This document shows positions 1-64,000 of a stretch of 64,000 nt of DNA, one piece after another. Location of the stretch: assembly GCF_001659785.1 (NCBI RefSeq), contig NZ_CP015961.1, forward strand, positions 744,001-808,000. Reading direction: 5' to 3'. How positions within the stretch are numbered: the stretch's first letter is position 1; each line of letters starts with the position of its first letter. The notes below the pieces were generated by a model, which was not told where the DNA came from, did not search any database, and saw nothing but the letters and a program-made list of their open reading frames with translations. The position numbers and the translations under genes are program-made. The DNA is from Dietzia timorensis. Lineage in GTDB: Bacteria > Actinomycetota > Actinomycetes > Mycobacteriales > Mycobacteriaceae.

Positions 1-492
1 CGTGTGTCCGCGCTGGTCGCCGAGCTCTCCGGCGACGCCCAGGTCGGGTTCCATGGCCATGAGAATCTTGACGTCGGGGTCGGGAATTCCATCATGGCGA
101 TCCGGGCCGGCGCGCAGCAGATCGACGGCTCGACCCGCCGCTTCGGCGCGGGCGCCGGCAATACGCCCGTAGAGGCGCTCGTCGGCGTGTGCGACAAGCT
201 CGGGATCACCACCGGGGTCGACTTCTTCAAGATGGCTGACGCCGCCGAAGACGTGGTCGCGCCGATGATGCCGAGCGAGTGCCTCGTCAACCGCGATGCG
301 ATGATGCTCGGATACGCGGGCTGCTACTCCTCGTTCCTCAAGCATGCACAGCAGCATGCGCGCCGGTACGAGGTTAAGACGGCCGATATCCTGCTGCGCG
401 CCGGCGAGCGTGGCCTCATCGGCGGGCAGGAGGATCAGCTCATCGACATCGCCCTCGAGCTGCAACGTGAGGGGCGACTGGAAAGCGCGTAA
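1..492 (+). CDS. hsaF: 4-hydroxy-2-oxovalerate aldolase HsaF, C-terminal part
   Basis: This is the C-terminal half of a DRE-TIM-type pyruvate aldolase; the reading frame enters from before base 1, so the start is outside the window. The segment holds the metal-binding HGH motif (in [11 protein letters not shown]), a [13 protein letters not shown] stretch and the helical C-terminal domain that pairs with the acylating aldehyde dehydrogenase. In steroid degraders HsaF cleaves 4-hydroxy-2-oxohexanoate, the product of the A/B-ring fragment, to pyruvate and propanal, which HsaG converts to propionyl-CoA. hsaE and hsaG are presumably just upstream. The assignment to the steroid paralogue rests on the kshA/hsaABC neighbours; a biphenyl-type BphI homologue would look similar. 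Confidence 0.85.
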
Positions 493-504
493 GCCCCGGG
501 GAGC

Positions 505-1413
505 CTAGGCGTCGGGGTTCGGGCCGGCCTTCGTCCCCGATTCGTCGTAGACGTACCAGCCCCTGCCGGTTTTACGGCCCAGGTCGCCGCGCTCCACGAG
601 CGCGGCGACGCTGCGTGCAGGCGCATCGGCGGGGTCGCCGCTGTCAGCGAAGCGCTGCGAGCGGGAATAGTAGCCGATGTCGATCCCGGTGAGATCCATG
701 AGTTCGAACGGCCCCATCGGATAGCCGAGCGCGGTACGGCAAGCGAGGTCGATGTCTTCGAACGATGCGTACCCGCCCTCGTACAGTGCCACCGCTTCGG
801 TGCGGACCGCATCGAGTATGCGGTTGGCGACGAAGCCCGTGATCTCCTTGTCGAGCTGCACCGGCTCCTTGCCTATTCTGCGCACGAAATCGATGGCCGC
901 CGCCATCGTGTCGTCGGAGGTTTCCGGCCCTCGGATCACCTCGACGCAGCGCATGACAAGCGCCGGGTTGAAGAAGTGGATATTGCAGAAGCGGTCCCGT
1001 GCGTCGAGCCGGGCGGCGATTGCAGAGGGGACGAAGCTCGAAGAATTCGAGGCGAGGATCGCGTCGGCGGGGGCCAGGCGCTCAAGGGTGGCGAACAACT
1101 CGCGCTTGACGTCGAGTTTCTCGATCGCCGCCTCGATGACGAGGTCGACCTCGCACGATTCCTCCTCCAGAACATCGGTGGTACGGAGGCGCGCGAATGC
1201 GGAATCGATCTCGGCGGGCGAGGCCGTGCCCTTGTCGATCTTGCGCTGCATGCGGCTGCGCAGCGACGCCACCGCGCGGTCCAGGGCCTCACCGGAAATA
1301 TCATTGAGTACGACGTCATATCCGGAAAGCGCGCAGACCATGGCGATCTGGGACCCCATGGCGCCCGCGCCGACGACGAGAACCGAGTCGATGCTGCGTT
1401 GGTCGGACATCAT
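505..1413 (-). CDS. 3-hydroxyacyl-CoA dehydrogenase (HBD family)
   Basis: A 302-residue NAD-dependent 3-hydroxyacyl-CoA dehydrogenase of the 3-hydroxybutyryl-CoA dehydrogenase type. The Rossmann motif GAGAMG is at residues 15-20, and the catalytic His146/Glu158 pair lies in the FCNIHFFNP...EV segment. The C-terminal half has the family dimerisation domain (TGFVANRIL, GYPMGPFELMDLTG). It is the last gene of a three-gene minus-strand beta-oxidation operon and its ATG overlaps the stop of the enoyl-CoA hydratase by four bases. It is convergent with hsaF, 12 bases away. The substrate is unknown: a short-chain acyl-CoA is likely, and a role in finishing steroid-derived acids is only an inference. 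Confidence 0.88.
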   Translation of the reverse strand: MMSDQRSIDSVLVVGAGAMGSQIAMVCALSGYDVVLNDISGEALDRAVASLRSRMQRKIDKGTASPAEIDSAFARLRTTDVLEEESCEVDLVIEAAIEKLDVKRELFATLERLAPADAILASNSSSFVPSAIAARLDARDRFCNIHFFNPALVMRCVEVIRGPETSDDTMAAAIDFVRRIGKEPVQLDKEITGFVANRILDAVRTEAVALYEGGYASFEDIDLACRTALGYPMGPFELMDLTGIDIGYYSRSQRFADSGDPADAPARSVAALVERGDLGRKTGRGWYVYDESGTKAGPNPDA

Positions 1414-2207
1414 TCCCCCTTGAATTCCGGCGTGCGCTTGTCGAGGAAGGCCTCGGTGCCCTCGGCCTTGTCGCTACTTCCGTAGAGGAGTGCTTGGGCG
1501 AGACGCTCGACAACCAGGCCGGTGCCCTGATCGGCGTCGAGGCCGGTGCGCACGACGAGCTTGGCGAGGCGCACGGCGAGTGGCCCCTTGGACAAGATCG
1601 TGCTCGCGGTGGAGCGTGCCGCGGCGAGGAGCTCTTCCGGTTCGACGACCGAGGTGACGAGACCGATGCGCAGAGCCTCGTCGGCGTCCGCGAAACGGCC
1701 GGTGAGGATCATCTCGATGGCGCGCCCGACGCCCACGAGACGGCCGAGGCGCTGGGTGCCGCCGGCTCCGGGCAGCACTCCGAGGGTCGGTTCGGGCAGG
1801 CCGAACTTCGCGCGAGTGGAGGCGATGCGGATATCGCAGGACATGGCGAGCTCGCAGCCGCCGCCGAGGGCGTAACCGTTGACGGCGGCGATAGTGGGCT
1901 TGCCGAACCGTTCGATCGCGTCGTACGTGCGCTGCATGTACGACTCGAGGGCGGAGGCCGGGGTGTAGTTCTGCAGTTGCGTGATGTCGGCGCCGGCCGC
2001 GAAAGCCTTATCGCCCGCGCCGGTGAACACGAGCGCCCCGATCGCGTCGTCCTGTTCTGCGCGGGCGAGCACGGCGTTCAGGTCGTCGAGGACCTGGCGC
2101 GAGAGCGAATTGCGCACCTCGGGGCGATTGATGGTGACGACGGCGATGCGCTCGGAGACGTCGACGTCGAGGGTGGATGTGTCGGGAAGTGTCACTACGT
2201 TCTCCAT
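1410..2207 (-). CDS. enoyl-CoA hydratase/isomerase
   Basis: A 265-residue crotonase-superfamily protein. The oxyanion-hole segments are visible as AFAAGADI and NGYALGGGCELAMSCDI, followed by FGLPEPTLGVLPGAGGTQRL with the two glutamates expected of an active hydratase. The frame stays open upstream, but MENVVTLPDTS at base 2207 begins the crotonase domain at the usual distance. The gene is the middle of the acyl-CoA dehydrogenase, hydratase, 3-hydroxyacyl-CoA dehydrogenase operon and is translationally coupled to the next gene through an ATGA overlap. It most likely hydrates the enoyl-CoA made by the upstream dehydrogenase. Confidence 0.87.
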   Translation of the reverse strand: MENVVTLPDTSTLDVDVSERIAVVTINRPEVRNSLSRQVLDDLNAVLARAEQDDAIGALVFTGAGDKAFAAGADITQLQNYTPASALESYMQRTYDAIERFGKPTIAAVNGYALGGGCELAMSCDIRIASTRAKFGLPEPTLGVLPGAGGTQRLGRLVGVGRAIEMILTGRFADADEALRIGLVTSVVEPEELLAAARSTASTILSKGPLAVRLAKLVVRTGLDADQGTGLVVERLAQALLYGSSDKAEGTEAFLDKRTPEFKGE

Positions 2208-2242
2208 GTGGAAGTGGCGGTCGGGCGGCGCAGGGGCGACCG

Positions 2243-3394
2243 CTAGGTAAAGGCGTTGACGCCGGTCTCCGCGCGCCCGATGAGAAGTTTCTGGATCTGG
2301 CTCGTGCCCTCGTAGAGAGTCATCACGCGCGCATCGCGGAGGTATTTGGAGACCGGGTAGTCGTCGATGTATCCGTAGCCGCCAAAGATCTGGATTGCAT
2401 CGCTGGCGGCGCGTACGGCCGCCTCGGAAGCGAAGTATTTCGCCTTGGACGCGGCGACGCCGAAATTCTCTCCGGCTTCGATGAGATGCGCGGCGCGGTA
2501 GGTGAGCAGGCGGCCGGCGTCGACGTCGACGGACATCCGGGCGATCATTTCCTGGATCATCTGGTAGGAGGCGATCTGCCGGCCGAACTGCTCGCGTTCG
2601 GTGGAATATCGGACCGATTCGGAGAGGCAGCCCATGGCGATGCCGACGCAACCGGCGGCTACCGACACGCGACCCTTGTCGAGCGATCCCAGCGCGATGG
2701 AGAACCCCTGGCCCTCTTCCCCGAGCATCGCGGAGGCCGGAACGCGCATATCAGAGAAGCTCAGCTCCGCGGTCGCTTGGCCGCGCAGGCCGAGCTTGCC
2801 GTGGATCTCGGTCGCTTCGAACCCCGGCGTATCGGTCGGGACCAGGAATGCGGAGATGCCCCTGTGGCCCTCGCCGCCGGTACGGGCGAACACGAGGCAT
2901 AGGTGCGCCCATGTGCCGTTGGTGATGAAGATCTTCGAGCCATTGATGACGTAGTCGTCGCCGTCGCGTGCGGCGCGCGTACGGAGGTGAGCCGGGTCGG
3001 AACCGTTCCCGGGCTCGGTCAGCCCGAAGCAGCCGAGCACCTCGCCCGAGCTGATCCGGGGGAGCCACTCGTGTTTCTGTTGTTCGGTTCCGTGGGACAG
3101 AATCGACTTGCCGACCAGCCCCGTCGACACCGATACGATGCCCCGGATCGCCGAGTCCGCGCGGCCGAGTTCCTCCATGCCGATGCAATAGGAGATGTAG
3201 TCGCCGCCGAAGCCTCCGTACTCCTCGGGAATCGTGAGGCCGAAGAATCCGATTTCCGCCATCTTCGGGATGACGGCGAGGTCCACACGCTCCGCGCGGT
3301 CCCATTCCCTCCGGTGCGGAACGACTTCCTTGTCGAGGAATTCGCGCGCTAGGTCGCGAAAATCGAGCTGGTCTTGGTTGAGGGAAAGCTCCAT
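2243..3394 (-). CDS. short-chain acyl-CoA dehydrogenase
   Basis: A 383-residue FAD acyl-CoA dehydrogenase of the butyryl-CoA dehydrogenase class. It has the FAD-binding CFGLTEPGNGSDPAHL segment, the IFITNG region, and the C-terminal catalytic loop LYEGTSQIQ with the active-site glutamate near residue 362. The start at 3394 (MELSLNQDQLDFRDLAREF) has an AAGGGA Shine-Dalgarno; the in-frame extension up to 3466 is not needed for the fold. It heads the operon with the hydratase and the hydroxyacyl-CoA dehydrogenase, so the three enzymes would make three consecutive steps of beta-oxidation. No KstR or KstR2 site lies in front of it. Confidence 0.88.
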   Translation of the reverse strand: MELSLNQDQLDFRDLAREFLDKEVVPHRREWDRAERVDLAVIPKMAEIGFFGLTIPEEYGGFGGDYISYCIGMEELGRADSAIRGIVSVSTGLVGKSILSHGTEQQKHEWLPRISSGEVLGCFGLTEPGNGSDPAHLRTRAARDGDDYVINGSKIFITNGTWAHLCLVFARTGGEGHRGISAFLVPTDTPGFEATEIHGKLGLRGQATAELSFSDMRVPASAMLGEEGQGFSIALGSLDKGRVSVAAGCVGIAMGCLSESVRYSTEREQFGRQIASYQMIQEMIARMSVDVDAGRLLTYRAAHLIEAGENFGVAASKAKYFASEAAVRAASDAIQIFGGYGYIDDYPVSKYLRDARVMTLYEGTSQIQKLLIGRAETGVNAFT

Positions 3395-3512
3395 CAACGA
3401 GTCCCTTCGGCTTGGCCGTATCACGTGAGTATCCGCGCGTCGCGCCTGCAACGTGCCTATAGACACTGTCCCCCAAATGGCCGCGGCGCGTGAGGAAATT
3501 TCGCCGACGAAA

Positions 3513-4469
3513 TCATTCTCCCGGTGCGAGCGCCTCGACGGTGATGATGTCCTCGTGCGTCCTTCGCGCGTATTGCCGCTGGAAATACGGGACGCGCGCC
3601 ATTGCCTCGTGGACGTCCTCGGTCTGGTCCTTCGCGTCTCCGATCGTGAACGAGGCGACGACGAATCCCGGCCCGTAGGACAGACTCGCGACGACGGAGC
3701 CGTCGTTGTCCCAGCCGTACTTGGAGCCGTTGACCCCGGGCAGCGTGCCGGTGCCCCAGTCCTGCACGGTGCCGTCGGCGGCCTTGCGGGCAGGAGAGCG
3801 CATCCACCACAGCACGGGAGATCCCGGGTTCTCGGCGCGCAGCGTCGAGACGAACAACGCGAGGTCGGGAAGGCTCGATTTCGTGTATCCCCAGCGGTGA
3901 TCTTCAGGCTTCGTATCCTGCAGGTGGTACTTTCGCACCTGCTCGGTGATCATCTTCTCGCCGTACTTCTCCCAGATCTTGTCGGCCGATTCGTCGTTGG
4001 AATCGACGATCATTCGCCTGAGCCGGGCGATCTCGTCCGAGTCCGGATCGCGATTACTCAGCACCCAGTCGGCCATGAGCATCTTGATCAGCGAAAGCCC
4101 CGGGACCGGATCGCCGGAATTCTTCGTTCCGAAGGTGTGCCCGGGAACCCGTACCACGACGATCGAACGCTCGGGGGCGCGAAGTCGCTCCGGCCGAGGG
4201 ATCTTGAACTCAGGGGTGCAGAAGGAGGGCGTGAGCACGGTGGGGCCGAGGACGTTGAGCGGACCGCCGGTGCGGCAATCGGTGGCCGAGAGCGCGGCGT
4301 CGATCAGCTCGTCGCCGCTCGAAGTCCTTTCGAGGTCGACGGAGGAGTCGCCGCGGTGGGAGCCGGAACCGAGCGGTGAGAGAGCGATCAGCGCGGAGAG
4401 GGCGAGGCAGGCGAGCGTGAGCAGCGCGAGGAGCACGCCGGGAACCGGCACCCGCCCGCGCTTCTCCAT
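3513..4469 (-). CDS. membrane-anchored or secreted beta-lactamase-like serine hydrolase
   Basis: An about 318-residue protein with one N-terminal hydrophobic segment (VLLALLTLACLALSALIAL), so it is exported and anchored or cleaved. The body looks like the beta-lactamase/transpeptidase fold: SLIK matches the SxxK nucleophile motif, SND sits where SxN/SDN is expected, and a SKYGWDND segment resembles the KTG strand. The family includes cell-wall-associated proteins of mycolate actinobacteria with no known substrate. A GTG at 4484 would add five residues; the ATG at 4469 was preferred but neither has a clear ribosome site. It is transcribed away from the steroid genes and shows no link to them. 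Function beyond serine hydrolase is not claimed. Confidence 0.6.
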   Translation of the reverse strand: MEKRGRVPVPGVLLALLTLACLALSALIALSPLGSGSHRGDSSVDLERTSSGDELIDAALSATDCRTGGPLNVLGPTVLTPSFCTPEFKIPRPERLRAPERSIVVVRVPGHTFGTKNSGDPVPGLSLIKMLMADWVLSNRDPDSDEIARLRRMIVDSNDESADKIWEKYGEKMITEQVRKYHLQDTKPEDHRWGYTKSSLPDLALFVSTLRAENPGSPVLWWMRSPARKAADGTVQDWGTGTLPGVNGSKYGWDNDGSVVASLSYGPGFVVASFTIGDAKDQTEDVHEAMARVPYFQRQYARRTHEDIITVEALAPGE

Positions 4470-4503
4470 CGCCCGCCACCACACGGCGTCTGATTCTATT
4501 GCA

Positions 4504-5499
4504 CTAAGGCCGGTTTCGTTCCGCGCTCGCGGCCAGACGCTTCGCTACCGCGGCGAGAGCGGGGCGCAGTTCGGGCGGGGAGAGCACCTCGAAATCCCAC
4601 GGGAAACTCGCCACGTGGAAGGCGATGGTCTCGACATCGCTCCCGGATGTGCGAAACAACGCGTGGCCCGCTCGGTCCGGATCCGGCTCGACCTCGGTGT
4701 AGGGGCTACCTGCGAACCGTTGCACCTCCTCCGGGGCGGCGGCGATGCGCAGGCTGACCGCCACCGGCCACGTCATCGCCGGGCGGGCCGCGCCGATCGC
4801 CTCGCGCGGGGCGGGCACGTCCCGGCGCGGGGTGAACCTGCGGCTGCTCGCCTGCACGTCGGTGATCCGGTCGGCGCGGAACGAGCGCCACCCCTCTCGG
4901 TCGAGGTCGAAACACTGCACGTACCAGCGTCCCATCGAGGCCACCAGGCGATAGGGCTCGGCGCGCCGGGCGCTGGCAACCCCCTGCCCGTTGACGTAGG
5001 CGAAGCTCATCAGCAGCGTATCCCTGATCGCCCGCGAGAAGCCCAACAACACATCGGCGTCCGGCGCTCGCCCGGCGCCCTCGAGGGCCACCGAGCCGCG
5101 TACGATTCCCGCGACCTGTTCCCGTAGCCGCGACGGCATGTGCTGCTCGAGCTTTGCGAGCGCACTGAGGGCATCGTCGGACCGCTCGGCCGCGCCACCG
5201 GGCGACTCAGGGGAGGTGCTCACCGCGGTCCGCAACGCCACGGCAAGTTGCACCGCCTCGCCGTCATTGAGCAGGAGCGGGGGGAGCCTGCGGCCGATGC
5301 CGAGGCGGTAGCCGCCACCGGCGCCCTGGGCGGATTCGATGCTGTAGCCGAGCGAGCGCAGACGCTCGACGTCACGCCGGACCGTGCGTTCGGTGATGCC
5401 GAGCTCGCGTCCAAGCTCCGCGCCCGTCCACATCGTGCGGCGGCCGAGCATGTCGAGGAGGGCGAGGAGCCGCTCCGTGGTGGCGACTGAATCGGTCAT
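4504..5499 (-). CDS. WYL-domain transcriptional regulator (YafY type)
   Basis: A 331-residue regulator. Residues about 7-60 form a winged helix-turn-helix of the HTH_11/DeoR type (LLALLDMLGRR, ELGRELGITERTVRRDVERL). The remainder is the WYL sensor region (residues about 140-220, with YVNGQGVASARRAEPYRLV and WYVQCFDLDREGWRSFRADR) and a WCX-like C-terminal domain. Proteins of this build usually control one adjacent gene in response to a nucleotide or small ligand. Here the divergent neighbour is the DinB-like gene at 5597, and the 97-base gap between them probably contains both promoters. Confidence 0.85.
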   Translation of the reverse strand: MTDSVATTERLLALLDMLGRRTMWTGAELGRELGITERTVRRDVERLRSLGYSIESAQGAGGGYRLGIGRRLPPLLLNDGEAVQLAVALRTAVSTSPESPGGAAERSDDALSALAKLEQHMPSRLREQVAGIVRGSVALEGAGRAPDADVLLGFSRAIRDTLLMSFAYVNGQGVASARRAEPYRLVASMGRWYVQCFDLDREGWRSFRADRITDVQASSRRFTPRRDVPAPREAIGAARPAMTWPVAVSLRIAAAPEEVQRFAGSPYTEVEPDPDRAGHALFRTSGSDVETIAFHVASFPWDFEVLSPPELRPALAAVAKRLAASAERNRP

Positions 5500-5596
5500 G
5501 TCCAGAGCCTAGACGAGATACAGGACCGAATCTGTCCGCTATGGGGTGGAACGTTGATCACGTACCGCACACACCACTGACGAAAGGAACGAGGCA

Positions 5597-6208
5597 ATGC
5601 CACTCTTCGCACCCACCATGTCCACAGAGAAGGATGCGCTTCTCGCGCAACTCGAGCACTCCATCCAGAATGCCCGCGACGTCTTCTTCGAACTCGACAT
5701 CGACCAGCTCCGGGCCAAGCCCATCGCAAGCTCGGAGCTCACGCTCGGCTGGCTCCTGCTCCACATGGGGGAGGTCGTGGACGGTTGGGGCAAGCGCGCC
5801 GCATCCGGTCCCGTCGATCCCTTTGCAGGTATGACGGCGGCCGGCGCGATGCGCGAGGCGGATGCCGCCACCGCGATCGGTGAAGGGGAGACCGCGGCGG
5901 ACCTACTGCGTAGGTTCGACGAATACACGGCGGCCGGGCTGCGGGCCTTCGCCTCAGCCGATATCGATGCCGAGGTCGCCGTCCCTGATGCGCCGTGGTT
6001 CCCGGAGGATATGGAGAGCTTCAACGTGCGGTGGACGTTCCACCACGTGCTCGAGGAGCTCCATCGCCATTCGGGGCATGCCGATATTCTTCGCGAGGCG
6101 GTCGACGGCGCCCAGATGTACGAGCTCCGCAGCAGGGCGGAGGACATCGATATGTCCTACATCGAGAAGTGGTTCGCAGCCCACGCAGACGAGCTCTACG
6201 CCGGTTGA
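5597..6208 (+). CDS. DinB/DUF664-like protein
   Basis: A 203-residue protein of the DinB-like four-helix-bundle superfamily. The expected metal-binding histidines are visible in LLLHMGEVVDGW and in FHHVLEELHRHSGHADILREAVDG. Members of this superfamily in actinobacteria include mycothiol-dependent transferases and many uncharacterised proteins. Translation starts at the ATG behind AAAGGAACGAGG. The gene is divergent from the WYL regulator, a common pairing. Its real reaction cannot be read from the sequence. Confidence 0.75.
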   Translation: MPLFAPTMSTEKDALLAQLEHSIQNARDVFFELDIDQLRAKPIASSELTLGWLLLHMGEVVDGWGKRAASGPVDPFAGMTAAGAMREADAATAIGEGETAADLLRRFDEYTAAGLRAFASADIDAEVAVPDAPWFPEDMESFNVRWTFHHVLEELHRHSGHADILREAVDGAQMYELRSRAEDIDMSYIEKWFAAHADELYAG

Positions 6209-6215
6209 GGCGGCG

Positions 6216-7280
6216 CTACTCGTTGTAGGTGATCTCCACCTTGTCGCTCTTGGGCAGTAACTGGCAGCCGAGGACGAAGCCGTCCTCGACTTCCTCGGGC
6301 TCGAGGATTCCGTTGTGCATCATCTCCGCTTCGCCGGATTTGAGAATGCATGCGCACGCGGAACATTCGCCCTTGCGGCACGAGAACGGCGCCTGGATCC
6401 CCTGCGAGAGGAGTACGTCGAGGAGCGGAGTGTTGCGGGGCCACGAGACCTCGTGGACTTCGTCGTCCAGTTCGACGATCGCGGTCGCGGGCTCGTCGTC
6501 CCCCTCGACGGGTTCGGCTATGACGACTTCGGCGAAGGGGTCGCCCTCGATGGAGGAAAACACCTCTTGGTGGATGAGGTGCATGTCTGCGCCCGAACGG
6601 CGCAGTCCCGCCCGGGCCGATTCCATGAACGGGCCCGGGCCGCACATGTAGGTGTGCCGCTTCGCCGCCACGGGCTGGAGGATGTTGCCGATCATCTCCG
6701 GCGTGGCCAAGCCCGAGAGCGATTCGAGCCAATGGATTACCGAGAGGCGATCGGGGTTGGCTTCCTGGAGCTGGCGTAGTTGTTCGGCGAAGATCACCGA
6801 CTGCTCGTCGCGGTTCGCGTACAGCAGGACGATATGCCCCGTGCCGCGCTTAAGGGCGGTGCGCAGGATCGACATCACCGGCGTGATCCCCGAACCGCCG
6901 GCGAGCAGGATGAGGTCCTGGTCGAAGTTGTCGACGGTGAAGATGCCCGATGGGGCCAGCACGTGGATCTTTATTCCCGGCTCGACGTTGTCGCACAGCC
7001 AGTTCGAGCCGTAACCGTCGCGCGTGCGCTTGACCGTGACCTTGAGTTGGGAATCCTCGTCGGGCGCGCTCGAGAGCGAATAACAGCGAGCCACCGATCC
7101 CGTGCGCTCCGATGGCACACGGAGCGTGAGAAATTGTCCTGCCTTGTAGCGAAATTCCTTTTCGTCGCCTTCGGGGATGTCGAAGACGATCGACGTGGCG
7201 TCCGGGGTCTCGGCAATGACGTCGGCCACCGTGAGCTCGCGGACGAAAGAGCCGAGCTGCGGCGTGGGAGTCTCGCTCAT
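6216..7280 (-). CDS. kshB: 3-ketosteroid 9-alpha-monooxygenase reductase subunit KshB
   Basis: A 354-residue three-domain reductase. The N-terminal FAD domain has RCYSLSSAP, the central NAD domain has LLAGGSGITPVMSILR and MCGPGPFM, and the C-terminal plant-type [2Fe-2S] ferredoxin domain has Cys301, Cys306, Cys309 and Cys339. This domain order matches KshB/HmpA3-type reductases, which pass electrons from NADH to the Rieske oxygenase KshA during 9-alpha-hydroxylation of ring B. It lies in one transcription unit with kshA, separated from it by a small cysteine-motif protein. The KstR box at 9152 is the likely control point. HsaA then acts on the product of the KshAB and KstD reactions. Confidence 0.9.
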   Translation of the reverse strand: MSETPTPQLGSFVRELTVADVIAETPDATSIVFDIPEGDEKEFRYKAGQFLTLRVPSERTGSVARCYSLSSAPDEDSQLKVTVKRTRDGYGSNWLCDNVEPGIKIHVLAPSGIFTVDNFDQDLILLAGGSGITPVMSILRTALKRGTGHIVLLYANRDEQSVIFAEQLRQLQEANPDRLSVIHWLESLSGLATPEMIGNILQPVAAKRHTYMCGPGPFMESARAGLRRSGADMHLIHQEVFSSIEGDPFAEVVIAEPVEGDDEPATAIVELDDEVHEVSWPRNTPLLDVLLSQGIQAPFSCRKGECSACACILKSGEAEMMHNGILEPEEVEDGFVLGCQLLPKSDKVEITYNE

Positions 7281-7297
7281 GCTGAAGGAGGTTCCTT

Positions 7298-7813
7298 TCA
7301 GTTGTTGTCTTCGCTACCCGAGTAGAGGGGGTTCACCATGTGTTCTTCGTCTTCCGGATCGACTCCGGAAGACAAGGTGAGTATGCCCTCGGCGTACGCG
7401 TGCCTGATGGATTGGCGCATCCGCGGGCAGGTGGCGTCCTTCTCCTCCGACCAGCGATCCCGCATCGGGCACGTCGACACCGCTGCGGCCGGCCATTGGA
7501 CCGAGGTGTGTTTTTCGCTGTTCTTGCGAACGCTCACCTCGGCATGACAATACCGGCACTCTACTGGCTGGTAACCGACACGCGTGTAGGTATCGCGATC
7601 GGCCTCGGTATCCGCGTCGAGGCGAGCCCGGTGTTCCGGGTCGTCGTCGAACGTCGGGGCGCGGCGATTATCGGTTTCGCCCAGGCGCCGACGGTTGGGT
7701 GGGACGTCGCGGCCATGTTCGCCATGGCCACCGAAAGCGTCCTCGATCGCCTGGGCGGCTTCGTCCGGAGTGAGCCCAAACGCCCGCTGTCCATCGGTAT
7801 CGGGGGAACTCAT
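7298..7813 (-). CDS. conserved small CxxC protein between kshA and kshB
   Basis: I do not recognise a named family for this 171-residue protein. The first 80 residues are polar, charged and probably disordered. The second half has Cys86-x2-Cys89-His90, then Cys115 and Cys129 (CRYCHAEV, STCPMRDRW, ATCPRMR), a pattern that could bind zinc or iron. It overlaps kshA by four bases (ATGA) and ends 17 bases before kshB, so it is co-expressed with both subunits of the 9-alpha-hydroxylase. From memory, the mycobacterial locus also has a small hypothetical gene next to kshA; whether this is its homologue is untested. An electron-transfer, metal-delivery or assembly role for KshAB is inference only. Confidence 0.72.
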   Translation of the reverse strand: MSSPDTDGQRAFGLTPDEAAQAIEDAFGGHGEHGRDVPPNRRRLGETDNRRAPTFDDDPEHRARLDADTEADRDTYTRVGYQPVECRYCHAEVSVRKNSEKHTSVQWPAAAVSTCPMRDRWSEEKDATCPRMRQSIRHAYAEGILTLSSGVDPEDEEHMVNPLYSGSEDNN

Positions 7814-9006
7814 GCCTTCGTCGCGGTTTCGGAGTCCGTCGCCTCTTCCTGTATGCGCAGGTTCTCGGCGACCTCGGCCTCCCAGTACTCGTTGGCGGCG
7901 GAGGTGTCGACCTCGAATTCGAAGCGCTGGGTCATCTCCTCGGTGACGTCCTCGCGGTCGACATAGAACTGGTCGTACCAGCGGCGAAGCTGGTACACCG
8001 GGCCATCCTCCTCACACAGGAGCGGATTGGCGATACCGGTCTTGTTCTGCCAGATGCGCACATCCTGGAGGAAGCCCTCTCCGAAGAATTCGGCGACCTT
8101 CTTCGCCATCTTCATCGACATGTCGTCGTCGAGGCCTTCGGGCTTCTTGACCATGAGTCCGTACATGAGCACGAAGGAATTCTGTGTCACGGGGTAGTGA
8201 CAGTTGATGAGGATCGACTCGGTCTTGAACCCGCCGTAGGAGTTCGTCAGCGGGTTGATCATATAGCTCGGGCCGTAGTACGCGGCGACGGACTCCAATA
8301 GGGTCTCGCCGTACTTTCCGCCGGTGGGATCCTTATCCGGCCGGTTGCGGGTGTTGAGGTACTGGGTCGCGGTGAGGCCTTCGAAGATGTTCTTGAAGTA
8401 CGTCGGGAACGCGTAGTGGATGTAGAAGAAGTGGGCCATGTCGACGACGTTGTCGACGATCTCGGCCGCCGGGGCGTTGTCGATGTAGATCGTGTTCCAG
8501 ACCCACTCGGTCCACTCGTCGCTGTCGACCTCGTCGAGGACGGGAATCGCGGCGGTCTCCTCTTCCGTGGGCTTCGTGCCCTGGTGGTCGTGCCACACGA
8601 AGAGCTGCCCGTTGCGTTCCATGGACAGCCACGACTTGGTGCGCGCACGCAGTGGGACGCGCTTGGCGTACGGGATGCCCTTGCACTTGCCGTCTCCGCC
8701 CCAGCGCCAGTCGTGGAACGGGCAGGCGATGTTGCCGTCCTTGACCGAGCCTTGGGTGAGATCGCCGCCGAGGTGGCGGCAGTATCCGTCGAGCACATGG
8801 AGCTCGCCGGCCTGGTCCGACCAGACGACGAGCTTGGTGCCGAACGCCTCCACCCCATGCGGTTCGCCATCGCGGAAGTCTTCCGCAAGGCCGATGCAGT
8901 GCCATCCGCGCGCATACCGCGTGCGGGTCATCCCGGTATCGATCTCGCGGACACCGCCGCTTCCCGAAGTGGAGCCGGGGTCGGCTGGTTTCGTCGGTGC
9001 AGTCAT
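7810..9006 (-). CDS. kshA: 3-ketosteroid 9-alpha-monooxygenase oxygenase subunit KshA
   Basis: A 398-residue Rieske non-haem iron oxygenase. The Rieske [2Fe-2S] ligands are Cys76, His78, Cys95 and His98 (GYCRHLGG and ACPFHDW). The mononuclear iron site has His192 and His197 in the DMAHFFYIHYAFP helix, with an acidic third ligand expected further on. With KshB it hydroxylates C9 of androstadienedione-type steroids or their CoA esters, which opens ring B. The gene is the first of the kshA-CxxC protein-kshB operon, 145 bases from a KstR box shared with hsaA. Confidence 0.93.
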   Translation of the reverse strand: MTAPTKPADPGSTSGSGGVREIDTGMTRTRYARGWHCIGLAEDFRDGEPHGVEAFGTKLVVWSDQAGELHVLDGYCRHLGGDLTQGSVKDGNIACPFHDWRWGGDGKCKGIPYAKRVPLRARTKSWLSMERNGQLFVWHDHQGTKPTEEETAAIPVLDEVDSDEWTEWVWNTIYIDNAPAAEIVDNVVDMAHFFYIHYAFPTYFKNIFEGLTATQYLNTRNRPDKDPTGGKYGETLLESVAAYYGPSYMINPLTNSYGGFKTESILINCHYPVTQNSFVLMYGLMVKKPEGLDDDMSMKMAKKVAEFFGEGFLQDVRIWQNKTGIANPLLCEEDGPVYQLRRWYDQFYVDREDVTEEMTQRFEFEVDTSAANEYWEAEVAENLRIQEEATDSETATKA

Positions 9007-9151
9007 CGCGATCCTCCTAGAGCGAGAAGCGGCGGAATGAGAACAGGTTATAGAAATGTCCGCACGCTCACAACACGAGCTAGATATCTGAATAATGGCA
9101 CGTTTCTCGGTATTAATGGGTTTTTTCTCCGGGAAACGAGTAGTGAAAAAC

Positions 9152-9165
9152 TAGAACGTGTTCTA
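9152..9165. promoter_or_regulatory. KstR box between kshA and hsaA
   Basis: TAGAACGTGTTCTA fits the KstR operator pattern TnnAACnnGTTnnA with paired outer arms. It lies in the 292-base gap between the divergent kshA and hsaA starts and probably represses both operons until a CoA-thioester of a sterol intermediate relieves KstR. Confidence 0.85.
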
Positions 9166-9298
9166 CTCTAGACATCGTAGCAACGAAGCCACAATGTGGA
9201 CAGCATGAATCTGCCCCGGCTATCCGATTGCTCGATACTTACCGTCAATTGCCCCGCCGGGGGCGACGTTCCCGGCGGAACGGAAAGGTGCAAAAGCC

Positions 9299-11489
<2,191 letters not shown>

Positions 11490-11511
11490 AAAACCCCAAG
11501 GAGGCGCGATC

Positions 11512-12096
11512 ATGGCGGATAACGAAGTGGCAGAGGCCCAGCAGCGGTTCAGCGGCCGCGAACTACGCGATGCCCTCGGGCAGTTCTGTACGGGAATCAC
11601 GGTGATCACCGCGGTGCATGATGACGTGCCCGTCGGGTTTGCGTGCCAGAGCTTCTGCGCGCTGTCCATCGACCCGCCGCTCGTGCTCTTCTGCGTGATG
11701 AAGACGTCGGGTTCCTGGAAGGGAATCCAGGCAGCGGGCCGGTTTGCGGTCAACATCCTCGCGGAGGAACAGCAGGATGTCTGCTCGACTTTCGGCCGGC
11801 GCGGAGAGGACAAATTCGCCCAGATCGACTGGACGCCGAGCCCGCTCGGCTCCCCGGTGATAGACGGTGTGATGGCGTGGTTCGACTGCCGAGTAGACCA
11901 GGTTCTCGACGGCGGTGACCACTGGGTCGTCTACGGGCGGGTGAGCGACCTCGGCCCCACGGACCGGACAGACCGGCCGCTGCTGTTCTACCGCGGCGCG
12001 TACCTGCGTCTCGAGGAGGATGTCGTCGATCCGACCCCCGAGATGGAGGAGCTGGAGAACTTCATCACCTCGTCGGGGCCGTACACCTGGCTCTAG
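11512..12096 (+). CDS. hsaB: flavin reductase HsaB
   Basis: A 194-residue flavin reductase of the HpaC/split-barrel family. The segments GQFCTGITVITAV, FACQSFCALSIDPPLVLFCV and FAVNILAEEQQDVCSTF are characteristic. HsaB supplies reduced FMN to HsaA from NADH. The ATG at 11512 follows a strong AAGGAGG site. It closes the hsaA-hsaC-hsaB operon. Because the three flavin monooxygenase-type proteins at 16461-20514 have no reductase beside them, HsaB is a possible shared donor, but nothing in the sequence proves it. Confidence 0.9.
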   Translation: MADNEVAEAQQRFSGRELRDALGQFCTGITVITAVHDDVPVGFACQSFCALSIDPPLVLFCVMKTSGSWKGIQAAGRFAVNILAEEQQDVCSTFGRRGEDKFAQIDWTPSPLGSPVIDGVMAWFDCRVDQVLDGGDHWVVYGRVSDLGPTDRTDRPLLFYRGAYLRLEEDVVDPTPEMEELENFITSSGPYTWL

Positions 12097-12111
12097 CGGC
12101 CCGCGAGTGGT

Positions 12112-12420
12112 TTAGGAACCGCGAACGACGTTGAATCCGGCGCCCTGCGCTCCGAGCATGTTCTCGCCGAGGACGCGCGATTCGATACCCTGCGCGGCAA
12201 GGTACTGGGCGGCCTGCGTGGCTCGGCCGCCCACCTCGCAATGGATCCACAGGTCGCCCTCGGGGATATCGGCGACGCGCTCGGGCAGCTCGTTTAGGGG
12301 GATGTGAACCGCGCCGTCAACGTGGCCGTCCGACCACTCGTCGCCAGAACGGACGTCGAGAAGAACGACGCCGTCTTCGAGGGCGCCGGCGGACTGGGGA
12401 ACATCGGAGAACGAATGCAT
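12112..12420 (-). CDS. single-domain rhodanese-like protein
   Basis: A 102-residue single rhodanese domain. VVLLDVRSGDEWSDGHVDGAVHIPL is the conserved first half, and HCEVGGRA carries the active-site cysteine expected for sulfur transfer. It is convergent with hsaB and sits just upstream, by direction, of the OpuC-type transporter genes' 3' end. No partner is obvious. A role in sulfur handling next to the flavin monooxygenase operon is possible but unsupported. Confidence 0.85.
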   Translation of the reverse strand: MHSFSDVPQSAGALEDGVVLLDVRSGDEWSDGHVDGAVHIPLNELPERVADIPEGDLWIHCEVGGRATQAAQYLAAQGIESRVLGENMLGAQGAGFNVVRGS

Positions 12421-12454
12421 GCGCCCAGCCTAACGCGCGATCACGGGTCGCGGA

Positions 12455-13477
12455 CTACCCCTCGATGAAGCCTTCTTCCTTGAGCCACTCGAAGGCCACG
12501 TCCGCCGGATCCTCGCCGTCGACATCGACCTTCGCATTGAGCCGCAGCAGAACATCGTTGGTGAGCTTCTCGCTCACCGGTCCGAGTAGGTCGGCTATCT
12601 GCGGGTACTCGTCGATGAGCTCGCCGTTCACGACGCCGGACAGGTTGTACTTGGGGAAGAACTGGCGATCATCCTCGAGCACGACGAGGTCGAGCGCGAG
12701 AATGCGTCCGTCCGTGGTGAACACCTCGCCGAACGTGCACGTACCACCGGCGGTTGCCGCGTAGACGGTACCGGTGTCGAGGGTCGATACCCGGTCGGCC
12801 GGGGGAGCGGGGATGTCGTAGGTCTCGAGCATCGGCTGGAAGCCATCGTTTCGAGAGGCGAACTCCGATTCCACGCAGAAGGACTGCTCGTTCTCCGGCA
12901 CCGACGCCAACTCCGACAACTTGGAAATGCCGAGTCGCTCGGCGTTCGCCCGTGTCAGAGCGAAGCCATAGGTGTTGTTCATCGGGGCGGGCGGCAACCA
13001 GACGAGGTCGTTCTCCGCTAGATCCTTGTCGCGCACCGCCTCGTACTGTTCGCGCTCGTCCGGGATCGGATTGTCCTGAGCCATGTAGGACACCCAGGCC
13101 GTGCCGGTGTACTCCCAGGCGAAGGTGATATCGCCCGAGACCATCGCCTCGCGAGAGGTATTCGAGCCTGGCGCATTGGTGAGGTCCTGGACCTGCGCTC
13201 CTGCCGACTCGAACAGGGACACGGCCATTTTCCCGAGGATGATCTGTTCGGTGAAGTTCTTCGAACCGGCGGAGATCGAGGCGCCGCTCAGATCGACGTC
13301 CGCGATGGGGCCCGCGAGCGTGCCGCTCGGCGTGTAACCGCCGGCCGTACCGAGGCCGCAGGCGGTCAGGGCTCCCGCAAGGAAAAGGGACACGATGGCC
13401 GCGAGGGTCCTGCGGATTCGGCGTCCGGCGTCATGAATAGGACGTGAGGCGGCAGTGTGAGAGATGCCCAAGGCCAT
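12455..13477 (-). CDS. osmoprotectant ABC transporter substrate-binding lipoprotein (OpuCC/ProX-like)
   Basis: A 340-residue lipoprotein: the signal peptide ends in LAGALTACG, giving lipid attachment at the cysteine. The mature part has the start of an OpuAC/ProX-type binding domain, with SKNFTEQIILGKMAVSLFESAG and FAWEYTGTAWVSY, matching glycine betaine, carnitine or choline binders. The start at 13477 lies five bases after the permease stop. It is the last gene of the permease-ATPase-permease-binding protein operon on the minus strand. The exact ligand cannot be determined by eye. Confidence 0.87.
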   Translation of the reverse strand: MALGISHTAASRPIHDAGRRIRRTLAAIVSLFLAGALTACGLGTAGGYTPSGTLAGPIADVDLSGASISAGSKNFTEQIILGKMAVSLFESAGAQVQDLTNAPGSNTSREAMVSGDITFAWEYTGTAWVSYMAQDNPIPDEREQYEAVRDKDLAENDLVWLPPAPMNNTYGFALTRANAERLGISKLSELASVPENEQSFCVESEFASRNDGFQPMLETYDIPAPPADRVSTLDTGTVYAATAGGTCTFGEVFTTDGRILALDLVVLEDDRQFFPKYNLSGVVNGELIDEYPQIADLLGPVSEKLTNDVLLRLNAKVDVDGEDPADVAFEWLKEEGFIEG

Positions 13478-13482
13478 GATTT

Positions 13483-14292
13483 TCAGAGCCCCTTCGGCTT
13501 GAAGACGAGCTCCATGATGCGGCCGACCCACTCGATGATGAGCGCGAGGACGGCGACGAGGATGGCGCCCGAGGTGAGGATCGAGAAGCGGTACAGCGTG
13601 ATTCCCGTGTTGATGAGCGTGCCGAGCCCGCCCGCGTCGATGAAGGTGGCAAAGGCACCCGCGCCGACGAGGAGGACGAGCGCCGTGCGCGCGCCGGTCA
13701 TGATGACCGGGACCGCGAGCGGCAGCTCGACACGGAAGAGGACCTGCGAGGAAGACATGCCCATCCCGCGCGCCGATTCCTTCAGCGACGGGTCGATGCT
13801 GCGTAGGCCCGTGATCGTATTCGACAGGACCGGCAGAAACGCGTAGATGACCAGCGCGAGGACGGCGACCGGGGTGCCGAACCCGAGCCAGATCGCGAGA
13901 AGCACGACGACGCCGATGACGGGCGCAGCCTGCCCGGCGTTGGCGATCCCCATGAAAATCGGTGACAAAAACGAGGTCGACCGGCGCGTGAGGAGCACGC
14001 CGATGGGCACGGCGAGCGCCATGACGATGAGCGCCGAGACCACCACGAGGACGACATGTTGCCACGTGAGGTGGAGGACATTGCTCCACGCGAGCTGCCG
14101 AGACTCGACATCATCCAGATCGGCGGTTATCCGCCAGATGGACCACGCCGCGAGGATGACGACGACGAGTCCCGGGATGCCGGAAAGTAGGCCGCGGTCC
14201 TCGGCGCTGATCCGTAGGCGCTTCTTTTTCGGGAGAGCCGCCAATTCGCCGGTGGCGGCGACGGAGTCCGTGTCGGGAGCCGGGCTGCTCAT
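13483..14292 (-). CDS. osmoprotectant ABC transporter permease (OpuCD/ProW-like, second permease)
   Basis: A 269-residue inner-membrane permease with about six hydrophobic segments and the EAA-type loop LKESARGMGMSSSQVLFRVELPLAVPVIMTG. An N-terminal cytoplasmic extension (residues 1-35) precedes the first helix. The start at 14292 overlaps the ATPase stop as ATGA, so translation is coupled. It pairs with the permease at 15467 and the ATPase to form the transmembrane core of the importer. Confidence 0.88.
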   Translation of the reverse strand: MSSPAPDTDSVAATGELAALPKKKRLRISAEDRGLLSGIPGLVVVILAAWSIWRITADLDDVESRQLAWSNVLHLTWQHVVLVVVSALIVMALAVPIGVLLTRRSTSFLSPIFMGIANAGQAAPVIGVVVLLAIWLGFGTPVAVLALVIYAFLPVLSNTITGLRSIDPSLKESARGMGMSSSQVLFRVELPLAVPVIMTGARTALVLLVGAGAFATFIDAGGLGTLINTGITLYRFSILTSGAILVAVLALIIEWVGRIMELVFKPKGL

Positions 14293-15470
14293 GATTGGCC
14301 CTCCTCCTCGGTGGACGCCGTCGCGTTGTCCTGGGACTGGCGCAGAAGGGCGGTCACCGAATCGAAGTAGACGTTCCCGATGAACTTGCCGCGCCTGGTT
14401 ACCGACACCGCAGCGTGGGAGGACTCGAGCATCTGGTCCATCGCATCGTTGAGGGTGGCGCGATGGTCGACGATCGGCGCATTCTCCGGGTCGATCGCGG
14501 GCACCGTGTCCCATTTGCGCAGGGTGCGCAAGAACAGGAATTCACGAGGGCGGTCGCGGTCGTCGAGGATCATCACCGACTCGTTCCCCTCGGCGCTTAC
14601 GCGCTCGATGACCTCGGAGACTTTGTCTCCGACGCGACAGATCGACGGCTGGTGGAGCTCGGCATCGCTGACGCGCATGAGCGTGAGCTGCTTGAGCTTC
14701 GAGCCCGCGCCGACGAAGTCCGCGACGTAGTCGTTCGCGGGCGCGCCGAGGATGACCTCGGGGGTGTCGTACTGGGCGATCTCGGCGCCCTCGGCGAGGA
14801 CGAGGATGCGGTCCCCGAGTTTGACGGCCTCGTCGATGTCGTGGGTGACGATGACGATGGTTTTGCGCAGCTCCGATTGGATTGACATGAGTTCGTCCTG
14901 GAGTCGGGTACGCGTGATCGGGTCGACCGCGCCGAACGGCTCGTCCATGAGGATGACCGGCGGATCGGCGGCGAGTCCGCGCGCGACGCCGACGCGCTGC
15001 TGCTGTCCGCCGGACAGTTCCCGGGGAAAGCGGTCTCGGTAGACCGACGGGTCGAGACCGACCATGTCGAGCAGCTCATCGGTGCGGTCGGCGATCTTCT
15101 TCTTCGACCAGCCGAGTAGTCCGGGCACAATTCCGATGTTCTGCTTGACGGTCATATGCGGCAGCAGCCCGCCGCCCTGGATCACATACCCGATCTGACG
15201 GCGGAGCTCGGTCGGGTTGCTGCGGGTGATGTCCTCCCCGCCGATCGTGATGGACCCGGAGGTCGGTTCGATCAGACGGTTGATCATCTTCAGCGAGGTT
15301 GTCTTGCCACAGCCGGAGGGGCCGACGAACATCACCATCTCGCCCGCGGGAATCGTCAGAGAAAGCTCCTGCACGGCGGGCCTCGCCTGCCCCGGATAGC
15401 GCTTTTCGATGCTGCGCAGCTGGATATCGACGCCGGTGGTCGAGCCTGCTGCCTCTTGACTGTTGCTCAT
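14289..15470 (-). CDS. osmoprotectant ABC transporter ATPase with CBS domains (OpuCA/ProV-like)
   Basis: A 393-residue ATPase. Walker A is GPSGCGKTT, the signature is LSGGQQQRVGVARGL, Walker B is VILMDEPFGAVDP and the switch histidine is in VTHDIDEA. The C-terminal third (after about residue 260) contains two CBS-like repeats (VSEVIERVSAEGNESVMILDD and TLNDAMDQMLESSHAAVSV), which in OpuA-type systems sense ionic strength. The start at 15470 overlaps the stop of the preceding permease as ATGA. It powers the uptake of a quaternary-amine osmoprotectant. Confidence 0.9.
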   Translation of the reverse strand: MSNSQEAAGSTTGVDIQLRSIEKRYPGQARPAVQELSLTIPAGEMVMFVGPSGCGKTTSLKMINRLIEPTSGSITIGGEDITRSNPTELRRQIGYVIQGGGLLPHMTVKQNIGIVPGLLGWSKKKIADRTDELLDMVGLDPSVYRDRFPRELSGGQQQRVGVARGLAADPPVILMDEPFGAVDPITRTRLQDELMSIQSELRKTIVIVTHDIDEAVKLGDRILVLAEGAEIAQYDTPEVILGAPANDYVADFVGAGSKLKQLTLMRVSDAELHQPSICRVGDKVSEVIERVSAEGNESVMILDDRDRPREFLFLRTLRKWDTVPAIDPENAPIVDHRATLNDAMDQMLESSHAAVSVTRRGKFIGNVYFDSVTALLRQSQDNATASTEEEGQS

Positions 15471-16108
15471 GCGCGGAGTCCCTTCGAGGTGGTCAAGCGG
15501 GAAACGAGAACCAGCAGCGCGTCTACGATGAGTGCGACGACAACGACGCCGATGGTGCCCACAAGGGCGAAGTTGAGTGCGTTGAGGCCGCCGATCTGCG
15601 ACAGACCCGTGTAGATGTACGAGCCGAGGCCCGGGCCGAGAACGTACGCCGCGATAGCGGCGACGCCCATCGACATCTGCGTGGAAATGCGTACGCCGGT
15701 CATGATGACCGGCCACGCGATGCGCAGCCGCACGCGGAAGAAGACCGCTGCGGGGCTCATCCCCATTCCGCGAGCGGATTCGATGAGGGATTTGTCCACG
15801 CTCTGGAGGCCGACGACCGCATTTCGCAGGATTGGCAGGACCGCGTAAAAGATCACCACGATGATCGCGGGAAGCGTGCCGATGCCGACCAGCGGGATGA
15901 GCATGCCGAGCAATGCGAACGAGGGGATGGTGAGCCCGACAGCCGAGATCCCGTTGGCGACCGGTGCCAGTCGCTGATAGCTGGTGACGAGGACCGCGAT
16001 GGCCAGGGCGATGATGGTCGCGATGAGGACGGCCTGGATGACGAGGCTCGCGTGCTGGTAGGCGCGGAATGCGATGTCTGCCCACCGCGAGCCGATGAAG
16101 TCGATCAT
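15467..16108 (-). CDS. osmoprotectant ABC transporter permease (OpuCB-like, first permease)
   Basis: A 213-residue permease with five to six hydrophobic segments and the EAA loop SLIESARGMGMSPAAVFFRVRLRIAWPVIMTG. It is the first gene of the four-gene OpuC-type operon. Two ATGs adjoin (16111 and 16108); the second is better spaced from the GGGAGG ribosome site. The promoter should lie in the 16109-16460 gap. The operon is inserted between steroid genes and shows no KstR-type site, so it is probably controlled by osmotic or unrelated signals. Confidence 0.87.
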   Translation of the reverse strand: MIDFIGSRWADIAFRAYQHASLVIQAVLIATIIALAIAVLVTSYQRLAPVANGISAVGLTIPSFALLGMLIPLVGIGTLPAIIVVIFYAVLPILRNAVVGLQSVDKSLIESARGMGMSPAAVFFRVRLRIAWPVIMTGVRISTQMSMGVAAIAAYVLGPGLGSYIYTGLSQIGGLNALNFALVGTIGVVVVALIVDALLVLVSRLTTSKGLRA

Positions 16109-16460
16109 CATCGCCTCCCGGGCATCGGGCCGGAGGTGGCCGAGGCGCGCGCCACTGGCCGAATGTGGATATCCATAACCTACGAGCATAGGTGCACTGT
16201 TCGATAAAAATGGACCAATAAAACAATGAGATCCAAATGAGTCCGTCCGAAAAGTCCACGACGGCAGAAAGAATCGCGACGGAGCTGGGAGAACCACTGT
16301 CCTTTGCGTGCCGCCGATTTTCGAATGTATTCGCGTGCGGGGACACGATATCGGTCGGGTTCGCGTCCTGTAGCAGCCCGAAGGCGGGGCGTGCAACGGT
16401 TTCTCCGCCGCCGATTTCAATGATGGGCACGGCCGGTGGTGCTTCCTAGAGTCCCGTGGC
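16109..16460. other. 350-base intergenic region, divergent promoters
   Basis: This gap separates the OpuC-type operon (minus) from the flavin monooxygenase operon (plus). It is noticeably more AT-rich in its left third (about 16170-16250) than the surrounding genes, as expected for promoters. I see no KstR or KstR2 box, no strong hairpin and no convincing gene. A short open frame at 16237-16449 lacks any recognisable domain. Confidence 0.5.
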
Positions 16461-17792
16461 ATGACACAACACAGCAGCACACAAGGTCCATCGGAAACGC
16501 CCGCAAATAACGGAACGAGGGCGCCGCGGCCCATCGCCGTCGTGGGCGCGGGAATCGTCGGCGCGAGTGCCGCGCTCGCCCTGAAGCGAGCGGGCTTCGA
16601 CGTCACTCTGTACAGCGAGCGAACGCGCGAGGAGCTCCGTGACGAGGTGCCGGCCACGGGTACGGCGATCCTCTTCGGCGACTCCCGCGAACACGATGCC
16701 CGAATCGAGGGAGACCGATACGGCGCAGACGCGGCATTCGCGACCAGCGCCGTCACCGTGAACGGTGGGCCGACCTTCGATGCCCCGTACGACTACGAGG
16801 CGCAGTCGGTCGACGTTCGGTTGCGCGCCGACGATCGCATCGCGCTGTTCCTCGATGAGGGCGGCAGGTTCGCCCACCGCCGCGTGGATGACGCGGAGCT
16901 CGACTCGATTGCCGGCGAGCACGACGTCACGCTCGTCGCGACCGGCAAGGGCGGGCTGGCCGAGCGGTTCCCCGTCGACTCGGAGCGCAGCCCCTACACC
17001 GAACCGCAGCGTTACCTGCTCACGGTGACCGTCCGCACCGCCGACGGGAGCGATGTGCGTTTCCCAGGGCGCACCGAGAACGATCGCAGCGCGCTGCTAT
17101 CGATCGACCCCGAGGACGGCGAGGTGTTCGTCGGTCCATACCTGCACAAGGATGCGGGCCCGTCGTGGGTCCTCCTCGGGTTCGCGCGATTCGGGTCCGA
17201 GACCGAGAAGGCCTACCGCGGGGCTCACGACGCGGCATCCGCGCTCGACATCTTCCGCGCGCAGCACCACCGGCTCTTCCCCGACGTAGCGCCGCAGATC
17301 GATGCACTCGACGTGATCGATTCCGACGAGCACTCGTGGCTCAAGGGCGCAGTGACCCCGACTGTGCGGAAACCCGTCGCACGCACCGACTCCGGCGGCC
17401 TCCTCGTAGCCATCGGCGACACCGCGATCGCCGTCGACCCGATCGCCGGACAGGGCGCGCAACTCGGCGCGATCCAGGTTGCCGCGCTGGCCGACGCCCT
17501 ACGCGAGGAGACGGGCGAATGGGACGAAGAGCTGTTCACGCGGCTGTTCGACGCCCACTGGGAGGGCCACGGCAAGCCCTCGGTCGAGGCGACCTCGCTC
17601 TTCCTGGGAGACCCGAAGTACGCGGAGGTCGTGGGGTCGTTCTTCGGTCGCGCCGCCGAGAACCCCGCTGCGGCGACTGCGCTGTTCGACCTGCTCAGCG
17701 TGCCAGGGCCGGTGCTCGGGCTGCGCGGCGAGGAAGACGTCGACAGGTTCGTCCGCACCTTCGAAGAGCGCGGGGCAACGGTGTCCGCATGA
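16461..17792 (+). CDS. StyA-like FAD monooxygenase (styrene/indole monooxygenase family)
   Basis: A 443-residue two-component flavin monooxygenase. The FAD motif is IAVVGAGIVGASAALALKRAG at residues about 25-45. It shares characteristic StyA segments: LVATGKGGLAERF, SERSPYTEPQRYLL, and GDTAIAVDPIAGQGAQLGA near the C terminus. StyA-family enzymes use reduced FAD from a separate reductase to epoxidise alkenes or indole and to oxidise sulfides. No reductase gene is adjacent. It is the first gene of an operon with NtaA/DszA-like and DszC-like proteins, coupled through ATGA overlaps. The substrate is unknown. Confidence 0.8.
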   Translation: MTQHSSTQGPSETPANNGTRAPRPIAVVGAGIVGASAALALKRAGFDVTLYSERTREELRDEVPATGTAILFGDSREHDARIEGDRYGADAAFATSAVTVNGGPTFDAPYDYEAQSVDVRLRADDRIALFLDEGGRFAHRRVDDAELDSIAGEHDVTLVATGKGGLAERFPVDSERSPYTEPQRYLLTVTVRTADGSDVRFPGRTENDRSALLSIDPEDGEVFVGPYLHKDAGPSWVLLGFARFGSETEKAYRGAHDAASALDIFRAQHHRLFPDVAPQIDALDVIDSDEHSWLKGAVTPTVRKPVARTDSGGLLVAIGDTAIAVDPIAGQGAQLGAIQVAALADALREETGEWDEELFTRLFDAHWEGHGKPSVEATSLFLGDPKYAEVVGSFFGRAAENPAAATALFDLLSVPGPVLGLRGEEDVDRFVRTFEERGATVSA

Positions 17793-19270
17793 GTGCACGG
17801 ATCCGGTTCAACGCATTCGACATGAACTGCGTCGTACACCAATCGCCCGGACTCTGGAGGCACCCGGACGACCACTCGGCACGGTACACGGACCTCGACT
17901 ACTGGACCGAGCTTGCCAAGCTGTTGGAGAAGGGATTGTTCGACGGGATTTTCCTCGCCGATGTCCTCGGGGTCTACGACCTCTACGGAAGTAGTGCGGC
18001 AGCGGCGCTGAGAACCGGGGCGCAAACCCCCGTGGGCGACCCGGTCCCGTTGGTATCGGCGATGGCGACGGTGACAGAGCATCTGGGCTTCGGACTGACC
18101 ACCGGCACCGGTTTCGAGCATCCGTTCCCATTTGCCCGCAGAATATCCACCCTCGACCACCTCACCCGAGGACGCGTCGGTTGGAACGTCGTTACCGGAT
18201 ATCTACCGTCGGCCGCTGAAAACCTCGGACAGTCGGACGCCTTCGACCACGACCGGCGTTACGACAACGCCGAAGAATATCTCAACGTTCTATACAAGCT
18301 GTGGGAAGGGTCGTGGGAGGACGAGGCCGTGGTCGCCGATCGGGAATCGGGTATCTACGTCAATCCGGACAAGGTGCATCCCATCGAGCACCAAGGCGCC
18401 CAGTTCACGGTTCCCGGAATACACGTGAGCGCGCCCTCTCCGCAGCGCACCCCCGTCATCTACCAGGCAGGCGCCTCACCCAGGGGAACGGAATTTGCAG
18501 CGACCCACGCAGAGGCCGTCTTCGTCGCGGCGCCGACCAAGGAGAAACTCGCGGCCTCCGTCGCTCGGCTCCGCGCCTCACTTGAGAGCGCAGGGCGTGA
18601 ACGCGACGACGTTCTCGTATACGCGCTTCTCACGATCATCACGGACGGCACCGACAAAGCAGCTCAAGCGAAGGCCGCGGACTTCCGCGAATACGTGAGT
18701 AGCGAAGGGGCGCTTGCCCTCATGTCCGGCTGGATGGGCACCGATTTCTCCGGCTACGAGCTGGACGAGCCGATAGGTCACATCGAGTCCAACGCGGTGC
18801 AATCGGCCGCCGAGGCCTTCCGTCGGGCTGCCGGAGACGACCGAGAATGGACCGTCCGAGACCTCGCCGAATGGGGCGGAATCGGCGGCCTCGGCCCCGT
18901 CCTCGTCGGGTCGGGCGAATCCATCGCCGACCAGCTCGAAAGTTGGGTCGACGAGACAGGGGTGGACGGGTTCAACCTCGCGTACGCCGTCACCCCCGGC
19001 ACGTTCGCCGATGTCATCACGCACGTCGTTCCCGTCCTCCAGCGGCGCGGACGATATCCCACCGCGTACGAATACGGAACGTTGCGGCACAAGCTTTTTG
19101 GTGGGGGCGACAGGGTGTCGTCCACCCACCCGGCCGATCAACACCACCGCCGAATACACACCGGCACCCATTCACGCTCAGATGACGCCGCACGTCCCAG
19201 TTCCCACGCCGACTCGGGCGCGGGCTACCTCGTCTCCACGGGGTCCAACAGAAAAGGAAGCCTTCCATGA
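17789..19270 (+). CDS. NtaA/SnaA/DszA-family FMN-dependent monooxygenase
   Basis: A 493-residue bacterial luciferase-like protein of the NtaA/SnaA/DszA group. It contains NAFDMNCVVHQSPGLWRHPDD, DGIFLADVLGVYD, TGTGFEHPFPFARRISTLDHLTRGRVGWNVVTG and IYQAGASPRGTEFAATHAEAVFVA. These enzymes use FMNH2 to cleave C-N or C-S bonds, as with nitrilotriacetate or dibenzothiophene sulfone. The last 45 residues after the LFGGGDR segment are polar and look like a non-conserved tail. It overlaps the StyA-like gene before it and the DszC-like gene after it by four bases each. Confidence 0.85.
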   Translation: MSARIRFNAFDMNCVVHQSPGLWRHPDDHSARYTDLDYWTELAKLLEKGLFDGIFLADVLGVYDLYGSSAAAALRTGAQTPVGDPVPLVSAMATVTEHLGFGLTTGTGFEHPFPFARRISTLDHLTRGRVGWNVVTGYLPSAAENLGQSDAFDHDRRYDNAEEYLNVLYKLWEGSWEDEAVVADRESGIYVNPDKVHPIEHQGAQFTVPGIHVSAPSPQRTPVIYQAGASPRGTEFAATHAEAVFVAAPTKEKLAASVARLRASLESAGRERDDVLVYALLTIITDGTDKAAQAKAADFREYVSSEGALALMSGWMGTDFSGYELDEPIGHIESNAVQSAAEAFRRAAGDDREWTVRDLAEWGGIGGLGPVLVGSGESIADQLESWVDETGVDGFNLAYAVTPGTFADVITHVVPVLQRRGRYPTAYEYGTLRHKLFGGGDRVSSTHPADQHHRRIHTGTHSRSDDAARPSSHADSGAGYLVSTGSNRKGSLP

Positions 19271-20514
19271 CCACTTCGGAACTCGACACACCGACCACCG
19301 ACACCGCGCCTTCGACACACGTAGCCGCGGGTCTCTCCGAGAGGTTCCAGCCGATCTTCGCGCACATCGCGAAAGGGGCGACGAGCCGTGACCGTGACCG
19401 GGAGCTCGCCCACGCCGAGATCGCCGCGCTCAAGGCCGAGAAGTTCGGCGCCGTCCGATTGCCCCAGGCCCATGGTGGGGCGGGCGCCTCGGTGCGCCAA
19501 CTCTTCGACCTGCTCATCGACCTGTCGGCCGCGGGCTCCAACGTCACCCAGGCGCTGCGTGCCCACTTCTTCGTTGCCGAGGGCTACATCCTTTCCGGCG
19601 ACACTCGCGGGCTCGAGCGCGTCGCCGCGGGGGAGATCATCGGCAACGCTATCTCCGAGAAGGGGGCCGGCTCGGTCAACCGCTACGAAACCACACTCCG
19701 CCGGGACGGCGATCGCTTCCTGCTCAACGGCACGAAGTATTACAGCACCGGCAGCCTGTACGCCGACGCGATCGCTGTCGCCGCAGACCTTGACGGCGAG
19801 CGCGTCTATGCGACCGTGGACACTGACGCGCCGGGGCTCACCCAATTCGACGATTGGGATGGTTTCGGCCAGAGGCTCACGGGTTCGGGAACCTCGGTCT
19901 ACGAGAATGTGTCCGTTGCCGCTGAAGACGTGACGCCGGGCGGTTACGGGACCGAAGGTCGCAACGCGAGCTCGGCCTACCTGCAGCTGTTTCATCTCGC
20001 CGCGCTCGCCGGGATCCTCAGACGTGCTGCCGACGACGTGCGCGGTTGGGTGGCGGGACGAACGCGGACCTATAGCCATGCGCCCGCCGATCTGCCTCGC
20101 GAGGACCCGCTCGTGCAGGCGGTTCTCGGGCGCGCCTACTCGGCGGCATTCGCCGCCCGCGCGACCGTGCTTTCTGTGGCCGATGCGCTCGACGCGGTGC
20201 TCGAAACACCGGAGACCGCGGCGGATCCCGAGCTGCTCGACAAGGCGGAACTTACTGCGGCGGAAGCGCAGGTCGCGTTGATTCCACTCGTCTTGGGTGC
20301 CATCACCGACCTTTTCGACGTCGGCGGAGCCTCTATTTCTTCGGAATCGCTCGGCCTCGACCGGCACTGGCGCAACGCGCGCACGCTCGCGGTTCATAAT
20401 CCCGTTGTCTACAAGCAGCAGGCGGTGGGAAGGTTCGAGCTCACAGGTGACGGGCTTCCGTACGAATGGAACGCGGGCGTACGCGGGAAGGCGGCGGAAG
20501 CGTACAGAAATTGA
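19267..20514 (+). CDS. acyl-CoA-dehydrogenase-fold flavin monooxygenase (DszC/SfnC-like)
   Basis: A 415-residue protein with the acyl-CoA dehydrogenase fold, but with features of the DszC/SfnC monooxygenase branch: FGAVRLPQAHGGAGASVRQLFDLLIDLS, NALSEKGAG-like NAISEKGAGSVNR, LNGTKYYSTGSLYAD and a C-terminal ESLGLDRHWRNARTLAVHNPVVYK. That last motif (RHWRNARTL with N-P-V) is typical of this branch rather than of true dehydrogenases. DszC oxidises sulfur atoms with reduced flavin. It completes a coupled monooxygenase trio, which suggests sequential oxidations on one substrate, perhaps an organosulfur or heteroaromatic compound. Confidence 0.83.
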   Translation: MTTSELDTPTTDTAPSTHVAAGLSERFQPIFAHIAKGATSRDRDRELAHAEIAALKAEKFGAVRLPQAHGGAGASVRQLFDLLIDLSAAGSNVTQALRAHFFVAEGYILSGDTRGLERVAAGEIIGNAISEKGAGSVNRYETTLRRDGDRFLLNGTKYYSTGSLYADAIAVAADLDGERVYATVDTDAPGLTQFDDWDGFGQRLTGSGTSVYENVSVAAEDVTPGGYGTEGRNASSAYLQLFHLAALAGILRRAADDVRGWVAGRTRTYSHAPADLPREDPLVQAVLGRAYSAAFAARATVLSVADALDAVLETPETAADPELLDKAELTAAEAQVALIPLVLGAITDLFDVGGASISSESLGLDRHWRNARTLAVHNPVVYKQQAVGRFELTGDGLPYEWNAGVRGKAAEAYRN

Positions 20515-20601
20515 ACACTCAGGACCCTGGAATGCGGTGCAACGATGGGAACACGTCACCGACTACGTGATGTGAATCACTATCGAGAAGAGGTACCCAC
20601 G

Positions 20602-22068
20602 TTGAGTAGCGCACTTTCGGACCAGGCCGTCACAGAACACAGCACACTATTCATCGGCGGTCAGTGGCGCGAGCCGAACGGCCGGGAGAAAATCACTGTC
20701 GTTTCGCCGAACTCGGGCGAGGAGATCGGCTCGGTGCCGCTCGCGAACCGCGCCGACATCGACGCGGCGGTCGCCACCGCGCGCCAGGCTTTCGACGATC
20801 CGAGCGTCTGGTCTGGACTCGAACCCGCCGAGCGCGCCGCGCATCTGCGCCGCTTCGCCGACGAGCTCGAGGCGCGCGGCGAGAAGATCGCCTCGCTGGT
20901 TTCCTCCCAGAACGGCATGCCCGTCACCATCGCCGGCCAGATGGAGGCCGTGTACCCGGCCACGCTGCTGCGGTACTACTCCGACCTCATCGAAAAGCAG
21001 ACCCCCGATCTGCGCGAGGGCATGATGGGCGGCGTGGTCGAGGTTCAGCGACAGCCCATCGGTGTCGTCGGCGCCATCGTGCCGTGGAACTACCCGCAGT
21101 CTCTCGCCGCGTTCAAGTACGCGCCTGCCCTGGCCGCAGGCTGCACGATGGTGATCAAGCCGTCCCCGGAGACCGTGCTCGACTCCGTTGTCCTCGCCGA
21201 GGCCGCCGAGGCCGCCGGCCTTCCGGCGGGCGTGGTCAACATCGTGCCCGGCGGGCGTGACGAGGGCGCGTACCTCGTCGAGCACGCCGATATCGACAAG
21301 GTCGCGTTCACCGGTTCCACTGCGGCGGGCAAGAAGATCGCCGAGGTGTGTGGCCGTCTCCTTCGCCCGGTCACCCTCGAGCTCGGCGGCAAGTCCGCAT
21401 CGATCGTGCTCGACGATGCCGAGCTCGACCTCGAGACGATCGGCAACGACCTGTTCGTCTCGACGTTGGTGAACAACGGCCAGACCTGCTTCCTCGGCAC
21501 CCGCGTTCTCGCGCCGAAGTCCCGCTACGGCGAGGTCGTCGACGCCCTCACCGCGTTCGCCGGGTCCATGGCCGTCGGCGATTCGCTCGACCCCGCCACA
21601 CAGATCGGCCCGATGGCCACACAAACCCACCTCGGTCGCGTCGAGGGCTACATCGAGAAGGGACGGTCGGAGGGCGGCCGCATCACGACCGGCGGCGGGC
21701 GGCCCGAAGGTCGCGACGGTGGCTGGTTCGTCTCTCCGACCGTGTTCGCCGACGTCAACAATTCCGACACCATTGCGCGCGAGGAGATCTTCGGCCCCGT
21801 GCTCTCGGTGATCCAGTACGACGACGACGCCGACGCCGTACGCATCGCCAACGAGTCCGAGTACGGGCTCGGCGGGACGGTATGGAGCTCGGACCCCGAG
21901 CGCGCTCGCAGCGTCGCCTCTCGTGTCAACACGGGAACGATCGGCATCAACCGCTACATCCCGGACCCGGTGGCACCGTTCGGCGGCGTCAAGCACAGCG
22001 GCATGGGTCGCGAGCTCGGACCCGAGGGGCTGGCCGCATACCAGAACCTCAAGTCCATCTACCGCTAA
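20602..22068 (+). CDS. NAD(P)-dependent aldehyde dehydrogenase
   Basis: A 488-residue aldehyde dehydrogenase. NAD-binding and catalytic segments are clear: GAIVPWNYPQSL, VAFTGSTAAGKKIAEVCG, LELGGKSASIVLDDAEL and the nucleophile cysteine in NNGQTCFLGTR, with EEIFGPVLSVI later on. A TTG start at 20602 behind GAAGAGG gives the family length; an in-frame ATG at 20545 would add 19 residues. It lies 87 bases after the DszC-like gene in the same direction and probably belongs to the same catabolic unit, oxidising an aldehyde product. It is convergent with the acyl-CoA dehydrogenase cluster, four bases away. Confidence 0.87.
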   Translation: MSSALSDQAVTEHSTLFIGGQWREPNGREKITVVSPNSGEEIGSVPLANRADIDAAVATARQAFDDPSVWSGLEPAERAAHLRRFADELEARGEKIASLVSSQNGMPVTIAGQMEAVYPATLLRYYSDLIEKQTPDLREGMMGGVVEVQRQPIGVVGAIVPWNYPQSLAAFKYAPALAAGCTMVIKPSPETVLDSVVLAEAAEAAGLPAGVVNIVPGGRDEGAYLVEHADIDKVAFTGSTAAGKKIAEVCGRLLRPVTLELGGKSASIVLDDAELDLETIGNDLFVSTLVNNGQTCFLGTRVLAPKSRYGEVVDALTAFAGSMAVGDSLDPATQIGPMATQTHLGRVEGYIEKGRSEGGRITTGGGRPEGRDGGWFVSPTVFADVNNSDTIAREEIFGPVLSVIQYDDDADAVRIANESEYGLGGTVWSSDPERARSVASRVNTGTIGINRYIPDPVAPFGGVKHSGMGRELGPEGLAAYQNLKSIYR

Positions 22069-22072
22069 CTGT

Positions 22073-23236
22073 TCAGCGGATACCGGCCGCGGGCTCGAGT
22101 GCCTCGGCGAGCTCATGCGGCTGGCCGAAGAGCGTCGCGAGCCCGTGCGCCCGCTTGAAGAACAGCTGGACGTCGTATTCCCAGGTGATTCCGACCCCGC
22201 CATGGAGCTGGATCGCCTCGCCTGCGATCCACGACAGCGCCCTGGTCGCGTAGACCTTCGCTGCCGCCGCCTCGATCTCAGCGTCGAAGGCGGCGGCACG
22301 GGCGGTCTCGGGGGAGGCGTCGCCGCCGCCGATCTCGAACGCGCGGGCCACCGCGGCGGCCGCCGAATACGACAGCGAGCGAGCGGTCTCCGAGCGGACG
22401 TACATGTCCGCCATCCGGTGCTTGAGGGCTTGGAATCCGCCGATCTCCCGGCCGAACTGTTTGCGCTGTGAGGTGTATTCGACGGTCCGTTCGACGAGCG
22501 CCTTCGCGGCGCCGACGGCCTCGGCGCTCGCCGCGGCCCACGCGACGGCGCCCAGTAGGCTCATCGTCTCCTCGCGCATGTCGAGCCGCCTCGCGCGCAC
22601 GCCGTCGAACCGGACCGTTGCCATCGTGCGGGTCGGGTCCATCACGGGCTCGCGAGTGGCGTCCATGCCCGCAGCATCCGCCGGGCACACGTGGAGCGTA
22701 GGCGAGCCTTCGGCGTCCGTGGCCACCACTATGAATGTAGAGGCGTAGTCGCCACCAAGAACGTACTTCGCGACCCCCGACAGCGTAGTCCCATCGAACG
22801 TTACCCCTGGTGCGTGCCAGCCCGCCTCTCCGGACCAGCACAAACCGTAGATGACGCCGGACGCCACATCAGGCAGGTACTCCGCGTTCGCGGCCTCGTC
22901 TCCCGAGGCGAGCAGGGCATACCCCGCGAGGATTGCGGACCCGAGCAGCGGGGAGGGGGTGAGAGAGCGGCCGAGCTCGTCGGCGACGAGGTGGGTCTCG
23001 AGATATGACGCGCCGGCGCCGTCATAGGTTTCCGGGATGCCGAGGGCGGAGGCTCCGATCTGCCCGGCGAGAGCGGACCACAGCGACTCGTCGTAACCGT
23101 GCTCGGCACGCGTGGCAGCGCGCATCTCCTCGCTGCCGGCGCGTTTTTCGAGCAGCGACCGCACCGAATCGCGCAGAGCAGCCTGGTCGGGGGTGTCGAC
23201 GCCAGGGGCGAGAGCGGCGTCGCCGGCGGCGCTCAT
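22073..23236 (-). CDS. acyl-CoA dehydrogenase, third of the KstR2-linked set
   Basis: A 387-residue acyl-CoA dehydrogenase-family protein. It has a shortened N-terminal domain (LRDSVRSLLEKRAGSEEMRAATR), the mid-domain LGGDYASTFIVVATD, and a C-terminal half with EYTSQRKQFGREIGGFQALKHRMADMYV and LHGGVGITWEYDVQLFFKRA. The ITWEYD segment is seen in the heteromeric steroid FadE subunits. The start at 23236 overlaps the previous gene as ATGA. It is the last gene of an enoyl-CoA hydratase plus three-dehydrogenase operon behind a KstR2-type box, so it probably acts on ring C/D or related steroid acyl-CoAs. FadE33- or FadE18-like is my best guess for the subfamily. Confidence 0.85.
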   Translation of the reverse strand: MSAAGDAALAPGVDTPDQAALRDSVRSLLEKRAGSEEMRAATRAEHGYDESLWSALAGQIGASALGIPETYDGAGASYLETHLVADELGRSLTPSPLLGSAILAGYALLASGDEAANAEYLPDVASGVIYGLCWSGEAGWHAPGVTFDGTTLSGVAKYVLGGDYASTFIVVATDAEGSPTLHVCPADAAGMDATREPVMDPTRTMATVRFDGVRARRLDMREETMSLLGAVAWAAASAEAVGAAKALVERTVEYTSQRKQFGREIGGFQALKHRMADMYVRSETARSLSYSAAAAVARAFEIGGGDASPETARAAAFDAEIEAAAAKVYATRALSWIAGEAIQLHGGVGITWEYDVQLFFKRAHGLATLFGQPHELAEALEPAAGIR

Positions 23237-24192
23237 CGGGCGCCCTCCGATTCGATCGACTCGAGAATTCGGCCGCGGTGGTAGGCGGCCGATCCCCACG
23301 CCGCGCGGAGGGCGTGGGACTTGGTGAGGTACAGCCCGAGCGAGTGTTCCATCGTGTATCCGATGGCTCCGTGTATCTGCAGGGCGGAGCGGCGGGCGAG
23401 ATCCGCCGCATCGCCGCAGGCCACATACGCGGCCGAGACATCCCGCACCGCGGCGGCGGGCGCGTCCGGGTTGCCCGCGATCGCGAGGGCGCCGGCCCAC
23501 AGCAACGGGCGCGCCATCTCGATGGCGATCGCCATATCCGCGGCCTTGTGCTTGATCGCCTGCTGCTCGCCGATCGGCCGGCCGAACTGTTCGCGCTGTT
23601 TCGCGTACTCCACCGACATCTCGAGCATCGCCGAGGCGAGGCCGAGCTGCACGGCGGCAGTGCCGAGCGCGCCGTGGTTGACGGCATCGACCGGATCGGC
23701 CGAACCCACGCCGGCGCCCGCGGTGGCTGCAGCCAGCGTGCGTGCGCGGTCCACAGAGCGCTCGCGATCGCCGAGCTCCGCTTCGGAAACAGTTCCGTCG
23801 GCGGCAAGGTGGAATGCCGCAGACGCGACATCCGCGCCCGCAGCAAGAGGGGCGAGCGGAGGTGCGGCGACGGTGACCGGGGCGTCTGCGGCGGGACGGC
23901 CGATCGCGGGCGCGACGAACATGGACTCGACGACCGGACCGGGAACGCCGTGCCGGCCGAGAATCTCGGCGATCGCCACACCCTCTACGGCCGTAGCGCC
24001 CATGCCGCCGGACTCCTCGTCGGCGAGGAGGGCGAACACTCCCTGCTGCTCGAGCTTGCCCCACACGGCCAGGCCGGCGGCGGTGTCGCCGTCGTTCCAC
24101 GCGCGGATCGCGGCGGGAACGTCGGCGCGCCTGAGCATTTCGTCGACGCTCGCGGCGAAGTCCCTTGTTTCCGCATCGAGTGCGAACTTCAT
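23233..24192 (-). CDS. acyl-CoA dehydrogenase, short FadE32-like subunit
   Basis: A 319-residue dehydrogenase-family protein, shorter than the usual 380-400. The N-terminal domain is present (DEMLRRADVPAAIRAW, VFALLADEESGGMGATAVEGVAIAEILGRHG) but the middle beta domain is greatly reduced. The C-terminal helices are normal: EYAKQREQFGRPIGEQQAIKHKAADMAI and IHGAIGYTMEHSLGLYL. Such short subunits in steroid degraders form heterotetramers with a longer partner that carries part of the FAD site. The flanking genes at 22073 and 24189 overlap it by four bases each, supporting a stoichiometric complex. The length is close to what I recall for FadE32. Confidence 0.82.
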   Translation of the reverse strand: MKFALDAETRDFAASVDEMLRRADVPAAIRAWNDGDTAAGLAVWGKLEQQGVFALLADEESGGMGATAVEGVAIAEILGRHGVPGPVVESMFVAPAIGRPAADAPVTVAAPPLAPLAAGADVASAAFHLAADGTVSEAELGDRERSVDRARTLAAATAGAGVGSADPVDAVNHGALGTAAVQLGLASAMLEMSVEYAKQREQFGRPIGEQQAIKHKAADMAIAIEMARPLLWAGALAIAGNPDAPAAAVRDVSAAYVACGDAADLARRSALQIHGAIGYTMEHSLGLYLTKSHALRAAWGSAAYHRGRILESIESEGAR

Positions 24193-25364
24193 CGATTCCC
24201 CCTCGGCAGGCCGAGAAGACGCTCGGCGATCACGTTCTTCTGGATTTCGTTCGTGCCGGCGTATATGGGCCCGGCGAGCGCGAAGAGGTAGCCGTCCTGC
24301 CACTTCTCGTCCGCACGTTCGCCTTCGGGGCCGAGCAGGTCCAGGGCGGTCTGGTGAGTGGCAATGTCCCATTCGGACCAGAACACCTTGTTGATGGAGC
24401 TCTCCGAACCGAGCTGTCCACCGGAGTTCAGGGTTGTCACCGTCCCCCATGTGGACAATTCGTAGGCGCGCGAACCGATCCACGCGTCTACGACTCGGTC
24501 GCCGGCCGCGCCACGTTCGCGCGCGTCGAGGTCCCCCGACCTCTCGCGCCACAACCGGACGAGTCTGTCTGTCGTCGCGAGGAAGCGTCCGGGTGAACGC
24601 AGCGAGAGGCCCCGCTCGTTGTTCGCCGTCGACATCGCGACCTTCCAGCCGTTGTCGACGTCGCCGATCACCCCGGAGTTCCCCTGAGCCGAAGGATCGT
24701 CGGGGACGAAAACGTCCTCGAGGAACAACTCCGCAAAGCCCGGCTCACCGTCGAGCTGGTCGATCGGTCGGACCGTCACCCCGTCCGCGCGCAGGTCGAA
24801 CATGAAGTAGGTGAGCCCACGGTGGCGCGACTGCTCCGGGTCGGTGCGAAATAGCCCGAATCCCATATCGGCGAAACTCGCGCGCGAGGACCACGTTTTC
24901 TGTCCGGATAGCAGCCAGCCGCCGTCGGTACGTTTCGCAGTGGAGCGAAGCGAGGCGAGGTCCGATCCGGACTCCGGTTCGGACCATGCCTGTGCCCATA
25001 CGTCGTCCGCCCGAGCCATCCGCGGCATGATTCGCGCGAGCTGCTCGGGATTCGCGTGCTCGAACAGCGTCGGCGCGAGGAGGAAGATCCCGTTCTGGCT
25101 CACCCTGCCGGGTGCTCCCGCGCGGTAGTACTCCTCCTCGAAAATGACCCAGCGCGTGAGCCCGCAGTCGCGGCCGCCGTACTCCTCGGGCCACGAGACG
25201 ACCGACATGCGGTCCTCGGCCATCCGCGCCTCCCACGCACGGTGGGCCGCGAAACCTTCGGCGGTGTCCATGCTCGGCAGCGGCTCGGCGGGCACGTTCG
25301 CCTCAAGCCATTCGCGCACCTCTGCGCGGAAGTCCAGGTCGGACTGTTCCAATTCGAGATCCAC
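24189..25364 (-). CDS. acyl-CoA dehydrogenase, long subunit (FadE31/FadE17-like)
   Basis: A 391-residue acyl-CoA dehydrogenase-family protein with the complete three-domain layout: WPEEYGGRDCGLTRWVIFEEEYYRAG, the FAD segment AQAWSEPESGSDLASLRSTA, WSSRASFADMGFGLFRTD, and the C-terminal IYAGTNEIQKNVIAERLLGLPRG. The position of the catalytic glutamate of short-chain dehydrogenases (YEGT) is alanine here (YAGT), as in other steroid-type subunits. The catalytic base is therefore probably supplied by a partner subunit. It lies five bases after the enoyl-CoA hydratase and is coupled to the 319-residue subunit by an ATGA overlap. Confidence 0.86.
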   Translation of the reverse strand: MDLELEQSDLDFRAEVREWLEANVPAEPLPSMDTAEGFAAHRAWEARMAEDRMSVVSWPEEYGGRDCGLTRWVIFEEEYYRAGAPGRVSQNGIFLLAPTLFEHANPEQLARIMPRMARADDVWAQAWSEPESGSDLASLRSTAKRTDGGWLLSGQKTWSSRASFADMGFGLFRTDPEQSRHRGLTYFMFDLRADGVTVRPIDQLDGEPGFAELFLEDVFVPDDPSAQGNSGVIGDVDNGWKVAMSTANNERGLSLRSPGRFLATTDRLVRLWRERSGDLDARERGAAGDRVVDAWIGSRAYELSTWGTVTTLNSGGQLGSESSINKVFWSEWDIATHQTALDLLGPEGERADEKWQDGYLFALAGPIYAGTNEIQKNVIAERLLGLPRGNR

Positions 25365-25369
25365 GGCGA

Positions 25370-26335
25370 CTAACCCCTATTCCTGACGTCGGACGCAGCG
25401 CTCGCATCGCCGTCCGCCCCGCCCGTGCTGCCGGCATTCGCGGTGTCACGCATCGAGCGGGCGTTCATGCCCCCGAGCGAGTCCCCACCGGAGGCCTCCG
25501 CATTGGCCGAATGCGCGAAGTGGTGCCAGCCGAACACCGAGTTCAGCGAGTTGTGCAAGCCCATCTGGTCCTCGCAGACGTTGACAGCCTTCTTCGTGAG
25601 CATGAGCCCCATCGGCGGCATCTCCTTGATCTCGCCGGCGATTTCGTCGACCTTGGCCTGCAGCTCGTCGCGGGGTACGACGTGGTTGAGCATGCCCCAC
25701 CTGTCCGCTTCGGCTGCGGTAAACCGTCTACCGGTGTAGAGGATCTCTTTCGCGCGGCGCGGACCGAGAACGAATGCGTGTGCGAAGTATTCGACGCCCG
25801 GGATGCCCATCTTCACGACCGGATCGGAGAAGAACGCATCGTCGGAGGCGACGATGAAATCGCAGATCCATGCGAGCATGAGCCCACCGGCGATACAGGC
25901 GCCGTGGACCTGGGCGATCACGGGCTTCGGGATCTCGCGCCACCGACGGCACATCCCGGCGTAGACCTCGATCTCGCGGGCGAGTCGCTGGTCGGCGCCG
26001 GTGCGATCGGTGTGGTCCCACCACAGTGTGGCCTTGTTCTCGTAGCGGGTGTCGAAATCTCGCTCCGGCGTGCCGATGTCATGTCCGGCCGAAAAGTGTT
26101 TGCCGTTGGCGCGCAAGACGATTACCTGCACCTCGGCGTCCTCGACGGCCTTGATGAACGCATTGTCCAGCGAGTACGTCATGACCGAATTCTGCGCATT
26201 CCGGTACTCGGGGCGATTGAGCGTGATGTACGCGGTGCCCGCGGAGACCTCGTAGGCGATGGGGCTCGACTCGGGGCCGAGATCGCCCGGCGAGAGGACC
26301 GGGGGGATGGGAGCTGGAGTCTGTTCTTCTGCCAT
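25370..26335 (-). CDS. enoyl-CoA hydratase/isomerase (EchA13-like)
   Basis: A 321-residue crotonase-superfamily protein. The CoA/oxyanion segments are FSAGHDIGTPERDF and GACIAGGLMLAWICDFIVASDDAFFSDPVVKMGIPGVEYFAH. The C-terminal 40 residues are longer than in a minimal hydratase and rich in Gly, Ala and Ser. A GTG at 26344 is an alternative start closer to the AGGAGA site. It is the first gene behind the KstR2 box at 26354, followed by three acyl-CoA dehydrogenase subunits. An echA-fadE-fadE arrangement resembles echA13-fadE17-fadE18 of M. tuberculosis, recalled from general knowledge. Its substrate is presumably an enoyl-CoA from steroid rings, which is inference. Confidence 0.84.
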   Translation of the reverse strand: MAEEQTPAPIPPVLSPGDLGPESSPIAYEVSAGTAYITLNRPEYRNAQNSVMTYSLDNAFIKAVEDAEVQVIVLRANGKHFSAGHDIGTPERDFDTRYENKATLWWDHTDRTGADQRLAREIEVYAGMCRRWREIPKPVIAQVHGACIAGGLMLAWICDFIVASDDAFFSDPVVKMGIPGVEYFAHAFVLGPRRAKEILYTGRRFTAAEADRWGMLNHVVPRDELQAKVDEIAGEIKEMPPMGLMLTKKAVNVCEDQMGLHNSLNSVFGWHHFAHSANAEASGGDSLGGMNARSMRDTANAGSTGGADGDASAASDVRNRG

Positions 26336-26353
26336 GACCTGCACGTTCTCCTA

Positions 26354-26371
26354 ACCTAGCAAGTGCTTGGT
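26354..26371. promoter_or_regulatory. KstR2-type box upstream of the echA/fadE operon
   Basis: ACCTAGCAAGTGCTTGGT differs at one arm position from the consensus ACCAAGCAnnTGCTTGGT shared by the other sites in the window. It is 19 bases upstream of the ATG of the hydratase gene and so overlaps the promoter or leader, placing the four-gene operon under KstR2. Confidence 0.78.
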
Positions 26372-26460
26372 TGGTAGATTACCAGCTCCGGGTTGGCCAG
26401 TGTTGGTCGATCTCGTTCTGCGGATCACCGCGCCTGGGCGCGAGGGATGTCCAGGTTAAA

Positions 26461-26478
26461 GATACCCCCATAGGGTAT
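26461..26478. promoter_or_regulatory. CsoR-type operator, distal copy
   Basis: GATACCCCCATAGGGTAT is a GC-centred inverted repeat of the kind bound by CsoR repressors. It is 70 bases before the csoR start and 43 bases upstream of a second, better copy. Confidence 0.6.
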
Positions 26479-26503
26479 TTAAATCCCTTCGGGTATTGCT
26501 TCG

Positions 26504-26521
26504 TATACCCCCTAGGGGTAC
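26504..26521. promoter_or_regulatory. CsoR-type operator, proximal copy
   Basis: TATACCCCCTAGGGGTAC is a near-perfect inverted repeat directly before the csoR ribosome site (CAGGAG). It is typical of autoregulated csoR-copA operons: apo-CsoR would block transcription until Cu(I) binds. Confidence 0.75.
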
Positions 26522-26530
26522 ACAGGAGAC

Positions 26531-26875
26531 ATGACACAAGATGACCCAGTACAAGCGACACCGGAGCCCGGCCAGGCCGAGGCCGCCCCGCCGTCACGCG
26601 GATACGCGCAGGACAAGCAGGCCTACCTCCGAAGGCTCAAACGCATCGAAGGGCAGGTGCGCGGACTGCAGCGCATGGTCGATGACGACGAATACTGCAT
26701 CGACGTGCTCACTCAGATCAGCGCGGTGTCCTCGGCTCTCAAATCCGTGTCCATCGGTCTCCTCGAGGATCACCTGGGCCACTGTGTCGTGGCTGCGGCG
26801 CGTGAAGGGGACGAGGCGGCCGCCGTCAAGGTGCAGGAAGCCTCGCAGGCCGTGGCTCGCCTGGTCAAGAGCTAA
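26531..26875 (+). CDS. csoR: copper-sensing repressor CsoR
   Basis: A 114-residue CsoR/RcnR-family repressor. The Cu(I) ligands can be placed at Cys56, His81 and Cys85 (EYCIDVL and EDHLGHCVV), with the characteristic 25- and 4-residue spacing. The conserved core [17 protein letters not shown] is at residues about 34-50. A 25-residue Pro/Ala-rich N-terminal tail precedes it. It is the first gene of csoR-copZ-copA and probably represses the operon through the palindromes at 26461 and 26504. Confidence 0.93.
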
Positions 26876-26911
26876 ACCAACAACGATTTTCGACAAAGGA
26901 GAACGATCAAC

Positions 26912-27151
26912 ATGAAGACCACAGTCAACGTCCAGGGAATGACGTGCCAACACTGCGTGGGCTCGGTTTCCGGTGCGCTGGGGGACCTGCCGAACGTGCA
27001 GGGCGTAGTCGTCGATCTCGGTTCGGGGGACGTGGAGATCACCTCGGACGTCGAGATTCCGCAGTCGTCGATCGAGGATGCAGTCAAGGGTGCAGGTTAT
27101 TCCGTCGCGCCAGAGGGCGAACCAGGGCTCGGCGACAACCTTCTCATCTAA
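26912..27151 (+). CDS. copZ: copper chaperone CopZ (HMA domain)
   Basis: A 79-residue single heavy-metal-associated domain with the Cu(I)-binding GMTCQHC motif (Cys12, Cys15) and a beta-alpha-beta-beta-alpha-beta pattern. It would carry Cu(I) to CopA in the cytoplasm. An AAAGGAGAA ribosome site precedes the ATG. It lies between csoR and copA, 36 and 65 bases from them, in one direction. Confidence 0.9.
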
Positions 27152-27216
27152 TCCAGGGAGGGATCCGGTGCGAGCAGTGCGCCGGGTACCGGACAGAACG
27201 AAAGGAACCAAGCCAG

Positions 27217-29475
27217 ATGGCAACGGCACAAAAAAGTGGCGCCGAAGCGGGGCTCGCCGAGGCCATGTCCCAAATCGATCTCGATATCGAGGGCATGACC
27301 TGCTCCTCGTGCGCGGGACGCATCGAGCGCAGGCTCAACAAGATCGACGGCGTGCAGGCTACCGTCAACTTCGCGATGGAGTCGGCGCGCGTCGACTATC
27401 CCGAATCGACCGACCCGGCGGAGTTGGTCGAAGCCGTCGAGTCGATCGGCTACGGCGCTTCCGCCCCCACCGAAGGTGGTGGCGGGCTACGCGATTCCGC
27501 ATCGAGCGACGCCGCCTCGGACCTGCGTCGGAGATTTATCGTCTCGGGCGTTCTCACGGTTCCGGTGGTCGTCTTGTCGATGGTCCCACCCTTCCAGTTC
27601 GACTATTGGCAATGGGTGGTCCTTGCGCTGTCGCTACCGGTGGTGACGTGGGGGGCGTGGCCGTTCCACCGCGCTGCGGCCCTCAATCTCCGCCACGGCG
27701 GCTTCACCATGGACACGCTCGTTTCCCTCGGGGTGGGGATGTCCACGCTGTGGAGCCTGTGGGCGATGTTATTCGGAGACGCCGGTGCCGCCGGGCTCGG
27801 TCACGAGTTCACGCTTCGCCCCGGCGGTCATGCAGCGGAGATGATCTATTTCGAGGCTGCTGCCGGCGTGACGACCTTCATCCTTCTCGGCCGCTGGATC
27901 GAGGCGCGCTCGAAAAAAGAGGCCGGCGCAGCGATCAAGGCCCTCTTGCAGCTAGGTGCCAGCGATGCGACCGTTCTCGAGGAGGGGGAGGAGAAGCGGA
28001 TTCGTGCCGCCGCGCTTGAGGTCGGTGACCTGTTCATCGTCCGCCCGGGGGACACGATTCCCACCGACGGTCGAATCGAGAACGGTGAGTCGGCGGTCGA
28101 CGAGTCGATGCTCACTGGCGAATCGGTGCCGGTGGAGGTCGTTGCCGGGGATGCGGTTACCGGCGCAACGCTCAACACCTCGGGGCGCCTCATCGTGCGC
28201 GCCACTCGCGTCGGCTCGGAAACCCAGCTCGCGAAGATGGCGCAGATGGTGTCCGATGCACAGACCGAGAAGGCGCCCGTGCAGCGCCTCGCCGACCGGA
28301 TCTCCTCGGTGTTCGTGCCGGTCGTCATCGCCATCGCGGTGGTCACCTTCGGCGCCTGGTGGTCAATCGGTGGGGAGATCATGCCGGCGTTCACGGCGGC
28401 AGTCGCCGTGCTCATCATCGCCTGCCCATGTGCGCTCGGCCTTGCCACGCCGATGGCGCTCATGGTCGGCACCGGCAACGGCGCTCGCCGCGGCATCCTC
28501 ATCTCCGGCCCCAGCGCGCTCGAGTCGACGCGCCGGGTCGACACCGTGGTTTTCGACAAGACGGGAACCCTCACGACCGGACGGATGGCGCTGCGTGCCG
28601 TCGTCTCCGCGCCGTCGCGGGATGACGACGGTGTGCTCGCTCTCGCGGCGTCCGTGGAATCGGGCTCGGAGCATCCCATTGCTCGTGCGATCGTTGCCGG
28701 GGCGGCGGAGCGCGGGGTCCCGGCCCTTGAACTCCAGGCATTCAAATCCATCGCCGGCCGCGGCGTCGTGGGCAAGGTCGACGGGGTGGAGGTGCAGGCA
28801 GGGAGGGCTGCATCACTCACGCGGTTGCCCGCCGGAAAGGATGCCGGACTCGCGGCGAAGGCCGCGGAACTCGAATCCGACGGCGCCACGGTGGTGGCGG
28901 TATATGCCGATGGGGAGCCGGCCGGCATCATCGCCGTCGCCGACGAGCCGAAGGCGGAGGCGGGCGAGGCGGTCGAGTCACTGCGTCGTCAAGGCCTCGA
29001 TGTAGCTCTGCTCACGGGGGACAACGAAGGCTCGGCGAAGGCCGCGGCCCGTGCAGTCGGCATCTCGACCGAGAACGTTATCTCGGGGGTGCTTCCCGAG
29101 GGCAAGCTCGATAAGGTGCGCGAACTGCAGGAATCCGGTGTCGCCGTCGCGATGGTCGGAGACGGGGTAAATGACGCGCCGGCTCTAGCCCGGGCAGACC
29201 TCGGCATCGCCATGGGTACGGGCACCGATGCCGCGATCGAGGCCGGGGACATCACTCTCGTGAGCGGGGATCCGCGAAAGGTCGCCGAGGCCATTTCCTT
29301 GTCGCGAAAGACACTCGCGAACATCAAGGGCAACCTGTTCTGGGCTTTCGCCTACAACGTGGCAGCGATTCCGGTCGCGGCGGCCGGGCTGCTCACGCCG
29401 ATGATCGCAGGTGCGGCCATGGCGTTCTCCTCGGTGTTCGTGGTGCTCAACTCGCTTCGCCTGCGACGCGCATAG
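27217..29475 (+). CDS. copA: Cu(I)-exporting P-type ATPase CopA
   Basis: A 752-residue P1B-type ATPase. One N-terminal HMA domain has GMTCSSC at residues 27-32. The transmembrane metal motif is CPC ([13 protein letters not shown]), the phosphorylation site is DKTGTLTTG, the nucleotide domain has SEHPIARAI, and the hinge is [10 protein letters not shown]. Eight hydrophobic segments fit the family. It pumps Cu(I) out of the cytoplasm. The frame is open further upstream, but the ATG at 27217 (MATAQKSG) fits the HMA domain. The gene closes the csoR-copZ-copA operon and is convergent with fadD3. The operon is not itself part of steroid catabolism. Confidence 0.92.
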
Positions 29476-29498
29476 TCGAAGTGGCGTAGCGCCGAACG

Positions 29499-31112
29499 TC
29501 AGCGTCCACGCAGATCAGGTTTGACGACTTTTCCCATCGCATTGCGCGGAAGGGCGTCGACGATCTCGATCTCGCGTGGACGCTTGAAGCCTGCGAGCTT
29601 GTCCACGAGAAAGTCGGCCACCGTTTCGATTGTCAGCGCCTTCCCCTCTGCATCCGTAGAGCGTTGGATAAACGCCTTGCCGACTTCGCCGAGGCGGTCG
29701 TCGGAAATTCCGATCACCGCGGAGTCGGCCACCCCGCCGAGCCGCGCGAGAGTCTGTTCGATCTCCGCTGGGTAGACGTTGAAACCGCCGGAAATGTACA
29801 TGTCCTTGAGCCGGTCGGTGATCCGCAGATTGCCTTGCGGATCGAGCTCTCCGACGTCACCGGTATGGAGCCAGCCGTCCGGGTCGATGGTCTTCGCGGT
29901 GTTCTCGGGATCGTCGAGATACCCGGCCATCACCATCGGCGAGCGTGTGAGAACCTCGCCGGAATCGGCGATTTTCACCTCTACTCCGTCGAAGGGGCGC
30001 CCGCATGTCCCCGCGACGATCTCGTCGGCGTCGTCGGGCCGGCAGGTGGTCACCATGCCAGAGGTCTCGGTGAGTCCGTAGGCGGTGACCACCGTGTCGA
30101 GGCCGAGGTCGGACTGCATCCGTTCGACGAGAACTACTGGCACGATCGCGGCACCGGTCACCGCGAGGCGTAACGAGGACAGGTCGAACTCCGCGCGGTT
30201 CGGCGCGTCGAGGAGCGTGGAGAAGATCGTCGGTGCGCCTGGCAGAACGGTAATCCTCTCGCTTTGTACGAGCTCCATCGTCGCGTCGGGCTTGTATACC
30301 GCGAGCGGTACGATCCTCGCCCCGAACAGCGTGCATACGAGGAAGCCTGCTTTGTATCCAAACGAGTGGAAGAAGGGGTTGAGGACGAGGTAGCGATCCT
30401 GCTCCGAAAGTTCGCCGTTTGCCCCCCACACCCGCGCCGCGTAGAGAGTGTGCCGGTGCAGAGCGACGACGCCCTTGGATTTGCCGGTGGTGCCCGAGGT
30501 GAACAGGATATCCGCGACGTCATCCCCGCTAACCGCGTCCGCGCGGCGCTCGGCCTCGGCGAGCGACGTGCCGGTCGCCTTTTCGAGGAACGCATCCCAT
30601 TCATTTATGACGTCGGAGGTCGCGGTTTCGGTGCCGCCGAGGGGCACGCGCACGACGACCTTGAGGGGCGTGCCGTCCAACGATCCGCCTGCGGCCTCGG
30701 TGAGCTGCGAAATTCTCTCGGCCCCCAGGAACTCTCCGGCTACCACTGCGACGGGGGCATTCGTCCGCTCGACCAGTTCGAGCGCCTCCGTGCCGGTGTA
30801 CCGGGTGTTCGCGGGCACGAGCACCCCTCCGGCGTACTGGATTCCGAGTCCGGCGACGACCCAGTGCCGCGTGTTCGGGGCCCACACCAACACGCGCTCG
30901 CCCGGCTGCAGGCCGCCCTCGATGAGCGCGGCCGCAAACGCGCGCACCTGCTCGGCGAGTTCGGTCCACGTCCACCGCACGTCCTCGCCCGACTGGACAT
31001 CGGCGAGCGCCTCGCCGTCCGGCCACAGCTCGGCAGCGCGGCGTAGGGCCTGGGGAGTGGTGTGCACCTCGTCCACAGGCAGAGTCGTCGAGGCGTGAGC
31101 TGTGGTCGTCAT
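29499..31112 (-). CDS. fadD3: HIP-CoA ligase FadD3
   Basis: A 537-residue AMP-forming acyl-CoA synthetase. The P-loop is FTSGTTGKSKGVV, the A5 region is VTAYGLTETSG and the A8/A10 motifs are GWLHTGDVGELD and PRNAMGKVVKPDL, with the catalytic lysine in the last. FadD3 attaches CoA to the C/D-ring propionate HIP, the step that starts ring C/D degradation and makes the HIP-CoA that relieves KstR2. The assignment rests on the KstR2 operator directly upstream and the adjacent fadE30-ipdF, since the fold alone does not fix substrate. Confidence 0.87.
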   Translation of the reverse strand: MTTTAHASTTLPVDEVHTTPQALRRAAELWPDGEALADVQSGEDVRWTWTELAEQVRAFAAALIEGGLQPGERVLVWAPNTRHWVVAGLGIQYAGGVLVPANTRYTGTEALELVERTNAPVAVVAGEFLGAERISQLTEAAGGSLDGTPLKVVVRVPLGGTETATSDVINEWDAFLEKATGTSLAEAERRADAVSGDDVADILFTSGTTGKSKGVVALHRHTLYAARVWGANGELSEQDRYLVLNPFFHSFGYKAGFLVCTLFGARIVPLAVYKPDATMELVQSERITVLPGAPTIFSTLLDAPNRAEFDLSSLRLAVTGAAIVPVVLVERMQSDLGLDTVVTAYGLTETSGMVTTCRPDDADEIVAGTCGRPFDGVEVKIADSGEVLTRSPMVMAGYLDDPENTAKTIDPDGWLHTGDVGELDPQGNLRITDRLKDMYISGGFNVYPAEIEQTLARLGGVADSAVIGISDDRLGEVGKAFIQRSTDAEGKALTIETVADFLVDKLAGFKRPREIEIVDALPRNAMGKVVKPDLRGR

Positions 31113-31179
31113 GGGAACTCCTAGGGCCTTGCGGATGTCCCGGCGCCGTAGCTATCGGCGCCGCATATAAGCGAACCCT

Positions 31180-31197
31180 ACCAAGCAGTTGCTTGGT
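31180..31197. promoter_or_regulatory. KstR2 box upstream of fadD3, inside a longer palindrome
   Basis: ACCAAGCAGTTGCTTGGT is a full match to the 18-bp consensus. It sits at the centre of an inverted repeat from 31172 to 31205 whose 16-base arms are exact complements around a central GT. It is 67 bases before fadD3. Confidence 0.88.
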
Positions 31198-31253
31198 AGG
31201 GTTCGACTTTTCTGGGCTCCGGAACCTTATGGCGCGGGCGGGTGAACCGGCTG

Positions 31254-32141
31254 TCAGGCGTTGCGAATTTTCTCCACCTGCGCGGCGAACACCTCTTCGG
31301 CCTTGGCCTGGTAGGCCTCCTTGTCGACTTCTTGTGGGTTGCCCATCAACTCTCCGGTCTCGGGGTCGAGACCGGAGAAGGGAGCGCCGTACGCAGAGAC
31401 GAAGACGCCGTCGACCACTCCTACGAGTTGCAGTTTGGCGACGGGGAATTCCTGGCCCATGGCTGATTCGGTGCCCTCGATATAGAACGCGAAGAACTTG
31501 TCGACTCCCTCGGGAGCTTCGGCTTCGACCCCAGAGACCGAGATGTCCTGGGAGGTTTTCCCGAAGTCGGGGCCAAGCATTTGCTCGATCTCCGGGGTGA
31601 TCTCGTATCCGGAGTTCGCGGTCTGCTCCTTGACGAAGTCCGAGAGATCGGCTTCGAAGGAGTAGTGGGGGCATTGTGACACTAGTTGAGGTGCCTTGCC
31701 GGCCAATTCCACGTCGGAGGACAGGGAGACGCCGGCAAGCTTCGAGTTGTCTTCGTATCCGCTCATTCGGAGCTCAAGCCCCGCGGAATCTTCACCGCCG
31801 TAGTTTGCGAACTCCTTGCATTCTGCAGGTTGGAACTCGACATCGTCCGGTACCTGCGATACCAGGTCCTGCATCATCCCGTCGGGGCCGAGTGGCTCGA
31901 AGTTGAGCCCAGGGACCTCCTCGCCGGTGAGGATGAGTTCGGACAGAGGTGCTTTGGGGGCGGCGTTCTCCTCTGAACCTTCGCCTTCGCCCTCGGCGGC
32001 CTGCGTCTGCTCTGTGGCACCGGAGTCCGGGGTCGCGTCCTCGTTCTCGGTGGAGCAGGCGGTCAGCGCTGCGGCGGCGGCAACTGCGGCGACGGCGCAG
32101 GTGACGCGGCGGAGGCGGGTCTTCGGTAGCGAGGCGTCCAT
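31254..32141 (-). CDS. secreted lipoprotein of unknown function (first of two)
   Basis: A 295-residue lipoprotein. The signal peptide (RRVTCAVAAVAAAAALTAC) ends in a lipobox with the modified cysteine, followed by an acidic, Gly/Glu-rich linker to about residue 65. The folded part has a Cys pair (PAECKEFANYG and SQCPHYSF) and ends in NPQEVDKEAYQAKAEEVFAAQVEKIRNA. The layout resembles LpqN- or PknH-sensor-like mycobacterial lipoproteins, but I cannot name it. The ATG at 32141 has AAGGAAAA upstream. It lies in the fadD3-fadE30 interval together with a second lipoprotein of similar design. Confidence 0.75.
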   Translation of the reverse strand: MDASLPKTRLRRVTCAVAAVAAAAALTACSTENEDATPDSGATEQTQAAEGEGEGSEENAAPKAPLSELILTGEEVPGLNFEPLGPDGMMQDLVSQVPDDVEFQPAECKEFANYGGEDSAGLELRMSGYEDNSKLAGVSLSSDVELAGKAPQLVSQCPHYSFEADLSDFVKEQTANSGYEITPEIEQMLGPDFGKTSQDISVSGVEAEAPEGVDKFFAFYIEGTESAMGQEFPVAKLQLVGVVDGVFVSAYGAPFSGLDPETGELMGNPQEVDKEAYQAKAEEVFAAQVEKIRNA

Positions 32142-32212
32142 GGTTTTTCCTTTTCGATGGTCTGTCCGGTCGGTGGATTCGGCGCGATGCCGGGGCTGGC
32201 GGGGCAGAGAAA

Positions 32213-32244
32213 CGGCCCACCCAGTGGATGCACCGGGTGGGCCG
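32213..32244 (-). terminator. rho-independent terminator between the two lipoproteins
   Basis: The arms at 32213-32222 and 32235-32244 are perfect 10-base complements with a 12-base loop; on the minus strand the stem is followed by TTTCTCT. It lies downstream of the second lipoprotein stop at 32299, so the first lipoprotein probably has its own promoter. Confidence 0.65.
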
Positions 32245-32298
32245 AAAGTTCCGAGTCCATGAAAATGGGTCGGATCGACACAACGTGGCCGAGAGATG

Positions 32299-33129
32299 CT
32301 AGCCGTTCTGCAGCTTCTGGGCCTGTTGATTGAACAGGTCGAGGGCGCGCTGCTCGGCCTCGGGCGAAATCGGTCCCGCATTGGATTGCGCGTTGACCTG
32401 GATCGCTGTGCCGCCCACGTTGCCCGAGACCAAGAAGATTCCGGAAGTGACGGGTTGTCCCTGGATATCGGCGTTGGACGTGTTCTTGACCGCGAAGAAG
32501 TCCTCGGCGCCCTCCGGGGCCGTGGCGCCGGTGACCTCGTTGGTCATCTGGTACGTGATCTGCTGAGGCTGACCGTCCTGACCGGGCAAGTCCATCGTCA
32601 TCTGCACATCGCCACACTGCTCGAACGCCGAGGTGTAATCCGTGGCTGTCGCCGAAGGATCGTTGAGAACAAGGGTAAAGGCGGTGTCGGGGATGTTCGG
32701 GTCCTGGCCGAGGCGACCCACCGCCGCACTGGTGTCGGCGCCACCGGTTCCCTGGAGCTTCTGGAAGACGTCCGCACATTCCGGCGGCTCGGAATGCATC
32801 GACGTATTACCGGTGAGCTGCTCGGTAAGCGTTCCGGTCTGCGCGAACTGCTCCTGGGTGATCTCCTGCAGCGCAAGCCCCTCGACCTCTTCGGCGCCGA
32901 GTGCTTTCTGCTCGCGCTCAGACCGCTTGGCCTCGGCCTCCGGGTTGGCCTCGCCCTCTTCCGTGGTGACCTCCGCGGACTCGGACGCAGGGGTCTGATC
33001 TGCGTCGTCGGCGGAATCATCGGAGCTGCAGGCGGCCAGACCGCTCAATGCGAGAACGCCGGCGCCCAGGGCCGCGACGGACCTCGTCCGCAGGGAATTT
33101 CGGTGAATGCCTCGAATCGTCATGGTCAT
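32299..33129 (-). CDS. secreted lipoprotein of unknown function (second of two)
   Basis: A 276-residue lipoprotein with signal peptide SVAALGAGVLALSGLAAC ending in a lipobox, then an acidic Ser/Glu/Asp linker to about residue 80. The folded part has Cys pairs (EPPECADVFQKL and FEQCGDVQM) in a layout like the neighbouring lipoprotein, so the two are likely paralogues. Start choice is uncertain: ATGs at 33144, 33129 and 33123 all precede the signal peptide and no clear ribosome site is seen. It is divergent from fadE30, and the KstR2 box at 33245 lies between them. Confidence 0.74.
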   Translation of the reverse strand: MTMTIRGIHRNSLRTRSVAALGAGVLALSGLAACSSDDSADDADQTPASESAEVTTEEGEANPEAEAKRSEREQKALGAEEVEGLALQEITQEQFAQTGTLTEQLTGNTSMHSEPPECADVFQKLQGTGGADTSAAVGRLGQDPNIPDTAFTLVLNDPSATATDYTSAFEQCGDVQMTMDLPGQDGQPQQITYQMTNEVTGATAPEGAEDFFAVKNTSNADIQGQPVTSGIFLVSGNVGGTAIQVNAQSNAGPISPEAEQRALDLFNQQAQKLQNG

Positions 33130-33244
33130 GAGTGTATGTAACATCGCGCACTTTGCGCTTATCCGCGCTGGAGATCGCGCTGAGAATACTTAACTCCGAC
33201 GTCATGCGCGAATACGAGCGGCGGCGGTGGGACACCAAGGACCA

Positions 33245-33262
33245 ACCAAGCAATTGCTTGGT
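33245..33262. promoter_or_regulatory. KstR2 box upstream of fadE30
   Basis: ACCAAGCAATTGCTTGGT is a perfect palindrome. It ends 11 bases before the fadE30 ATG, so it must overlap the promoter. It could also act on the divergent lipoprotein gene starting near 33129. Confidence 0.88.
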
Positions 33263-33273
33263 AGGCTGGGTGC

Positions 33274-34511
<1,238 letters not shown>

Positions 34512-34512
<1 letters not shown>

Positions 34513-35324
34513 TGAATGACAACCGCCCCGCATCCCCGCTCGCCGTCGTTCCCGAGGAGACCCCGGGCCACGGGCTCCTTGCGGGAAAGAAAGTGGTCGT
34601 GACGGCGGCCGCCGGAACCGGCATCGGCTTCGCTTCTGCTCGGCGCGCGGCGCTCGAGGGTGCCGACGTGGTGCTTTCGGATTTCCACGAGCGGCGCCTG
34701 GGCGAATCCGTCGCTGCGCTCGCGGAGGAGTTCCCGGGCCAGCGCATCGACGGGATCACGTGCAACGTGCAGTCGACGGCGGACGTCGACGCGCTCATCG
34801 CCGGCGCCGCGGAGAAGCTCGGGCAGATCGATGTGCTCATCAACAACGCCGGTTTCGGCGGCGAGGGCGAGCTCGTCGACATGTCCGACGAGGACTGGGA
34901 CCGCGTCCTCGACATCACGCTCAACGGCACGTTCCGCGCGACGCGTGCCGCTTTGCGCTACTTCCGCGATGCTCCGCACAACGGGGTGATCGTCAACAAC
35001 GCTTCCGTGCTCGGCTGGCGGGCCCAGCGCGCGCAGGCGCACTACGCAGCCGCGAAGGCCGGGGTCATGGCGCTCACTCGTTGCTCGGCGATCGAGGGTG
35101 CGGACTTCGGCGTGCGGATCAATGCGATCGCACCGTCCATCGCGCGGCACAAGTTCCTCGAGAAGTCCGCGCCCGGCGAGCTGCTCGACTCCCTCGCCGC
35201 GAAGGAGGCCTACGGCCGCGCGGCCGATGTCTGGGAGGTCGCCGCGACCGTCGCGATGCTCGCCTCCGACTATGCGACGTACATGACCGGCGAGGTCGTC
35301 TCCATTTCCTCCCAACGCGCCTGA
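34512..35324 (+). CDS. ipdF: 5-hydroxy-HIP-CoA dehydrogenase IpdF (SDR)
   Basis: A 270-residue classical short-chain dehydrogenase. The cofactor motif TAAAGTGIGFASAR replaces the usual TGxxxGxG, NNAG is in DVLINNAGFGGEG, and the catalytic Ser and YxxxK are in NNASVLGWRAQRAQAHYAAAKAG. IpdF oxidises the 5-hydroxyl of a HIP-CoA intermediate. The assignment depends on its coupling to fadE30; the stop TAA of fadE30 overlaps this ATG. A strong hairpin follows the stop. Confidence 0.83.
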
Positions 35325-35363
35325 CGCCGGACGTCCTGGAATTCCAGGACGCCCGGCGTCAGG
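35320..35363. terminator. bidirectional terminator hairpin after ipdF
   Basis: The inner palindrome GTCCTGGAATTCCAGGAC (35333-35350) is extended by 11-base arms CCTGACGCCGG and CCGGCGTCAGG at 35320-35330 and 35353-35363. It lies between convergent ipdF and the secreted protein gene. Confidence 0.8.
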
Positions 35364-35385
35364 GGTGGTGCTTTGCGCGAAGGGG

Positions 35386-35955
35386 TTAACTGACCCCGCC
35401 GCTGGCGAGGAGGCCGAGCAGCGTCGGCAGCGAAGCGGACGCCGCAGCGAGGTTCTCTCCCGAGGAGCCGGACTGGATAGAGCCGAGCCCGGCTTCGACG
35501 GGGTTGCCGACGATGACGGCCGGTTCGATACGGGCACCGCTGTCGAGTAGGCAATACGAGACGATCGAGTAGACGTTGCTCGGCACGTCCTTGGCGGTCA
35601 CGGTACGAGACGGCGTGAAAATGGGGGCAAGCCCAGCTGCAGGGCTACCGCTATTCGTCTTGAGCGGGGTGACGTCCGGATCATTTCCGCCGAGGACGTC
35701 CAGGATCGCAGGGAGGTTCATCGAGGTGAACTGCTCGGCGAGAGTGGGGGCCTTGGCAGTTGTGACGAGCGCGGCGACGCAGGTGTCGGCGATGTCTCCG
35801 TCTTCGAGGGCAAAGGTCACTGACACGGAATTTCCGTTGACGACGTGGTTATTGGAAACAGCGTTGGCGGCGCCGGCGCCGAGTGCCGAGGCGCCGAGGG
35901 CGAGAGCGGAAGTGGCGGCGACGGCCGCGACCCGTGTGCGAAAACGTGAGAACAT
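35386..35955 (-). CDS. secreted protein of unknown function
   Basis: A 189-residue protein with a clear Sec signal peptide: RFRTRVAAVAATSALALGASALGAGAANA, cleaved after ANA. The mature part is a small Ala/Ser/Thr-rich domain with two cysteines (ADTCVAALVTT and IVSYCLLDSG) that could form a disulfide. The start at 35955 has AGAGGAA upstream; an upstream in-frame start at 36000 would break the signal peptide. No family is recognised. It sits between the ipdF terminator and an LLM oxidoreductase, with no steroid operator nearby. Confidence 0.72.
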   Translation of the reverse strand: MFSRFRTRVAAVAATSALALGASALGAGAANAVSNNHVVNGNSVSVTFALEDGDIADTCVAALVTTAKAPTLAEQFTSMNLPAILDVLGGNDPDVTPLKTNSGSPAAGLAPIFTPSRTVTAKDVPSNVYSIVSYCLLDSGARIEPAVIVGNPVEAGLGSIQSGSSGENLAAASASLPTLLGLLASGGVS

Positions 35956-36074
35956 GAGATTCCTCTGAGGATTCGGGGCGCGCGCGGAGGTCGCGGCCAT
36001 GATCTAGGTCACAGAACAGTATAAACCGAATTTCACACGGGTGTCACTAGAGGGGACAAAGTTATTGATGTTGT

Positions 36075-37067
36075 TTACGGGGCGGCTTCTCGAAGCCTGG
36101 CGAGAAGCGGTTCCGCAGCCTCGGCGAGGAAGCGGTCCAGGGTGGAATCGCCGATCTGGATCAACGCGACATCGGTGAAGCCCGCCTCCCAGTAGGGTCG
36201 GATCTTGTCGACCATCGCATCGAGATCCGGGCCGCACGCCAACTGCTCGGCGACATCGTCCTCACGCACGAATGTCGTGGCGCCGTCGAAGCCGGCGGTC
36301 GTGGGGAGGTCGGCGTTGACGGCCCAACCGCCTGCGAACCAGCGGAATTGCTCGTGTGCTCGCCGAATCGCCGCCTTCTCGGATGTCGGGTCCCAGCTGA
36401 TGGGGATCTGGCCGATCGCCCTCGATCCGCCGCCGATGGGAGCGTCGGAATGGCTGGAGTTCCACTGTTCGACCAGGTCCGCATTCGGCTCGGTGGCGAT
36501 GAGGTGGTCGCCGAGATGGCCGAAGGCGTCCAAGGCTCTCGGCCCGCCGGCGGCCACGCCGATGGGAACTCCGCCGTCAGGAATGTCCCACAGGCGAGCG
36601 GACTCCACGCGAAAGTGCTGCCCCGAAAAGTCGACCATTCCGCCGGCGAGAAGGGCGCGAATGATCTCGAGGGCCTCGGCAGTCATCTCGTGGCGGGTGT
36701 GTATGGCCGGCCATCCGCGCCCCACCACGTGCTCGTTGAGGTTCTCGCCTGAGCCGATCCCGAGCATGAATCGACCATCGGCGAGGATCTGCATCGTGGC
36801 CGCCTTCTGTGCGACCACGGCGGGGTGGTAGCGCAGTATCGGACACGTGACGTACGTGCACAGGTCGATGGTTTCGGTGGCATGCGCCACTGCCCCGAGC
36901 ACGCTCCAGACATACGGTGCGTGCCCTTGTGTGGAAAGCCACGGGAAGTAGTGGTCCGAGGCGACCTCGAAATCGAACCCTGCACGTTCTGCCGCGGCGG
37001 CGTAGCGGACGAGATCTTTCGGCCCGGATTGTTCGGTCATGAGTGTGTAACCAAATCGAGTACCCAT
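36075..37067 (-). CDS. F420-dependent LLM-class oxidoreductase (Fgd-like)
   Basis: A 330-residue luciferase-like monooxygenase-fold protein. It has GYTLMTEQSGPKDLVRYAAAAERAGFDFEVASDHYFPW, HPAVVAQKAATMQILADGRFMLGIGSGENLNEHVVGRGWP and GVAAGGPRALDAFG. These are close to F420-dependent glucose-6-phosphate dehydrogenase-like and related actinobacterial proteins. The cofactor is probably F420 rather than FMN, which is inference. The gene is alone on its strand; the substrate is unknown. Confidence 0.82.
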   Translation of the reverse strand: MGTRFGYTLMTEQSGPKDLVRYAAAAERAGFDFEVASDHYFPWLSTQGHAPYVWSVLGAVAHATETIDLCTYVTCPILRYHPAVVAQKAATMQILADGRFMLGIGSGENLNEHVVGRGWPAIHTRHEMTAEALEIIRALLAGGMVDFSGQHFRVESARLWDIPDGGVPIGVAAGGPRALDAFGHLGDHLIATEPNADLVEQWNSSHSDAPIGGGSRAIGQIPISWDPTSEKAAIRRAHEQFRWFAGGWAVNADLPTTAGFDGATTFVREDDVAEQLACGPDLDAMVDKIRPYWEAGFTDVALIQIGDSTLDRFLAEAAEPLLARLREAAP

Positions 37068-37204
37068 CTCACGATTGTGAACCCTAAAGTGCGTCAGCGC
37101 ATCTCAACCTAACGTCCACTTTGTCGGCCTTGTTCATTCGCGCCTCGCGGAGGAGTATGGGGGCGCGGGTTCGAATCGGGCCCGTGGAGTGGAGGGCAAG
37201 CATC

Positions 37205-37894
37205 ATGGCGAACAAAGCCCTACTTTTCGACGTCGACGGGACGCTGGTCGACTCGACCTACGTGCATGTCGAGTGTTGGTGGGCGGCATTCATCGAATGC
37301 GGAATCGCAGTGCCACGCGTCGAGATACACCGGCGAATCGGTATGGACGGGGCATTGCTGGTGAGGGAACTCCTGGCGACCTTCGGAGGCGACCATGTCG
37401 ATGCCGCCGGAGCGGCCGGACTGGCCAATCAGATCAGCGCGCTCCACGGGCGCTACTATTCGGCCGACGCAGTCCGGTTGCGTCCGTTGCCGGGTGCGCG
37501 AGAGCTGCTTCGCGCGGGGCGGGAAGCCGGTTACACCGTTGTGCTGGCCACCGCTTCGTCGCCGGAGGAATTCGACATCGCGCGCGACGTGCTCGGATGC
37601 GATGAGGAAGTGTCGGCTGTGACGACGGGCGACGACGTCCACAGGGCCAAGCCGGATTCTTCCGTGGTCGATCTGGCGGTACGCCGCGCCGGTGTCGCGC
37701 CGAGCGACGCGATCATGATCGGTGACGCAACGTGGGATGCAATCGCCGCCGGTAAGGCGGGCGTTCCCTCGATCGCCGTCCGTACCGGAGGGATCGGCGA
37801 GGCCGAGCTACGCGGTGCCGGGTACACGCGGATCGTCGAAGGGGTCGATGTCCTCTGGCGCGAGATAGTCGCGAGCGGCGCAATCTCTACCTGA
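37205..37894 (+). CDS. HAD-superfamily phosphatase
   Basis: A 229-residue haloacid dehalogenase-like hydrolase with the beta-phosphoglucomutase/phosphatase layout. Motif I is LLFDVDGTLVDST near residues 6-18, motif II is VVLATASS, motif III is the lysine in VHRAKPDS and motif IV is MIGDATWDAIAAGKAG. The start at 37205 follows GGAGGG with an eight-base gap. It lies 64 bases before kstR2 in the same direction but ahead of the KstR2 box, so co-regulation is uncertain. Substrate unknown. Confidence 0.85.
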   Translation: MANKALLFDVDGTLVDSTYVHVECWWAAFIECGIAVPRVEIHRRIGMDGALLVRELLATFGGDHVDAAGAAGLANQISALHGRYYSADAVRLRPLPGARELLRAGREAGYTVVLATASSPEEFDIARDVLGCDEEVSAVTTGDDVHRAKPDSSVVDLAVRRAGVAPSDAIMIGDATWDAIAAGKAGVPSIAVRTGGIGEAELRGAGYTRIVEGVDVLWREIVASGAIST

Positions 37895-37928
37895 GGTGTC
37901 TCGATCCCGACTTCGGGCCACGACCCCA

Positions 37929-37946
37929 ACCAAGCGCTTGCTAGGT
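37929..37946. promoter_or_regulatory. KstR2 autoregulatory box
   Basis: ACCAAGCGCTTGCTAGGT matches the 18-bp pattern with one deviant arm. A TTATAG-like -10 follows directly and the kstR2 ATG is 13 bases after the box. The repressor would control its own gene and fadA6. Confidence 0.82.
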
Positions 37947-37958
37947 TATAGTGGGGGA

Positions 37959-38576
37959 ATGGCGCAGAAGACGGAGCAGGCGCGAACGAAATCCGGGGCG
38001 ATGCAGTCCCGTCGGGCGGAATTGCTGGAGATTTCCGCTCGCCTCTTCGCGGAGCAAGGCGTACGGGCAACGACGGTACGCCATATCGCCGACGCCGCCG
38101 GCATTCTGTCGGGCAGCCTCTACCATCACTTCTCGTCGAAGGAAGCGATCGTCGACGAGGTGCTCCGTGAGTTTCTCGACGGGCTGTTCGCCACCTATAA
38201 GGAGATCGTCAGGCAAAATGCCGGCCCGCGCGACGCTCTGGAAAGGCTCGTGCGTGCGTCGTTTCAGGCGATTCACGATTCCCGCGACCAGGTGGCCATC
38301 TATCAAGACGAGATCAAGCACTTGCAGGGGATTCCCCGGTTCGACTATCTCGAGCTGCGCAACCGCGAGTTCCGCGACATGTGGATCGAGGTTCTCGAGG
38401 CGGGACAGGCCAGCGGTGCCTTTCGCGCCGACCTCGACCCCAACCTCACCTACCGGTTCATGCGCGACACCGTGTGGGTGGCCGTTCGCTGGTATCGACC
38501 CGGCGGGAAGGTCTCGCAAGAAGAAATCGCCGACCAATACTTGCGCATAGTCCTCGACGGGCTTGCGGACGACTAA
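37959..38576 (+). CDS. kstR2: TetR-family repressor KstR2
   Basis: A 205-residue TetR regulator. The N-terminal helix-turn-helix lies at about residues 18-65 (ELLEISARLFAEQGVRATTVRHIADAAGILSGSLYHHFSSKEAIVDEVL). The C-terminal ligand domain has KHLQGIPRFDYLELRNREF and YRFMRDTVWVAVRWYRPGG, similar to KstR2 and other acyl-CoA-responsive TetR proteins. KstR2 represses ring C/D genes and is relieved by HIP-CoA. The identity is supported by an operator overlapping its own promoter and by the fadA6 gene that follows, the order known in M. tuberculosis. The frame extends upstream to 37896, but 37959 is the only ATG after the operator. Confidence 0.88.
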   Translation: MAQKTEQARTKSGAMQSRRAELLEISARLFAEQGVRATTVRHIADAAGILSGSLYHHFSSKEAIVDEVLREFLDGLFATYKEIVRQNAGPRDALERLVRASFQAIHDSRDQVAIYQDEIKHLQGIPRFDYLELRNREFRDMWIEVLEAGQASGAFRADLDPNLTYRFMRDTVWVAVRWYRPGGKVSQEEIADQYLRIVLDGLADD

Positions 38577-38598
38577 TTTCGATCACCCAGGAGTTCAC

Positions 38599-39753
38599 AT
38601 GGTTCAGGAAGCGTTTGTAGTCGAAGCACTGCGCACCCCGGTGGGTAAGCGTGGCGGGAGCCTGTCGGCCGTTCACCCGGCCGACCTCGGCGCGCATGTG
38701 CTGAAGGAGGTCTTCAACCGCACGGGCCTCGATCCGGCCGTGGTCGACGACGCGGTGATCGGCTGCCTCGACACCATCGGTCCCCAGGCCGGCAACGTCG
38801 GCCGTTCGGCTTGGCTTGCAGCCGGGCTCCCGCTCGAGGTTCCCGCCACCACCGTCGACCGCCAGTGCGGTTCGTCGCAGCAGGCGATCCACTTCGCTGC
38901 ACAGGGGGTCATGTCCGGCACCCAGGATGTCGTCGTCTTCGGCGGCCTGCAGAACATGAGCGCTCTTCCCATTTCCTCGGCGATGACGGCGGGCCGCGAA
39001 TACGGCTTTGACGATCCGTTCACGGGATCGAAGGGATGGACCGAGCGCTTCGGTACCCAGGAGATCTCCCAGTTCCGCGGCGCGCAGATGATCGCCGATA
39101 AGTGGAACTTGTCCCGCGAGCAGATGGAAGAGTTCGCGCTGCGCTCGAATGAGCGGGCATTCGCGGCGATCAAGGAGGGGAAGTTCGAACGCGAAATCGT
39201 CCCGTTTGGCGATTTCGCCGTGGACGAGACCCCTCGCGAGACCTCGATGGAGAAAATGGCGGGACTCAAGCCGCTCGCCGAAGGGGGAACGTTGACCGCG
39301 GCCGTCGCCTCACAGATCTCCGACGGCGCTTCCGCCGGCATCATCGCTTCCGGTGATGCGGTAAGGAAGTACGGTCTCAAGCCCCGTGCTCGCATCGTCA
39401 ATCTCACCGTTCGCGGCGACGATCCCGTCTTGATGCTCACCGGGCCGATCCCGGCGACCAAGTACGCGCTCGACAAGGCCGGCCTGAGCATCGATGACAT
39501 CGACGTCGTCGAGATCAATGAGGCCTTCGCCCCGGTTGTGCTCGCGTGGCTCGCCGAAACCGGTGCCGACATCGATCGGGTCAACCCGAACGGCGGCGGA
39601 ATCGCGCTCGGTCACCCCCTCGGTGCGACCGGCGCGAAGCTGTTTGCCACGTTGCTGAACGAACTGGAGCGCACCGGCGGCCGCTACGGCCTGCAGACGA
39701 TGTGCGAGGGCGGCGGCACCGCAAACGTGACGATCATCGAGCGTCTCGACTAA
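38599..39753 (+). CDS. fadA6: acetyl-CoA acyltransferase FadA6
   Basis: A 384-residue thiolase. The nucleophile is Cys90 (DRQCGSSQQA), the second set is His338 (GGGIALGHPLGATG) and Cys369 (TMCEGGG). The loop domain is intact. FadA6 thiolytically cleaves a beta-keto CoA in the late C/D ring pathway. CCAGGAG precedes the ATG and only 22 bases separate it from kstR2, so they probably share the operator at 37929. A perfect hairpin ends the unit. Confidence 0.88.
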   Translation: MVQEAFVVEALRTPVGKRGGSLSAVHPADLGAHVLKEVFNRTGLDPAVVDDAVIGCLDTIGPQAGNVGRSAWLAAGLPLEVPATTVDRQCGSSQQAIHFAAQGVMSGTQDVVVFGGLQNMSALPISSAMTAGREYGFDDPFTGSKGWTERFGTQEISQFRGAQMIADKWNLSREQMEEFALRSNERAFAAIKEGKFEREIVPFGDFAVDETPRETSMEKMAGLKPLAEGGTLTAAVASQISDGASAGIIASGDAVRKYGLKPRARIVNLTVRGDDPVLMLTGPIPATKYALDKAGLSIDDIDVVEINEAFAPVVLAWLAETGADIDRVNPNGGGIALGHPLGATGAKLFATLLNELERTGGRYGLQTMCEGGGTANVTIIERLD

Positions 39754-39778
39754 CCCCGCAGCTGCTCGCCCACGCGGA

Positions 39779-39817
39779 AAGCGCCCGCAACCTGAGATGT
39801 CCAGGTTGCGGGCGCTT
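39779..39817. terminator. bidirectional terminator between fadA6 and ipdC
   Basis: Perfect 16-base arms at 39779-39794 and 39802-39817, with a 7-base loop. It separates two convergent operons. Confidence 0.82.
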
Positions 39818-39850
39818 GTGTCGGATCAGTGTGGACCCCTGCGGCCCCGA

Positions 39851-40930
39851 TCAGCGACCGGGTAGGGCGGCCAACCGTTCGTGGGCCTGCGCCATGATGC
39901 GCTGGATCACCTCGTCGCATGAGGGAAGGTCGTCGATCATGCCGACCACCTGCCCCGAGGCGAGAACCCCTGCGTCGGTGTTTCCCTCAACGAGCCCCGC
40001 CTTGAGCAACATCGGCGTGTTCGCGGCCATGACGATCTGCTGCCACGTGCGGTCCGAAGACTTCTTCATGTTGAGGCCGTCCTTGGCAAGGGCCTGCCAC
40101 TTCATGCCCGTCATCGACTTGAACTTCTGCGCGTTTCGCACCGCCGCGACGAGGCTCTTCCCGGGATTGCCGGATTCGAGAGCGTTGACGAGCCCGGTTC
40201 GAAGGACGCGGTGCGGCATTCCGTCCACGCGCGTCGAAACGACAGTGTCCTGCAAGCCGCGCTCGAGGTATTGAGCCTTGACCTCGTCGGGCACGCGGCT
40301 GTCGGAGGTGAGCAGGAAGCGAGTGCCCATCGCGATGCCCGATGCACCGTAGGCGAGCGCCGCGACGAGTCCGCGCCCGTCGAAGAAACCGCCGGCGCCG
40401 ACGACGGGGATCGAGGTGTTCCCCGGGCCGCCGAGCGCATCGATGACCGAGGGAAGTAGCAGGGTCGTTGCGACTTGCCCGGTATGTCCTCCGCCCTCGC
40501 CGCCCTGGACGATGACCGCGTCCGCGCCCCAGGAGGCGACCTTGACCGCGTGCTTGGCGGCGCCGATCGAGGGGATGACGACGAGACCGTTGTCTTTGAG
40601 CCGTGCGATAAGCTCCGGCTTCGGTGCGAGCGCGAACGAGGCGACCTTGACGCCCTCGCGAATCATGAGCTCACAGCGGGCCTCCGCGTCCTCGGCGTCC
40701 GCGCGGAGGTTGACCCCGAACGGCTTGTCGGTGAGTTCCTTGGTGCGACGGATCGCCTGTTCGAGTTCGTCGTACGTCATCGTCGCCGAAGCGAGAATTC
40801 CGAGCCCTCCCGCGTTTGCGGTCGCCGCCGTCAGATGTGGGCCCGACACCCACCCCATTCCCGTCTGCACGATGGGGTAGTCGATCCCGACGAGCTTCGT
40901 GAAGTCGGTCTCCAGTGCCGCCGCGCTCAC
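39851..40930 (-). CDS. ipdC: IpdC, nitronate-monooxygenase-fold flavoprotein of HIP degradation
   Basis: A 359-residue TIM-barrel flavoprotein of the 2-nitropropane dioxygenase/enoyl reductase group. Key segments are PIVQTGMGWVSGPHLTAATANAGGLGILASA, ADAVIVQGGEGGGHTGQVATTLLLP and VVGAGGFFDGRGLVAALAYGASGIAMGTRFLLT. IpdC is a flavin-dependent reductase or isomerase-like step in C/D ring degradation. It starts with GTG at 40930 overlapping the ipdB stop (GTGA). It is the last gene of the echA20-ipdA-ipdB-ipdC operon. Confidence 0.87.
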   Translation of the reverse strand: MSAAALETDFTKLVGIDYPIVQTGMGWVSGPHLTAATANAGGLGILASATMTYDELEQAIRRTKELTDKPFGVNLRADAEDAEARCELMIREGVKVASFALAPKPELIARLKDNGLVVIPSIGAAKHAVKVASWGADAVIVQGGEGGGHTGQVATTLLLPSVIDALGGPGNTSIPVVGAGGFFDGRGLVAALAYGASGIAMGTRFLLTSDSRVPDEVKAQYLERGLQDTVVSTRVDGMPHRVLRTGLVNALESGNPGKSLVAAVRNAQKFKSMTGMKWQALAKDGLNMKKSSDRTWQQIVMAANTPMLLKAGLVEGNTDAGVLASGQVVGMIDDLPSCDEVIQRIMAQAHERLAALPGR

Positions 40931-41703
40931 TTGATGTCCTCTTCGCGGGGTACCTCGCGGAAGCGCAGTCCCTTCGGGTCGACGAGCTCGTTGAGAACGT
41001 AGAGCTCCTCCTCCGACGGGGCGCGCGTAGGTTCGGCGGCGTCCAGACCCGAGACCTCGAACGAGGTGTTCTCGCGCACCTCGTCGGCGGATACGCCGGG
41101 GTGCAATGTGCGCGCGTGGAGCGTCCCGCCCGGACCTGAGAAATCGAAGGAACCGAGGTTGGTCACCACGCGGTGCAGGTGGTGGAATCGAAACGCCGGA
41201 TCCCCCTCGTCGTAGCGGTCGTAACCGATTCCCGAGATGACGTCGACGGACTCACCGAAAACGCGGGCGGAGTGCTTCGCCACCCAGTAGCTCGTCGCGT
41301 GATTGATGGAGTTGCCGGGAGCTCCGCGCACCCCGAACATCTGGCGCTTGGGCTGCTCGAGCGGACCGAAGGCGGAGATGTTCTGGTTGCCGAACTTATC
41401 GATTTGGTTGGCGCCCATCACGACGTGCCGCTTGCCATTCGCTAGGGTGTCGAAGACGCGCCCGAAGGGTATCCACCCCTCGAGGTCGGCGACCTTTCCG
41501 ACGGCCGGCGTCGAGCCGAGGAACTTCGACTCGCCGTCGGAGATGAGGAGGTCGGGTTCGGTGGTCAGGCGCGCCAGCCGCGCACCGACTGTAGCCATCG
41601 GTGTCATCGGGGACGCGAAGATCTCTCCTGCTCCGGCGAAGATCTCCGCACAGGCGATTGCGCAGTAGTCCGCGCGCTCTACTCGAGTAGTGGGGGTGCT
41701 CAT
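40927..41703 (-). CDS. ipdB: CoA-transferase-like COCHEA-CoA hydrolase subunit IpdB
   Basis: A 258-residue subunit of the class I CoA-transferase fold. It has AEIFAGAGEIFASPMTPMATVGARLARLT, GESKFLGSTPAVG, MGANQIDKFGNQNISAFG and PGNSINHATSYWVAKHS. IpdA and IpdB form a ring-opening hydrolase rather than a transferase; IpdA is coded directly upstream with a four-base overlap. The ATG at 41703 is preferred over the upstream open frame. The GTGA link to ipdC shows tight coupling. Confidence 0.9.
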   Translation of the reverse strand: MSTPTTRVERADYCAIACAEIFAGAGEIFASPMTPMATVGARLARLTTEPDLLISDGESKFLGSTPAVGKVADLEGWIPFGRVFDTLANGKRHVVMGANQIDKFGNQNISAFGPLEQPKRQMFGVRGAPGNSINHATSYWVAKHSARVFGESVDVISGIGYDRYDEGDPAFRFHHLHRVVTNLGSFDFSGPGGTLHARTLHPGVSADEVRENTSFEVSGLDAAEPTRAPSEEELYVLNELVDPKGLRFREVPREEDIK

Positions 41704-42638
41704 TTGGTGTCTCCCTTCGCGGCGTTCTCGGCGGCGAATGCCTTGACGGCGTCCTGATAGTCGGATTCGGTCCCGGAGAGGAACCGCTGGTGGAACTCCT
41801 CCCACGTGTCGTCCTGCTTCGCGGCCTGCGCGTAGTGGCGTTGGAAAGCCTCGTCGCGCCGGTAGGAGCCGGAGAACGTGAAGTGCGCCCCTCCCGGAGC
41901 CTCGGCGACTGCGTCGACCTGCATGCGGTTGAGGAGCATGCGCTCGGCGCCGACTTCGGCGATGAGTTCGTCGGCCGAATCGACGATTTCGTCGACTTCG
42001 AGTAGGCGAAGGTCGGCGGAGTTAGCGAACAGGTCGTCCATGTACGGGTCGACCCCGGTGTAGGCGGCGTTGCCGTGCTTGTCCGCCTTGTCCAGGTGGA
42101 TGAGGGCCGCGTCCAGCCGAAGGGCGGGCATGGCGAGAAGGGTTTCCTTGGCGCTGTCGGTCGACGCGATCGGCCCTTCATAGCCGTACGGGGAGTCGAC
42201 CGTCGCGAGTTCGCCGTTCCAGAAGTCGATCACGGAGGATCCGAGTCCGGCGCGAATCGGAAGGTAGGGGAGGCGTTGCGACGCAGCCTGCAGGCCGGCG
42301 CGCACCATGCCCTCGTCCATCTCGCGCACCTCGATCGATCCCTCGGTGCGGCGGCGCGCAAACCACGGATCGTAGAACGGGGCCGAATCGAGCGAGACGA
42401 AGCCGTAGTAGGCGCGCTTGACCTTGCCCGCGGAACACAGCAAGCCGATGTCCGGTCCGCCGAAGGCAACAATCGTCAGGTCTTTGAGATCGGAACGCAA
42501 GATCGCGCGGACGAGAGCCATGGGCTTGCGTCGCGATCCCCAACCGGCGATGCCGATGGTCATCCCGTCAGAAAGTTGGCCGACCATCTCGTCGAGGGTC
42601 GAGCGCTTATCGCGCTTGGCGGGTGGGGTGAAATCCAC
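41700..42638 (-). CDS. ipdA: CoA-transferase-like COCHEA-CoA hydrolase subunit IpdA
   Basis: A 312-residue subunit of the CoA-transferase superfamily. It has DGMTIGIAGWGSRRKPMALVRAILRSDLKDLTIVAFGGPDIGLLCSAGKVKRAYYGFVSLD and FARRRTEGSIEVREMDEGMVRAGLQAA. With IpdB it hydrolytically opens the last steroid ring in COCHEA-CoA. Translation starts at GTG 42638, three bases after the echA20 stop. The ipdA-ipdB pair in the order echA20-ipdA-ipdB-ipdC matches the M. tuberculosis layout. Confidence 0.9.
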   Translation of the reverse strand: MDFTPPAKRDKRSTLDEMVGQLSDGMTIGIAGWGSRRKPMALVRAILRSDLKDLTIVAFGGPDIGLLCSAGKVKRAYYGFVSLDSAPFYDPWFARRRTEGSIEVREMDEGMVRAGLQAASQRLPYLPIRAGLGSSVIDFWNGELATVDSPYGYEGPIASTDSAKETLLAMPALRLDAALIHLDKADKHGNAAYTGVDPYMDDLFANSADLRLLEVDEIVDSADELIAEVGAERMLLNRMQVDAVAEAPGGAHFTFSGSYRRDEAFQRHYAQAAKQDDTWEEFHQRFLSGTESDYQDAVKAFAAENAAKGDTK

Positions 42639-42641
42639 TGC

Positions 42642-43433
42642 TCAGGAGTCCTTTCCAGTAGTGTCGTTCTGCGAACGTGTGTCGAGATTCTTGCCGGAGG
42701 AGACGAACTCGTCGCGGTGCTCATCGGCGACGCCGGCGAGGTTGAGCTCGAAGGTGAAGCCCTGCTCGAAGCGATACGACTTCTTCACGTCGACCGGATC
42801 GATGCCGTTGAGGGCCTCCTTCGCGGCGCGCAGTACGCGCGTGTCCTTCGCGGCCATCTGCTCCGCGAGCTCCCGCGCGGCCTGGTCGAGCTCTTCTCTG
42901 GGGACGACGCGGTGCACGGTGCCCCAGCTGTGGAGCTGCTCCGCCGTCACATTTGTAGAGGTGTAGTACATGGTGCGAAGCGCGTGCGGGGGAACCATTC
43001 GAGCGAGGTGGGTGGCAGCGCCGAGCGCGCCGCGGTCGACCTCGGGAAGGCCGAACTTCGCGCCCTCGGACGCGACGATCGAATCCGCGTTGCCTACCAA
43101 GCCGATACCGCCACCAACGCAGAACCCGGCCACAGCCGCAATCACCGGAACCTCGCATTCGTATACCGCGGCGAAGGCAGCGAAGCAGCCGCGATTAGCG
43201 GCGATGAGGTGGTCGAACCCCTCGAACTGCTGCATTTCCTTGATATCCACGCCGGCATTGAATCCCTTGCCCTCCGCGCGGAGTATCACGACCGAAACCG
43301 CGCGGTCTCGGCCCGCCTCGCGCAGTGCGTCGGCGAGCTCGAACCAGCCCGCCGACGGAATGGCGTTGACCGGCGGATAGTCGACCGTGATGGTCGCGAT
43401 CCCACCGGATTCCTTCTCGATACTGATGCCCAT
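42642..43433 (-). CDS. echA20: ring-cleaving enoyl-CoA hydratase EchA20
   Basis: A 263-residue crotonase-superfamily protein with FNAGVDIKEMQQF and AGFCVGGGIGLVGNADSIVASEGAKFGLPEVDRGALGAATHLARMVPPH. EchA20 hydrolyses ring D of a 2-enoyl-CoA intermediate in HIP degradation. The start at 43433 (MGISIEKESGG) follows AAAGGTGG; the open frame beyond it is not part of the domain. It heads the echA20-ipdABC operon and is divergent from the SDR at 43520, the two sharing the KstR2 box at 43481. Confidence 0.89.
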   Translation of the reverse strand: MGISIEKESGGIATITVDYPPVNAIPSAGWFELADALREAGRDRAVSVVILRAEGKGFNAGVDIKEMQQFEGFDHLIAANRGCFAAFAAVYECEVPVIAAVAGFCVGGGIGLVGNADSIVASEGAKFGLPEVDRGALGAATHLARMVPPHALRTMYYTSTNVTAEQLHSWGTVHRVVPREELDQAARELAEQMAAKDTRVLRAAKEALNGIDPVDVKKSYRFEQGFTFELNLAGVADEHRDEFVSSGKNLDTRSQNDTTGKDS

Positions 43434-43480
43434 CGGGCCACCTTTCGCACAACAACTTCGAGGTGCAATCCCCGCAAGCA

Positions 43481-43498
43481 ACCAAACGCTTGCTTGGT
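43481..43498. promoter_or_regulatory. KstR2 box between echA20 and the SDR pair
   Basis: ACCAAACGCTTGCTTGGT fits the KstR2 pattern. It lies in an 86-base gap between divergent starts at 43433 and 43520, with a TACGAT-like -10 for the plus-strand gene at about 43508. One site can control both directions. Confidence 0.85.
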
Positions 43499-43519
43499 TT
43501 GCTTGTTACGATAGCACTT

Positions 43520-44350
43520 ATGAACGCATCGCTTAGTTCTTCCTTGGTGCCGAGTGGGGTGGATCTCGCAGGGCTCGGCCTCTCCGGGCGCGTGGCGCTG
43601 GTCACCGGAGGCGTCCGCGGCGTCGGCGCGGGTATCTCGCGCGTGCTGAGTGCGGCCGGCGCGACCGTCATCACCTGCGCGCGCCGACCCGCCGACGAAC
43701 CCGATCTGGCCGCCCTCGAGTTCCACAGCGCCGATTTGCGCGATCCTCAGGCCGTTGCCGGGCTGATGGACGAGATCGTCGCTCGCCACGGAAGGCTCGA
43801 CATCGTGGTCAACAATGCCGGCGGCGCGCCATTCGCCATGGCGGCCGAGGCCAGCGCGAACTTCCACTCGAAGATCGTCGCCCTCAATCTCCTCGCCGGC
43901 CTTACCGTCGCTCAAGAGGCGCACCGGGTCATGACGTCGGGCGCGGCATCCGCTCAAGCGCCCGTCGGCGGCGCGATCGTCAACATTTCCTCGGTATCGG
44001 CACACAGGCCGTCCCCGGGCACGGCGTCCTACGGCGCTGCGAAGGCCGGGGTCGACTCGCTCACCCGGTCGCTCGCGGTCGAATGGGCGCCGCATGTTCG
44101 GGTCAACTCCGTGGTCGTCGGCCCGGTCAAGACCGAACTCGCCGAAATGCACTACGGAGATAGTGATGGCATCGCGGCCGTCGACGCCACGGTGCCCATG
44201 GGTCGTATGGCAGACCCCGCCGATGTGGGCCACGCGGTGTCGTTCCTCGCCTCGCCCCTCGCCCGATTCATCACCGGAGCGGAGCTGCTCGTACATGGGG
44301 GAGGGGAACGACCGGCGTTCCTCGAGGCGTCGACGGCGAACAAGAGTTAG
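43520..44350 (+). CDS. short-chain dehydrogenase (first of a pair beside echA20)
   Basis: A 276-residue classical SDR. The cofactor motif is VTGGVRGVGAGI, NNAG is in DIVVNNAGGAPF, and the catalytic Ser/Tyr/Lys are in NISSVSAHRPSPGTASYGAAKAG. The ATG at 43520 is 21 bases after the KstR2 box. The pair of SDR genes divergent from echA20 corresponds in position to Rv3549c and Rv3548c in M. tuberculosis, by general knowledge. The steroid-derived substrate is unknown. Confidence 0.85.
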   Translation: MNASLSSSLVPSGVDLAGLGLSGRVALVTGGVRGVGAGISRVLSAAGATVITCARRPADEPDLAALEFHSADLRDPQAVAGLMDEIVARHGRLDIVVNNAGGAPFAMAAEASANFHSKIVALNLLAGLTVAQEAHRVMTSGAASAQAPVGGAIVNISSVSAHRPSPGTASYGAAKAGVDSLTRSLAVEWAPHVRVNSVVVGPVKTELAEMHYGDSDGIAAVDATVPMGRMADPADVGHAVSFLASPLARFITGAELLVHGGGERPAFLEASTANKS

Positions 44351-44430
44351 CCGCACCGCCAAGAGCGCAGGGCACGACTGTTCAATAAACGATCGGAACC
44401 CGTGTGGAAGCGGGAGAAAAGAGAATTGAC

Positions 44431-45348
44431 ATGGGAATCTGTGATGGTCGCGTAGTCATCGTCACCGGCGCGGGCCGCGGACTCGGCCGCGAGCATGCGC
44501 TCGCGTTTGCCGCCGCCGGCGCGAAGGTGGTCGTCAACGACCTCGGCGCCGGTCTCGATGGCGCCGACACCGGCGAGCATCCCGCCGAGCAGGTCGTCCA
44601 GGAAATCATCGATGCCGGTGGCGAGGCCGTCGTCAACGGAGCTGACGTGGCGGATTGGGAGCAGGCAGCGGGGCTCGTCGCACAGGCGGTAGACACCTTC
44701 GGCCACCTCGACACCATCGTCAACAATGCCGGATTCCTGCGGGACAAGATGCTCGTATCGATGTCCGAGCAGGACTGGGACAACGTCACGCGTGTGCATC
44801 TCAAGGGTCATTTCGCGGTGCTCAACTATGCCGCGAACTACTGGCGCTCCGAGTCCAAGGCCGGCAGACCGCGCGCGGCCCGCGTCGTCAACACCACCTC
44901 CGGCGCGGGGCTGTTCGGGTCCGTGGGGCAGGGCAATTACGCAACCGCGAAGGCGGGAATCGCGCTATTGACCATCCAGGCGGCCGCCGAGATGGGCGGC
45001 TACGGGATCAACGTCAACGCGATCGCGCCCGCTGCCCGTACCCGCATGACTACTTCCGCCGGGGATGCGATGGCTTCGGCGATGGCCGCGCCAGCGGACG
45101 GGTCCTTCGATGCAATGCATCCGGGCAACGTCTCGCCACTGGTGGTCTGGCTCGGCTCGGATGCCGCGGCCGACGTCACGGGGCGGGTTTTCGAGGCCGA
45201 GGGTGGAAAGGTCACCGTGTGCGACGGGTGGCAGCGAGCCGCCGGCGCCGACAAGGGTGAGCGCTGGAGTCCGGAAGAGCTTACCGAAGTCATCCCCGGG
45301 CTGTTGTCGGAGTCGCCGGCCCCGGTTCCGGTCTACGGCGCCCGTTAG
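44431..45348 (+). CDS. short-chain dehydrogenase (second of a pair)
   Basis: A 305-residue SDR of the type related to the dehydrogenase domain of multifunctional beta-oxidation enzymes. It has VTGAGRGLGREHALAFAAAGA, NNAGFLRDKMLVSMSEQDWDNVTRVHLKGHFAVLNYA and the active site NTTSGAGLFGSVGQGNYATAKAG. It is close to Hsd4A at 59457 in length and motifs, so a hydroxyacyl-CoA role is plausible. The start at 44431 has GAGAA upstream; an in-frame GTG at 44404 is a weaker option. It is co-directional with the SDR before it, 80 bases away. Confidence 0.85.
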   Translation: MGICDGRVVIVTGAGRGLGREHALAFAAAGAKVVVNDLGAGLDGADTGEHPAEQVVQEIIDAGGEAVVNGADVADWEQAAGLVAQAVDTFGHLDTIVNNAGFLRDKMLVSMSEQDWDNVTRVHLKGHFAVLNYAANYWRSESKAGRPRAARVVNTTSGAGLFGSVGQGNYATAKAGIALLTIQAAAEMGGYGINVNAIAPAARTRMTTSAGDAMASAMAAPADGSFDAMHPGNVSPLVVWLGSDAAADVTGRVFEAEGGKVTVCDGWQRAAGADKGERWSPEELTEVIPGLLSESPAPVPVYGAR

Positions 45349-45350
45349 GG

Positions 45351-46133
45351 CTAGCCGGAAGCAGACGCGTCGTCGCGGTCTTCCTGCAGGTAGGCCGCGA
45401 TGTCGTCGTCACCGGTGATCGCGCGAAACGTTGCGAGCGAGTTCTCGATCGGTGGCGTGTGCCCGACATAGGACATCGGGTGCACCGAAACCGATGGCGA
45501 GCCGGAGCTGCGGTACTGCGCGAGCGCGATGGACGGGTCCACGCGCTGGTCCGCGGTGCCGAACAGCACGGTGGTGGGGATGTTGAGCCCAGCGAGCCTG
45601 TCCGCCAGTGGCTTGGCGGCGAGGTAGGAGTCGATCGCCTCGGTGGAATCGACAAAGGTCTCGTATGGGGTGCGCAGGAATTCGTCGACGGTGGACTGCG
45701 GGACCTGGTATCCGGGAGCGAAAGCGCTCGCGAGCCCTCGTCGCGCGGCGCGCTCTCCCATTATCCGCCACATCGCCGCGCCGACCCGCCGGTTGCGGAG
45801 AGCCCGCTCGGTCCGGTGCTTCGAAGAAAGCCGTGATTCTACAGATGTAGGGGAATTGAGGAGGACCAAGCGTTCGACCAGTTCGGGTCGGCGCTCGGCG
45901 AGTGCGACGGCGACGAGCCCACCCATCGAATGGCCGACAATCGTGCCGGACGCCGCGGGCACGGACATCGCCGAGGCGACCCGGTCCGCCTCGTCCTCGA
46001 TGGACCCGTCCATGACGAGCGTCGGCGCGAGAATGTCTGTCTTTCCATTCGACAGTTCCTTGCGCATCCGCATTTTGACGGCGGACCACACATTCGGCGA
46101 TGACGCCAGGCCATGCAGCAGTACGTAGCGCAC
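45351..46133 (-). CDS. alpha/beta hydrolase
   Basis: A 260-residue alpha/beta hydrolase. The oxyanion segment is LLHGLASSPNVW, the nucleophile elbow is GHSMGG with serine, the acid is likely in FGTADQRVDP and the histidine is in YVGHTPP. It starts with GTG at 46133 and is convergent with the SDR at 44431. It is not a close match to HsaD in its elbow or length, so it should not be taken for the missing ring A/B hydrolase. It lies between two steroid units without any operator near it. Confidence 0.82.
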   Translation of the reverse strand: MRYVLLHGLASSPNVWSAVKMRMRKELSNGKTDILAPTLVMDGSIEDEADRVASAMSVPAASGTIVGHSMGGLVAVALAERRPELVERLVLLNSPTSVESRLSSKHRTERALRNRRVGAAMWRIMGERAARRGLASAFAPGYQVPQSTVDEFLRTPYETFVDSTEAIDSYLAAKPLADRLAGLNIPTTVLFGTADQRVDPSIALAQYRSSGSPSVSVHPMSYVGHTPPIENSLATFRAITGDDDIAAYLQEDRDDASASG

Positions 46134-46349
46134 GTTCGTCCTCCGGGAAATTCAAGGGGTCGGGGGGCGATTGGGGAGCCGCCCGAGGGTGTGCAAGCGA
46201 CTACTCGACCAAGCGCCGCCGACGTCATGCAGTGTATTCCCAGAAAACTTTCAGGCATTCATTGGCTTAGGCGTGTTCACATTTTGACTGAGCGGTAATC
46301 CGTTCCGCGCCACCGGATCTCGGTGCCGCGCCGCGGCGCCACGGCCGCG

Positions 46350-47660
<1,311 letters not shown>

Positions 47661-47664
47661 TTAT

Positions 47665-47678
47665 TGAAACATGTTCTA
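47665..47678. promoter_or_regulatory. KstR box 1, fadA5-cyp125
   Basis: TGAAACATGTTCTA fits TnnAACnnGTTnnA. It is 24 bases, about two helix turns, from the next box, so two KstR dimers could sit on the same face of the DNA. Confidence 0.82.
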
Positions 47679-47688
47679 GTATGGTCAC

Positions 47689-47702
47689 TGAAACGTGTTC
47701 TA
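47689..47702. promoter_or_regulatory. KstR box 2, fadA5-cyp125
   Basis: TGAAACGTGTTCTA differs from box 1 only at one central base. Both lie in the fadA5-cyp125 gap and probably control opposite directions. Confidence 0.82.
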
Positions 47703-47846
47703 GATTACGTTTTGAAAGTGTGATGAGTCACAACGGCTAGACGGGCCGAACCTGGTTCCCTCTCGGAGGGGCGAGTGGGTGTGGACGCACTTTCTCGCGA
47801 TATTGACGACTCATCTAGGACGGGCATCTTCGTCTAAGGAGCAACG

Positions 47847-49109
47847 ATGACCAACGCCACGACGCCCGAACTCAGCATTCCCGCAGGGTTCGATTTCACC
47901 AGTCCGGAATTGTTCGCCAAGCGCATTCCGCACCCGGAATGGAGCGAACTGCGCAAAGCCGAACCCATCCACTGGGTAGAGATCGAGCCGGGGAGCGACG
48001 GTTTCAAGGACGATGGCTACTGGCTCGCTTCGAAGCATGAGGACATCAAGGAGATCTCCCGGCTCACCAACGATTATTTCATCACCAACCAGCACACGGC
48101 GATCCCGCGCTACGCCCCCGGGACCGAGGACGACATCCTCGAGATGATCAAGCTGCTGATCATCAACCAGGACGGTGAAGACCACAAGATGCGCCGCCGG
48201 ACGATTTCCAAGGGATTCACGCCCCGAAATATCCGATCGATGCGCGAGGCTCTCGAGGCGCGCGCGAAGGATATCGTCGAACGAGCAGCGGCGAAGGGCT
48301 CGGGCGATTTCATCGTCGAGGTCGCGTCGGAGCTGCCGTTGCAGACCATTGCCGAACTTCTCGGTATCCCACAGGAAGACCGTTTCAAAGTTTTCGAGTG
48401 GTCGAACAATATGGCCGGCTACGACGATCCGGACGTGGCCGAGGCCTCGCACATCGCCGCCGCACAGATCCTCGAGTACGCGATGGAGATGGCCGGAAAG
48501 CGCGAGGCCGAGCCTGAAGACGATCTCATCTCCAAGCTCGTGCACGCAGACGTCGACGGGGGCAGGCTCACTCCCGACGAGTTCGGCTGGTTCTTCATTC
48601 TTCTCACATTCGCCGGCAACGAGACGACCCGCAATGCCACCACCCACGGGATGATCGCCTTCCTCGACAACCCGGAGCAGTGGGAGCTGTTCAAGTCGGA
48701 GCGCCCGGAGACCGCCTACGACGAGATTCTCCGGTGGGCCACCCCGGTCATCCAGTTCCAGCGCACGGCAGTAAAGGAAATCGAGATCGGCGGCAAGACG
48801 ATCAAGCCGGGCGAGCGCGTTGTCATGGCCTACGGTTCCGCCAACTTCGATGAGGACGTCTTCGACGATCCGTTCACTTTCGACATCACGCGTGAGAACA
48901 ACCCGCACGTCACTTTCGGTGGTAACGGACCGCACTACTGCATCGGTGCAAACCTCGCGAAGCTGCAGATCGAGCTCATCTTCAACGCAATCGCCAATCA
49001 CCTCCCGGATATGGCCTCCCTCGGGGACCACACGCGACTTCGCTCCGGTTGGCTCAACGGCATCACCGAGTGGCCTGTGAATTTCTGCCCGGCTGCCAAG
49101 GCGAACTAG
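47847..49109 (+). CDS. cyp125: steroid C26/C27 monooxygenase CYP125
   Basis: A 420-residue cytochrome P450. The I-helix motif is FAGNETTRN, the ExxR helix is YDEILRW, and the haem loop is FGGNGPHYCIG with the cysteine near residue 365. The N-terminal FTSPELFAKRIPHPEWSELRKAEPIHWVE and NQDGEDHKMRRRTISKGFTPRNIR segments are typical of CYP125. It oxidises the terminal side-chain carbon of cholesterol or cholestenone, starting side-chain degradation. An AAGGAGC site precedes the ATG. No ferredoxin or reductase is adjacent; fdxD at 59259 is a possible donor. Confidence 0.92.
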   Translation: MTNATTPELSIPAGFDFTSPELFAKRIPHPEWSELRKAEPIHWVEIEPGSDGFKDDGYWLASKHEDIKEISRLTNDYFITNQHTAIPRYAPGTEDDILEMIKLLIINQDGEDHKMRRRTISKGFTPRNIRSMREALEARAKDIVERAAAKGSGDFIVEVASELPLQTIAELLGIPQEDRFKVFEWSNNMAGYDDPDVAEASHIAAAQILEYAMEMAGKREAEPEDDLISKLVHADVDGGRLTPDEFGWFFILLTFAGNETTRNATTHGMIAFLDNPEQWELFKSERPETAYDEILRWATPVIQFQRTAVKEIEIGGKTIKPGERVVMAYGSANFDEDVFDDPFTFDITRENNPHVTFGGNGPHYCIGANLAKLQIELIFNAIANHLPDMASLGDHTRLRSGWLNGITEWPVNFCPAAKAN

Positions 49110-49148
49110 GCGCCGGCAACACAAACGAAGCTCGACCAACACCGCAAA

Positions 49149-49211
49149 CGTCGGCATCGGAGGCACCCACGGGGCCACTCCGGTGCCGACGGGGCCACTC
49201 CGGTGCCGACG
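49149..49211. repeat. 20-base tandem duplication within a hairpin
   Basis: GGGGCCACTCCGGTGCCGAC occurs twice head to tail at 49171-49190 and 49191-49210. The end of each copy can pair with CGTCGGCATCGGA at 49149-49161, allowing one G-U pair, so two alternative stem-loops are possible. It lies in the 126-base gap between cyp125 and the epoxide-hydrolase-like gene and could be an attenuator or terminator. The duplication is exact, which suggests it is recent. Confidence 0.75.
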
Positions 49212-49235
49212 TTGGCGTAGGAGAGGAATACGAAC

Positions 49236-50291
49236 ATGGAAGAAGCATTCGGCGGGAAGGTGCGCGCCGCGGGCTCCGCAGACGGCGTCACGATCGCGTA
49301 TCTCGACTGCCCGCCGTCAACAAGTGACACGCCGCAGTCCGGGACGGCGCCGACGATCGTTCTGCTCCACGGATTCCCGCATTTCCACTACACATGGCAC
49401 CGCCAGATCCCGGTGCTACAGGAGGCCGGTTGGCGCGTACTCGCACCGGACATGCGAGGTTTCGGAGCCTCGAGTGCTCCGGTCGGTGCGCAGTATTACA
49501 CGCCCCAACCGATAACCGGCGATATCGAAGCTGTACTAGACGATGCGGGGATAGGCTCCGATGAGCGGGTTGTTCTCTGCGGTTTCGATTTCGGCGCCGG
49601 CGCGGCCTACGACTTCTGCCAGCTCAAGCCCGAACGGGTGGGCGCCGTAGTCGGCTTCGAGAACCCCTTCGTGGCAGCATTCGGAGATCATCCGCCGAGC
49701 CAGGCATTCGCGGCAATGGCCGAGAAGCACTTCTTCCACATGCACTATTTCCAGGAGCCTGGTCGTGCGGAGGCGTCGATGGACGCCAATGCCCGCACCT
49801 TCCTCGAGCGCGTGTTCTGGGCGTTGTCGGCCGACTTTCATTATCTCGACGTGTGGAAGCACCCCGCAGGCACCGACTATCTTGATGCCCTCCCCGAGGC
49901 GCCGTCGCTGCCGTGGACATGGCTGAGCTCCGAGGAAATGGACCGGTACGAGCGCGAGTTCGCACGCACCGGATTCACCGGGCCACTTCAGTGGTACCGC
50001 GCGATCGACGCACAATGGGCCGAGCGTAAGGCTTTCGAGCGCACCACCAACCCCGTGCCGTTCTACTTCGTCTATTCCGAGCATGATCCCGATCTCGAGG
50101 GATTCCACGGGCGCGAGCCGCTCAAGAAACTCGACCGCTACCATGACGACGTACGAGCCGTACGAGCTGTCGGCCGCGCCGGTCACCTCATGCATCTGGA
50201 GGCGACGGACGACGTCAACCGCGAGTTGTTGTGGTGTCTCCGAGATGTCTCGGAGGCGGGGTTACTCGGCGCGGGCGTTACCGACCGGTAG
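49236..50291 (+). CDS. epoxide-hydrolase-like alpha/beta hydrolase
   Basis: A 351-residue alpha/beta hydrolase of the epoxide-hydrolase/haloalkane dehalogenase branch. The oxyanion segment is LLHGFPHFHYTWHRQIP, and the nucleophile position is aspartate in CGFDFGAGAAYDF rather than serine. A cap domain follows and the histidine is in GRAGHLMHLE. It is co-directional with cyp125, 126 bases downstream, and might be co-transcribed across the repeat region. It overlaps the convergent sirtuin gene by 14 bases. A sterol-derived substrate is possible but unsupported. Confidence 0.8.
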   Translation: MEEAFGGKVRAAGSADGVTIAYLDCPPSTSDTPQSGTAPTIVLLHGFPHFHYTWHRQIPVLQEAGWRVLAPDMRGFGASSAPVGAQYYTPQPITGDIEAVLDDAGIGSDERVVLCGFDFGAGAAYDFCQLKPERVGAVVGFENPFVAAFGDHPPSQAFAAMAEKHFFHMHYFQEPGRAEASMDANARTFLERVFWALSADFHYLDVWKHPAGTDYLDALPEAPSLPWTWLSSEEMDRYEREFARTGFTGPLQWYRAIDAQWAERKAFERTTNPVPFYFVYSEHDPDLEGFHGREPLKKLDRYHDDVRAVRAVGRAGHLMHLEATDDVNRELLWCLRDVSEAGLLGAGVTDR

Positions 50292-51069
50292 CCGCGGACA
50301 CGAGCGCGGGCAGGCCCACCGCGGCCGTCGTGCGCCACGACCAGGTGGCCACGGACGTCAGCCCCGTGTCGTCGGGGCTGATCTCGAGAATGGGTACCCC
50401 GCGTTCTGAAGCGACGAGCGGCAGGTTCGCGGCGGGGGTGACAACCCCCGAGGTGCCGACGATGACGACGAAATCCGTCTCGCGCATGGACTCTTCCGCG
50501 CGTTCCCAATCCGACATCGGTAGTGCCTCGCCGAACCACACCACGCCAGGACGGACCAGATTGCCGCACAGGGAACACTTCGGCGGGGAGAGCCGCTCCA
50601 CGGGCTCGACAGGGAACTCGGGGTTGGCGGCGGGCTTCTCGCAGATCGTGCAGCGAAAGGCGAACAGGCTGCCGTGGAGGTGCGCAACATCTTCGGAGCC
50701 GGCCCGTTCGTGCAGATCGTCGATGTTCTGGGTCGTCACGTGCACCCGGCTACCGTGCGATGTGCCCCAGCGGGCGATGGCCTCGTGCCCGGCGTTGGGG
50801 GCTGCGCGCCGCGCGAGCGTGGCGCGCCAGAGATACCAAGCCCACATGGGGTCGGGGTCGGAAGTCCACGAGTCCACGCTCGCCAGCGCCTGGGGATCCA
50901 CCTTCGACCACAGTCCGGTCTGCGCGTCTCGAAACGTGTCGAGCCCGGAGTCGGCGCTCATCCCGGCTCCGGTGAATACCTCGATCCGGGTGGCTTCCCT
51001 GGCCGCAGAGGTAAGCGTCGCAGGAAGCGAATCGTCGGGTCCGAGCACGTTCGAGCCGAAATCGGTCAT
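50278..51069 (-). CDS. SIR2-family NAD-dependent protein deacylase (sirtuin)
   Basis: A 263-residue sirtuin. It has the NAD segment VFTGAGMSADSGLDTFR, the TQNIDDLHERAG active-site segment, LHGSLFAFRCTIC and PPKCSLCGNLVRPGVVWFGE with four zinc cysteines, and GTSGVVTPAANLP. It removes acyl groups from lysines using NAD. Bacterial sirtuins commonly reverse acylation of acyl-CoA synthetases, and the window contains several of those; a link is only inference. Its 3' end overlaps the epoxide-hydrolase-like gene by 14 bases. Confidence 0.9.
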   Translation of the reverse strand: MTDFGSNVLGPDDSLPATLTSAAREATRIEVFTGAGMSADSGLDTFRDAQTGLWSKVDPQALASVDSWTSDPDPMWAWYLWRATLARRAAPNAGHEAIARWGTSHGSRVHVTTQNIDDLHERAGSEDVAHLHGSLFAFRCTICEKPAANPEFPVEPVERLSPPKCSLCGNLVRPGVVWFGEALPMSDWERAEESMRETDFVVIVGTSGVVTPAANLPLVASERGVPILEISPDDTGLTSVATWSWRTTAAVGLPALVSAATGR

Positions 51070-51127
51070 GTCCCAAGGTTAACGGCACCGTGAGGAACTG
51101 AGGGCACACCCCGAAGAATGACGGCGC

Positions 51128-52012
51128 TCAGCCGCGAATGTATTTATCGGCGAAGGTCTCCATGGTCGCGATCTTGTCCTCGACGGGTGCGTCGAAACCG
51201 AGGCCGGACATCATCCACGGCATCACGATGACGTCGGTGACCCCCGCGCCCGCGAGATCTGCGAACCCGGCTGTCCCGAACTTGTCCATCGAGACGACCT
51301 GAATCGCGAACGGTGCGCCGTCGCCGCGATCGGCGAGGCTGCGTCCTCCGGCGCGGAGATTCTGCTCGAGGGTGGCGATGACTTCGGTGAGCTGGTCGAA
51401 CTCGATCATCGCCGAGGTCCACCCCATGCCGACTCGTGCCGCGCGGGACAGCGCCTTCTTCGTATGTCCACCGATGTAGAGCGGGATCGGCTCCGAGGGC
51501 ACCGGCGCGAGAGACATCTCGTCGAACTCGAAGTGCTCGCCGGAATAGGTGAAGAAATCTCCCTCACCTGCGATTCGGAAGATGTCGAGCATCTCGTCCA
51601 CACGGGCGCCGCGCTTGGCGAAAGGAACTCCGCACCACTCGAACTCGTTGGGATCCCAGCCGATCCCGACACCGAGATCGAGCCGATTGTTCGACATGAT
51701 CGCGACAGACGCCGCCTGTCGGAACAGCAGGAGCGGCTGACGCGGGCCGAACTTCACCACTGAGGGGCACATGCGAATCGTCGACGTGGCCTGTGCCATC
51801 GCCATGGCACCGATAAATGGCTCGACCCACGGAGTGTTTTCGTCCCACATCCGCGAGCCGTCCGGGGTGTACGGGTATTCCTTGTCCTGCTTGCGCGGGT
51901 AGAACAGCGAATCGGGAAGCGTGATCCGGGCGAAACCCAGCCGCTCGGCTGCCTGGGCGAGAGGGACAAGCTGGTCAAGCGGGGTGAACGCGATCGGAAT
52001 CGAGAAATCCAC
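51128..52012 (-). CDS. F420-dependent LLM-class oxidoreductase (KstR-linked)
   Basis: A 294-residue luciferase-like protein with AQAAERLGFARITLPDSLFYPRKQDKEYPYTPDGSRMWDENTPWVEP, LLLFRQAASVAIMSNNRLDLGVGIGWDPNEFEWCGVPFAKRGARVDEMLD and IGGHTKKALSRAARVGMGW. The cofactor is probably F420. It follows the NTF2-like gene by 32 bases, so the KstR box at 52589 probably controls both. A place in sterol catabolism is inferred from that operator. Confidence 0.83.
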   Translation of the reverse strand: MDFSIPIAFTPLDQLVPLAQAAERLGFARITLPDSLFYPRKQDKEYPYTPDGSRMWDENTPWVEPFIGAMAMAQATSTIRMCPSVVKFGPRQPLLLFRQAASVAIMSNNRLDLGVGIGWDPNEFEWCGVPFAKRGARVDEMLDIFRIAGEGDFFTYSGEHFEFDEMSLAPVPSEPIPLYIGGHTKKALSRAARVGMGWTSAMIEFDQLTEVIATLEQNLRAGGRSLADRGDGAPFAIQVVSMDKFGTAGFADLAGAGVTDVIVMPWMMSGLGFDAPVEDKIATMETFADKYIRG

Positions 52013-52044
52013 GGCGAAGTTCTCCTCGTCGGTAGTGGCGCCGG

Positions 52045-52515
52045 TCAGGACGCCGGGTGGATGGTGGCCGAGGCGCGTTCGAACTCCCAGAACGCACGCA
52101 GGTTGAGAAGAACGCCGGACGAGTTCACCCGGTAGTTGATGACGATGTCGGTGTCCATCACGTTGTCGCCGAGTCCGACGCGGAGGGTGCCGAGGAACAC
52201 GATCTCGTCGCCGCAGGCGAGTGCGTCGAGCATGTCGAATTCCAGTGAGCTCGTGACCGCGATCGACGCGTCGAAGAAGTCCGAGAGCATCGATTTGCCC
52301 CGCTGCCCGGAGCCGTCTTCGGAATACATCGAAGGGCCGACGGGGTCCTCGACCACGGCGTCGTCGGCGAAGGCGGAAAGCCAGAACTCCTTGTCCCGCG
52401 CCATCGCGCCCGCCCAGGACTTGCGTGCCGCCGCGTATGCGGGGTGCGCTCTCGCGGCCTCGGACGCTCGTGGGGGATGGGGAAGGGAGTCGAAAATCTC
52501 GGCGGCGCTGGACAT
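52045..52515 (-). CDS. NTF2-like/SnoaL-type small protein (KstR-linked)
   Basis: A 156-residue protein of the NTF2-like fold. It has FWLSAFADDAVVEDPVGPSMYSEDGSGQRGKSMLSDFFDAS and DALACGDEIVFLGTLRVGLGDN. Members include ketosteroid isomerases, polyketide cyclases and many orphans; I cannot identify the catalytic Tyr/Asp set of true ketosteroid isomerase by eye. The start at 52515 has GGAGGAG upstream. It is 73 bases after the KstR box and followed by an LLM oxidoreductase in the same direction, so it is a candidate sterol gene of unknown step. Confidence 0.75.
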   Translation of the reverse strand: MSSAAEIFDSLPHPPRASEAARAHPAYAAARKSWAGAMARDKEFWLSAFADDAVVEDPVGPSMYSEDGSGQRGKSMLSDFFDASIAVTSSLEFDMLDALACGDEIVFLGTLRVGLGDNVMDTDIVINYRVNSSGVLLNLRAFWEFERASATIHPAS

Positions 52516-52588
52516 GCGCGCTCCTCCGTCGTCATAAAAGGTGTGCCAGAACCCGCAGTGGAATCCCGTCGGGCGATGATGGCGCAAC

Positions 52589-52602
52589 TGTAACACGTTC
52601 TA
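52589..52602. promoter_or_regulatory. KstR box between the NTF2-like and LLM genes
   Basis: TGTAACACGTTCTA fits TnnAACnnGTTnnA. It lies in the 158-base gap between divergent starts at 52515 and 52674 and could control both directions. Confidence 0.8.
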
Positions 52603-52673
52603 GTTTTGCGGCGAGGGCATTCGGGCGCGGAGTTCCCGTGCGCAGCACACGTGGCGCGGGGCACAATGGGGGC

Positions 52674-53705
52674 ATGAAATTCGCATTGACCCTGGGATAC
52701 TGGGGCGCTCAGCCGCCAACCAACCACGCAGAACTGATTCGGGCGGCGGATGAGGCCGGTTTCGATGCCGTGTACACGGCCGAATCGTGGGGCTCGGATG
52801 CCTTTACCCCGCTCGCCTGGTACGGCAGTCAGACGAAGAACATCAAACTCGGCACCGCTATCGCGCAGATGAGTGCGCGCAACCCCACCAGCACCGCGAT
52901 GCACGCGCTCACCCTCGACCATCTCTCCGGTGGGCGCGCGATCCTGGGGCTGGGCGTGTCCGGGCCGCAGGTCGTCGAGGGGTGGTACGGCGAGCCGTTC
53001 CGCCGCCCGCTCGCCCGTACCCGCGAATACGTCGACGTCGTTCGGCAAGTGCTCGCGCGCGAGGCGCCTGTGACCTCCGAAGGGCCCGCTTACACGCTGC
53101 CGTACCCGGGTGAGGATGCGACCGGGCTGGGAAAGGCTCTCAAGCCGATCGTGCACCCCTTGCGCGCCGACCTGCCGATCTACCTCGCCGCCGAGGGGCC
53201 CAAGAACATCGCGCTCGCCGCCGAGATCGCCGACGGATGGCTCGGTTTTCTCGCGTCACCGCGGCAGGCCGAGCAGTTCAACGCCTGGCTCGACGAGGGG
53301 TTCGCGCGGCCCGGAGCCCGCCGCAGCCGCGCCGATTTCGAGGTCGCGTTCCAGGCGATGGTGCACATCACCGACGAACCGGAACCGGTATTCGACATGT
53401 ACCGGCCGTTCGTCGCGCTGTACGCCGGCGGCATGGGCTCGGAAGACACCAACTTCCACGCCGACGCCATTCGGCGGCTCGGCTTCGACGACGAGGTCGA
53501 GAAGATCACCGAGTTGTTCCGTTCCGGACGCAAGGACGAGGCGGCCGCGGCGGTCCCGAACGAGATGATCGAGGCGATGGCCATCATCGGCAACGAAGAG
53601 CATGTGCGCTCCGAGGTGCGTAAATGGGAGGACGCAGGTATTACGACGATGTGTGTTACCGCCGGAAGCGTCGAGGAGATCCAGGCTTTCGGGCGGCTTA
53701 CCTAG
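52674..53705 (+). CDS. F420-dependent LLM-class oxidoreductase (KstR-linked, plus strand)
   Basis: A 343-residue luciferase-like protein: LGYWGAQPPTNHAELIRAADEAGFDAVYTAESWGSDAFTPLAWYG, SARNPTSTAMHALTLDHLSGGRAILGLGVSGPQVVEGWYG and LPIYLAAEGPKNIALAAEIADGW. The sequence fits F420-dependent enzymes of actinobacterial steroid loci; Rv3520c of M. tuberculosis is the relative I would compare first. It is 71 bases after the KstR box at 52589. Its 3' end overlaps the convergent transporter gene by four bases. The step in sterol breakdown is unknown. Confidence 0.85.
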   Translation: MKFALTLGYWGAQPPTNHAELIRAADEAGFDAVYTAESWGSDAFTPLAWYGSQTKNIKLGTAIAQMSARNPTSTAMHALTLDHLSGGRAILGLGVSGPQVVEGWYGEPFRRPLARTREYVDVVRQVLAREAPVTSEGPAYTLPYPGEDATGLGKALKPIVHPLRADLPIYLAAEGPKNIALAAEIADGWLGFLASPRQAEQFNAWLDEGFARPGARRSRADFEVAFQAMVHITDEPEPVFDMYRPFVALYAGGMGSEDTNFHADAIRRLGFDDEVEKITELFRSGRKDEAAAAVPNEMIEAMAIIGNEEHVRSEVRKWEDAGITTMCVTAGSVEEIQAFGRLT

Positions 53706-54622
53706 GCGCTCGAACTGGACTCGCGCGGCCGCCTCGAGGCCTCGTTCTCGACGGGTGTGCTTCGGGCGCCGCGCCGCCTAATCCCCAGGAAACACGCGGC
53801 GGCACCGATGACGAGCCCGACAACCACACCGAGGTCGGGGCGCTCACCCATGATCGCCCACGACAGCAGCGCCGCCATCGATGGGATGATTCCGAAAAGC
53901 AGCGATACCGCCGCCGCACCTGCTTGCTTGATGGCCGCCATATACAAGGTCGCGGCCACGACCGAGTTCGCCACGACGAGGATCGCCACCATCCAGACTG
54001 CCTGGGGCGCGTTCGTCACCTCTTGCTTCGTGAGGAGCGTGAATACCCCGGCCGGCACGATCGCGGCGACGATCCCAATCGCGTTCGAAGCGACCGGGTG
54101 CCCTGTGGTGAGGTACCGCTGCTGGTAGATGCCGCCACCCGCGAGACCGAACACCGCGAGAACCACCCACAGAACGGCGGCATCGATGCGGCCTACGTCG
54201 AGCAGGCGTCCCGCGAAGGCCGCTCCGATCGCCAGCACCGCGAGCGCCACCGAGGCCGCCCGGCGCCGGTCGAGACGCTCGCCGAGCGCCCGCGTGGCGA
54301 GGGCCGCAGTGAGCACCGGGTTCATCGCGATGATGAGCGCCACGAGCACCGGGGACACTCCCAGGCGCATCGCCTGGTAGCAGCCGACGAACTGCACGCC
54401 CTGGGAGAGAACCCCGACGACGGCGGCGTGCACGGCGAATTTGCCCCGCGGCCATTCCAGCCGGAGGGCCGTCGCAATACATGCAAGGATGACGGCGGAG
54501 GCGACGAATCGCGAGAGAAGCACGATCCCCGGCGTCGCCGCGCGGACTGCCAGGGCGCCGATGGGATAGCCCAGTGCGTAGAAGAACGCGGTAGATAGCG
54601 CGAGCGACGGGGAAATCTTCAT
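53702..54622 (-). CDS. EamA/DMT-family exporter
   Basis: A 306-residue integral membrane protein with about ten hydrophobic segments arranged as two EamA repeats (FFYALGYPIGALAV... and VVLAVFGLAGGGIYQQRYL...). The last 25 residues are charged and cytoplasmic. Members export amino acids or other metabolites. It is divergent from the LysR regulator at 54758, a common pairing in which the regulator controls the transporter, and the palindrome at 54678 fits such a site. The start at 54622 fits the first helix; an upstream extension is not convincing. Confidence 0.86.
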   Translation of the reverse strand: MKISPSLALSTAFFYALGYPIGALAVRAATPGIVLLSRFVASAVILACIATALRLEWPRGKFAVHAAVVGVLSQGVQFVGCYQAMRLGVSPVLVALIIAMNPVLTAALATRALGERLDRRRAASVALAVLAIGAAFAGRLLDVGRIDAAVLWVVLAVFGLAGGGIYQQRYLTTGHPVASNAIGIVAAIVPAGVFTLLTKQEVTNAPQAVWMVAILVVANSVVAATLYMAAIKQAGAAAVSLLFGIIPSMAALLSWAIMGERPDLGVVVGLVIGAAACFLGIRRRGARSTPVENEASRRPRESSSSA

Positions 54623-54677
54623 GCCCTCTATCTTTGTCGTGTGCAAGTGTTGCTGTCCAATGAAGTATTCTGAATCA

Positions 54678-54700
54678 ACCGTTCTCGAATTAAGAACGGT
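54678..54700. promoter_or_regulatory. palindrome in the LysR-EamA promoter region
   Basis: The arms ACCGTTCT (54678-54685) and AGAACGGT (54693-54700) are exact complements around a 7-base AT-rich centre. The site lies midway between the divergent genes and resembles an operator for the adjacent LysR protein. Confidence 0.65.
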
Positions 54701-54757
54701 CGGCAGGGTCTCGTCTGGCACGATAGCTGCGCCGGGCTGCGGTGTTAAGCTGGCGGG

Positions 54758-55645
54758 GTGCCCCGCACCTTTGACATCGTCCCTCTGCGTTCGCTCGTCG
54801 CCGTCGCGACCACCGGCGGTGTCCGCCGCGCAGCTCAGTCCCTGGTCATCACGCAGTCGGCCGTGAGTCAGCACCTCCGGCGCCTCGAAAAGGAATGCGG
54901 AGCCCCGCTCGTCCGCCACGATGGCCGTGGAATCGCATTGACCGAGGACGGCGAGCGGCTCTTGTCGTTTGCTCGAGCAATTCTCGCCGCGCACGACGAT
55001 GCCGTGAGTTATTTCGATAAGGAATCAGACTCGATCGTCATCGGGTCCGCGCAAAATTCTGCGGCGCTCGTGCTGCCCATGCTCGCCGGTCCGCTCCGCG
55101 AGGCGTTCCAGCCGGTCGATGTCAGGCTTCTGCTCGATCGCAACCGCACTGTCCGCGAGCTCCTCGAACGCGGTGAGATAGACATCGCGGTGACCACGAG
55201 GATCGCTCCCGAGATCTCTCCGCGTGAGGAGGGTTTCCGGCTGCGCTGGTTGTGGGGTGCCGGGGTGCCGGATCCGAGTGAGGGTGCGGAGGTGCCGCTG
55301 GTCGTTTTCACCCCGCCGTGCACCTTGCGCCAACCGACCTTCGATACGTGGAGTGCGTCCGGGCGCCGGTGGCGGGTCGCCGCCGAGGTCAACGACCTGG
55401 CGAGCGGACTCGAGGCAGTCCGGCATGGGGTGGGTACCATGCTCGCCCCGGTGATGGAGAAGATGCCCGATGGGCTACGCGAGTTGCCCGGGGCGCCGCC
55501 GGTATCGGCGATCCAACTGGTCGTCGTGCGGACCTCGTCCACCTCGGCAGAGCTCGTCGATACCGCCCGAGCTATTCTCGCCGCGCACGTGGGCACCGAA
55601 CGCGTGGAAACCCAGGACCACTCGCACTTCGCGTTGCCTTCCTAG
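54758..55645 (+). CDS. LysR-family transcriptional regulator
   Basis: A 295-residue LysR regulator. The N-terminal winged helix (residues about 5-62: LRSLVAVATTGGVRRAAQSLVITQSAVSQHLRRLEKECGAPLVRHDGRGIALTEDGERLL) is followed by the effector-binding domain. It starts with GTG at 54758. It is divergent from the EamA-type exporter, which it probably regulates through the palindrome at 54678. No link with steroid genes is visible. Confidence 0.88.
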   Translation: MPRTFDIVPLRSLVAVATTGGVRRAAQSLVITQSAVSQHLRRLEKECGAPLVRHDGRGIALTEDGERLLSFARAILAAHDDAVSYFDKESDSIVIGSAQNSAALVLPMLAGPLREAFQPVDVRLLLDRNRTVRELLERGEIDIAVTTRIAPEISPREEGFRLRWLWGAGVPDPSEGAEVPLVVFTPPCTLRQPTFDTWSASGRRWRVAAEVNDLASGLEAVRHGVGTMLAPVMEKMPDGLRELPGAPPVSAIQLVVVRTSSTSAELVDTARAILAAHVGTERVETQDHSHFALPS

Positions 55646-55781
55646 AATTCGGCGCTGCTCGCGCGGCCTTTCGCGGTGCCGGAGACCCGGTATTTCGCAA
55701 TCGAGTTCTGCGACTTCCCCGGTGGTTTCCGGAAAGGGGTTTCCGGAACGCGGGCAGCTGAGAGGCGAACTATCGGTAAGG

Positions 55782-55795
55782 TAGAACGTGTTCTA
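55782..55795. promoter_or_regulatory. KstR box upstream of the aldehyde dehydrogenase
   Basis: TAGAACGTGTTCTA is identical to the box at 9152. It is 30 bases before the start of the aldehyde dehydrogenase and therefore overlaps its promoter. Confidence 0.86.
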
Positions 55796-55825
55796 TTTGT
55801 TGAATACGCGCGAGGGAAGTAGCCG

Positions 55826-57343
55826 ATGACCACGACAGATGCGACGTCCGGCGTCACAAATGACCACAACGGGAGCGGTGCGATTCCGGGCGGGGCGACG
55901 GCGCGCGAACTGAGCCTGGGGCAGATCCTCGCCATCCAGCAACAGGCGCAGCGCGAGGATCCGCAGCCCAGCGCGAAGGTGCGGCGCGACCGGATTTCGC
56001 GGCTCAAGCAGCTCGTTCTCGACAACGCCGCCGAATTTGCCGCCGCGCTGCAGGAGGATTACGGCTCCCGGCCCGAGGCGCTGTCGACGCTCACAGACAT
56101 CGCGGCCTCGATGCCGGACCTCGACCACCAACGGGGGCACGTCGCCAAATGGATGAAGCCCGATGTGGTTTCCAGGGCGCTTTCCAAGGTCGGCTTCCAC
56201 CAGGAGGTGCGCCACGAACCGAAGGGCGTCGTCGGCGTCATGGGGCCATGGAACTTCCCGCTGTATCTCACGATCGTGCCCGCCGGTTCCGCGCTCGGTG
56301 CCGGTAACCGTGTGATGATCCGACCCTCGTCGTCGACCCCTCGCACCACCGAACTGCTCTGCTCCCTCGGGCCGAAGTACTTCCCGGTCGAGGAGCTCGC
56401 TTTCGCCGGTCCCGAACACGGCCGCGGTGCGGATTTCTCCGTGCTCGATTTCGACCATCTGTTCTTCACCGGATCGCCCAGGGTCGGCCGATCAGTGGCC
56501 GCCGACGCCGCCGCGAACCTCACGCCGGTGACCCTCGAACTCGGCGGGAAGAATCCGGTCGTCGTCGACCCCGAGGCCGATATCGCAGAGGCCGCCGCGA
56601 ATGTTGCGGGCTCGCGAATGGTCAACGGCGGCCAGGTGTGCGTGTGCCCGGATTACGTGTTCGTTCCCCGTTCGAGGCTCGAAGAATTCTGCGACACGGT
56701 GCTGGCTACGTGGGAGTCGAAGTTCGGTGCGATCTCCGGCAACCCGGAATACACCGCCACGATCAACGGCTCGAACTTCACGCGCATCGTGGGACTCATC
56801 GACGACGCCCGCGCGAAAGGGGCCACGGTCCGCCAGGCCGTGCCAGATGGGGAGGAGCTGCCGAACGCGGTCGAGCGCAAGATTGCCCCGACCCTCATCA
56901 CCGGGGTCACCGACGAGATGGAGATCGCCGGGGACGAAGTCTTCGGCCCTGTGCTCAGCGTGTTCGCCTACGACGACATCGCCGAGGCCGTCGAGTACAT
57001 CGGCGCGCGCCCGGATCCGCTGGTGCTGTACTGGTACGGCGAGCGCGGGCCGCGGTTCGACTACGTCGTCGGGCACACCCGCTCGGGCAACGTCTACGGC
57101 AATAATTTCGGTATCGGCATGGTGTCCTCGGCCGTTCCGTTCGGCGGCTCGGGGCAGTCCGGAATGGGCTCTTACCATGGAAAATGGGGATTCGACACGT
57201 TCTCGCGCGACCGCGCGGTCGCGGTCTCCCACTTCGACTACAACGTCGGTGATTTCATGACCCCGCCGTTCGACGCCGCCGCCAAGCGCCAGGCAAGCCT
57301 GTTTCTGAAGGCGATGACTCTGCGGACCAAGTTCCTAGGCTGA
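55826..57343 (+). CDS. KstR-controlled aldehyde dehydrogenase (coniferyl-aldehyde dehydrogenase type)
   Basis: A 505-residue aldehyde dehydrogenase. It has GVVGVMGPWNFPLYLTIVPA, LFFTGSPRVGRSVAADAAA, LELGGKNPVVVDPEADI, the nucleophile in GQVCVCPDYVFVP, and DEVFGPVLSVFAYDDI. The PWNFPLYLT and IRPSSSTPRTTE segments point to the coniferyl-aldehyde/fatty-aldehyde branch. A perfect KstR box lies 30 bases upstream, so this is a sterol gene by regulation. It could oxidise the C26 aldehyde formed by CYP125, or another aldehyde from the side chain; that is inference. It is the only gene of its unit and is convergent with the FadD17-like ligase. Confidence 0.87.
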   Translation: MTTTDATSGVTNDHNGSGAIPGGATARELSLGQILAIQQQAQREDPQPSAKVRRDRISRLKQLVLDNAAEFAAALQEDYGSRPEALSTLTDIAASMPDLDHQRGHVAKWMKPDVVSRALSKVGFHQEVRHEPKGVVGVMGPWNFPLYLTIVPAGSALGAGNRVMIRPSSSTPRTTELLCSLGPKYFPVEELAFAGPEHGRGADFSVLDFDHLFFTGSPRVGRSVAADAAANLTPVTLELGGKNPVVVDPEADIAEAAANVAGSRMVNGGQVCVCPDYVFVPRSRLEEFCDTVLATWESKFGAISGNPEYTATINGSNFTRIVGLIDDARAKGATVRQAVPDGEELPNAVERKIAPTLITGVTDEMEIAGDEVFGPVLSVFAYDDIAEAVEYIGARPDPLVLYWYGERGPRFDYVVGHTRSGNVYGNNFGIGMVSSAVPFGGSGQSGMGSYHGKWGFDTFSRDRAVAVSHFDYNVGDFMTPPFDAAAKRQASLFLKAMTLRTKFLG

Positions 57344-57375
57344 CGGCGCCGTTCCGCCACCTTCGTGGTGCGCCG

Positions 57376-59076
57376 CTACCGCAGCGGCTCGTAGGCCGGC
57401 GCGGTCCCGCCATCGACCCGGCGGAAAACCGCATCATCGCCGGTAGCGCGCCCGCGCGCGGCGAGCACTGGTGTGCGGACTTTGAAACTCGGTGTGCGCG
57501 GCAGGTCCGCAGTAACCCGGAGCAGCCTCGGCCACTGCCTTCGCGAGAGATCGCTCTGCGCGGCGAGGAAGGCGCCGAACCCGGCGGCGAAATCGTCCAC
57601 CGTCCTCTCGTCGACGACACGGTCCGCGAGGACCACCGCGGCGACAACGTCGTCGCCCGGGGGCGGCGTGGCGGGAATGCCATACACCGCGACCTCGGCG
57701 ACCTGCCGGTGCCGGAACAGGACTCGCTCGATCGGTCTCGCCGCGAGGTTCTCCCCGGCCACCCTCATCCACGTCGACGCGCGGCCCGCGAAGTACACGA
57801 ATCCCTCGGCGTCCACGTATGCCAGGTCGCCAGTGCGGAACCGCCCGCCTCGCATGCGTTCGGCGTCGGCGGCGGGGTTGCCGTAATACCCGGCGAAGAG
57901 CCCCGGTCCCTCGCGAACGAGCTCCCCGACCGCCTCCTGGGGATTCGCCAGCCCGCCGTCATCGGAAAAGCGTGCCACCTCCCGAGGGGCGTCGGTCTCC
58001 GGGTCTACGACGAGAACGCCTTGGGGGAGGGGGCCGAGCGCGGCCGCCGGGGTGTCCGGGGTGCGTGAGATGGCCACGCCGCCTTCGGTCGAGCCGAACC
58101 CGTCGACCACCCGGACCCCGAAGCGCTCCGCGAACGCTTCGCGAACCTCGGCTCCCGCCTCGTTCCCGTAGACGATGCGCACAGGGTTGTCTGCGTCGTC
58201 GGGGAGCTCGTCGGTGGCGAGAATGTAACTCAATGGCGTGCCCACGTAGTTCGCGAACGTCGCGCCGAAACGGCGTACATCGCCGAGCCACCCGGAGGCG
58301 GAGAACCGCCGGCGCAGCGCGAGGTCGCACCCCGTGACCAGTGCCATCGGCCAGGCGACCAGTACCGCGTTCGAATGGAAGAGCGGCATCGCGTTGTAGA
58401 TGCAGTCGCGGGGGCCGATGTCGAACCGGTCGGCGAGCATGCGTGCGGGCGCCGCGATCTTGCGTTGTGTGACACGAACCGCCTTCGGATCCCCGGACGT
58501 ACCCGAGGTGAAGATCAGCGCGACCAGCGAATCCCCGCCCCGAGCCGGGTCCACTTCTCCCGGCTCCGTCACATCGCCCATGACGTCGGACGCCGCATTC
58601 GCCGGGACTCTCGCGAACTCGGCCTCCGGGATCACTGAGACGGCGGTGTGGCGGGCCAGTTCGCGGGCGAGATCGGCATGTCCGGCGTCATAGACGACCA
58701 CTCGGACGTCCGCCGTGGCGAGGTCCGCGGCTAGCGCCCGCGGGGCGCGGGTGTCGTTGAGGCCGACGGCGACGAGCTCCGAAGATGCGGCGGCACACAA
58801 CCAGAAGACGAATTCCGGGGAGTTGTCGAGGAGGATGCCGATGTGCGGCGGATGCCGATCCTCTCCCGTACCGCACGAACCCGCACCTGTTCTCGCCGCC
58901 CACCGGCGAAAGGCGCCGATCCGCTCGTGCGCCCGGCGGACCACCTGTGACCATGGTAGGAACTCCTCGTCGAACCTGATGCCGCGATCGTCCGTGGTGG
59001 ACAGCGCAGCCAGGGAGTCTGCAAGGGAAGCGGAGGGGGAATCGAAATCGTCGATCGAACGGATGGGGGAGTTCAC
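57376..59076 (-). CDS. fadD17: side-chain acyl-CoA ligase, FadD17-like
   Basis: A 566-residue AMP-forming ligase. The P-loop is FTSGTSGDPKAVRV and the A5/A8 regions are VVDGFGSTEGG and FRTGDLAYVDAEGF. The last segment, DLPRTPSFKVRTPVL, has the expected lysine. The TSGTSG form rather than the GGTTG of FadD19 favours FadD17, which acts on shorter steroid side chains. The start is uncertain: GTG at 59076 (SIDDFD...) gives a plausible N terminus, and the frame remains open further upstream. It is divergent from fdxD-hsd4A-mce4 across a KstR box, as fadD17 is placed near that operon in M. tuberculosis, but fadE26 and fadE27 are not here. Confidence 0.78.
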   Translation of the reverse strand: MNSPIRSIDDFDSPSASLADSLAALSTTDDRGIRFDEEFLPWSQVVRRAHERIGAFRRWAARTGAGSCGTGEDRHPPHIGILLDNSPEFVFWLCAAASSELVAVGLNDTRAPRALAADLATADVRVVVYDAGHADLARELARHTAVSVIPEAEFARVPANAASDVMGDVTEPGEVDPARGGDSLVALIFTSGTSGDPKAVRVTQRKIAAPARMLADRFDIGPRDCIYNAMPLFHSNAVLVAWPMALVTGCDLALRRRFSASGWLGDVRRFGATFANYVGTPLSYILATDELPDDADNPVRIVYGNEAGAEVREAFAERFGVRVVDGFGSTEGGVAISRTPDTPAAALGPLPQGVLVVDPETDAPREVARFSDDGGLANPQEAVGELVREGPGLFAGYYGNPAADAERMRGGRFRTGDLAYVDAEGFVYFAGRASTWMRVAGENLAARPIERVLFRHRQVAEVAVYGIPATPPPGDDVVAAVVLADRVVDERTVDDFAAGFGAFLAAQSDLSRRQWPRLLRVTADLPRTPSFKVRTPVLAARGRATGDDAVFRRVDGGTAPAYEPLR

Positions 59077-59129
59077 GATCGCGATTGTCCTGCCGAGTCG
59101 ACTCGGTAGGGGGCAATTCACGCAAAAAT

Positions 59130-59143
59130 TGGAACACGTTACA
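59130..59143. promoter_or_regulatory. KstR box between fadD17 and fdxD
   Basis: TGGAACACGTTACA fits TnnAACnnGTTnnA. It lies between divergent starts at 59076 and 59259, and is the likely control for both the ligase and the fdxD-hsd4A-mce4 operon. Confidence 0.8.
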
Positions 59144-59258
59144 GTTATCCCGGTCACACTGTTGGTTGTCTGGTAATCCGGACGCGCACTCCCGACCGGA
59201 GCGACAATCGCTCGAGTGTTGCGAGTGTCCACCAAGAGTTCACACAAAGGGGAAACCG

Positions 59259-59453
59259 ATGAAGGTAGTTGTCGATGACCTTCGCTGCGAGGGGCAGGCG
59301 GTCTGCACAGGCCTCGCGCCCAAGGTATTCAAGCTCGACGATGACGACGAATACGTTCAGGTCCTCGTCGATGAGGTTCCGGAAGAACTAGAGGGTCGCG
59401 TGCGTAAGGCCGTGGCCAAATGTCCGATGGCTGCATTGTCGATTGAGGAGTAA
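59259..59453 (+). CDS. fdxD: ferredoxin FdxD
   Basis: A 64-residue ferredoxin. The cysteines are in RCEGQAVC (spaced C-x5-C) and KCPMAAL, the pattern of a [3Fe-4S] ferredoxin of the type that serves actinobacterial P450s. An AAAGGGGAAA ribosome site precedes the ATG. It is the first gene of the fdxD-hsd4A-mce4 operon under the KstR box. It may pass electrons to CYP125 or to an acyl-CoA-type enzyme; the partner is not shown by the sequence. Confidence 0.87.
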   Translation: MKVVVDDLRCEGQAVCTGLAPKVFKLDDDDEYVQVLVDEVPEELEGRVRKAVAKCPMAALSIEE

Positions 59454-59456
59454 CGA

Positions 59457-60374
59457 GTGAGCGAAACCCCTGCAAGCGATTCGCTGTCCCTCGAAGGGCG
59501 GGTCGCCGTCGTCACCGGATCGGGGTCCGGGCTTGGAGCGGCCGAGGCGATCGAGTTGGCTCGCTCCGGTGCCTCCGCAGTCGTCGTCAATGACATCAAG
59601 ACCTCCGAGCACACCGACGCGGTCATCGCCGCCATCGAAGAGGCGGGGGCGCGAGCCGAGCTGGTGCTCGGTGACGTCTCCGAAGCGGCAACCGCCGACG
59701 AGATGATCTCCGCAGCGGAAAAGCTGGGCGGCCTCGACATTGTGGTCAACAACGCGGGAATCACTCGCGACAAGATGCTCTTCAACATGTCTGACGATGA
59801 GTTCGACGCCGTGGTGAAGGTGCACCTGCGTGGACACTTTCTCCTCACCCGCAACGCGGGGCACTATTGGCGCGCCAAGAGCAAAGAGGCCGGCGCGCCC
59901 GTGTACGGACGGCTCATCAACACCTCCTCCGAAGCCGCGCTCTTCGGCCCCCCGGGGCAGGCGAATTACGGCGCGGCCAAGGCCGGAATCACGGCGTTGA
60001 CGCTGTCCGCCTCGCGCGCCCTGTCTCGGATCGGAGTCACCGCGAACGCTATTGCCCCCCGCGGACGCACGTCGATGACCGAAGATGTCTTCGAAGAATG
60101 GAACCCGGAAGACGGCCCGGATCCGCTCGCCCCCGAACGCGTGGCGGATCTGGTCTCGTATCTCGGTTCGCCGGCGGCGCAGAAGGTCTCCGGGCAATTG
60201 TTCGTCGTCTATGGGGGGATGGTGGCGCTTGTCGCCGCCCCCACAGTCGAGCAGCGATTCGATGCCGATGGAGGTATTTGGAACCGGGCCGAATTCGCCG
60301 CTGCGATCGATTCGCACTGGGAGGGACGCGAAGAGGGGCGCTCGTTCTCCGCGAGTGAGGTCGCAAAACTCTAA
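59457..60374 (+). CDS. hsd4A: 17-beta-hydroxysteroid/3-hydroxyacyl-CoA dehydrogenase Hsd4A
   Basis: A 305-residue SDR of the multifunctional-enzyme type. It has VVTGSGSGLGAAEAIELARSGA, NNAGITRDKMLFNMSDDEFDAVVKVHLRGHFLLTRNAGHYW, the active site LINTSSEAALFGPPGQANYGAAKAG and IAPRGRTSM. Hsd4A makes the 3-oxo side-chain CoA intermediates in sterol degradation. It starts with GTG at 59457, three bases after the fdxD stop. A possible hairpin follows before yrbE4A. Confidence 0.88.
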   Translation: MSETPASDSLSLEGRVAVVTGSGSGLGAAEAIELARSGASAVVVNDIKTSEHTDAVIAAIEEAGARAELVLGDVSEAATADEMISAAEKLGGLDIVVNNAGITRDKMLFNMSDDEFDAVVKVHLRGHFLLTRNAGHYWRAKSKEAGAPVYGRLINTSSEAALFGPPGQANYGAAKAGITALTLSASRALSRIGVTANAIAPRGRTSMTEDVFEEWNPEDGPDPLAPERVADLVSYLGSPAAQKVSGQLFVVYGGMVALVAAPTVEQRFDADGGIWNRAEFAAAIDSHWEGREEGRSFSASEVAKL

Positions 60375-60411
60375 GTGCCACTAACTTTCTCAGGTGGAGT
60401 TTCCTGTTAAT

Positions 60412-60434
60412 CCGTCCGAAATACCAGCGGACGG
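60412..60434 (+). other. short hairpin between hsd4A and yrbE4A
   Basis: CCGTCCG (60412-60418) and CGGACGG (60428-60434) pair around a 9-base loop, followed by a weak GGGTTTGG. It may be an attenuator that lowers transcription into mce4; too weak to be called a terminator. Confidence 0.4.
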
Positions 60435-60518
60435 GGTTTGGCCACAGCATGATGTAAGGGATGTTTCAGGCCGAGGGGCCGTGAACATCGGAGCAATACG
60501 CGAGGAAGGACTGGCGAG

Positions 60519-61283
60519 GTGATCAAAGTACTCGACGCCCCGCTCAGGGGTGTCGGCGAATTCTTCGCCATGACCCTGGACACTCTGGCGTCCTTCGGTG
60601 CGATCGTTCGTCAGGGCCGAGAGTTCGTCGACCAGTCCTGGTTCATCGCCCGGGTGTCGATGCTCGCCACGGTTCTCGTGGCGATCCCGTTCACGGTTCT
60701 CGTGAGTTTCACCCTCAACATCCTGCTGCGCGAGATCGGCGCCGCCGACCTGTCTGGCGCAGCGGCCGCGCTCGGCGCAGTCACCCAGGTCGGACCGATG
60801 GTCACGGTGCTCATCGTGGCCGGCGCCGGCGCGACCGCAATCTGCGCAGATCTCGGTGCCCGCACCATCCGCGAAGAAATCGACGCCATGGAAGTCCTCG
60901 GGATCGATCCGATCAAGAGGCTCGTCGTTCCCCGCGTCGCGGCGTCGACGTTCGTGGCATTGCTACTCAACGGGCTCGTGTGCACGATCGGCATCCTCGG
61001 TGGATTCCTGTTCTCCGTGCTCCTCCAGGGCGTGAACCCCGGGGCGTTCGTCGATGGAATCACGCTCATCACCGGGCTCGGGGAGCTCGTTCTCGCCGAG
61101 ATCAAGGCCGGATTGTTCGGCATGCTCGCCGGACTCGTCGCCTGTTACAAGGGGCTCTACGTCCGCGGTGGCCCGAAAGACGTGGGCAACGCGGTCAACG
61201 AGACCGTTGTCTTCGCGTTCATGGCATTATTCGTCGTCAACACGGTTCTGACCGCCATCGGCGTGCAGATCCTCAACGCATAG
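60519..61283 (+). CDS. yrbE4A: Mce4 permease subunit YrbE4A
   Basis: A 254-residue MlaE/YrbE-family membrane permease. It has four to five hydrophobic segments and conserved loops GAAATAICADLGARTIREEIDAMEVLGIDPIKRLVVPRV and GLVACYKGLYVRGGPKDVGNAVNETVV. With YrbE4B and the Mce4 proteins it forms the sterol importer. Translation starts at GTG 60519 behind GGCGAGG. It is the first gene after hsd4A with a 144-base gap. Confidence 0.9.
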   Translation: MIKVLDAPLRGVGEFFAMTLDTLASFGAIVRQGREFVDQSWFIARVSMLATVLVAIPFTVLVSFTLNILLREIGAADLSGAAAALGAVTQVGPMVTVLIVAGAGATAICADLGARTIREEIDAMEVLGIDPIKRLVVPRVAASTFVALLLNGLVCTIGILGGFLFSVLLQGVNPGAFVDGITLITGLGELVLAEIKAGLFGMLAGLVACYKGLYVRGGPKDVGNAVNETVVFAFMALFVVNTVLTAIGVQILNA

Positions 61284-61292
61284 GGGGACCTC

Positions 61293-62147
61293 GTGGCAGT
61301 TATCACCACCGCGCGGTTCCCGCGCCTGGAACGGGCCCGGCACCGGGTCGAGCTGGGGTTCGACAACCTCGGCGGACATGCCTTGTTCTTCTGGCGTGCG
61401 TTGGCGTCGATTCCCAAGGCTGTCACCGCGTACCCCAAGGAGACCCTACGGCTCATCGCCGAGATCGCGATGGGCACAGGCGCGCTGGCCATTATCGGCG
61501 GCACCGTCGTCATTGTCGGTTTTCTCACTCTCGCTACTGGTGGCGTCATCGCCGTGCAGGGATTCTCGTCGCTGTCCGACATCGGCGTCGAAGCCCTCAC
61601 CGGCTTCTTTGCCGCGTTCATCAACGTGCGAATCGCGGCGCCGGTCATCGCGGGCATTGGGCTGGCGGCAACGATCGGGGCCGGCGCAACAGCACAGCTG
61701 GGCGCGATGCGCGTCGCCGAGGAGATCGACGCGTTGGAGGTGATGGCGATCGATTCGGTCGCCTACCTCGTCTCCACCCGCATCGTCGCAGGGATGATCG
61801 CCGTGGTCCCGCTCTACTCGCTCGCGGTCATCGCATCATTCCTCGCCTCCCGCTTCGCCACCGTGAATATCTACGGGCAGTCCGGAGGCGTGTACGACCA
61901 CTACTTTGCGACATTCCTCATCCCCAGCGACATCCTGTGGTCGTTCGTGCAGGCCATCGCGATGGCGATCACGATCATGCTGATCCACACCTATTCGGGC
62001 TATAACGCCGCCGGCGGGCCTGCGGGCGTCGGCGCGGCGGTCGGCTCGGCTGTGCGCACCTCGCTCATCGCCGTCGTGACCGTGACTCTGCTGGTTTCGC
62101 TCGCCGTCTACGGCAGCGACGGAAACTTCAACCTTTCGGGCGGGTAG
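61293..62147 (+). CDS. yrbE4B: Mce4 permease subunit YrbE4B
   Basis: A 284-residue MlaE/YrbE-family permease paired with YrbE4A. It has five hydrophobic segments and the conserved loop AAQLGAMRVAEEIDALEVMAIDSVAYLVSTRIVAGM-like (in TAQLGAMRVAEEIDALEVM). The start is GTG 61293, nine bases after yrbE4A. Both permeases form the membrane core of the Mce4 importer. Confidence 0.9.
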   Translation: MAVITTARFPRLERARHRVELGFDNLGGHALFFWRALASIPKAVTAYPKETLRLIAEIAMGTGALAIIGGTVVIVGFLTLATGGVIAVQGFSSLSDIGVEALTGFFAAFINVRIAAPVIAGIGLAATIGAGATAQLGAMRVAEEIDALEVMAIDSVAYLVSTRIVAGMIAVVPLYSLAVIASFLASRFATVNIYGQSGGVYDHYFATFLIPSDILWSFVQAIAMAITIMLIHTYSGYNAAGGPAGVGAAVGSAVRTSLIAVVTVTLLVSLAVYGSDGNFNLSGG

Positions 62148-62149
62148 AG

Positions 62150-63502
62150 ATGGCGACCAGACCAGGAGACGGCCGCGACAAGCGGGCACGGGGAATCGCG
62201 GGTACCGCGCTCATCCTCATCATCGGGCTGCTCACGGCGGGCGCACTCGGCCGATTCTTCGGATATTTCGAGCCGTCCGTCCCGCTCACCGTATATACGG
62301 ACCGGGTCGGCCTCGTCATGGACGACGGCTCGAAAGTACGGGCACGAGGCGTCGATATCGGGCAGGTGAGCGACATCCGGCGGGAAGAGAACGTGTCCGT
62401 CATCGACCTCAAAGTCAATCCCGAGCTGCTCCGCTCGGTGCCCTCCAACGCGACTGTTCACATCGGTTCGAACACGGTCTTCGGAGCCAAGGGCGTCACA
62501 TTCGAGATCCCGGACAACCCGTCTCCCACCCCGATGGAGCGCGACACCGTCATCGGAGAGGCTAGTGTCACCTCCGAAGTGAATTCGATGTTCGAGCAGC
62601 TCACCGATCTGCTCCAATCGATCCGTCCCGACCAACTCAACGCGACGCTCGGCGCGGTATCGAACGGCTTGTCCGGGCGAGGTGAGACCTTGGGCGACAC
62701 CATCCACGACCTCAATCAGTCGTTGCAGGCGCTCAACCCCAACCTGGACACCCTCGAAAGAGATCTCGACAAGTCCGCCCAGGTGTCCAACATCTACGCC
62801 GATGCGAGCGACGATCTCATGCGGCTTCTCGATTCGGGAACGGATGTCGGTCAGACCGTGGTCCAGCGCCAGCAGCAGTTCGAGGCGCTACTGGCCAATG
62901 CCATCGGAACCGCTGACACCGGCAATGTCCTTCTTCGCGAGAACGGCGACGACATCATCAAGACCCTTCGCGACCTGCGAGCCACGACTTCGCTCGTTGC
63001 AGAGTATTCGCCGGCTCTCAACTGCATGATCATCGGGCTCAATCAAGGCGTCGAGGAGCACGGACAGGCGTTCGGCGGGAAGAACCAGGCGGGCCTCGTG
63101 TTCAAGGCCGGGTTCCAACAGGGAGCGAAACCCTATGAGTATCCGAAGGACTTGCCGAAGGTCAACGCCTCGACGGGCCCCCGGTGTCATGGCATGCCCA
63201 ATATGGAGCCCGGAACCAAGGCGAATTTCCTCGTCAGCGATACCGGTTCCAATGTCATGGAAGGCCAGCCCAATTCGTTCCGCGATCCGGTCGGGCCGCT
63301 CATCGGGCCGGCCATCGAGGCCGAGCCCGGCAAGCCTGCCCCGCCGGCGATCCTCCAATTGATGCTCGGCCAGACCAAGCAATACAGCAACGAGGACGAA
63401 CTCAACGCGGCGGTCGGGAACCCGGCGCCGGACGCCGACGCACCCGCGCCCGAACCCGTGCCGACACCCGAACCAGCACCCGCCGATGGAGGTGAACGAT
63501 GA
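62150..63502 (+). CDS. mce4A: Mce4A, MCE-domain sterol importer subunit
   Basis: A 450-residue Mce protein. A single N-terminal membrane helix (GTALILIIGLLTAGALG) is followed by the MCE/MlaD domain: LTVYTDRVGLVMDDGSKVRARGVDIGQVSDI. A helical coiled segment and a Pro/Ala-rich tail (APAPEPVPTPEPAPADGG) follow. The protein extends into the cell envelope and forms the hexameric channel with the other Mce4 subunits. The start is two bases after the yrbE4B stop. It overlaps mce4B by four bases. Confidence 0.9.
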   Translation: MATRPGDGRDKRARGIAGTALILIIGLLTAGALGRFFGYFEPSVPLTVYTDRVGLVMDDGSKVRARGVDIGQVSDIRREENVSVIDLKVNPELLRSVPSNATVHIGSNTVFGAKGVTFEIPDNPSPTPMERDTVIGEASVTSEVNSMFEQLTDLLQSIRPDQLNATLGAVSNGLSGRGETLGDTIHDLNQSLQALNPNLDTLERDLDKSAQVSNIYADASDDLMRLLDSGTDVGQTVVQRQQQFEALLANAIGTADTGNVLLRENGDDIIKTLRDLRATTSLVAEYSPALNCMIIGLNQGVEEHGQAFGGKNQAGLVFKAGFQQGAKPYEYPKDLPKVNASTGPRCHGMPNMEPGTKANFLVSDTGSNVMEGQPNSFRDPVGPLIGPAIEAEPGKPAPPAILQLMLGQTKQYSNEDELNAAVGNPAPDADAPAPEPVPTPEPAPADGGER

Positions 63503-64000
63503 GCAAGTCCTCGAGTTCCCGCGCCCCCGTCGTGCCTCTGGCGCTGTTCACCGTCATCATGCTCGTCGTACTCGCAGGCCTCTTCGTCGTATTCAGCGAG
63601 TACCGCTCCGGTTCTTCGGTGGGATACAAGGCGACGTTCAAGGACGTCTCCCAGCTCGAAAAGGGCGATAAGGTGCGCATCGCGGGCGTCGAGGTCGGCC
63701 GAATCAAGGGGATCGACCTCGTCGCCGGAAACCTGGCACAGGTCGACTTCTCGGTCGACTCGGACCAGATCGTCTACACCGATACCGTGGCGCAGGTTCG
63801 CTATGAGAACCTCACCGGCGACCGGTACATGGAGCTCGCCCATGACGGCGGAGGAAAGGAAACCCTTGAGGAGGACGGAACCCTCCCGCTCGCACAAACC
63901 CAGCCTGCACTCGATCTCGATGCGCTGCTCGGCGGCTTCCGGCCGCTACTTCGGGCCCTCAACCCGGACGAGGTCAACCAGCTCACCGAGGCCATCATCT
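63499..64000 (+). CDS. mce4B: Mce4B, MCE-domain subunit (partial)
   Basis: The first 167 residues of the second Mce4 protein; the frame runs off the window end. One N-terminal helix (LALFTVIMLVVLAGLFVVF) and an MCE domain (VGYKATFKDVSQLEKGDKVRIAGVEVGRIKGIDLV) are visible. The ATG overlaps the mce4A stop as ATGA. The rest of mce4 (mce4C to mce4F) is expected downstream. Confidence 0.88.
   Translation, partial: MSKSSSSRAPVVPLALFTVIMLVVLAGLFVVFSEYRSGSSVGYKATFKDVSQLEKGDKVRIAGVEVGRIKGIDLVAGNLAQVDFSVDSDQIVYTDTVAQVRYENLTGDRYMELAHDGGGKETLEEDGTLPLAQTQPALDLDALLGGFRPLLRALNPDEVNQLTEAII

Follow-up and report, generated by a model that had tools for sequence, protein, structure and literature searches.

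What substrate would call for three flavin-dependent monooxygenases of different folds, encoded in a row with an aldehyde dehydrogenase and with no flavin reductase of their own? The question is raised by an operon of Dietzia timorensis that lies in a 64,000-nucleotide stretch of contig NZ_CP015961.1 (positions 744,001 to 808,000), referred to below as the window, whose numbering is used for all its features.

Operon Organization

The operon comprises four genes on the plus strand. They encode a StyA/indole-monooxygenase-like group E FAD monooxygenase (gene A, 16461–17792; 443 aa), an NtaA/DmoA-family FMN monooxygenase (gene B, 17789–19270; 493 aa), an SfnB/MsuC/DszC-like group D flavin monooxygenase (gene C, 19267–20514; 415 aa) and an NAD(P)-dependent aldehyde dehydrogenase (gene D, 20545–22068; 507 aa from its ATG, with an alternative TTG start at 20603). 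All four open reading frames were confirmed. Genes A and B, and likewise B and C, are joined by ATGA stop/start overlaps on the plus strand (17789–17792 and 19267–19270, respectively), and 30 bp separate C from D. An earlier description of the locus from its letters alone, as three flavin-monooxygenase genes joined by two such overlaps and followed by an aldehyde dehydrogenase, is borne out by the reading frames and by the profile families.

Upstream, an intergenic region (16254–16460) separates gene A from a divergently transcribed OpuC-type ABC transporter operon (13483–16253, minus strand). This region presumably holds the promoter of gene A; a promoter scan found no sigma-70 consensus in it. 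Comparison of the upstream regions of this operon and of the second operon at 3.17 Mb described below yielded only chance-level motif matches. A search for McbR-like palindromes gave a single match, also at chance level and inside the transporter genes, and no known operator was found.

Conservation of the Monooxygenase Genes and Their Neighbours

The search for related loci returned matches with an alignment of 17 sequences as query and none with a single protein. Relatives of gene A are present in 122 of the 401 sampled genomes of the family, representing 17 of 31 genera. Eighty named loci contain such a relative: A, B and C lie on one strand in 31 of them, 17 have C–A and two have B–A, and A stands alone in the remaining 30. 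Conservation of the three as a group extends over Corynebacterium, Nocardia, Rhodococcus, Hoyosella and certain Proteobacteria, and their grouping is more than chance, since they recur together and co-directionally in dozens of genomes. The gene-order comparison called for by the sequence-only reading has thus come out in favour of conservation across genera, and the mixture of a StyA-like enzyme with a DszC/DszA-like pair is not a one-off but a widespread module.

The closest relatives belong to Corynebacterium, where the order is A-B-C-reductase-SfnG-SfnB, with A-B-C arranged as in the window; in phylogenetic trees each of the three window genes groups as sister to the Corynebacterium ones (support 100/100 for A, 97/99 for B and 100/100 for C). 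In Nocardia the order is C-B-A-SfnG-SfnB, frequently accompanied by a reductase, and Rhodococcus aetherivorans has SsuD-SfnB-C-B-A-SfnG. A looser association is seen in Tsukamurella (C-A, with B not adjoining), in Bradyrhizobium (C-A, with B on the opposite strand) and in the Gordonia and Williamsia loci, where A lies apart from B and C. Where relatives have these two genes in the reversed order C-B, a 4-base stop/start overlap still joins them in most cases.

Of the 31 named loci with all three genes, 23 also contain SfnG, and a further SfnB and a flavin reductase are usually present there too; the linked SfnG proteins exceed the curated cutoff of 383 bits (635.9 bits in locus L080 and 561.6 bits in Corynebacterium locus L141). 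Across the family, gene C is found in 115 of 122 genomes with A and in 12 of 279 without it, and SfnG in 119 of 122 and 94 of 279, respectively; these are raw counts that ignore kinship. Since 94 genomes have SfnG but lack A, the downstream part of the pathway can do without A.

These conserved sulfur-gene neighbours make the operon fit a sulfur-scavenging system of the sfn/msu/ssu kind and not the breakdown of styrene or indole. The suggestion of a single multi-step operon acting on an organosulfur substrate with an external reductase is favoured by the neighbouring SfnG, SfnB, SsuD and PF01613 reductase genes; the heteroaromatic, indole or styrene alternative, held equally likely from sequence alone, loses ground, as the annotated loci showed neither a styrene-oxide isomerase nor genes of the indole-type SDR/DLH or aminopolycarboxylate kind.

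In many Nocardia-type loci, a gene read from the other strand separates A from B (or C). It encodes a homologue of GAF-type free methionine-(R)-sulfoxide reductase (fRMsr), with YebR and fRMsr structures among its best PDB relatives. It is found in this place at L026:10396–10911 (+) and in loci L075–L082, L085, L087, L094–L096, L098, L099, L198, L201, L204, L205, L209 and L215, a further hint of sulfoxide chemistry. Homologues of A, B and/or C also occur on metagenome-assembled contigs labelled Campylobacteraceae/Helicobacteraceae (L147, L152, L155 and L188). The two of these placed in trees, L147 and L152, group with betaproteobacterial sequences for both A and C, and contigs so labelled may be misbinned or their genes transferred.

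Flavin Supply and a Second Operon

No flavin reductase is encoded in the A–D operon and, as the sequence-only reading had also stated, the sole PF01613 reductase of the window is HsaB (11578–12012; 272.5 bits against a cutoff of 230). The scan, which covered the PF01613 family, found four members in the genome, including HsaB. Another of these lies 2.4 Mb from the A–D operon, at approximately 3,170,715–3,174,911, where genes for SsuD, SfnG, an SfnB-like protein and a PF01613 reductase stand in a row, those for SfnG and the SfnB-like protein overlapping by 4 bases. The idea that a reductase is simply missing was dropped once this gene had been found. The SfnG of the second operon scores 550.7 bits (cutoff 383).

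SsuD, SfnG, the SfnB-like protein and the reductase are 50%, 73%, 50% and 48% identical, respectively, to proteins of Corynebacterium CNJ-954, whose genes lie around or directly after A-B-C. This correspondence is most simply read as the division of one Corynebacterium-type cluster into two operons in the D. timorensis genome. Judging from this arrangement, the reductase of the second operon probably serves the A, B and C proteins in trans. The 4S pathway, in which dszD is freestanding, offers a precedent for reduced flavin that comes from an unlinked gene (PMC11852219).

The StyA-Fold Monooxygenase

PF17885, the substrate-binding domain of StyA, is found in gene A above the Pfam cutoff, and the AlphaFold model of the protein (mean pLDDT 82) matches StyA or indole monooxygenase (IMO) structures in all of its top 15 PDB hits, VpIndA1 being matched at a TM score of 0.82 and 26% identity. 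The protein is thus predicted to adopt the group E flavoprotein monooxygenase fold, a PHBH-like fold with a StyA substrate domain. It is less than 30% identical to any characterized enzyme, and its score against the StyA equivalog profile NF045732 (135.8 bits, cutoff 550) places it outside StyA proper.

The fold of gene A resembles that of the E2-type group E monooxygenases (VpStyA1/VpIndA1 and AbIMO; TM about 0.82), whose characterized members are good sulfoxidases. VpStyA1 of Variovorax performs sulfoxidation much better than styrene epoxidation (PMC6017014), and a review finds no tie between E2-type genes and styrene clusters (PMC6165268). Gene A differs from these enzymes in being only about 22–26% identical to them and in having no IndB/StyB partner or indole genes adjoining. 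We propose that it is a thioether S-oxygenase. In locus L028 (genome G031) and in a match from genome G113, gene A is split into two frames, giving two adjacent matches, which suggests pseudogenes or sequencing errors.

The StyA/IMO fold could also mean that the operon serves aromatic catabolism of the indole or styrene type, with A as the epoxidase and D oxidizing an aryl acetaldehyde. Gene D does score 423.5 bits on the StyD profile, and the window adjoins steroid ring-degradation genes. Yet this score, like that of A, lies below its cutoff (850), the operon has no StyB reductase, the annotated neighbours include no styrene-oxide isomerase, no indole SDR/DLH partner is seen, the genes conserved alongside are those of sulfur metabolism, and sister species show the operon to be accessory at its site beside the steroid genes. 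Styrene or indole catabolism was rejected on the family cutoffs and the neighbours, and we regard this account as highly improbable.

The DmoA-Like Monooxygenase

Gene B belongs to the NtaA/DmoA family (TIGR03860, 548.3 bits against a cutoff of 279.7), which also takes in alkane and dehalogenating enzymes. Its best solved relative is DmoA (557 bits), ahead of LadA (454 bits) and DszA (248 bits). DmoA itself functions in the carbon metabolism of a methylotroph. Gene B shares 53% identity over 440 residues with the Hyphomicrobium enzyme (PDB 6ak1) and agrees with its binding residues, as listed in PMC9259527, at 16 of 18 compared positions, the exceptions being 137 (Gly in gene B) and 231 (Pro). 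It differs from DmoA further in being coupled to A and C. On these similarities we propose gene B as a C–S cleaving, that is, thioether-dealkylating, enzyme.

With LadA at about 52% identity, nearly the DmoA level, and HcbA1 third, one may ask whether gene B is instead an alkane or organohalide monooxygenase, in an operon for a carbon source of that kind whose aldehyde product is oxidized by D. The active-site comparison speaks against it: Ile18, His138 and Met229 of LadA are replaced by Gln, Tyr and Ala in gene B, exactly as in DmoA. The conserved neighbours are again sulfur genes, and we attach hardly any weight to this possibility.

The SfnB-Like Monooxygenase

Gene C is SfnB-like, scoring 257.7 bits on the SfnB profile TIGR04022, below the cutoff of 430.9 for SfnB itself, and it lies far outside DszC (NF043015, 94.6 bits against 850). 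Its nearest solved relative is the unassigned monooxygenase 8cda, followed by the S-oxygenases TdsC, MsuC and DszC. The initial assignment of the three enzymes to StyA, NtaA/DszA and DszC types has to be adjusted accordingly for two of them, B being DmoA-like and C SfnB/MsuC/TdsC-like. We propose that gene C oxidizes a sulfoxide to the sulfone or, alternatively, acts as a sulfinate oxygenase.

The distant similarity of C to DszC and TdsC leaves room for a dsz-like pathway acting on aromatic sulfur heterocycles such as dibenzothiophene and benzothiophene, in which A or C would make the sulfone and B would open it. Gordonia alkanivorans 135, which has no dsz genes, strongly induces sfnB and a pair of acyl-CoA dehydrogenase and NtaA/DmoA genes with consecutive accessions when dibenzothiophene is the sulfur source (PMC11852219). 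However, sulfur starvation in general can bring about such induction, and the two induced genes may form a paralogous pair. NtaA-type genes also respond to fluorinated sulfonates as the sulfur source (PMC7661421), which may likewise reflect general sulfur starvation. In addition, B is far nearer to DmoA than to DszA, no DszB-type desulfinase is found among the operon genes, the operon does not classify as a 4S (dszABC) system, and the genomes with the module possess SfnG and SsuD, which deal with small sulfones and sulfonates. A dsz-like function is thus unlikely.

We also considered the induced pair of G. alkanivorans (QGP87979/QGP87980; PMC11852219) as a C-B pair. In strain NBRC 16433 the high-scoring C and B lie apart, and it is a lower-scoring paralogous pair that adjoins, so the comparison serves as an analogy only. 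This adjoining C-like/B-like pair (G425:C16:26439–28990), present besides the separate high-scoring genes, indicates that the module type has been duplicated.

The Aldehyde Dehydrogenase

Gene D is a PF00171 member (506 bits) that falls below all equivalog cutoffs listed. It stands outside the conserved A-B-C module of the named loci and is the weakest member of the operon; we infer its place in the pathway, in which it may oxidize the aldehyde released by C–S cleavage. In Gordonia asplenii (L131/L176), a Fis-type regulator (HTH_8/AAA-lid) stands between an A homologue and a copy of D with 79% identity, which suggests a regulatory setting for the association of A with D.

Proposed Pathway and Relation to Known Systems

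We hypothesize, with a probability of roughly 0.7, that A-B-C is the sulfide-oxidizing half of an organosulfur-scavenging pathway that supplies thioether sulfur when sulfate is short. An organosulfur substrate is well supported by the gene context; the steps and their order below are a proposal. A thioether, dimethyl sulfide or a larger sulfide, would be the starting sulfur source. Gene A, using FADH2, would convert the sulfide to the sulfoxide, gene C would take the sulfoxide to the sulfone (or a sulfinate to the sulfonate), and gene B would cut the C–S bond with release of an aldehyde, which gene D would probably oxidize. SfnG, the SfnB-like protein and SsuD of the 3.17 Mb operon would then convert the sulfone or sulfonate to sulfite, and reduced flavin for all the monooxygenases would come from the PF01613 reductase encoded there.

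A BCCT carrier gene (L135:4576–6552, +) lies just upstream of the SsuD-SfnG-SfnB-reductase genes. Both halves of the split pathway therefore adjoin osmolyte transporters, the other being the OpuC-type ABC operon, and we speculate that D. timorensis could draw its sulfur from osmolytes of the sulfonium or sulfoxide type, for instance DMSP or DMSO.

The proposed pathway is similar to the Pseudomonas sfn/msu/ssu system (SfnG, SfnB, MsuC/D and SsuD) in having SfnG, SfnB and SsuD homologues and a flavin reductase in its second half, whether linked or separated, and in the implied multi-step flavin oxygenation to sulfite. An sfn-type cluster is indeed recognizable, with SfnG above its cutoff linked to the module in close relatives and with SfnG and the reductase present in the window genome. 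Unlike the Pseudomonas system, it adds StyA-fold and DmoA-like enzymes and is divided between two operons in D. timorensis. Among the seu genes of Corynebacterium glutamicum we know of no StyA-type member. The ssu/seu genes of this neighbouring genus, which act on sulfonates and sulfonate esters, are comparable as sulfur-regulated monooxygenase genes for organic sulfur (PMC2580772). The TetR-LLM-SfnG-SfnB-TerD region of the related genus Gordonia shares SfnG and SfnB and responds to the sulfur source (PMC9861168, PMC11852219); however, no A-B-C genes are described there, and in the Gordonia genomes that were searched the three genes are scattered.

Sulfur scavenging by flavin monooxygenases is thus already known, and what may be new is a stable module adding StyA-fold and DmoA-like enzymes to it. 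No published account tying a StyA-like clade to sulfur scavenging was found, which is weak evidence of absence, as most subscription papers lay outside the search. We tentatively suggest, at somewhat less than even odds, that the StyA-fold clade represented in Corynebacterium, Nocardia, Rhodococcus, Gordonia, Tsukamurella, Bradyrhizobium and further genera has nothing to do with styrene or indole, its members being thioether S-oxygenases devoted to sulfur scavenging, which form with a DmoA-like C–S cleaver and an SfnB-like oxygenase an undescribed sulfide-to-sulfite pathway. If so, a large uncharacterized group E branch annotated as styrene/indole monooxygenase would gain a physiological role, and the known organic-sulfur route would be extended back from sulfones and sulfonates to sulfides. 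Annotations pointing to aromatic catabolism would be corrected, and a matched enzyme set would become available for work on sulfoxidation and desulfurization.

History of the Site in Dietzia

Neither A nor C was found in the other sampled genomes of the genus, the operon occurring in this species only, and SfnG is present in two of 23 sampled Dietzia genomes. In five sister species, hsaB and the flanking acyl-CoA dehydrogenase genes lie about 3.2 kb apart, and both the OpuC-type transporter and the A–D genes are absent between them. The stretch is thus accessory, by gain in D. timorensis or loss elsewhere. At the same site, one sister species carries three genes of its own (L251:11374–14596), for which no counterparts were found in the window: they encode an unrelated 403-aa protein, a probable sulfotransferase and a probable protein of the inositol-phosphatase type.
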